In this document: piece after piece, positions 1 through 22,567 of the stretch
How positions within the stretch are numbered: position 1 is the first letter of the stretch
How the letters are laid out: each line of letters opens with the position of its first letter
Source of the DNA: a virus
DNA: 22,567 nt
IMG/VR virus record: IMGVR_UViG_3300025072_000059
Coordinates: 1-22,567 of that record
Strand: one strand, 5' to 3'
Translations under genes and position numbers: made by a program
The notes under the pieces: generated by a model
Databases searched by the model: none
What the model was told of the DNA's origin: nothing
Seen by the model: the letters and a program-made list of their open reading frames with translations, nothing else

Positions 1-117
1 ATATTGTATCACGCACCTAACACCATCTAATTTTGGTTGTATATATACTGGTTTAGTATAATCTATTGGTTTTTTGCTAGCAGCATAGGCTAGCATTGGT
101 TTTTTTCTTAATGCCAT
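1..117 (-). CDS. ATP-dependent DNA ligase, N-terminal fragment (runs off left edge)
   Basis: The 39 visible residues begin MALRKKPMLAYAAS and reach the sequence YIQPKLDGVRCVI. KLDGVR matches motif I (KxDGxR) of the nucleotidyltransferase superfamily, and Lys29 would be the adenylated lysine of an ATP-dependent DNA ligase. Phage ligases commonly start with a short PMLA-type lead about 20-30 residues before this motif, which fits here. The enzyme would seal nicks during phage DNA replication or repair in the cytoplasm. It is the most downstream gene of the leftward module in this window, 6 nt after the preceding gene. Motifs III-VI lie outside the window, so an RNA ligase or capping-type enzyme cannot be formally excluded. 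Confidence 0.8.
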   Translation of the reverse strand, partial: MALRKKPMLAYAASKKPIDYTKPVYIQPKLDGVRCVIQY

Positions 118-123
118 TTTTTT

Positions 124-429
124 TCATATTTTATTTAATTTATATTCAATTCTTTTTATTTTCTGTGAAATAATAGCTGCTTTTTCGTAACCTTCAACTG
201 TATCTTTCCCTTCGTATATCATTAGAATAGTTTGTAATCTAGCTAATTCGCCTAATAACATTTCTTCTTCAGTTATTTCATGTTCGCTATCATGCATTAT
301 TATTTCTTTTAAAATCTCATGATCAGGTCCTTCAAATTCCATTGGATTATTTATTTTAGTAAGTGTTAATATCAGCTTAGTAACTATTACATCCGCTAAT
401 TTGTCCATCTCTTTTTTTGTCATAATCAT
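124..429 (-). CDS. Hypothetical acidic helical protein, first gene after promoter element 1
   Basis: This 101-residue protein is rich in Glu, Lys, Ile and Leu and looks mostly helical. I recognise no family. It begins MIMTKKEMDK, so the start may be at 429 or two codons later at 423. The promoter-like element at 436-470 predicts a transcript start at 444, only about 15 nt upstream of the 429 codon, which makes this the first gene of a new leftward transcript leading into the DNA ligase. It has no signal peptide or membrane segment. Confidence 0.7.
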   Translation of the reverse strand: MIMTKKEMDKLADVIVTKLILTLTKINNPMEFEGPDHEILKEIIMHDSEHEITEEEMLLGELARLQTILMIYEGKDTVEGYEKAAIISQKIKRIEYKLNKI

Positions 430-435
430 ATTTGT

Positions 436-470
436 TATATTATCTTTTACTTATCGTATTTAGTTTGTAA
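436..470 (-). promoter_or_regulatory. Leftward promoter element 1 (T7-like register)
   Basis: On the minus strand this reads TTACAAACTAAATACGA, 8 bases, then AGATAATATA. It is one of seven copies with identical spacing. By analogy with T7 promoters (AATACGA at -16 to -10, A at -1, G at +1) transcription would start at 444. The element overlaps the last codons of the upstream lipoprotein gene (447-629), so the promoter is embedded in coding sequence. Confidence 0.65.
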
Positions 471-629
471 AGCTATTGCGTGAGGATAAGGATTTAATTT
501 TACTTTATCCAAGAATAAAGGACTAAATTTTGTATATTGTGGACATTCTTTACAAGATTTTGATCTCTTGTTAGTTATACATCCACTTAATACTAATGTA
601 ATTAGTAATAATTTAATTTTCGTTTTCAT
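447..629 (-). CDS. Small predicted lipoprotein
   Basis: This 60-residue protein has a classical lipoprotein signal: a basic start (MKTKIK), a hydrophobic stretch LLLITLVL, then the lipobox LSGC, with Cys17 as the predicted lipidated residue. The mature part is short (about 44 residues) with further cysteines (KSCKEC). It would be anchored in a host membrane. Small phage lipoproteins sometimes alter the surface or block superinfection, but nothing in the sequence proves that. Its last codons (LQTKYDK) are encoded by the promoter-like element at 436-470. Its start overlaps the end of the upstream gene by 17 nt. Confidence 0.75.
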   Translation of the reverse strand: MKTKIKLLLITLVLSGCITNKRSKSCKECPQYTKFSPLFLDKVKLNPYPHAIALQTKYDK

Positions 630-816
630 ATTCTTTTAATATTGCTTTGATATCTGGTTCGTAATCTGTTATTATGTATGCAAGTGCTAAAAAGTGTCTT
701 AAAGCTGCTGCTTCATATCTAGATAATTCTTTCGTATCTCCGTCTTCAATTGCATCTAAGCAATCTTGCATATCTCTTGTCGTATTTTCGAAACGACAGT
801 AACTCATATTTGGCAT
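613..816 (-). CDS. Conserved phage protein, MSYCRFENT family
   Basis: This 67-residue protein starts MPNMSYCRFENTTRDMQDC. That opening recurs in many phage genomes as a small protein of unknown function (recognised from memory). The remainder is helical, with a conserved-looking segment around LSRYEAAALRHF. There is no membrane segment. It lies 8 nt downstream of the 43-residue membrane peptide and overlaps the lipoprotein gene that follows. A biochemical role cannot be assigned. Confidence 0.75.
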   Translation of the reverse strand: MPNMSYCRFENTTRDMQDCLDAIEDGDTKELSRYEAAALRHFLALAYIITDYEPDIKAILKEYENEN

Positions 817-823
817 AATTTTT

Positions 824-955
824 TTATTTAAATAATCTAGTGATTATTATGATTTGTAATACTAAGACAGTAATACCAGTTAATGTTCTTATAAATTCCA
901 TTAAATGATTATATCTATCTAATTTTCTTTCTATTTTATATCTTATATTTTTCAT
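824..955 (-). CDS. Small single-span membrane protein
   Basis: This 43-residue reading frame starts MKNIRYKIERKLDRYNHLME. It then has a hydrophobic segment around residues 26-38 (TGITVLVLQIIII) and a short basic end (TRLFK). The layout suggests an inner-membrane protein with a charged amphipathic N-terminal helix. Its ATG lies 1-2 nt after the closing stem of the first structured RNA unit (957-1017), so that RNA could influence its translation. No family is recognised. Confidence 0.55.
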   Translation of the reverse strand: MKNIRYKIERKLDRYNHLMEFIRTLTGITVLVLQIIIITRLFK

Positions 956-956
956 A

Positions 957-1017
957 CCACGAAAAGCCCATACTGATCAAGTATGAGCTAACATTAAATT
1001 CAACGTTGGTTCCGTGG
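957..1017 (-). ncRNA. Structured RNA unit 1 of a tandem array (three-way junction)
   Basis: Read on the minus strand: a closing stem CCACG/CGTGG, an internal stem AACGTT/AATGTT, then a second stem AGCTCATAC/GTATGGGCT followed by TTTTCGTGG. The same plan occurs at 1060-1152 and 1207-1302. This copy has the shortest variable arm and abuts the start codon at 955. Strand is inferred from the surrounding genes. The structure would also form on the plus strand. Confidence 0.65.
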
Positions 1018-1059
1018 AGATGTTTTCCGCGGCTCTGGATCCGATCCTGTTATCATCTA

Positions 1060-1152
1060 CCACGAAAAGCCCGTACCATTTACGGTACGAGCTACATAGT
1101 CCTGATGATGGACTCAAAAGTCTGACATTCAGAGCAGTTGCTATGTTCGTGG
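1060..1152 (-). ncRNA. Structured RNA unit 2 of a tandem array (three-way junction)
   Basis: Same layout as unit 1: closing stem CCACGAA/TTCGTGG, then a long variable arm closed by CATAG/CTATG. That arm contains two hairpins, TCTGA/TCAGA and AGTCC/GGACT. The conserved arm AGCTCGTACC/GGTACGGGCT follows. In this arm the A-T pair seen in units 1 and 3 is replaced by G-C on both sides, a compensatory change that supports an RNA structure. Confidence 0.65.
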
Positions 1153-1206
1153 GCACGCTTGTTTGTTTTTGGATCAAGTTACAGTATCACACTCATACCC
1201 GCGCTA

Positions 1207-1302
1207 CCACGAAAAGCCCATACTGTCCCTCGAATGACTGGTCGTCGAGTTCTGTGTATGAGCTACCGAGTTGCGGTGAGCCGCTTTCGGTTGTCGTTCG
1301 TG
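1207..1302 (-). ncRNA. Structured RNA unit 3 of a tandem array (three-way junction)
   Basis: The closing stem is CACGAA/TTCGTG. The variable arm is CCGA/TCGG enclosing GCGG/CCGC. The conserved arm AGCTCATAC/GTATGGGCT carries an enlarged tip with an inner CTCGA/TCGAG hairpin. It is the most upstream unit in the leftward direction and clearly more GC-rich than its surroundings. No T7-like promoter element directly precedes it. Confidence 0.6.
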
Positions 1303-1355
1303 TAAATAAAGGGATAGAACTGGTTATTTTTTATACTATCTTTGGTCCAGACTCT

Positions 1356-1442
1356 TTATTCGTAATATTTATCTAATAGTTCTAATGCCACTTCGTGACT
1401 TATTCTATTTTCGTTATATAATTTCCATATCAATTTCTTCAT
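1356..1442 (-). CDS. Possible 28-residue small protein overlapping the upstream gene
   Basis: This short frame reads MKKLIWKLYNENRISHEVAL and ends LLDKYYE. It starts inside the 3' end of the 1414-1701 gene in another frame (29-nt overlap). The charged, helical composition looks like a real phage mini-protein rather than a random frame. There is no Shine-Dalgarno sequence and no family match. Confidence 0.4.
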   Translation of the reverse strand: MKKLIWKLYNENRISHEVALELLDKYYE

Positions 1443-1701
1443 AATATTTATCTTGTAATGCGTTAATAATTTGTCTACCATTTCTAGTGTGAAAGCCATA
1501 GCTATGGGTATGTAAATCAGCAATTGGTTTATTTGCTAATAATAATTCTAACAATTCAAGTTCAGTTGGAACTCTAGCTCCAAACATTTCTCGTTCTATT
1601 TCATAGCAATAATGTGTCACAGCTGCTGCTAATGCTTTACAATTATGCCTTGGTGTAAATCCAAGCTCTTTTATATATTTTTCTACTTCTTTTTCTTTCA
1701 T
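1414..1701 (-). CDS. Hypothetical protein (95 aa)
   Basis: Soluble protein starting MKEKEVEKYIKELGF, with a helical N-terminal half and a His-rich segment ADLHTHSYGFHTRNGR near residues 61-76. The HTH and H-x-R pattern could bind metal, but no known fold is recognised. It lies 3 nt after the upstream 87-residue gene, so the two are probably co-translated. Confidence 0.65.
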   Translation of the reverse strand: MKEKEVEKYIKELGFTPRHNCKALAAAVTHYCYEIEREMFGARVPTELELLELLLANKPIADLHTHSYGFHTRNGRQIINALQDKYYEEIDMEII

Positions 1702-1704
1702 AAT

Positions 1705-1968
1705 TTAATCTAATAATACCATATAGGCTTCTGGGTTATTTACTCTAAACCACATTAATGCTTTATCAAAATCTTTAATTTGTTTATCAGTAACTTGAAA
1801 TTGGCCAAAAACTATTTGACTACCAATTATAAAGTCATATAAACTTAATTCTAGTGCATTTAATTCGTAAGTTTCTCCACTGAATGGGTTTTTTACTTCT
1901 CCACCTTCGGAGTAGATCTGTCCTTCAAACCATTTAGGCATTTTCTGTTTCTTCGTTTTCGTACTCAT
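1705..1968 (-). CDS. Conserved phage protein, PKWFxGxxYxEGGxVxNPFSGE family
   Basis: This 87-residue protein carries MPKWFEGQIYSEGGEV and NPFSGETYELNALELSLYDF in its N-terminal half and ends ALMWFRVNNPEAYMVLLD. These blocks recur in unrelated aquatic phages as a small protein of unknown function (recognised from memory). It overlaps the acidic 151-residue gene by 35 nt. An alternative start at MPKWF (residue 10) would shorten the overlap and matches the usual family start. Confidence 0.75.
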   Translation of the reverse strand: MSTKTKKQKMPKWFEGQIYSEGGEVKNPFSGETYELNALELSLYDFIIGSQIVFGQFQVTDKQIKDFDKALMWFRVNNPEAYMVLLD

Positions 1969-2389
1969 ATTCTTCTTTTAATTCTTTTAATTCTTTTTTA
2001 GTTAAGATATGTTTAAAAGATGGATTATTACTATGATAATCTTCTTTAGTTATAATATCTTCTATAAATTCCACAAAACTTTCTTCTAATTGTTCTTCTA
2101 TACCAAGATCTTCATATAAATATTCATCTATATAAAGTAAGCATTCACCCTCGGTTAATACTTCAGTTATTAATTCTGGCAAATCGCTATCATAATAGTA
2201 TACATTTTCATTTAAACAAAGTTCATCTTCAGGATGCTTAAATGTATAAACTTCATATCCATCCGCTGTTCCTTCTAGTTCCACTGCCATATCAACTTCG
2301 CAATTATATGAGTAAGCTTCACTAGGGTTGTGAGTTATTTTTGAACCTACAAATTTTAGTAGTATTTCTATTTTTCTTTCTGTTTTCAT
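1934..2389 (-). CDS. Hypothetical acidic protein (151 aa)
   Basis: Strongly acidic protein, rich in Glu, Asp and Tyr. It has an N-terminal basic helix (MKTERKIEILLKFVG) and a C-terminal Lys/Glu helical tail (KKELKELKEEYEYENEETENA region). High negative charge is typical of DNA-mimic and host-takeover proteins, but no family is recognised and that role is only a possibility. It overlaps the upstream gene by 4 nt (ATGA), consistent with translational coupling. Confidence 0.65.
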   Translation of the reverse strand: MKTERKIEILLKFVGSKITHNPSEAYSYNCEVDMAVELEGTADGYEVYTFKHPEDELCLNENVYYYDSDLPELITEVLTEGECLLYIDEYLYEDLGIEEQLEESFVEFIEDIITKEDYHSNNPSFKHILTKKELKELKEEYEYENEETENA

Positions 2390-2592
2390 ATTAATTTGTA
2401 TTCTTTACAATATTTATAAGCTTCTTCGCTTAATTCGTCTTCGTTTATTTTATATTTTCCTTCAAATATGTCTCGCGCTTGTAATACAGCATAAGTCCAT
2501 CTTTGGAAGTGTGTTCCACAATTCTGTGTAGAACCGTAGTATTTGGCCATAATTCCTTGAGCTATGACATCTATTTTTATTATATTATTCAT
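2386..2592 (-). CDS. Hypothetical small protein (68 aa)
   Basis: Starts MNNIIKIDVIAQGIMAKYYG and contains CGTHFQRWTYAVLQARDIFEG, an amphipathic helical section, before an acidic end. No known family or membrane segment. Both ends overlap neighbouring genes by 4 nt, so it belongs to the same translationally coupled run. Confidence 0.6.
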   Translation of the reverse strand: MNNIIKIDVIAQGIMAKYYGSTQNCGTHFQRWTYAVLQARDIFEGKYKINEDELSEEAYKYCKEYKLI

Positions 2593-2804
2593 CTGTGTGT
2601 TTTACTATGTGATAGAGCTCTTTTAGTTGTGAACTCATCTATTTTATTTTGTACTCTTTCTATCATATATAGATAGTATTCTCTTGTGACAATTAATCTT
2701 TTACCTTTGTCCTCCATATTGTCATATTCCTGGTGCACTATTTTTGTAAAAACATCCATCATCTCGTCTAATACTATTCTGTCTTGTATATCAAATTTTC
2801 TCAT
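2589..2804 (-). CDS. Hypothetical small helical protein (71 aa)
   Basis: Charged helical protein starting MRKFDIQDRIVLDEMMDVF and ending in a basic stretch TTKRALSHSKTHR. The basic tail could contact nucleic acid, but no motif is recognised. It overlaps the following gene by 4 nt and lies 10 nt downstream of the preceding one. Confidence 0.6.
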   Translation of the reverse strand: MRKFDIQDRIVLDEMMDVFTKIVHQEYDNMEDKGKRLIVTREYYLYMIERVQNKIDEFTTKRALSHSKTHR

Positions 2805-2814
2805 TTTATTTTAT

Positions 2815-3048
2815 TTATTCGTTAAAAGCGAAACTACCTGTATACAATTCGTTAACATTACTAGGATATGTATCACTAAATAATGATACTTGATATATCT
2901 GTAAGATAGTCAATGCGTTATAATGCTCCTCTTCATGTAAAGACTTAAATATAATCTTCACTGAATGCTCAAAATCTCCGTAATTTTCTTGTAATTTCTT
3001 TTTAACCTCTGGTTTTAATTTTTTGTATAATGTTATTCTTGTTTTCAT
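2815..3048 (-). CDS. Hypothetical protein (77 aa)
   Basis: Starts MKTRITLYKKLKPEVKKKLQ, a basic helical N-terminus, followed by a mixed region ending TGSFAFNE. No family recognised. It follows the 3050-3331 gene with only 1 nt between stop and start. Confidence 0.6.
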   Translation of the reverse strand: MKTRITLYKKLKPEVKKKLQENYGDFEHSVKIIFKSLHEEEHYNALTILQIYQVSLFSDTYPSNVNELYTGSFAFNE

Positions 3049-3049
3049 T

Positions 3050-3331
3050 TTATAATATTTCTAATTTTGCTAGTAATTGATTTGTCTTCTTTGCAAGCAT
3101 TGCTCCTCCATGATTTTCTTTAATCATTGTTTGTAATATAGTTCTTACTTTCTCTTTTGTTAGCATAGATATTTCTTTATCTTGAGCATCATAAACTATT
3201 GTATACCAAGTAGTGCCTCCATAGGTATCGTATAAGTCTTGTAATTGAGATATGAAGCTTGCTACAATAGCAGATATTTCTAAATCTATTTTTTTCACAA
3301 GTGCTTTTTCTATTTGATTTGTAGTCTTCAT
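3050..3331 (-). CDS. Hypothetical protein (93 aa)
   Basis: Mostly helical protein beginning MKTTNQIEKALVKKIDLEIS, with a central TYGGTTWYTIVYDAQ segment and a helical C-terminus. No catalytic motif or membrane segment can be seen. Its start overlaps the stop of the upstream 55-residue gene by 4 nt. Confidence 0.6.
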   Translation of the reverse strand: MKTTNQIEKALVKKIDLEISAIVASFISQLQDLYDTYGGTTWYTIVYDAQDKEISMLTKEKVRTILQTMIKENHGGAMLAKKTNQLLAKLEIL

Positions 3332-3495
3332 TTCTTAACTCCTTTCTTTTTGGTTTTTAATTCGTTAATTTCGTTTTTCTTAATTCTAATTTGAGTTTGA
3401 CACTTCGACATACTCGATCTGTTTTTAGTCTCTTGATAGAATTGGTTCCAAGAGTACAGATTTTGTAACTCTTTGATTTTCTTTGCTATTTGCAT
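3328..3495 (-). CDS. Small basic, helical protein (55 aa)
   Basis: Frame starting MQIAKKIKELQNLYSWNQ and ending in a Lys-rich tail (ELKTKKKGVKK). The composition is strongly basic and helical, with coiled-coil-like heptads in the second half. It ends in an ATGA overlap with the next gene, which supports it as a real member of the operon. A nucleic-acid-binding role is possible but unproven. Confidence 0.55.
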   Translation of the reverse strand: MQIAKKIKELQNLYSWNQFYQETKNRSSMSKCQTQIRIKKNEINELKTKKKGVKK

Positions 3496-3541
3496 AGTTT
3501 ATATTTTATTTAATTATAGATTTGCCTCGTGTAAATCTTTG

Positions 3542-3613
3542 TAACTTGGAGAGGAATCGAACCTCTCAACTCGTCAGTTAGTTTGGACCTTTGGCTCCAA
3601 TCCATCTCAAGTT
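3542..3613 (-). tRNA. tRNA-like gene with degenerate anticodon arm
   Basis: The 72-nt element has a good acceptor stem, AACTTG paired with CAAGTT, plus an A-C mismatch at the seventh pair and A as discriminator base. Its T arm is canonical: AGAGG, loop TTCGATT, CCTCT. A short D-like arm TGG/CCA encloses ATTGGAG, which has the usual GG. The anticodon arm does not fold canonically. The possible stems (TTGGA/TCCAA and ACT/AGT) leave 8-nt loops, so I cannot assign an amino acid. It may be a decayed tRNA or a tRNA mimic. No CCA is encoded. Confidence 0.4.
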
Positions 3614-3650
3614 ATTGTTATATCAACTGTCTACATGACTACACATATAA

Positions 3651-3848
3651 CTAATTGTAAAAAGTAGTCCATAAATAATCATCTTTATCTATTTTTACTT
3701 TTTCAATCTTTTTATCTTCAAATTCTGCATATAACTTAGGTATACATATGTGTCCATCTGTCCATACCACTATATTTGGTATTTCATTATTCGCTGAATA
3801 ATACTCTGATCGGCATTCTGTACATATGTATTTTTTAATCTTTCTCAT
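3651..3848 (-). CDS. Hypothetical small protein with one CxxC pair
   Basis: This 65-residue protein begins MRKIKKYICTECRSEYYSA. CTEC could form half of a zinc ribbon, and the only later candidate ligands are His and Cys in DGHICIP, so a complete zinc finger is uncertain. No family recognised. It is the last gene before the tRNA-like element. Confidence 0.6.
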   Translation of the reverse strand: MRKIKKYICTECRSEYYSANNEIPNIVVWTDGHICIPKLYAEFEDKKIEKVKIDKDDYLWTTFYN

Positions 3849-3859
3849 TATTTTAAGTT

Positions 3860-4024
3860 TTAAAAGACGATATAAGTTAATCCTTTATAATTAAACCAAG
3901 AAGTATATTCATTTGGTATCTCACCTATAATAAAACCTTTTAGTATAATTCTTTTTTTACTACCATCTGATAGTTCTTCTGTTATTCTAAGTTTATTGTT
4001 ATCTAATTTTTTAATTGATTTCAT
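3860..4024 (-). CDS. Hypothetical 54-residue protein, first gene after promoter element 2
   Basis: Starts MKSIKKLDNNKLRITEELSD and ends FNYKGLTYIVF. It appears to be a small beta-rich protein (RIILKGFIIGEI). The promoter-like element at 4030-4064 predicts a transcript start at 4038, only 14 nt before this ATG, which supports the start. No family recognised. Confidence 0.6.
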   Translation of the reverse strand: MKSIKKLDNNKLRITEELSDGSKKRIILKGFIIGEIPNEYTSWFNYKGLTYIVF

Positions 4025-4029
4025 TTATA

Positions 4030-4064
4030 TATATTATCTATTAGTAATCGTATTTAGTTTGTAA
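4030..4064 (-). promoter_or_regulatory. Leftward promoter element 2 (T7-like register)
   Basis: Minus-strand reading: TTACAAACTAAATACGA, 8 bases, AGATAATATA. Predicted start is G at 4038 in the T7 register. The element overlaps the final codons of the upstream gene (stop at 4034) and leaves a 14-nt leader before the ATG at 4024. Confidence 0.65.
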
Positions 4065-4348
4065 ATTACATTCTTAATCTCATTGCATTTCTTATAATCT
4101 TCTATATTTTCAAAATAATCTAAACAAGTATTTAATATTTTTGGAAAGTCTTTAAATTTACTTTCCATTATCATTTCGTGTCTTTTATTTTTAAATTTAA
4201 TAACTACAAGAATAGCGGTTTTTTCTTCATTATCAATTGCTTTTTCGATACATTTATAAGTGTTATCGTAAATTAATTCATAATCTCTGTCATCAGCAAA
4301 GAAAAACTCTTGCATTTGTTCTATACTATTAAATTCTAATTTTAACAT
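4034..4348 (-). CDS. Hypothetical acidic protein (104 aa)
   Basis: Begins MLKLEFNSIEQMQEFFFADD and continues with charged helical and strand segments (KTAILVVIKFKNKRHEM). No known family. Its last eight codons (LNTITNR and stop) are encoded by promoter element 2, so C-terminus and promoter share sequence. It lies 10 nt downstream of the 108-residue gene. Confidence 0.6.
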   Translation of the reverse strand: MLKLEFNSIEQMQEFFFADDRDYELIYDNTYKCIEKAIDNEEKTAILVVIKFKNKRHEMIMESKFKDFPKILNTCLDYFENIEDYKKCNEIKNVIYKLNTITNR

Positions 4349-4358
4349 ATGATATATT

Positions 4359-4685
4359 TTAATTAAATTCTATATCCTCTACTCGCGTAAAATAGTGATA
4401 TCTTAAATCTTTTAAAGCATATTCAAATAATTCTGTAAATGCTTCATATATTTCAATTTCATAGTCTGGATATTCTCCAGGGTGTAAACCTACTTTTACC
4501 ATTTCTGTCCTAATTATATCTTCTAAATCTAATATCATATCTAGTTTTTCTGCTACTTCATCTTGCTTTAGAGTTATTTCAGCTTTTATAGCATCGTCTA
4601 GTTTTTTTACTAAATCTTCAGTTGGCTCTGGTGTCCAACCATACTCTTTAACTTGTCTTAATTCATTTAATGTCCTCTTTTTCAT
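4359..4685 (-). CDS. Conserved phage protein starting MKKRTLNELRQVKEYG
   Basis: The 108-residue protein starts MKKRTLNELRQVKEYGWTPE, an opening I recognise from small uncharacterised proteins of Bacteroidota and marine phages. The rest is acidic and helical (EVAEKLDMILDLEDIIRTEM), with HPGEYPDYE in the middle. No catalytic motif can be identified. It overlaps the basic 41-residue frame upstream by 23 nt. Confidence 0.65.
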   Translation of the reverse strand: MKKRTLNELRQVKEYGWTPEPTEDLVKKLDDAIKAEITLKQDEVAEKLDMILDLEDIIRTEMVKVGLHPGEYPDYEIEIYEAFTELFEYALKDLRYHYFTRVEDIEFN

Positions 4686-4788
4686 TTTTTCTATGTTTTA
4701 TTTTACGAGTATATTTCTTCTTATTCTTTTGAACAGAAGGTTTCATCGCTTCATATACTTCTTGTATAGTTACTTTAATCTTTTTCAT
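4663..4788 (-). CDS. Small basic protein (41 aa)
   Basis: Frame MKKIKVTIQEVYEAMKPSVQ followed by a highly basic tail with Lys/Arg runs. It overlaps both neighbours (23 nt downstream, 14 nt upstream). A near-copy of its first residues (MEKIKVTMKEI) lies at 4912-4947. A nucleic-acid-binding role is possible from charge alone. No family recognised. Confidence 0.5.
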   Translation of the reverse strand: MKKIKVTIQEVYEAMKPSVQKNKKKYTRKIKHRKNEKEDIK

Positions 4789-4906
4789 AATCTAATATTA
4801 ATTCTTTTACTTCACAAAAGAGCATATCATCTATTTCTTCTTGAGTGTAGTAATCTTTACATAATTCATATGCGTGTGCCCATGGACAGTATATTTTATC
4901 TTCCAT
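4775..4906 (-). CDS. Hypothetical acidic protein (43 aa)
   Basis: Reads MEDKIYCPWAHAYELCKDYY and then an acidic helical region ending LILDYEKD. It is preceded by the recurrent leader TAGAAATTATG, which supports translation. The two Cys and one His are too few and too scattered to claim a zinc site. Confidence 0.55.
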   Translation of the reverse strand: MEDKIYCPWAHAYELCKDYYTQEEIDDMLFCEVKELILDYEKD

Positions 4907-4911
4907 AATTT

Positions 4912-4947
4912 CTATATTTCTTTCATTGTCACTTTAATCTTTTCCAT
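4912..4947 (-). pseudogene. Truncated duplicate of the MKKIKVT gene start
   Basis: An 11-codon frame MEKIKVTMKEI ending in TAG, closely matching the first residues of the 4663-4788 protein (MKKIKVTIQEV). Nucleotides also match (ATGGAAAAGATTAAAGTGAC versus ATGAAAAAGATTAAAGTAAC). Its TAG belongs to the recurrent leader AAATAGAAATTATG-type context before the next gene. It is either a remnant of a tandem duplication or a coupled mini-ORF. Confidence 0.35.
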
Positions 4948-5027
4948 AATAATTCTATTATTGTATATAGTAATGTAAATGGAGTTAAAAGTATTCCAAA
5001 TATAATAGTTAAAATATTTACCAACAT
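4929..5027 (-). CDS. Small membrane peptide (32 aa)
   Basis: Reads MLVNILTIIFGILLTPFTLL then YTIIELLWKRLK. It is almost entirely hydrophobic with a basic C-terminal end, a single-span membrane peptide. It overlaps the end of the upstream gene (stop at 5018). It resembles small phage membrane toxins or lysis modulators only in a general way. Confidence 0.45.
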   Translation of the reverse strand: MLVNILTIIFGILLTPFTLLYTIIELLWKRLK

Positions 5028-5248
5028 TTAAATAGTTTTCTAATAGCACCACCTAAGTCTGCGTCGTTAGGGTATTTCTTTATTAAATATTCTAAAGAGT
5101 CTAAGTCTAATTTCTTTTCTTCTTGAATATAAAAATAATCTACCTTTTCGTTTATATTATGTTTCCTTGCTACTTCTCTAGCTGCGCAAATAGCTAATCC
5201 ACTACCCACAACTTCTTTTGTTCTTTCGTTTATTACTTTAAATTTCAT
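5018..5248 (-). CDS. Hypothetical protein (76 aa)
   Basis: I place the start at 5248 (MKFKVINERTKEVVGSGL), 4 nt after the stop of the upstream gene. The longer in-frame version from 5305 would overlap that gene by 53 nt. The protein has a beta-type N-terminus and ends KKYPNDADLGGAIRKLFKCW, where the NDxxLGxxIRKL pattern is familiar from phage proteins of unknown function. No enzyme motif. Confidence 0.6.
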   Translation of the reverse strand: MKFKVINERTKEVVGSGLAICAAREVARKHNINEKVDYFYIQEEKKLDLDSLEYLIKKYPNDADLGGAIRKLFKCW

Positions 5249-5252
5249 ATCT

Positions 5253-5519
5253 TTAACTAAATTTACATGTTTCATTTCCATATGGACTACCATATTTCTT
5301 ATCATAACATTGATTATTATTTACTTCCTCTATTATTTCTTCTAAAGTTTCTCGATAAATAGTTATTACTCCTGAACCTAGATAGTTTGATTTGTCACTT
5401 GGAATTAAAATATTCCCTACTCTATCAATAGAAATAGTTAAATACATACCATTTGCTTTAGTTTTTTCTATTATTTCTCGTCTTGTATATTTCATACCTT
5501 TATTATTACTTGTTTTCAC
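5253..5519 (-). CDS. Hypothetical protein (88 aa)
   Basis: Basic N-terminus (MKTSNNKGMKYTRREIIEKT) followed by beta-strand-like segments (MYLTISIDRVGNILIPSD) and an acidic helix. It may start at the internal MKYTRR (residue 9). No family recognised. It lies 10 nt downstream of the 50-residue membrane protein. Confidence 0.6.
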   Translation of the reverse strand: MKTSNNKGMKYTRREIIEKTKANGMYLTISIDRVGNILIPSDKSNYLGSGVITIYRETLEEIIEEVNNNQCYDKKYGSPYGNETCKFS

Positions 5520-5529
5520 CTATTAATTA

Positions 5530-5682
5530 CTACCCGTAAAAGGCTAATATTTGTCCATATACTTCTATAAATGTATATAGCCATACTATAGAGAATACTA
5601 TTACTCCTGTTGTTTTTAATATTTTACCTACTAATTGTAATCGTGAAGACACTGTAAATCTTCTTGCTTTTGTTTTATTCAT
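5530..5682 (-). CDS. Small single-span membrane protein (50 aa)
   Basis: Basic cytoplasmic-type N-terminus (MNKTKARRFTVSSRLQLVGK) followed by a hydrophobic span around residues 23-40 (KTTGVIVFSIVWLYTF) and a short tail ending ILAFYG before TAG. No known family. It follows the tRNA-like element at 5706-5773. Confidence 0.55.
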   Translation of the reverse strand: MNKTKARRFTVSSRLQLVGKILKTTGVIVFSIVWLYTFIEVYGQILAFYG

Positions 5683-5705
5683 TTTATTTATTTTAAATTG
5701 TTAGA

Positions 5706-5773
5706 GACTAGGAGCGATTACAACCCGCTCGAGGTTCTGTATTGCCATACTTCTTCTTCCTCACTATCTAGTC
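5706..5773 (-). ncRNA. tRNA-like three-way RNA
   Basis: This 68-nt element starts directly after the stop codon of the 5774-6067 gene. GACTAG pairs with CTAGTC as an acceptor-like stem. A middle arm uses GAGG/CCTC and an inner GTAT/ATAC hairpin. A T-arm-like hairpin GAGCG/CGCTC has the loop GGTTGTAAT, close to the tRNA consensus GGTTCGAATC. It has no recognisable D arm or anticodon. It may be a degenerate tRNA, a 3' end protection structure or a processing signal. Confidence 0.4.
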
Positions 5774-6067
5774 TTATGCTGCTACTTCTATTTCTACTTC
5801 TGTATCTTCAGTTTCTTTTGGCTCTGCTAAGATATTCTCAACAACCGCTTCAGTTCCTCTGATTAATTTTGGTATATTATTTGTTGCAGTATAGCTTTTA
5901 TACTTCTCAAAACATGCTAGATTATCTAGTGTTTCTTTCATTACTTCATAAGCTTTATCGTGATCGTAAGTAATCTTATCACCGCTTTTGTTTACGAACT
6001 CAATTAGAGTTCCTTGTCCGAGTAGTGATTTTCTAATCACAAATCTCTTTGATTTTACTGTTGCCAT
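5774..6067 (-). CDS. KRFVIRKSLLG-family protein, longer paralog
   Basis: 97 residues starting MATVKSKRFVIRKSLLGQGT. The N-terminal 70 residues align with the 9123-9335 protein: KRFVIxKSLxG, then a strand-rich segment with TYxHD, then CFxxYxxYTxxNxIP. An acidic tail (EPKETEDTEVEIEVAA) is unique to this copy. The compact, strand-rich basic start plus acidic tail recalls small nucleic-acid-binding proteins, but this is only an analogy. It is preceded by promoter element 3 and a 12-codon leader ORF. Confidence 0.7.
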   Translation of the reverse strand: MATVKSKRFVIRKSLLGQGTLIEFVNKSGDKITYDHDKAYEVMKETLDNLACFEKYKSYTATNNIPKLIRGTEAVVENILAEPKETEDTEVEIEVAA

Positions 6068-6068
6068 T

Positions 6069-6107
6069 TTATTTATTTTTTATGGTTATTAATTCGTTTC
6101 GTTTCAT
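6069..6107 (-). CDS. Possible 12-residue leader peptide
   Basis: Reads MKRNELITIKNK and stops one nucleotide before the ATG of the 97-residue gene. Its ATG begins 12 nt after the predicted +1 of promoter element 3, about the same distance as the first genes after elements 1 and 2. It could couple translation to the next gene or be chance in A/T-rich DNA. Confidence 0.3.
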   Translation of the reverse strand: MKRNELITIKNK

Positions 6108-6110
6108 ATA

Positions 6111-6145
6111 TATATTATCTGATACATATCGTATTTAGTTTGTAA
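6111..6145 (-). promoter_or_regulatory. Leftward promoter element 3 (T7-like register)
   Basis: Minus strand: TTACAAACTAAATACGA, 8 bases, AGATAATATA. Predicted +1 is G at 6119, giving a 52-nt leader to the ATG at 6067. The element begins immediately after the stop of the upstream gene (6146-6382). Confidence 0.65.
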
Positions 6146-6382
6146 TTATTGCGATAGTATTTGAACATTTTCTATCCAAGTGGAATATTTATATATTTTA
6201 GTGTTATCCATCGCTATTCTTGCTGTAAGTGGATGAGATTTTCTTAATTGCTTCCATATTATTTCATATCGAGTTTCTTCGTCTTCAAATAACCAATTAC
6301 TTGGCTTAATATAAAAACATATATTCACCGGTATTTCTGTTAATACTAGTCTCGCACCTATTTTTATTCTTTCTTCATTCAT
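6146..6382 (-). CDS. Hypothetical protein (78 aa)
   Basis: Starts MNEERIKIGARLVLTEIPVN. Mixed strand and helix composition with several Trp residues. No family recognised. It overlaps the upstream gene by 8 nt and ends exactly at promoter element 3. Confidence 0.6.
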   Translation of the reverse strand: MNEERIKIGARLVLTEIPVNICFYIKPSNWLFEDEETRYEIIWKQLRKSHPLTARIAMDNTKIYKYSTWIENVQILSQ

Positions 6383-6707
6383 TTTCGTTAAATATTTCTA
6401 TTAATTTTTTAATTTCTTTCTCTGCTAATTTAGTTATTTGACGTGAAAAACCACCGATATGAAACTCAATTAACTCTTCTTCATTATATTTTCTAAATTC
6501 TTTCCAATCATAAATCGTTATTCTAGCATTAGTTCCAAGCGAATTAGATACTTCTAAATCTAATAGCCACTCGAATTGAACTTTATCATCTATTCCACCT
6601 ACATAATCTGGTGAACCAAATATTACTCTTAATTCTTCTATTGTAGAATATACAGTACTTCCATGCCACGATGTTCCGTGCCAATACTTTATTTCTTTAT
6701 CTTCCAT
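6375..6707 (-). CDS. Conserved phage protein, FGSPxYVGGxDxKVQFEW family
   Basis: The 110-residue protein contains LRVIFGSPDYVGGIDDKVQF and, further on, ITIYDWKEFRKY and FHIGGFS. This set of blocks is familiar from small uncharacterised proteins in many phages. It looks like a compact alpha/beta protein. No catalytic residues can be identified. It is preceded by the recurrent AAATAGAAATTATG leader, whose TAG is near the stop of the upstream gene. Confidence 0.7.
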   Translation of the reverse strand: MEDKEIKYWHGTSWHGSTVYSTIEELRVIFGSPDYVGGIDDKVQFEWLLDLEVSNSLGTNARITIYDWKEFRKYNEEELIEFHIGGFSRQITKLAEKEIKKLIEIFNENE

Positions 6708-6716
6708 AATTTCTAT

Positions 6717-6980
6717 TTATTTGTATTTATTTAATAATCTAGTTGTTAGATTATATATTGCTAAATCATATATTCTAAAGTAAAACAAATCATCTTCATC
6801 ATGGAATTCACTTACGCAGTTATCATAATCTTGTATTGTAGGATAATGCTTTTGAGCTTCTTCATTTTCTTTTAAAAACTTTTCTAAATATTCTTTAGAT
6901 TCTTTTTTTAATTCTTTTAACTCTTCATAAATCTTAGCTAGCATTTGCGCTGCTTCTGTTATGTCTTCTATTTCTTTCAT
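6717..6980 (-). CDS. Hypothetical coiled-coil protein (87 aa)
   Basis: Residues about 10-45 form a Lys/Glu-rich coiled coil (IYEELKELKKESKEYLEKFL). The C-terminal part has an acidic patch HDEDD followed by an aromatic helix. Its start overlaps the stop of the upstream gene by 4 nt. No family recognised. Confidence 0.6.
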   Translation of the reverse strand: MKEIEDITEAAQMLAKIYEELKELKKESKEYLEKFLKENEEAQKHYPTIQDYDNCVSEFHDEDDLFYFRIYDLAIYNLTTRLLNKYK

Positions 6981-7141
6981 AATTTCTCTTGTTTTATTTT
7001 CATTATTAGTGCTCTGTATTGATTTATTACTATATTAAATTCTTGTGTTGTTAATTTATTTTGAATTAACTCACTCCATGGGTCGATAGCATTCTCCCAA
7101 CACCACGCACCTAAATCTTGTATTTTTATATCTTCTGTCAT
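6977..7141 (-). CDS. Hypothetical 54-residue protein
   Basis: Reads MTEDIKIQDLGAWCWENAID and PWSELIQNKLTTQEFNIVIN, then a basic end. Preceded by the recurrent TAGAAATTATG-like context and ending in a 4-nt ATGA overlap with the next gene, both signs of a real gene. The Trp-rich start is distinctive, but no family is recognised. Confidence 0.55.
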   Translation of the reverse strand: MTEDIKIQDLGAWCWENAIDPWSELIQNKLTTQEFNIVINQYRALIMKIKQEKL

Positions 7142-7146
7142 AATTT

Positions 7147-7389
7147 CTATTTTATAATTATTAATTTATAATCTTTATACTTGTCTTTTAATAATTCTTT
7201 TCGAGCATAGTTTTCAGCGTTTTCACGTTGTAGTGTAGAATACTCAGAGTATCCTTCTGGTCCACTATAATGAGTCGTTACATATCCACTATCTACTATA
7301 ATTTCTTTTCTTTCTGGCATACTTTTACTGAAAGTTTGAGTTAGCCAAGCACTTTTTAATGCTTCTTTATATTTATCTTTATTATTCAT
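7147..7389 (-). CDS. Hypothetical protein (80 aa)
   Basis: Charged protein starting MNNKDKYKEALKSAWLTQTF, with a central Gly/Ser/Tyr-rich segment (VTTHYSGPEGYSEYSTL) and a basic helical end. No family recognised. Spacing to the next gene is 5 nt. Confidence 0.6.
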   Translation of the reverse strand: MNNKDKYKEALKSAWLTQTFSKSMPERKEIIVDSGYVTTHYSGPEGYSEYSTLQRENAENYARKELLKDKYKDYKLIIIK

Positions 7390-7396
7390 ATTTTTA

Positions 7397-7573
7397 TTAT
7401 TTATAAATTACTTTTTCATATCTAGTGTGATTTTCTTTTACAATTGTAATAACTTCATTGTACAATTTACTTTTAATTGCATCAACGAATTCTCTAGCGT
7501 AATACTCTTCATGAAATATTGCTATTTCATTGTAATACTTTCCATATCGTTTTCTTAATCTAACTTTATACAT
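7397..7573 (-). CDS. Hypothetical basic protein (58 aa)
   Basis: Reads MYKVRLRKRYGKYYNEIAIF and continues HEEYYAREFVDAIK, ending YEKVIYK. It has a basic, aromatic N-terminus with an amphipathic helix following. It fills an otherwise empty 200-nt gap between two genes on the same strand and uses similar codons. No family recognised. Confidence 0.55.
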   Translation of the reverse strand: MYKVRLRKRYGKYYNEIAIFHEEYYAREFVDAIKSKLYNEVITIVKENHTRYEKVIYK

Positions 7574-7593
7574 AATTTTTTTTATTTAATTTT

Positions 7594-7806
7594 TTATCTT
7601 GGTAATCTACCAAAAGGTATGTTTTCATCAACGTAGTCGATATCATTATCTTCATTATCTTCTAATTCATCTTCTAATCTATTCATTAGGTTTTTCAATT
7701 CTGATATTAATTCTTCTACAAATTCTATTTTATCTTCATCATAATCAAAGTGTCTTTCAAAATTGAAATGCACTTCATCTAATATTCTATTTACGTATTT
7801 ATTCAT
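7594..7806 (-). CDS. Hypothetical very acidic protein (70 aa)
   Basis: Starts MNKYVNRILDEVHFNFERHF and becomes very acidic (NRLEDELEDNEDNDIDY), ending PFGRLPR. It could be a charge-based inhibitor or DNA mimic, but there is no family evidence. It overlaps the upstream gene by 4 nt. Confidence 0.6.
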   Translation of the reverse strand: MNKYVNRILDEVHFNFERHFDYDEDKIEFVEELISELKNLMNRLEDELEDNEDNDIDYVDENIPFGRLPR

Positions 7807-7985
7807 TTTTTATATATTTTATTCATTAAATCTTCAACTAAGTCTTCCTCAGTTTCTCCTTCTTCTAATTGACAATTTAATTCTACGAATTCTTTTATCA
7901 TATTATACATTTCCTCACTTGAATAACCATCAAAAATAATTCCAAAGTGATTTAAAGTATCTTCATTCCATTTATATTCTTTCAT
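7803..7985 (-). CDS. Hypothetical acidic protein (60 aa)
   Basis: Reads MKEYKWNEDTLNHFGIIFDG followed by an acidic helical region (CQLEEGETEEDLVEDLMNKI). Preceded by the recurrent AAATAGAAATTATG leader. No family recognised. Confidence 0.6.
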   Translation of the reverse strand: MKEYKWNEDTLNHFGIIFDGYSSEEMYNMIKEFVELNCQLEEGETEEDLVEDLMNKIYKK

Positions 7986-7996
7986 AATTTCTATTT

Positions 7997-8107
7997 TTAT
8001 TCATTTACATATCCATTACCTTGTATCCATTTTAGTATGTAATCAAGTTGATATTCTGTTAATTCGTTATTTTCTATTAATTCTACGAGAGTTTCTTTAT
8101 TTTCCAT
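7997..8107 (-). CDS. Hypothetical 36-residue protein
   Basis: Reads MENKETLVELIENNELTEYQ then LDYILKWIQGNGYVNE, a compact helical mini-protein. It lies between two recurrent AAATAGAAATTATG leaders, one before its own start and one after its stop, which argues that it is translated. Confidence 0.5.
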   Translation of the reverse strand: MENKETLVELIENNELTEYQLDYILKWIQGNGYVNE

Positions 8108-8112
8108 AATTT

Positions 8113-8325
8113 CTATTTATTTAATAGTGTTAAAGTTTCTAAATAAGTTTCTTTCATTAAGTCATATTCTTCTTGACTTATATTTCCTTGAAATAAATCT
8201 TCATCTAACCATTCTATATAGTTTTCTACATTTTCTATTGCTAATTCTATTGGAGTATAACTTGTTTTATGTGTATTACATGATACTACAGTGAATATAC
8301 TTATTGTTATTATTATTTTTTTCAT
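8113..8325 (-). CDS. Small predicted lipoprotein (70 aa)
   Basis: Basic start and hydrophobic segment MKKIIITISIFTVVSC form a lipoprotein signal, with Cys16 as the predicted lipidated residue (lipobox VVSC). The mature part is acidic and helical (ENVENYIEWLDEDLFQGN). This is the second small lipoprotein of the leftward module. The final AAA TAG is part of the AAATAGAAATTATG leader of the next gene. Confidence 0.7.
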   Translation of the reverse strand: MKKIIITISIFTVVSCNTHKTSYTPIELAIENVENYIEWLDEDLFQGNISQEEYDLMKETYLETLTLLNK

Positions 8326-8334
8326 AATTTCTAT

Positions 8335-8463
8335 TTATTTTAATAGTGAGTAAATATCATCAGTGATTGTTTCAAAGTATTTGTCGAAAGAATCAGTTTT
8401 TTTGTTATATTTATAAAGTGATTTTATAAGTATTTTGATTAGTTTAAGTTTTAAGTTTGTCAT
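8335..8463 (-). CDS. Hypothetical 42-residue protein
   Basis: Starts with a basic helix MTNLKLKLIKILIKSLYKYN and ends with an acidic helix (FETITDDIYSLLK). The strong amphipathic N-terminus could bind membrane or nucleic acid. Preceded by the recurrent leader and followed by TAAATAGAAATTATG. Confidence 0.5.
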   Translation of the reverse strand: MTNLKLKLIKILIKSLYKYNKKTDSFDKYFETITDDIYSLLK

Positions 8464-8474
8464 AATTTCTATTT

Positions 8475-8669
8475 TTATATAATTTCTAATATTGATTTTG
8501 GTAAGTCAAATTTGTTAAAATAAGTTAAACCTGAGTGATTAAAATTATTTACTTTAGTGATTAATTTATTTAAGAGTCTATTTGAATATAAGTCTTTTAA
8601 GTAAAAACCAATGTAAATTTGATTATTTTGTTTAAGTTTCTTTGTTTTTATGTGATTTGATTTATACAT
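8475..8669 (-). CDS. Hypothetical basic protein (64 aa), first gene after promoter element 4
   Basis: Lys/Asn-rich protein beginning MYKSNHIKTKKLKQNNQIYI, with a mixed C-terminal half ending PKSILEII. Its ATG lies 22 nt after the predicted +1 of promoter element 4. No family recognised. The very high A/T content at third positions matches its neighbours. Confidence 0.55.
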   Translation of the reverse strand: MYKSNHIKTKKLKQNNQIYIGFYLKDLYSNRLLNKLITKVNNFNHSGLTYFNKFDLPKSILEII

Positions 8670-8682
8670 TTTGTTTGTTTAT

Positions 8683-8717
8683 TATATTATCTATTGAGTA
8701 TCGTATTTCGTTTGTAA
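8683..8717 (-). promoter_or_regulatory. Leftward promoter element 4 (T7-like register)
   Basis: Minus strand: TTACAAACGAAATACGA, 8 bases, AGATAATATA. Predicted +1 is G at 8691, with a 22-nt leader to the ATG at 8669. It differs from elements 1-3 by one base in the upstream block (ACAAACGA instead of ACAAACTA). Confidence 0.65.
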
Positions 8718-8736
8718 TTAATTGATTTCTAATTTC

Positions 8737-8865
8737 TTAAAAGAAACATGGTAAACCTACGTTTAAATAGTCAAGTGTGATAATTGTTGTTAGTAAAATA
8801 CTTATTATTATATATATTTTTAATTCTGTTTTCTTGTTTAATTTGTTGTAATTTTTATTAGTCAT
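8737..8865 (-). CDS. Small single-span membrane protein (42 aa)
   Basis: Reads MTNKNYNKLNKKTELKIYII, then hydrophobic ISILLTTIITLDYLNVGL, ending PCFF. A basic N-terminus and one membrane span. It overlaps the upstream 34-residue frame by 8 nt. No family recognised. Confidence 0.5.
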   Translation of the reverse strand: MTNKNYNKLNKKTELKIYIIISILLTTIITLDYLNVGLPCFF

Positions 8866-8962
8866 AAGAGTGTATTTTTGTTAGTTTGTTAATAATTTGT
8901 TTTAAGTCTAATACTTCTTCTCTTTGTCTATCAACAAGATAGAGAGTATTATTAGTTCTCAT
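8858..8962 (-). CDS. Hypothetical 34-residue protein
   Basis: Reads MRTNNTLYLVDRQREEVLDL then KQIINKLTKIHSYD, a charged, helical mini-protein. It overlaps the next gene by 8 nt. Its start codon lies inside the acceptor-like strand of the tRNA-like hairpin at 8956-9000, so the RNA fold could mask the start. Confidence 0.4.
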   Translation of the reverse strand: MRTNNTLYLVDRQREEVLDLKQIINKLTKIHSYD

Positions 8963-9000
8963 AAGTAGAATCGAACTACTATCAAACTTCCAAGTGAGAA
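8956..9000 (-). ncRNA. tRNA-like acceptor/T-arm minihelix
   Basis: TTCTCA pairs with TGAGAA, enclosing a canonical T-arm (AGTAG, loop TTCGATT, CTACT at 8964-8980). The 13-nt linker CTTGGAAGTTTGAT region replaces the D and anticodon arms. An extended tRNA using bases up to about 9063 does not give a proper D arm. The helix includes the ATG of the 8858-8962 frame. It may be a decayed tRNA or a regulatory tRNA mimic. Confidence 0.3.
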
Positions 9001-9122
9001 TGTATATATTCATATTTGATTTACCAGGGAATATAGAACTAACTGGACTATGGTTTCATGAGTGAAATACTTTCTTGATTTAAAATCTCAGACTGTCCAC
9101 TTCATGTTTATACAAACTGAGT

Positions 9123-9335
9123 TTACTTTGCCCAGTTTGGTATTTTATTACTATTTGTGTAATTTCCATACTCATTGAAACATTTCATACTTAGTAATCT
9201 TTCTTGATTTAGTGAAAATACTTCGTCGTGATTGTAAGTATAAGTTTCATCTTTTTTATTTGTGAAAGTTATTTCAACATTTTTTCCGATTAGTGATTTG
9301 CTTATTACAAATCTTTTTTTAGTTAATTTAGTCAT
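9123..9335 (-). CDS. KRFVISKSLIG-family protein, short paralog
   Basis: 70 residues starting MTKLTKKRFVISKSLIGKNV. It aligns over its whole length with the first 70 residues of the 5774-6067 protein (shared KRFVIxKSLxG, TYxHD, CFxxYxxYTxxNxIP) but lacks the acidic tail and ends NWAK. It also follows a promoter element (9392-9426) with a long leader. Function unknown. The pair indicates an old gene duplication with parallel regulation. Confidence 0.7.
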   Translation of the reverse strand: MTKLTKKRFVISKSLIGKNVEITFTNKKDETYTYNHDEVFSLNQERLLSMKCFNEYGNYTNSNKIPNWAK

Positions 9336-9391
9336 AATTGATATTTTTTATTTAGTTATTAATTTAATTTATTTGTTTGTTTGTTTACATT

Positions 9392-9426
9392 TATATTATC
9401 TATTTGCAGTCGTATTTAGTTTGTGA
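9392..9426 (-). promoter_or_regulatory. Leftward promoter element 5 (T7-like register)
   Basis: Minus strand: TCACAAACTAAATACGA, 8 bases, AGATAATATA. Predicted +1 is G at 9400, with a 65-nt leader to the ATG at 9335. Near the leader start is a start-stop pair, ATGTAA. The base after AATACGA is C, as in T7. Confidence 0.65.
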
Positions 9427-9427
9427 A

Positions 9428-9532
9428 TTATTTCTTTATTTCATTATTCCATTTTTTATTTATTAAAGCAAATATTAGAAAACATGATACTAAAGATAAA
9501 GAAATGATTTGTATTATTATTGTTGGTAACAT
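9428..9532 (-). CDS. Small membrane peptide (34 aa)
   Basis: Reads MLPTIIIQIISLSLVSCFLI then FALINKKWNNEIKK, a hydrophobic span followed by a basic tail. Promoter element 6 is 33 nt upstream by its predicted +1, and its stop is 1 nt before element 5. This one-gene, one-promoter layout suggests its dose is controlled separately. No family recognised. Confidence 0.5.
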   Translation of the reverse strand: MLPTIIIQIISLSLVSCFLIFALINKKWNNEIKK

Positions 9533-9556
9533 TGTAATTAGTTTTTGTTTGTTATA

Positions 9557-9591
9557 TATATTATCTAATGATAGTCGTATTTGGATTGTAA
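9557..9591 (-). promoter_or_regulatory. Leftward promoter element 6 (T7-like register)
   Basis: Minus strand: TTACAATCCAAATACGA, 8 bases, AGATAATATA. Predicted +1 is G at 9565. It starts right after the stop of the 9593-9700 peptide. In this copy AATACGACT matches the T7 promoter core exactly. Confidence 0.65.
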
Positions 9592-9592
9592 G

Positions 9593-9700
9593 TTATATTG
9601 GCATGTGAATACCAATTGTTATTGCATTGTATATTACTACAGATATGATAGTGATAAAGAAGATAGCGGTTAGAACGAGTGGTAAGTTAATTGATTTCAT
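9593..9700 (-). CDS. Small membrane peptide (35 aa), most promoter-proximal leftward gene
   Basis: Reads MKSINLPLVLTAIFFITIIS then VVIYNAITIGIHMPI, a single hydrophobic span with few charges. It is the first leftward gene after the divergent boundary, driven by element 7 (+1 predicted at 9746, 46-nt leader). Early membrane peptides of phages often act on host membrane processes, but nothing specific can be inferred. Confidence 0.5.
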   Translation of the reverse strand: MKSINLPLVLTAIFFITIISVVIYNAITIGIHMPI

Positions 9701-9737
9701 TTGAATTGTTTTAAGTTATTATTAATTGATTTACATA

Positions 9738-9772
9738 TATATTATCTATCATTGGTCGTATTGAGATTGTGA
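9738..9772 (-). promoter_or_regulatory. Leftward promoter element 7 (T7-like register)
   Basis: Minus strand: TCACAATCTCAATACGA, 8 bases, AGATAATATA. Predicted +1 is G at 9746. The upstream block is the most diverged of the seven (ACAATCTC). It is the first element next to the G-rich boundary region. ATGTAA occurs about 10 nt downstream of +1, as in element 5. Confidence 0.6.
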
Positions 9773-9781
9773 AGATGGATA

Positions 9782-9919
9782 GGGGCTGAAAGGGGGCCAA
9801 AGGGTAGGGGTGGGGGAGGGGGGAGGGAGGGGAAGGGATCGATGATTATCCTAGGAAACATGGGGGCTGGGTAAAAAAATATCGTTTTGGTTTTAAAAAA
9901 AAGAGGGGAGGGGAGGGGG
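9782..9919 (+). other. G-rich tract at divergent module boundary (G-quadruplex potential)
   Basis: The plus strand has a run of G3-G6 blocks at 9782-9837 and a second cluster at 9905-9919 (GGGGAGGGGAGGGGG). Each has at least three or four G-tracts with 1-2 nt spacers, the pattern expected for intramolecular G-quadruplexes. The surrounding DNA is very A/T-rich. It separates the leftward and rightward modules and could be part of an origin, a roadblock or a packaging signal. No gene is supported here. Confidence 0.6.
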
Positions 9920-9923
9920 TAAC

Positions 9924-10156
9924 CCCAACGTTCTATATATCTCACAACTTTTTTATTTCAGTACCATTCCCTATCTCCTTAGGTACCTCTATATACGATA
10001 ATATATTCTATATTATCTTACTACCTATAGTATATATCCTTATATCCTTATATATACCTTATATAGGGGAGGAGGGAAAAAATTGATTATTTTTGTAAAT
10101 TTCTTGATTTATGTGTGAATAGCTATACTATACAACAATATAAAAAAATTATTTAA
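9924..10156 (+). promoter_or_regulatory. A/T-rich divergent region with candidate rightward promoters
   Basis: No gene is supported. The region has many TATA and TATATCC repeats. Two TATAG sites resemble the start box of T7-type promoters: CTACCTATAG ending at 10030 and CTTATATAGGGGAGGAGGG starting about 10057. A TATTTTTG box at 10088-10095 fits the Bacteroidota -7 consensus TAnnTTTG but lacks a clear -33 TTTG. Any of these could drive the late module. None has the AATACGA box of the leftward elements in register. Confidence 0.35.
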
Positions 10157-10255
10157 ATGAAACGCAATAAAATATCATCAACAGCTCTAGCAAAAAGGAT
10201 TTTTCTTAGATCACTAAAGAAGCGCACAAAGCATTTAACATTACGAAAATATTAA
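10157..10255 (+). CDS. Small basic peptide (32 aa) at start of rightward module
   Basis: Reads MKRNKISSTALAKRIFLRSL then KKRTKHLTLRKY, with about a third Lys/Arg. It starts in the context ATTTAAATG and ends 3 nt before the fibre-like gene. The charge suggests nucleic acid binding. No family recognised. Confidence 0.45.
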   Translation: MKRNKISSTALAKRIFLRSLKKRTKHLTLRKY

Positions 10256-10258
10256 AAC

Positions 10259-11593
10259 ATGGCAATAATATACACATATCCACCCGTAACCAATCCGGAC
10301 GGAACTGAATTAGTTGTAGTATCAGATACAAAAAATCAAAATGCTACTAGATTAATGTCGATTAATCAAATTGCAGGTCTAGTACCTAGTGGTGCAGGAG
10401 GTACAGTAACAAGTGTAACATTAGATTTTGATCCTTTAACAACAGGTGATACAGGATTGAGATTAGCTGGTGGAATTACAAGTCAAACTATAACTGGAAC
10501 TGGTACATTTGATGTCGGTGGTAAATTATTTGCTACACATGGAGGTACAGGACAGGACGCTTATGACCAAGGAGACATGTTATATTACGATGCTACACCG
10601 GCTACGCTAGAAATTTTAACAATTGCCTCAGCTCCTATTGGTAACGGTGACGTACTTACTATAGCTGGTGGTTTACCAACTTGGGCTACACCAGCTACAG
10701 GTATGTCTTCATGGATATTAACGGGAGATACTGGTAGTGAAACTATAACCGATGGCGAGACAGTAGATATCGAAGGTGGTACAGATATTACAACTGCAGC
10801 TGTAGTTGCAAATAAAGTTACAGTTACTCACGATGCTAATGCTCGTACAGAAACTACTGTTACTCCAGCACAATTAGCTCATGGAGCTACTTTTGATGCT
10901 ATAACTAGTGTAACTACTACTGCAACAGGACATTTAACAGCAGATACATTAACTACATATCAATTACCAGCTGGTGGTGGTGGTGGTGTAGTCGAAGCAG
11001 AAGGCATATTCACCCCTATTTTAGTAACTCAAGGACTTGATGGAGCAGGTACATTAGAAGATTTAGATGGATCACTTCCTTTCTTTGCATATGTTCAACA
11101 GTGGGGAAGATACTATATAATTAATAAACAAGTGTATATAGATTTTTATGTATCATTTGAATTAGGAAATGAACCTCCTCTTGCCCAAAATACTTTAGGT
11201 GTAAGTGCATACGATGTGACAGGTACTACGCCTGCTACTAATGTATTAGGATTACAAGCAATTGATGCTTTAGCAGCAGATCTTAATCAAACTACAACTA
11301 ATAATGCTGGAGTTGATATTACTGAAACTTTTGCTTATGGTGGAGATCCAGATAAAACTGGTTGGGATCATGCGCCTCAAGGTGGAAAATTAAATAAATT
11401 CTATGGCCACGGTGTTACTAGTAATAAATCAGTGGCATGGTTTCATTGGTTACAACAACCTATAGTAGGTGGACCCATTACAACTAATTGGAATGTAACA
11501 GAGGGCACATGGTTTAATAATGATACTACTGAAGGATTGCTAAAAGTATGTGTTGTTGCTGGTAGTTTAAATCCTATTACAATAGCTCTATAG
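10259..11593 (+). CDS. Fibre-like virion protein (444 aa)
   Basis: Gly/Thr/Val-rich protein. The N-terminus (AIIYTYPPVTNPDGTELVVV and SDTKNQNATRLMSINQIAGL) resembles the attachment end of phage fibre proteins, and the segment THGGTGQDAYDQGDMLYYDA (residues about 93-112) is a classical fibre repeat block. The middle has repeated Thr-rich strands with GGGGG at about 238-242. The C-terminal ~200 residues form a separate domain ending NPITIAL, probably exposed. It would be a tail or head fibre involved in host contact. It lies 27 nt before groEL, which may help it fold. Confidence 0.75.
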   Translation: MAIIYTYPPVTNPDGTELVVVSDTKNQNATRLMSINQIAGLVPSGAGGTVTSVTLDFDPLTTGDTGLRLAGGITSQTITGTGTFDVGGKLFATHGGTGQDAYDQGDMLYYDATPATLEILTIASAPIGNGDVLTIAGGLPTWATPATGMSSWILTGDTGSETITDGETVDIEGGTDITTAAVVANKVTVTHDANARTETTVTPAQLAHGATFDAITSVTTTATGHLTADTLTTYQLPAGGGGGVVEAEGIFTPILVTQGLDGAGTLEDLDGSLPFFAYVQQWGRYYIINKQVYIDFYVSFELGNEPPLAQNTLGVSAYDVTGTTPATNVLGLQAIDALAADLNQTTTNNAGVDITETFAYGGDPDKTGWDHAPQGGKLNKFYGHGVTSNKSVAWFHWLQQPIVGGPITTNWNVTEGTWFNNDTTEGLLKVCVVAGSLNPITIAL

Positions 11594-11620
11594 ATATAAA
11601 AAACAATTAAATTTAATTAA

Positions 11621-13180
11621 ATGACAAATGAAACAATTGTCAAACATTTAAACTTTGGTATTGATGCCCGAGACAAAGTGTTTGAGGGTATAAGAAAGCT
11701 TACGCAAGCTGTTAGCTCTACATTAGGAGCAAGTGGAAAATGTGTAATATTAGAAGATAGTAGTGGAAATCCTACAATTACTAAAGACGGGGTGACAGTT
11801 GCAGATTCTATATTATTATTAGATCCTGTAGAAAATATGGGGGCTAAATTATTAAAAGAAGCAGCACGTAAGACAGTTAAAGAAGCGGGGGATGGAACTA
11901 CAACAGCTACGGTATTAGCATATGCAATATTAGAAGAAGCATATAAATTAAATGGTAGCGTAAATAGTAGATCATTAAAAGAAGGTATAAATTCTGCTGT
12001 AGACAAAGTTATTAAGCACTTAGAAAAGAACAGTGAAAGTATTAATGGTAAAAAAATTGATCAAGTAGCTACTATTTCATCTAACAATGATAAAGTTTTA
12101 GGTGAACTGATTGGTAAAGCTTTTAGACAGGTTGATGAAACAGGTGTAGTTATAATGGAAACACATGATTTCCCCGAAACTATTGTTGAGAATGTAGAAG
12201 GTATACAATATGATAGAGGTTGGAAAAGTCCTCACTTTATAACCAATAAAGAAACACATTCTGCTGAATTAGACAAACCTTTAGTACTAATAGTTGAAAA
12301 TAACATAGAAAATATAAGGAAAATACAGAATATTTTAGAACATGTTATAAAAAATAACAAACCTCTTCTAATTATTGGTGATGCAGAGCAACAAGTGGTA
12401 TCAGCATTAGCTATGAATAAAATGAAAGGTACTTTAAAGGTAAATATCATAGATGCACCGATATATGGAGTTAGTAAAAGAGATACATTAGATGATTTAG
12501 CATTACTTACTGGAGCAACTATCATAAATGAGGATTTAGGTGATGATATGGACCTAATACAAGTAGAACACTTAGGTACATGTTTGAAATCTGTAACAAA
12601 TCAGACAGAAACTATAATACAAGTTGAAAATATTCCAGAAGAAGTTGGTAATTTAGTGAAATCTATCAAAGATCGCATAAAACAAGCTCCTCACCCAGGA
12701 ATAGTAAAGAATTTAGAGAAAAGATTAGCAAGATTATCTGCAAAAGTGGCTATTGTTAAGGTAGGTGCTAGTTCAGAAGTAGAATTAAAGGAAAAAAGAG
12801 ATAGAGTAGAGGATGCAATATGTGCTACAAAAGCCGCAATTAAAGAAGGTATTGTTCCAGGAGGAGGAATAGCTTTATTAAATGCTTCAAATGATACATC
12901 GGCAGAATCTAAAGGAGAAGAAGTTCTATTAGAAGCAATAAAAGCTCCATATAGAACAATTTTAGAAAATGCTAGTATAGATTATAGTAACTTGTCATTG
13001 AAGAATGGTAAAGGATTGAATGTGGTTACAGGAGAAACGGTAAATATGGTAAAGTCCGGAATTGTTGATCCTTTACTAGTTACTAAAAGTGCATTAAAGA
13101 ATGCGGCTTCAGTAGCTACTACTATATTGTCAACAGATTGTGTAATTAATAATTTAAGGACGCATGAGAGCAATAGGTAA
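11621..13180 (+). CDS. groEL: Phage chaperonin GroEL (Hsp60)
   Basis: This 519-residue protein aligns over its length with bacterial GroEL. Visible marks: TITKDGVTVA with Asp56 (E. coli Asp52), AGDGTTTATVLA with Asp91 (Asp87), the apical domain (about 190-375), RVEDA with the catalytic Asp398, and PGGGIALL near 413-420. It would form ATP-driven double rings to fold phage proteins in the cytoplasm. The C-terminal GGM-repeat tail is missing, and it ends INNLRTHESNR. At the substrate/GroES face some positions differ from E. coli: Tyr199 is Trp201, Tyr203 is His205, Leu234 is Gln236 (alignment by eye). It starts in AATTTAATTAAATG without Shine-Dalgarno and overlaps groES by 17 nt. Confidence 0.95.
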   Translation: MTNETIVKHLNFGIDARDKVFEGIRKLTQAVSSTLGASGKCVILEDSSGNPTITKDGVTVADSILLLDPVENMGAKLLKEAARKTVKEAGDGTTTATVLAYAILEEAYKLNGSVNSRSLKEGINSAVDKVIKHLEKNSESINGKKIDQVATISSNNDKVLGELIGKAFRQVDETGVVIMETHDFPETIVENVEGIQYDRGWKSPHFITNKETHSAELDKPLVLIVENNIENIRKIQNILEHVIKNNKPLLIIGDAEQQVVSALAMNKMKGTLKVNIIDAPIYGVSKRDTLDDLALLTGATIINEDLGDDMDLIQVEHLGTCLKSVTNQTETIIQVENIPEEVGNLVKSIKDRIKQAPHPGIVKNLEKRLARLSAKVAIVKVGASSEVELKEKRDRVEDAICATKAAIKEGIVPGGGIALLNASNDTSAESKGEEVLLEAIKAPYRTILENASIDYSNLSLKNGKGLNVVTGETVNMVKSGIVDPLLVTKSALKNAASVATTILSTDCVINNLRTHESNR

Positions 13181-13424
13181 ATACATAGTAATAGAAGATA
13201 TTAAAGTTGAAGACAGTAAAACCAAAGGAGGTTTACTACTTACTGAATCACATAGAGAAGATATTAGATACCGGCAAGGTAAAGTACTAAATATAGGTAC
13301 AGATGTAGTAGGTGTTAAAGATGGTGATGATATATATTATGATAAACAAGCTGGTTTTAAATTAGAAGTAAAAAAAGATATATATAAAGTAATAAAAGAA
13401 CATGATGTAGTAATTGTGTTATAA
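13164..13424 (+). CDS. groES: Phage co-chaperonin GroES (Hsp10)
   Basis: This 86-residue protein has the GroES fold signature. The N-terminal strand is RAIGKYIVIEDI. The mobile loop around residues 17-33 (DSKTKGGLLLTESHRED) has GGLLL in place of the usual GGIVL hydrophobic tripeptide that docks to GroEL. The C-terminal strand is HDVVIVL. The usual 'roof' hairpin seems to be missing between GTDVVGV and KDGDDIYYD, as in some phage co-chaperonins such as T4 gp31. It caps the GroEL ring. It lies downstream of groEL, the reverse of the common bacterial order. AAGGA lies 4 nt before the ATG, one of few Shine-Dalgarno-like sites here. Confidence 0.93.
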   Translation: MRAIGKYIVIEDIKVEDSKTKGGLLLTESHREDIRYRQGKVLNIGTDVVGVKDGDDIYYDKQAGFKLEVKKDIYKVIKEHDVVIVL

Positions 13425-13434
13425 AACAATAATT

Positions 13435-13776
13435 ATGGGGCATAGGAAAAAAAGAATGCAAGATATGGTTACGCAAGTAAACAATAACAGTAATGGCAAA
13501 GGCAATATACTAAGTCCAGCTATACAACCATGGGATACTGTGTCTGCACCTAGAAAAAAAAGTGAAGCTAAAAAAGAAGGTGAACATGGACCTACATATA
13601 TACGTAACCCTGATAAAATTGTAAATAAAGAAACAGGATTAAAAAAAGAAGAATATATTCGTTCTGGTGATAGACGGAAAAAGCGAAAGCAAAAAGTAGC
13701 TGAACTTGGTGTATTTGCAAGCGGCGCAATGACCATGTTTGGTAAAGATATTAAAAGAGTAATAAAAAATAGATAA
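13435..13776 (+). CDS. Hypothetical basic protein (113 aa)
   Basis: I start at the ATG at 13435 (MGHRKKRMQDMVTQVNNN), in the recurrent late-module context ATAATTATGG, rather than at an upstream TTG. The protein is rich in Lys, Arg, Asn and Gly with a disordered middle (SAPRKKSEAKKEGEHG) and a C-terminal FASGAMTMFGKDIKR segment. It would be a virion or DNA-associated protein by context. No family recognised. Confidence 0.65.
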   Translation: MGHRKKRMQDMVTQVNNNSNGKGNILSPAIQPWDTVSAPRKKSEAKKEGEHGPTYIRNPDKIVNKETGLKKEEYIRSGDRRKKRKQKVAELGVFASGAMTMFGKDIKRVIKNR

Positions 13777-13791
13777 CACAAAATAAAAAAA

Positions 13792-14178
13792 ATGAACAAT
13801 CCAAAAAATGCAGGAATGCAAAAATTAACAGACAAGATAATGAGAGGTGGTGCAAGTCCAACAACGCAAAGAAAAGTTACATATACAAATGTATCTCAAT
13901 CTGGACATGAAGATCCAGATAAAGATCATGATTATTCAGTAACTCAGAAGGATATCACAAGAGGAGTTAGGGATGATAGAAGTAATAAGTCCAGAACCAA
14001 AAGAAAAACCGTTGAAATTAATGAAGACTCTTGGGTTCCAGACGATAAATTCCAAAAAACTGTAAATGTAATTAAACATACTAAACATGGGGAGAAGCGT
14101 AAAACCAAAACAAAAACAATATCAAAGAAAAGAGGACAACGTATACAAGCAAGACATAGAAGAAAAGCCGGAGAGTGA
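13792..14178 (+). CDS. Hypothetical basic protein (128 aa)
   Basis: Starts MNNPKNAGMQKLTDKIMRGG. Mostly disordered and charged, and strongly basic at the C-terminus (KTKTISKKRGQRIQARHRRK). Likely a nucleic-acid-associated or virion protein by composition and place. The stop TGA overlaps the GTG start of the next gene by 4 nt (GTGA). Confidence 0.65.
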   Translation: MNNPKNAGMQKLTDKIMRGGASPTTQRKVTYTNVSQSGHEDPDKDHDYSVTQKDITRGVRDDRSNKSRTKRKTVEINEDSWVPDDKFQKTVNVIKHTKHGEKRKTKTKTISKKRGQRIQARHRRKAGE

Positions 14179-14603
14179 GAAAACTCACTTCAAAAGATCT
14201 AAAAGAATTAAATTTACTTAAACATTATAGAATTGTACGTAAATGGGCTTGTCGAATGTGTAATATTAAAGATGCAGACCTAGAACTTCTAATATATTTA
14301 GATTCTATAGATTATTTTACAAAAGATGATTTTAAAAAAGGTACATACTCTTACAGTTGGGACAACAGGCGCTGGAACAGATTATTAAAAGAGGGTTGGA
14401 TCGTAGTTTGGCGAAAGCGAAATAGGACAACACAAAAATACAATATCTACAAAGTTTCCTTCAAGTGCAAGCAACTAATAAGCCGAATGTACCGAATTAT
14501 GCTCGGAGAAGAGGACATACCCACTTTATCAAAAGTTGATAAATATTCTGATAAAGTGCTAATGTCTTCAATTAAAAATGTTAACAAAGATAAAACAAGA
14601 TAA
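14175..14603 (+). CDS. Winged-helix-like DNA-binding protein (142 aa)
   Basis: GTG start overlapping the previous stop. After RKLTSKDLKELN, residues about 28-110 resemble a MarR-type winged helix: a helix LELLIYLDSIDYFTKDDF, a recognition-type helix WDNRRWNRLLKEGWIVVWRK and a wing RNRTTQKYNIYKVS, then a helix KQLISRMYRIMLGEEDIP. It probably binds DNA and could regulate the late module or coat phage DNA. Conclusive fold assignment needs structure comparison. A truncated copy of its first residues is at 14971-15003. Confidence 0.6.
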   Translation: MRKLTSKDLKELNLLKHYRIVRKWACRMCNIKDADLELLIYLDSIDYFTKDDFKKGTYSYSWDNRRWNRLLKEGWIVVWRKRNRTTQKYNIYKVSFKCKQLISRMYRIMLGEEDIPTLSKVDKYSDKVLMSSIKNVNKDKTR

Positions 14604-14605
14604 TT

Positions 14606-14974
14606 ATGTCACCATTAAAACAATTAACAAACGTTTCACCAGGATCCACATTATTGCCCGGATCAATAGAAAAAGCTGCAGCGGCACAAACATATAGAAA
14701 TTTGGCTGGAAATGTACCTCCTTCAAATAATTTAGCAGAAAATACACCAGTAAATGCAGGAACTCCACCAACTCAACCTTTAGCTAATGCAGAATTAAAT
14801 ATGCAAGTTAATCCAGGGGCTGTTCCACCAGATCAAATGAATCCGGCTTCTCCAGTAGCTCAAAGTAGTGCAAGAATACAAAGACGAACTAGAAGAAGAG
14901 CATTACGTGAACAAAAAAGAGCTTCAAAAACATCTGGTTGTAATAGAGGGAGTTGTTCGGGAGGTCGTCGTTGA
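14606..14974 (+). CDS. Pro/Asn/Ala-rich protein with cysteine C-terminus (122 aa)
   Basis: Low-complexity, probably disordered for about 90 residues (NVPPSNNLAENTPVNAGTPP), then a basic segment RIQRRTRRRALREQKR and the ending SGCNRGSCSGGRR. The GCxxGxC end recurs in the 17638-18294 protein. It starts in GATAATTATG context, right after the winged-helix gene. A virion-linked or linker function is possible. No known family. Confidence 0.6.
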   Translation: MSPLKQLTNVSPGSTLLPGSIEKAAAAQTYRNLAGNVPPSNNLAENTPVNAGTPPTQPLANAELNMQVNPGAVPPDQMNPASPVAQSSARIQRRTRRRALREQKRASKTSGCNRGSCSGGRR

Positions 14975-15003
14975 TTAGAAAATTAACATCAAAAGATTTA
15001 TAA
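14971..15003 (+). pseudogene. Truncated duplicate of the winged-helix gene start
   Basis: TTG-initiated frame reading (M)IRKLTSKDL then TAA, against (M)RKLTSKDLKEL at 14175. As in the intact copy, the start codon overlaps the TGA stop of the preceding basic-tailed gene. The nucleotides match at most positions (AAAAGAT shared). It looks like the remnant of a tandem duplication, ended by a premature stop at the eleventh codon. Confidence 0.55.
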
Positions 15004-15022
15004 ACTATAAAATATTAAAATT

Positions 15023-15160
15023 ATGCCATCACAAGGACAAACTCAGAAACCAGCAGGAAAAGTAAACGATATAAAAACTAAACCTGTTAAGAATATACCA
15101 TTACCAGGACAAGAATATCCTATATATAAAGGAAACGCTGTTTTAAGAGCTAATAAATAA
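15023..15160 (+). CDS. Hypothetical 45-residue protein
   Basis: Reads MPSQGQTQKPAGKVNDIKTK then PVKNIPLPGQEYPIYKGNAV, a polar, Pro/Lys-rich, probably disordered mini-protein. The start is in the late-module context AAAATTATG. It lies 5 nt before the holin candidate. No family recognised. Confidence 0.55.
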   Translation: MPSQGQTQKPAGKVNDIKTKPVKNIPLPGQEYPIYKGNAVLRANK

Positions 15161-15165
15161 TCGTT

Positions 15166-15342
15166 ATGGAAATAGCAGATACAATAAAAGTATATGCGCT
15201 AAATACAGGTGCATTTATGGCTAGTTGTTGTGATTGGTTGGAACCAACATTGAAAATAGCATTATTAGGGGCTACATTAGGATACACTTTACATAAGTGG
15301 TACTTGTTAAAGAAATCAAAAAAGAATGAGGCAAATAAATAA
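15166..15342 (+). CDS. Holin candidate (58 aa)
   Basis: Reads MEIADTIKVYALNTGAFMAS, then CCDWLEPTLKIALLGATLGY, TLHKWYLL and a basic tail KKSKKNEANK. One clear membrane span around residues 29-47 and a possible weaker segment at 9-22 give a small holin-like layout. The endolysin gene overlaps its 3' end by 17 nt, a common holin-endolysin arrangement. It would permeabilise the inner membrane to release the amidase. The call rests on size, span and neighbour, not on sequence family. Confidence 0.55.
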   Translation: MEIADTIKVYALNTGAFMASCCDWLEPTLKIALLGATLGYTLHKWYLLKKSKKNEANK

Positions 15343-15739
15343 ATTAATTGTACATTGTTCTGCTACTAGAGAAGGTCAAAACATTCCTGTAGAAACCATT
15401 AAAAAATGGCATGTAGAAGGTAATGGATGGAGTGATATAGGTTATCATTTTTATATTGACTTAGAAGGAAATATATTTAAAGGTAGAGATATTGCTAAAA
15501 TGGGGGCGCATTGTAAAGGACATAATAGAAATTCAATAGGTATATGTTATTGCGGTGGTGTTGAAGTAGATGGTAAAACGCCTAAAGATACTAGAAATTA
15601 TGAGCAAATAGAAGCTTTATTATGTGTACTTAGAACTTTAAAAGCTATGTACCCTGAAGCATGTATACATTCTCATAATGATTTTGCAAATAAAGCATGC
15701 CCATCTTTTGATGCAACATGTGAATATGAAAGCCTATAA
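15326..15739 (+). CDS. N-acetylmuramoyl-L-alanine amidase (endolysin, Amidase_2 family)
   Basis: 137 residues, about the size of T7 lysozyme-type amidases. Zinc ligands are visible: His10 in IVHCSATR, His117 in HSHNDF, and Cys125 in KACPSFD. Tyr40 and Lys123 match the catalytic Tyr and Lys of the family. The core also shows GWSDIGYHFYIDLEGNIFKG and RNSIGICYCGG. It cleaves the amide bond between N-acetylmuramic acid and L-alanine in peptidoglycan. It has no signal peptide, so export depends on a holin, probably the gene it overlaps. The start ATG at 15326 leaves the conserved core intact. Confidence 0.93.
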   Translation: MRQINKLIVHCSATREGQNIPVETIKKWHVEGNGWSDIGYHFYIDLEGNIFKGRDIAKMGAHCKGHNRNSIGICYCGGVEVDGKTPKDTRNYEQIEALLCVLRTLKAMYPEACIHSHNDFANKACPSFDATCEYESL

Positions 15740-15740
15740 A

Positions 15741-16004
15741 ATGACTAAATTAACAAAAAAACAAAGAAAAGATCAATCCAAAGAAGGAGGATCTAATGCT
15801 GGGGAATATCCCAATGTAAAAGTATTTTGTGGTCCAGCTGGTGGAGCTCCAGAAGGTACATATCCAGTTAATACTATAAAAAGAGGTAAATCTGCTATTA
15901 AATTAGCTCATAATGCCCCTAATCCTAAAGGAATTATAAATTGTGTATATGGACATTATCCATCACTAAAGGCACAAAGAGAAGATAGAAAATCAAAAAA
16001 ATAA
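15741..16004 (+). CDS. Conserved phage protein with AHNAPNPKGI motif (87 aa)
   Basis: I place the start at 15741 (MTKLTKKQRKDQSKEGG), just after the amidase stop. A longer frame from 15678 would overlap the amidase. The core reads FCGPAGGAPEGTYPVNTIKR then GKSAIKLAHNAPNPKGI and INCVYGHYPSL. The pattern YPV-n-ARxAixxAh..pnP.gI..aV...yP resembles a short region repeatedly found in phage and capsid-associated proteins. A virion or assembly role fits the location. Function not established. Confidence 0.6.
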   Translation: MTKLTKKQRKDQSKEGGSNAGEYPNVKVFCGPAGGAPEGTYPVNTIKRGKSAIKLAHNAPNPKGIINCVYGHYPSLKAQREDRKSKK

Positions 16005-16007
16005 AAA

Positions 16008-16160
16008 ATGGAAAAAATTAAAAAAGTAGTTAGTGCACCACTATTTCAATCAGGTTTAGCTGGTGGAATAGGAATATTAATATTAATGCAAGGAAATGTA
16101 TTATACTCAGGTATAGCGTTTGGTATTGGTATAGGTAAATTTTTTGACGCTTTTAAATAG
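16008..16160 (+). CDS. Small membrane protein (50 aa)
   Basis: Reads MEKIKKVVSAPLFQSGLAGG then IGILILMQGNVLYSGIAFGI. Two hydrophobic, Gly-rich segments (about 14-27 and 31-43) follow a basic start. It may be a second holin or a virion membrane-active peptide. It sits 3 nt after the preceding gene and ends in TAG. No family recognised. Confidence 0.5.
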   Translation: MEKIKKVVSAPLFQSGLAGGIGILILMQGNVLYSGIAFGIGIGKFFDAFK

Positions 16161-16176
16161 TGTAAAATAAAATCAA

Positions 16177-16362
16177 ATGAAATCAAAAGGAATAGGTACT
16201 AAAATATATGAAGTTAATAAAAAACTAGGTATAAATAAAGTTGCTAATGGTATTGCAAACGCGGTTGGGAAAGAAGATTGTGGTTGTAAGAAAAGAGCAC
16301 AACAGTTAGATAATGTTCAAAATAAACTAGCTAGTATGTTTCAAGGTAATAAAAATAAATAA
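16177..16362 (+). CDS. Small conserved protein with DCGCKKR motif (61 aa)
   Basis: Basic start MKSKGIGTKIYEVNKKLGIN, a hydrophobic helix NKVANGIANAVG, then KEDCGCKKRAQQLDNV and a basic end. The motif [ED]DCGCxKRxxxL recurs in small proteins of Bacteroidota phages, placed in the structural module. The paired Cys may bind metal or make a disulfide. Function unknown. Confidence 0.6.
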   Translation: MKSKGIGTKIYEVNKKLGINKVANGIANAVGKEDCGCKKRAQQLDNVQNKLASMFQGNKNK

Positions 16363-16364
16363 TT

Positions 16365-16715
16365 ATGGCATTCCGTTTAAAACCCCCTTACCCATTATTT
16401 CCTACTTCTATATATAAAATAAACGAAGAAGATGGAGTAAATGGAAGAGCCAATAAAAATGGAACTATAACTATAAATAGTAATATAAATGATCCTGCTC
16501 AAGAAGCTAATACTATATCACATGAACAAATACATGTTGATCAAATGAAAGCTGGGGAATTAGATTATGAAGATAATAGTTTAACTTGGAAGGGGAAAAC
16601 TTATCCTAGAAAAAACGGTAAAATAAAATATAAAGGTAAGTGGATACCAGAAGGTTCTAAAAAATTTCCTTGGGAAGCAGAAGCTTTTAATAAAGAAATT
16701 CCTTTAAAAAGATAA
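16365..16715 (+). CDS. Putative small zinc-metalloprotease-like protein (HEQIH)
   Basis: 116 residues. HEQIH (residues 53-57) fits the HExxH zinc-protease signature within ISHEQIHVDQMKAGE, and a later Glu in KKFPWEAEAF (about 104-106) could be the third ligand. Small HExxH proteins of this kind occur in phages and are predicted to bind zinc. Activity is not shown. The N-terminus MAFRLKPPYP is similar to MAFKMKPRDG of the next protein. It starts in AAATAATTATGG context. It could act in virion assembly or modify a virion protein. Confidence 0.6.
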   Translation: MAFRLKPPYPLFPTSIYKINEEDGVNGRANKNGTITINSNINDPAQEANTISHEQIHVDQMKAGELDYEDNSLTWKGKTYPRKNGKIKYKGKWIPEGSKKFPWEAEAFNKEIPLKR

Positions 16716-16718
16716 ATT

Positions 16719-17429
16719 ATGGCATTTAAAATGAAACCAAGAGATGGTAAAAAAACTAATCCATATTCCGGGTTACTAAAAAGAGGATTAATTAACAATT
16801 CTGCATTAAGGCAAGAAGCATTAGACTATAAAGAGATTTCTAGAGTAAGAAATAAAGACGATAATTCAACTACCGTTAACTTAGAAGCGGACCGTCCTAC
16901 TTATGCAGAAACAGGTGTTGATCCAGCTGAAGCTCAAGCTTATTGGGACGCTAATCCAGATAAATATGAAGAATATAAAAATAAATATAAAAAGAAAATA
17001 ATAATACCCGATACATCAAAAACTAAAAAGACAACAACAACAACGACAAAACCTGTTGAATTTAAGGCAAAACCTATTCATACTATACATTCTCAAAGAA
17101 ACGTGGATTATGATGTTTACAAAGGAGATAGAGATGAATCAGGTGACAAGATTATGATTGAAGGTTCAACTTCACAACATTCTGGAACTGAAGAATTTGA
17201 AACAGGTCAATCACAAGTTGATTTAGAAAATCCAAATCCAATCAAGCAAGAGAACGCAAAAGCAGTGGAGAAAATTTATCAAGGTAACGCCGCAAGAGCA
17301 GTGAAAAAATTTGGCGCTTTACCAAGTTCTTCTAGTAGATCATTAGGAGTAGAAAGTTTTGCTACAAGCGGTTCAACATTACCAGAATTTGTAATTGAAA
17401 CCAAAGGCACCACGAAAAAGAAAAAATGA
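16719..17429 (+). CDS. Hypothetical virion-type protein, MAFKMKP start (236 aa)
   Basis: Charged, largely disordered protein with a Thr-rich linker (KTKKTTTTTTKPVEF, about 102-116), then more structured segments IHTIHSQRNVDYDVYKGD and IKQENAKAVEKIYQGNAARAV. The end, STLPEFVIETKGTTKKKK, is basic. It shares the start MAF-K/R-x-KP with the 16365-16715 protein. Overlaps the next gene by 4 nt. Role in the virion inferred from location only. Confidence 0.6.
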   Translation: MAFKMKPRDGKKTNPYSGLLKRGLINNSALRQEALDYKEISRVRNKDDNSTTVNLEADRPTYAETGVDPAEAQAYWDANPDKYEEYKNKYKKKIIIPDTSKTKKTTTTTTKPVEFKAKPIHTIHSQRNVDYDVYKGDRDESGDKIMIEGSTSQHSGTEEFETGQSQVDLENPNPIKQENAKAVEKIYQGNAARAVKKFGALPSSSSRSLGVESFATSGSTLPEFVIETKGTTKKKK

Positions 17430-17635
17430 AAAAATCAACAACTGGATATAAAAGAAATAGTAAAGATATTAATCAACCAAGTAATATAATACCTGGTGGA
17501 GATATTACTATGGAGGGTGTTGATTTTAAAGTATTAGGTACAGATGATAGAGGTTATACAAAAGTTATGTATCCTGGTTATACATATAATTTTAGACATG
17601 CAAAGTGGGTTAAAGAAACTCCAATAAATAAATAA
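17426..17635 (+). CDS. Conserved small phage protein, IPxGxITMxxVxFxVLG family
   Basis: 69 residues with NIIPGGDITMEGVDFKVLGT, DDRGYTKVMYPGYTYNFRHA and a C-terminal KETPIN. The pattern ITMxxVxFxVxGxDxxGxxxMMxPGxxYxF is familiar from many phages of Bacteroidota and marine samples as a short structural-module protein. Its function is unknown. The start overlaps the previous gene, and it lies 2 nt before the 17638-18294 gene. Confidence 0.7.
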   Translation: MKKSTTGYKRNSKDINQPSNIIPGGDITMEGVDFKVLGTDDRGYTKVMYPGYTYNFRHAKWVKETPINK

Positions 17636-17637
17636 TT

Positions 17638-18294
17638 ATGGCAAATATATTAAAAGGATATAGAGGTAATAAAACACCATTATTCCAAGAAGTGGCAGGA
17701 TTAGTGAGCAACGAAGATTTTGAGAAAATAACTAATCCAGAATCTAATACTTCCACACCTACGTCTTTAGGTGAAGCGTGGGCAAGAAAACAAGAAAGCA
17801 AAATAGATCCAACTACTGTTATAGACAGATCAAAAAGTGGGGAAGTTAGAACATATGATCCACGATTAGCGCACGGTGAAAGAATAACTATTGATACTCC
17901 TGAGACTGTTACTATATCTGATGAAGATGCAGCAGAAATGAAAAGAATTAAGCGATATGCTAAAAGACATAAAGTAAAAGGGAGTATATATGAAAAAGAA
18001 GGTAGAGCTGGGACTGGTGTTTTGGGATTAGGATTATTTCCTAAACATAATACTCAAAATATGAAAGCCGATGCACGGCATTCAAGGAGAGAATTAGCAA
18101 AAAGTCAGCGAATTAGTGCACGAGCAACCCGAAAGGAAAATAGACAAGAATTTTTTCGTAATGTAGGTACTGGGGATAATATAGCAAATTTTAGACAAAG
18201 AAAAAAGAGTGGTACTACAAAAAGTCAAAAAGATGGATCTGGTAATCAAACAGGCGAAGGTGGTTGTTTAGCTGGACAATGTACACCAGGTTAA
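17638..18294 (+). CDS. Basic virion-type protein with cysteine C-terminus (218 aa)
   Basis: Starts MANILKGYRGNKTPLFQEVA in AAATAATTATGG context. The middle has a helical basic segment (AEMKRIKRYAKRHKVKGSIY), then an Arg/Lys-rich stretch (RHSRRELAKSQRISARATRK). It ends EGGCLAGQCTPG, sharing GCxxGxC with the 14606-14974 protein. Probably nucleic-acid-binding or an internal virion protein. No family recognised. Confidence 0.6.
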   Translation: MANILKGYRGNKTPLFQEVAGLVSNEDFEKITNPESNTSTPTSLGEAWARKQESKIDPTTVIDRSKSGEVRTYDPRLAHGERITIDTPETVTISDEDAAEMKRIKRYAKRHKVKGSIYEKEGRAGTGVLGLGLFPKHNTQNMKADARHSRRELAKSQRISARATRKENRQEFFRNVGTGDNIANFRQRKKSGTTKSQKDGSGNQTGEGGCLAGQCTPG

Positions 18295-18297
18295 ATT

Positions 18298-18504
18298 ATG
18301 TGGACAAAATTCAAAAACTTAATAACTAATCTAATAGGATTAAAATTAATAGCGATAGATATATATTGTTATTTTTATCATGATCATATAGGATTAACTG
18401 CTTTTCTATCTATATTATGTGTAGCACTAGCATTATTTTTATTTCAAGGAGATCAAACAAAAGAATGGTTAAAAAAAGCATTATCAAAAATTATATCAAA
18501 ATAA
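18298..18504 (+). CDS. Membrane protein, second holin candidate (68 aa)
   Basis: Two probable membrane spans: about residues 9-28 (ITNLIGLKLIAIDIYCYFY) and 32-49 (GLTAFLSILCVALALFLF). The tail KEWLKKALSKIISK is basic. This size, two-span layout and basic tail fit a holin. Its 3' end overlaps the start of the spanin candidate by 40 nt, which supports a lysis role. Which of the candidates is the true holin cannot be settled from sequence. Confidence 0.5.
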   Translation: MWTKFKNLITNLIGLKLIAIDIYCYFYHDHIGLTAFLSILCVALALFLFQGDQTKEWLKKALSKIISK

Positions 18505-18914
18505 TATTAATAAGTTTATTATTTATCTGTTGTTCTCCTCAAGAGAGATTAAATAGATTAATAACTAAACATCCTGAATTATCACAGAAAGATACTATAA
18601 TAGTTAGGGATACAGTGGTGGTAGAAAACTATAATTATGATACAACCACTATAATAAAATTACACGATACTACTACAGTTATAAACAATGAGCGAGTTGT
18701 ATTGAAATATTATTACGACACTTTACGAGAAATTATTCATCATGATGTAGAATGTCTAGGAGATACTGTATATATAGAGACTTTAGTCCCTGTAGAAAAA
18801 GCAGTATTTAGAGAATTATCATGGTGGGAAAAATATAAAGAATTTATATACATATCACTAGTATTATTATTAGTATTGATAGTTTTAAAGAAAATAGGTA
18901 AATTAGCATTATAA
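18465..18914 (+). CDS. Unimolecular spanin candidate (149 aa)
   Basis: The start at 18465 (MVKKSIIKNYIKIILISLLF) gives a signal peptide ending ICCSPQ, with a Cys at position 22 or 23 as lipobox candidate. The periplasmic part, residues about 30-115, has repeated beta-rich DTxxV motifs (KDTIIVRDTVVVENY, DTTTVINNE). Near the C-terminus EYIYISLVLLLVLIVL-type residues (about 125-142) form a membrane span. A lipoprotein N-terminus plus C-terminal span is the u-spanin plan, which joins outer and inner membranes during lysis. The -1 residue before Cys is not typical, so lipidation is inferred. The ERLNRLITKHPEL segment is familiar in Bacteroidota phage proteins. Confidence 0.65.
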   Translation: MVKKSIIKNYIKIILISLLFICCSPQERLNRLITKHPELSQKDTIIVRDTVVVENYNYDTTTIIKLHDTTTVINNERVVLKYYYDTLREIIHHDVECLGDTVYIETLVPVEKAVFRELSWWEKYKEFIYISLVLLLVLIVLKKIGKLAL

Positions 18915-18924
18915 AAAATAAAAA

Positions 18925-19575
18925 ATGAGTACAATAGGAACAACATTAAAAGAACCAAGAGTATTTGCACACGATGCAATAGCTTTATCAGACTTGGATT
19001 ATCCACAAAATACGATAGCAACATTAACAATAGTAGATGGTGGAAATAATTACACTGCCGGAATTGTACATAGTAGAGCTATTACAGGTGGTGGTTCTGG
19101 AGCAGAAATTACAATTGCGGTAGGAGCTGGTATAGTTACTGGTGCTACTATAGCTGCTGGTGATGGAGGTATAAATTATACAGTTGGTGATCAACTTACT
19201 GTATCTCAAAGTGGATCAGATGAAGATTGTATATTACAAGTTGCATCAATTACTGCAGCTCCCGCATGGGCTTTAGGAGATCCTATAACACCTATGCCAG
19301 ATAACTTTGATACTGTACCATATTGGAATGAAAAAACAGCTTACACTTATACTACTAGTTTAGTAGGAAATCCTGGTCCTCATCAAACGCCTGGACCTGG
19401 AGCAGCATTATATATAGGTGCAGCTATGGATATTACAGTTATAAATGAAGCGGGAACAGAAGTTGAATATAAAGGTGTTGCAGCAGGAAGTTTTTTACCA
19501 GTATCAGTATTATCAGTTGTAGCAACTGATCCAACTGGAGGAACTGAATTAGATGATATTTTAGTATTATTCTAG
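18925..19575 (+). CDS. Fibre or decoration virion protein (216 aa)
   Basis: Residues about 30-95 have Gly-rich repeats (DGGNNYTAGIVHSRAITGGG, GDGGINYTVGDQLTV), of the GxxYxxGD kind found in phage fibre proteins. The C-terminal domain (about 155-216), GAALYIGAAMDITVINEAGT to LPVSVLSVV and DDILVLF, resembles a small beta-barrel domain common in phage virion proteins. It would be an exposed fibre or head-decoration protein. It starts after AAAAAATGAG. Followed by a second fibre-type gene after 1 nt. Confidence 0.7.
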   Translation: MSTIGTTLKEPRVFAHDAIALSDLDYPQNTIATLTIVDGGNNYTAGIVHSRAITGGGSGAEITIAVGAGIVTGATIAAGDGGINYTVGDQLTVSQSGSDEDCILQVASITAAPAWALGDPITPMPDNFDTVPYWNEKTAYTYTTSLVGNPGPHQTPGPGAALYIGAAMDITVINEAGTEVEYKGVAAGSFLPVSVLSVVATDPTGGTELDDILVLF

Positions 19576-19576
19576 T

Positions 19577-20413
19577 ATGAAATTAGGAGTTAGTAACACT
19601 ATACCAAATATTGTAAACTTACCTGGGCAAGGTGGTAGTGGATTAGATCCTGATGCTTTAGCATTTATAATAGCAACTGGGATTACTGATCCTACGGAAC
19701 AAAGCGCCATAAACGATTTGGTGATAGATTTGAAAAATGGGGGAATATGGACAAAATTACAAGCTATATACCCTGTAGTAGGAGGAACTGCAGCCACTCA
19801 TAAATATAATTTAAAAGATCCACAAGATCTTGATACTTCTTTTAGACTTACTTTTGGTGGTGGATGGACACATGCGGCAACTGGAATGACGCCTGATGGA
19901 ACAACTGGATTTGCTGACACTCATTTCAATCCTAATGTAGACTTGCTATTTTATACTGCAGGAACAATAGGGATATATTCTCGTACTGCTAACGCTACCG
20001 ATGGGGTAGATATAGGATGTACTGAAATTGTTGCTGACTTGTACATTAGACCAGCAAGCGTTACTGGCACACCTCCACGTAAATTTATTTATGGAAGATG
20101 GTGGGGCGACGCAATGAATCCCTTGATTACGACGAATGGGTTTATTGCACTCACCCGAGGAACTACTTTCGCTTTAGACTGTTACAAAGCAGGTTTACCT
20201 CTTCTCCCCACTAATACTAGTGCTATGTTTCCTTCGATATTAATAAATTATAATATTTATTTAGGAGCTCGTAATGATACAGGCACCGCAGATTTGTTCA
20301 GTGATAGAGAATTAGCTTTCGGAGTTATAGGTAGTCGTCTTAATGGAACTGAACACTTAGATTTATATAACGCAATACAAACTTATCAAACTACACTAGG
20401 TAGACAGGTCTAA
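19577..20413 (+). CDS. Phage virion protein with LamG-like features (278 aa)
   Basis: Blocks: QSAINDLVIDLKNGGIWTKL then AIYPVVGGTAATHKYNLKDP, the strand-rich FRLTFGGGWTHAATGMTPDG, and the end LYNAIQTYQTTLGRQV. This order is a recurrent family in Bacteroidota and marine phages, seen in appendage proteins and thought to adopt a jelly-roll or LamG-like fold. It probably sits on a fibre or tail appendage. No enzymatic residues can be identified. Confidence 0.7.
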   Translation: MKLGVSNTIPNIVNLPGQGGSGLDPDALAFIIATGITDPTEQSAINDLVIDLKNGGIWTKLQAIYPVVGGTAATHKYNLKDPQDLDTSFRLTFGGGWTHAATGMTPDGTTGFADTHFNPNVDLLFYTAGTIGIYSRTANATDGVDIGCTEIVADLYIRPASVTGTPPRKFIYGRWWGDAMNPLITTNGFIALTRGTTFALDCYKAGLPLLPTNTSAMFPSILINYNIYLGARNDTGTADLFSDRELAFGVIGSRLNGTEHLDLYNAIQTYQTTLGRQV

Positions 20414-20459
20414 ATGACCAGAACTAGAACAAAACAAAACAAACAATAAATTTAATTAA

Positions 20460-20735
20460 ATGAAAATTAAAGAAGAACAATTAGAAACAATTAGAAAACA
20501 ACAACAAGATCTTAACAATATCTTAAATAACGTAGGTTATTTTGAAGCTCAAAAACATGGGTTATTACATCAATTTGGAGAAAAAAATAAAGAAGTTGAT
20601 GCTTTTAAACATGAGTTAGAAAAAGAATATGGGGCTATTAACATAAATCTAGAAACAGGAGAATATACTGTTATAGAAACTGAAAATAAAGAAGAAGAAA
20701 AGGCAGATTTAAAAGTATTAGAAAATGTCGAATAA
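20460..20735 (+). CDS. Coiled-coil protein with conserved YGxxxINLETGEY end (91 aa)
   Basis: Helical, coiled-coil-like start (MKIKEEQLETIRKQQQDLNN), a second helix (KNKEVDAFKHELEKEYG), then a strand segment INLETGEYTVIE and an acidic tail. This small protein type occurs near the terminase in Bacteroidota phages and marine phages and is likely structural or a chaperone-type protein. It begins in AATTTAATTAAATG, the same context as groEL, and overlaps the next gene by 11 nt. Confidence 0.6.
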   Translation: MKIKEEQLETIRKQQQDLNNILNNVGYFEAQKHGLLHQFGEKNKEVDAFKHELEKEYGAININLETGEYTVIETENKEEEKADLKVLENVE

Positions 20736-20958
20736 TATTAGAAAAATTAGTATAGGTTCTGATTATAAAAATGATGCAATGCATTATTCAGTTGGCCAAG
20801 AAGTATATGGAGGACATACTATATCGTGTATATTACATGATAAAGAAGATAATTCTTATATGGTGTGGATAGAGAAAGGAGATGAAACCTTAGCTTGGAA
20901 AAAGTTTAATCCTAACATGGCTATTTCTGTAGAATACGACTTAGTATATAATGAATAG
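20725..20958 (+). CDS. Conserved phage protein, RKISIGSDYKNDAMHY family (77 aa)
   Basis: The start MSNNIRKISIGSDYKNDAMH, then YSVGQEVYGGHTI, then NSYMVWIEKGDETLAWKKFN and a strand-rich end match a small protein I recognise from marine and Bacteroidota phages. Always in the structural or packaging region there, its function is unknown. Overlaps both neighbours, so the four genes before terL are translationally coupled. Confidence 0.7.
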   Translation: MSNNIRKISIGSDYKNDAMHYSVGQEVYGGHTISCILHDKEDNSYMVWIEKGDETLAWKKFNPNMAISVEYDLVYNE

Positions 20959-21556
20959 CGTTTATGATTTTATTATTAAACCTATAGCAAAAAGATACAA
21001 CAATACAAAAAAGGTTAATAATAAAGAATTAGTTTTAAATACTAAAATAGAAGATTTTAAAGCAGTTAGTAAAGAAGCTATAGTTATGGGTATTCCCACA
21101 GCTTTTCCAACACATATTAAAATAGGTGATAGAGTTATTATACATCATAATGTATTTAGAAGATTCTATGACATGAAAGGTAAGGAAAAAAATAGTAGAT
21201 CTTATTTTAAAGAAGATTTATATTTCTGCGCTGCTGATCAAATTTATCTATATAAAAAAGATAAAGAATGGTTAAGTTTTATGAATAGATGTTTTGTATC
21301 ACCTATTCATAATACTAATCCACTATATAATAGGAAGCGTGAACCAAATATTGGTATATTAAAATATGATAATTTATATTTAAATAAATTAGGTATATAT
21401 AAAGATATGTTAGTATCTTTTAAACCAGTAGGAGAGTTCGAATTTGTTATAGATGGAAAATTATTATATTGTATGAAATCAAATGATATTGTTATAAAAC
21501 ATGAATACGAAGGAAACGAAAAAGAGTATAATCCAAGCTGGGCACATTGCAGTTGA
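20951..21556 (+). CDS. Conserved virion-assembly protein with HHNVFRRFYD motif (201 aa)
   Basis: The middle holds THIKIGDRVIIHHNVFRRFY then KGKEKNSRSYFKEDLYF, a strand-rich segment that resembles the GroES-like beta barrel only loosely. The C-terminal half (FEFVIDGKLLYCMKSNDIVI) is also strand-rich. This family occurs just upstream of terminase genes in related phages and probably serves head or neck assembly. The 3' end overlaps the next gene by 56 nt. Confidence 0.6.
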   Translation: MNSVYDFIIKPIAKRYNNTKKVNNKELVLNTKIEDFKAVSKEAIVMGIPTAFPTHIKIGDRVIIHHNVFRRFYDMKGKEKNSRSYFKEDLYFCAADQIYLYKKDKEWLSFMNRCFVSPIHNTNPLYNRKREPNIGILKYDNLYLNKLGIYKDMLVSFKPVGEFEFVIDGKLLYCMKSNDIVIKHEYEGNEKEYNPSWAHCS

Positions 21557-21779
21557 GGAACTTATCAAAGTGGCTAAAGAACCGATTGTGGATACTTCAG
21601 ATGATGTTTCCGCAGATAGACTTAAAAATGCTGCAGCAACAAAAAAACTTGCTATATTTGATGCTTTTGAAATTCTCAACCGGATGGAAGAAGAAGAAGC
21701 GATATTAGAAGGAAAAACAAAAGAAGATGATAAACCTAAAAGATCTTATTCTATTTCACCTGAAAAAAGATCTAAATAA
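21501..21779 (+). CDS. Small terminase subunit candidate (92 aa)
   Basis: Helical protein: KSIIQAGHIAVEELIKVAKE, then SADRLKNAAATKKLAIFDAF and EILNRMEEEEAIL, ending basic. The NAAxxKKxAIxDAFxIxxRxExEE pattern and the place directly before terL (stop and start share TAATG) fit a TerS-type protein that recognises phage DNA. No helix-turn-helix can be shown by eye. An alternative is a head-joining protein. The start at 21501 lies within the preceding gene. Confidence 0.5.
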   Translation: MNTKETKKSIIQAGHIAVEELIKVAKEPIVDTSDDVSADRLKNAAATKKLAIFDAFEILNRMEEEEAILEGKTKEDDKPKRSYSISPEKRSK

Positions 21780-22567
21780 TGAAGTATCAACAAACATTAT
21801 TCAAGATATTAAAAGATGTAGTTAATCCTAAGATTCTTAAGAAACAAAATCGTCATAAAAAATGGGTGTATGGATATAACTCTGATTATGATTTTATTGT
21901 TATAAGTAAAACAGGACAGATTGGAGAAATCATTGAAATTCAAAATCTCAGAATTGCTTTACCAGCAGTTAACAAAGCGTTTAAAAGAAGCGAAAAAAAA
22001 GAAGAACAATATTGGGAAAAACAAATCTTTCCAAAAGAACTAAGTAGAATTAAAAGCACTTTTGAATGGGATGAATATCCACTAGAATTTAAAGAAAAAT
22101 GGTTTGATTATATCGAAGAAGAATTTAATAGAAGAGAAGAAGGGTATTGGTATTATAACAATGGTACTCCTAATTATATTACTGGTACTCATTACACTTA
22201 CTTACAGTGGTCAAAAATTGACATTGGAGCAGCAGATTATAGAGAAGCCAATAAATTATTCTTTTACTTCTGGGAAGCATGTAAAGCAGATACCAGATGT
22301 TACGGGATGTGTTACCTTAAAAACAGACGATCAGGATTTTCATTTATGGCTTCGTCAGAACTTGTTAATCAAGCCACAATGTCCAGTGATTCAAGATTTG
22401 GGGTATTATCAAAATCAGGTGCCGATGCTAAGAAAATGTTCACGGATAAAGTTGTACCGATCTCGGTTAATTATCCATTCTTCTTCAAACCCATCCAAGA
22501 TGGTATGGATCGTCCTAAAACCGAATTGGCATATAGAATCCCAGCTTCTAAATTAACTAGAAAAAAA
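21779..22567 (+). CDS. terL: Terminase large subunit, N-terminal part (runs off right edge)
   Basis: 263 residues are visible. The typical N-terminal blocks are YNNGTPNYITGTHYTYLQWS, then CYLKNRRSGFSFMASSELVN (a deviant Walker A, about residues 180-187), then DSRFGVLSKSGADAKKMFTD and PFFFKPIQDGMDRPKTELAY. The ATPase motif B and the nuclease domain lie beyond the window. TerL powers DNA packaging into the prohead and cuts the concatemer. The start ATG overlaps the stop of the previous gene (TAATG). A conflicting reading frame at 22104-22556 is only a shadow. Confidence 0.88.
   Translation, partial: MKYQQTLFKILKDVVNPKILKKQNRHKKWVYGYNSDYDFIVISKTGQIGEIIEIQNLRIALPAVNKAFKRSEKKEEQYWEKQIFPKELSRIKSTFEWDEYPLEFKEKWFDYIEEEFNRREEGYWYYNNGTPNYITGTHYTYLQWSKIDIGAADYREANKLFFYFWEACKADTRCYGMCYLKNRRSGFSFMASSELVNQATMSSDSRFGVLSKSGADAKKMFTDKVVPISVNYPFFFKPIQDGMDRPKTELAYRIPASKLTRKK

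Follow-up and report, generated by a model that had tools for sequence, protein, structure and literature searches.

The window, a stretch of 22,567 nucleotides (positions 1 to 22,567 of the IMG/VR record IMGVR_UViG_3300025072_000059), carries between two genes of an uncultured phage an array of three similar RNA frames, each closed by a stem of the type CCACGAA/TTCGTGG and furnished with different folded inserts (957-1303, minus strand, in the sense of the flanking genes; Table 1). At 48.1%, its GC content stands well apart from the 30.1% of the window, as had been predicted for a GC-rich region in an A/T-rich genome, and no other sampled 347-nt stretch is as rich. In folding, the minus strand lies 6.1 standard deviations below its shuffled counterparts and the plus strand 2.5. 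The region, as the original prediction would have it, encodes no believable protein: stops interrupt all minus-strand frames, and the inserts vary in both length and sequence among phages.

The window contains exactly three copies of the arm that defines the array (AGCTCxTAC/GTAxGGGCT), whereas none of 100 dinucleotide shuffles contains any. The variable arms reported beside it (AACGTT/AATGTT, CATAG/CTATG and CCGA/TCGG) are all present on the minus strand, and where units 1 and 3 have an A-T pair, unit 2 indeed has G-C. Three other elements of the original prediction need amendment. The common closing stem is perfect in unit 2, but unit 3 has an outermost A-G mismatch and unit 1 (CCACGGA) one G-U pair. 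There are three units, but they are not bare tandem copies, being separated by linkers of 52 and 39 nt, each with a recurring structure of its own. Finally, the frame is more general than a three-way junction, which is one of its states: the side arm is an interchangeable insert that is missing in several units.

Table 1. Coordinates of the features of the array and of related elements in the window
Feature	Position	Strand	Remarks
Small ORF upstream of the array	1356..1442	minus	ends in LLDKYYE-stop
Unit 3 of the frame	1207..1303	minus	P1 ACACGAA/TTCGTGG; P2 AGCTCATAC/GTATGGGCT
Unit 3, slot-1 insert	1265..1296	minus	module C (CGACAACCGAAAGCGGCTCACCGCAACTCGGT)
Unit 3, slot-2 insert	1224..1255	minus	folded
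Linker of units 3 and 2	1153..1204	minus	module F; own three-way junction, strong covariation
Unit 2 of the frame	1060..1152	minus	P1 CCACGAA/TTCGTGG; P2 AGCTCGTAC/GTACGGGCT
Unit 2, slot-1 insert	1095..1145	minus	module I
Linker of units 2 and 1	1019..1057	minus	module H (ATAACAGGAT...CGGAAAACA); read by eye
Unit 1 of the frame	957..1017	minus	
Small ORF downstream of the array	837..955	minus	39 codons plus stop, ATG one base past unit 1; from sequence
tRNA-like element	3543..3613	minus	acceptor AACTTG/CAAGTT, T arm GAGAGGTTCGATTCCTCTC; lacks a normal anticodon arm

When scanned with the Rfam 15 covariance models, as the original prediction had advised, the array matched no described RNA family at the curated scores, and raising the E-value to 10 brought in only implausible matches far below these cut-offs. 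It is not a tRNA by ARAGORN or Rfam, which find no cloverleaf with an anticodon arm, nor does it qualify as an intrinsic terminator (a GC-rich hairpin with a T run), yielding one weak match, in unit 2 only, where shuffles average 0.4.

Distribution and covariation of the frame

The terminase encoded in the window is similar to those of phages of Flavobacterium, Cellulophaga, Tenacibaculum and Maribacter, with the environmental record MW202828 being closest (61% identity) and Elemovirus and Cellulophaga phages being the nearest cultured relatives. Early-region proteins compared between the window and other contigs are about 33-71% identical. The phages bearing the array appear to form an uncultured clade with kinship to flavobacterial podoviruses, and it is from the likeness of the terminase alone that a Flavobacteria-like host is deemed probable. 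Many genes in this group are preceded by a promoter- or start-site-like repeat, AACTAAATACGATnACTAATrGATAATATnAATATG, seen at 4060-4020 (minus strand) of the window as well as in numerous gaps between the genes of related loci.

The exact 3′ core of the frame, GTANGGGCTTTTCGTGGTA, was recovered in 37 IMG/VR stretches and had no match in 257 Gb of bacterial and archaeal genomes. Using a pattern looser than this exact core, together with related loci, we curated 54 units, which come from some 38 phage contigs and include 29 distinct versions of the frame. The array and its modules had no relative in annotated phage and plasmid collections, where one search matched tRNA-Met only; in the related loci, the only Rfam 15 matches were true tRNAs. 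A pattern built from P2 alone was discarded, as it returned mostly chance matches. The core of the CCACGAA frame was found in 0 of 50 other relatives, and the frame appears restricted to one subclade. Within it, contigs carry one to four units, always in one orientation; one or two units, placed at differing gene junctions, are the rule for most phages. The tandem trio singled out by the original prediction is thus a particular instance, and inserts are also found in other RNA frames.

The frame consists of a 7-bp closing stem (P1) and a 9-bp arm (P2) that abuts it, with the 3′ strands usually joined by one unpaired U. Across the 29 distinct rows, 95.7% of 462 cells are paired, a percentage that is biased upward by the choice of the 5′ strand of P1 by complementarity, partly by hand, while the constancy of the 3′ strand is partly imposed by its inclusion in the search pattern. 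Three pairs have changed on both sides, namely P1 pair 1 (C-G to A-U, in L066 only), P1 pair 2 (C-G to U-A) and P2 pair 6 (A-U/G-C); the covariation of the frame is modest. The one-sided changes that preserve pairing are of the G-U type on the minus, gene-sense strand, and the U-G pair of P2 is kept in 53 of the 54 units; hence, an RNA of the array strand is favored over a DNA hairpin or an RNA of the other strand. Two-sided compensating changes exceed the controls modestly in the frame and strongly in module F, described below. The prediction of a structured RNA of no known class, which had been staked on covariation in related phages, therefore survives, with 54 related units, covariation and no Rfam match.

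The relationship of the units to the flanking genes raises the principal alternative to the reading that we favor. Since 43 of the 54 units end at most 4 nt from an ATG, they could be cis-acting intercistronic elements, in which P1 would zip the gap from the stop codon of one gene to the start codon of the next. A terminating ribosome might open P1 and restart, or an RNase might cut there and the structure protect the downstream mRNA, with the modules either tuning the effect or being mere passengers. Such a role fits the operon sense of all units and the class of units typified by L074, in which the 5′ strand of P1 is itself the end of the upstream gene (TAC TAC GAA TAA, encoding Y-Y-E-stop) and a compensating change has made the 3′ strand TTCGTAG; the same LLDKYYE-stop ending as in the ORF upstream of the window array is found in the gene that precedes units of the CTACGAA type in L004, L016, L074 and L167. 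However, the remaining 11 units lie farther from a start codon, some being then followed by the usual intergenic repeat; the neighboring genes differ; and the same modules occur in tRNA-derived and long noncoding RNAs, where a cis role makes little sense. On balance, we consider a cis-acting element somewhat less probable than the reading that we favor, and its main competitor.

Exchange of modules between slots and junctions

Slot 1 lies between P1 and P2, and slot 2 is the loop of P2; each holds either a short loop or a folded module. About 16 recurring folded modules populate the slots and linkers, under letters and boundaries that are our own and were drawn partly by eye. A given module may be placed at different junctions: O is seen in both slots, F and H between units, and F also before P1 (L002 and L035). 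Modules may even be nested, with D lying within N in L008 and part of E within L in L020. In the window array, module C of unit 3 has a close form in L004 and, outside the frame, in L228 and L242, and module I of unit 2 is 96% identical over 49 nt to the insert of a tRNA-derived frame in L187. Module H recurs, by eye, in slot 1 of L016, and, despite the divergence of the early-region proteins, the last 38 nt of unit 1 with the start of the next gene are identical at 38 of 38 positions in L006. For the slot-2 insert of unit 3, no relative was found.

A single gene junction, represented by 22 units, displays 11 slot-1 states and 15 combinations. Naturally empty junctions also exist, both in L155 and in most of the 80 loci compared, and since many relatives lack a unit at a junction where others have one, none of the units is indispensable on its own. 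One upstream gene can also be found with differing genes downstream of it, the 3′ end of the unit being identical. As a separate observation, a hot spot after the orthologues of the window gene at 1705-1968 (minus strand), in L168-L247, holds nothing, a tRNA, the CCACGAA frame or another folded RNA.

This coexistence of filled and empty junctions, and of one upstream gene with differing downstream genes, would also be expected of a selfish or recombination element devoid of RNA function, be it a mobile palindrome of small size or a common linker that lets gene cassettes and inserts recombine. A dispersed selfish repeat should nevertheless occur in many copies and both orientations, which is not the pattern of the frame, and module F has one strong copy per genome. 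Further, the compensating, pairwise changes of the stems beside unchanged loops are explained by selection on RNA and not by mobility. We accordingly judge a purely selfish element to be quite improbable.

The strongest structural proof comes from module F. In its 10 distinct versions, drawn from several settings, 140 of 140 cells are paired and eight of the 14 pairs have changed on both sides, with a covariation score that 0 of 500 shuffles reached; the loop GAGTGTG, the joint GTAA and the segment AAAAACA are invariant. Its covariance model scores 76-81 bits in 12 of 76 sources and has no match in 442 kb of unrelated phage loci, and its pattern was absent from bacterial genome contigs. Strong matches come one per genome, in six of 33 contigs with the frame and six of 45 without it. 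Module O, in five versions across frames, behaves in the same way, with compensating stems and kept loops. Its conserved loop ACUCAGGGAGGAGAU (e.g., in L019, L035, L220 and L238) contains a Shine-Dalgarno-like GGAGGAGAU. Two structural likenesses were rejected: module M as a GAAA tetraloop-receptor (CCUAAG...UAUGG in L031), as the pairing, inspected by hand, is missing in L012 and a hairpin accommodates both copies, and P2 as domain V of a group II intron, as the pairing register differs and there is no domain VI.

The same modules in unrelated RNA frames, including pseudo-tRNAs

With 50 module queries at an E-value of 0.001, modules were found in 24 places outside the frame, or 22 once L021 and L176, which are partial frame units at contig ends, are left out; shuffled queries gave 0 places in 20 rounds. 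These 22 places exceed the number of independent events, as some contigs were reached twice (e.g., L187/L249, L219/L248 and L241/L251) and module F itself served to retrieve six of the loci. Other frames with the same modules were seen in loci that had been fetched solely via a neighboring protein (alignment A3).

The recipients are of several kinds. In the L240 type, an element GAGAGGTTTAAGG...CCTCTC carries modules. A second type reads by hand as a pseudoknot, ACGAGGTRAGGGTGGT...GGCAGGATAAAGCA...ACCACACCTGCCCGACCTCGT, and its two slots hold modules N, C, B-like and others; this frame (GTGGT..GGCAGG..ACCAC..CCTGCC) is seen in L210:1630-1800, L223, L228, L231, L236 and L241. The third is a tRNA-derived frame, GGGCGTGAAATGGTTAG-[insert]-CGCAGGTTCGATTCCTGCCACGTCC, in which 14 different inserts replace the anticodon arm. 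Such pseudo-tRNAs share one conserved acceptor/D-loop/T-arm frame (L174, L187, L189, L192, L195, L196, L199, L204, L207, L219, L234, L238, L240, L246 and L252). An acceptor stem and a T arm with a TTCRA loop are present in the frames of L187, L234 and others, and across seven sequences pairing is complete (100%) in the acceptor and T stems, where two-sided changes affect five pairs. In the loci tested, the pseudo-tRNAs were called by neither ARAGORN nor Rfam. The window array is not itself of this type, its P2 having no T loop. The tRNA-like element at 3543-3613, likewise not called by either program, represents in the window a relative of the pseudo-tRNAs that kindred phages carry. In related phages, noncoding clusters of about 450-500 nt end in or near pseudo-tRNAs. 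Separately, a 93-nt folded RNA lies between a stop codon and a tRNA-Gly gene (L171:1325-1417), and its core is 95% identical in L230:1306-1386.

Comparison with known systems

Several known elements invite comparison. The single RNA of the phi29 packaging motor, pRNA, is a compact three-way junction like the frame, but Rfam reveals no sequence relation between the two. Short palindrome-bounded intergenic sequences are also known as REP/BIME, ERIC and MITE-like repeats; the array resembles them in being palindrome-bounded, intergenic and present at several junctions, and differs from them in its few copies, single orientation, RNA covariation and variable inserts. A search of open-licence papers for modular phage RNAs, pseudo-tRNAs or such module exchange found nothing, which is weak evidence.

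ROOL and GOLLD are phage RNAs without an established function that are encoded near tRNAs and form cages from RNA alone; in GOLLD, the 3′ part is conserved and the 5′ part less so (PMC12286853). Like the array, they are phage-encoded structured RNAs, in their case often near tRNAs, but they resemble it in neither sequence nor structure, and the array units are much smaller and have inserts in common with unrelated frames. One could envisage the units as parts of an RNA-only assembly of this kind, the modules serving as contacts between RNA copies, and both the precedent of such cages (PMC12286853) and the noncoding clusters with pseudo-tRNAs in related phages would be in line with it. Yet the ROOL and GOLLD models of Rfam do not match the window or the related loci, most units are stand-alone and 60-100 nt long, and no loop-loop partner was identified. 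We give this possibility slightly less weight than a selfish origin.

RNA anti-CRISPRs (Racrs) are phage-encoded solitary RNAs that resemble CRISPR repeats (PMC10651486), and are akin to the array in being small phage RNAs thought to act on host defense; Racrs copy CRISPR repeats, whereas the array is comparable in idea only. As a special form of the display that we propose below, the modules might mimic the repeats of several host systems, as Racrs do (PMC10651486), and several have a repeat-like length and closing stems. However, the closing stems of modules change freely while repeats are conserved throughout, and the modules searched had no match in plasmids or bacterial genomes. We consider such mimicry very improbable.

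A further parallel is an engineered one, the tRNA scaffold, in which a foreign folded RNA replaces the anticodon arm (PMC3753655). The 14 inserts of the pseudo-tRNAs occupy this very position, but the phage frames are natural, and the frame of the window array lacks a T loop.

A proposed role in displaying modules to host factors

The anatomy of the array in itself (frames, slots and shared modules) we regard as close to certain. From the structure, strand, module sharing, exchange and clade restriction observed above, we infer the excision, stability, binding and target of the array RNAs as follows. The frame of P1 and abutting P2, with folded inserts in two slots and between units that are exchanged among gene junctions, phages and unrelated frames (including the pseudoknot-read and tRNA-derived ones), may act like a natural tRNA or three-way-junction scaffold. 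The product would be a compact RNA, resistant to nucleases and probably excised, on which one or several modules are displayed; their invariant loops may bind host factors, such as defense proteins or RNA-handling enzymes. The fast exchange of modules could then be an answer to variable hosts. The original suggestion of a nuclease-resistant or protein-binding RNA is in this respect possible.

Conserved loops on freely changing stems, the single copy per genome and the exchange between unrelated frames argue for selection on what the modules present, and the tRNA-derived frames suggest processing into discrete RNAs. On these grounds, we favor a modular phage RNA system that displays exchangeable modules on stable frames for host-factor binding, with a probability of roughly 0.4 for this statement as a whole. 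What counts against it is the closeness of most unit ends to a start codon, since a trans-acting RNA needs no such thing, and the dispensability of each single unit.

Domain shuffling is commonplace in proteins, but we know of no natural RNAs whose folded domains pass in this way from one frame to another, unrelated one. It is conceivable, if somewhat more tentatively, that these phages possess a viral combinatorial RNA system, in which a shared pool of modules recombines among unrelated frames (three-way junction, pseudoknot and tRNA elbow) to give stable, trans-acting RNAs directed at host factors, as an RNA counterpart of modular protein effectors. If the modules do bind host factors, the phages would be a source of natural RNA binders, about 30-55 nt in size, whose loops have been singled out by conservation. 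The tRNA-derived frames, in which an insert takes the place of the anticodon arm, would be nature's forerunner of the engineered tRNA scaffold.
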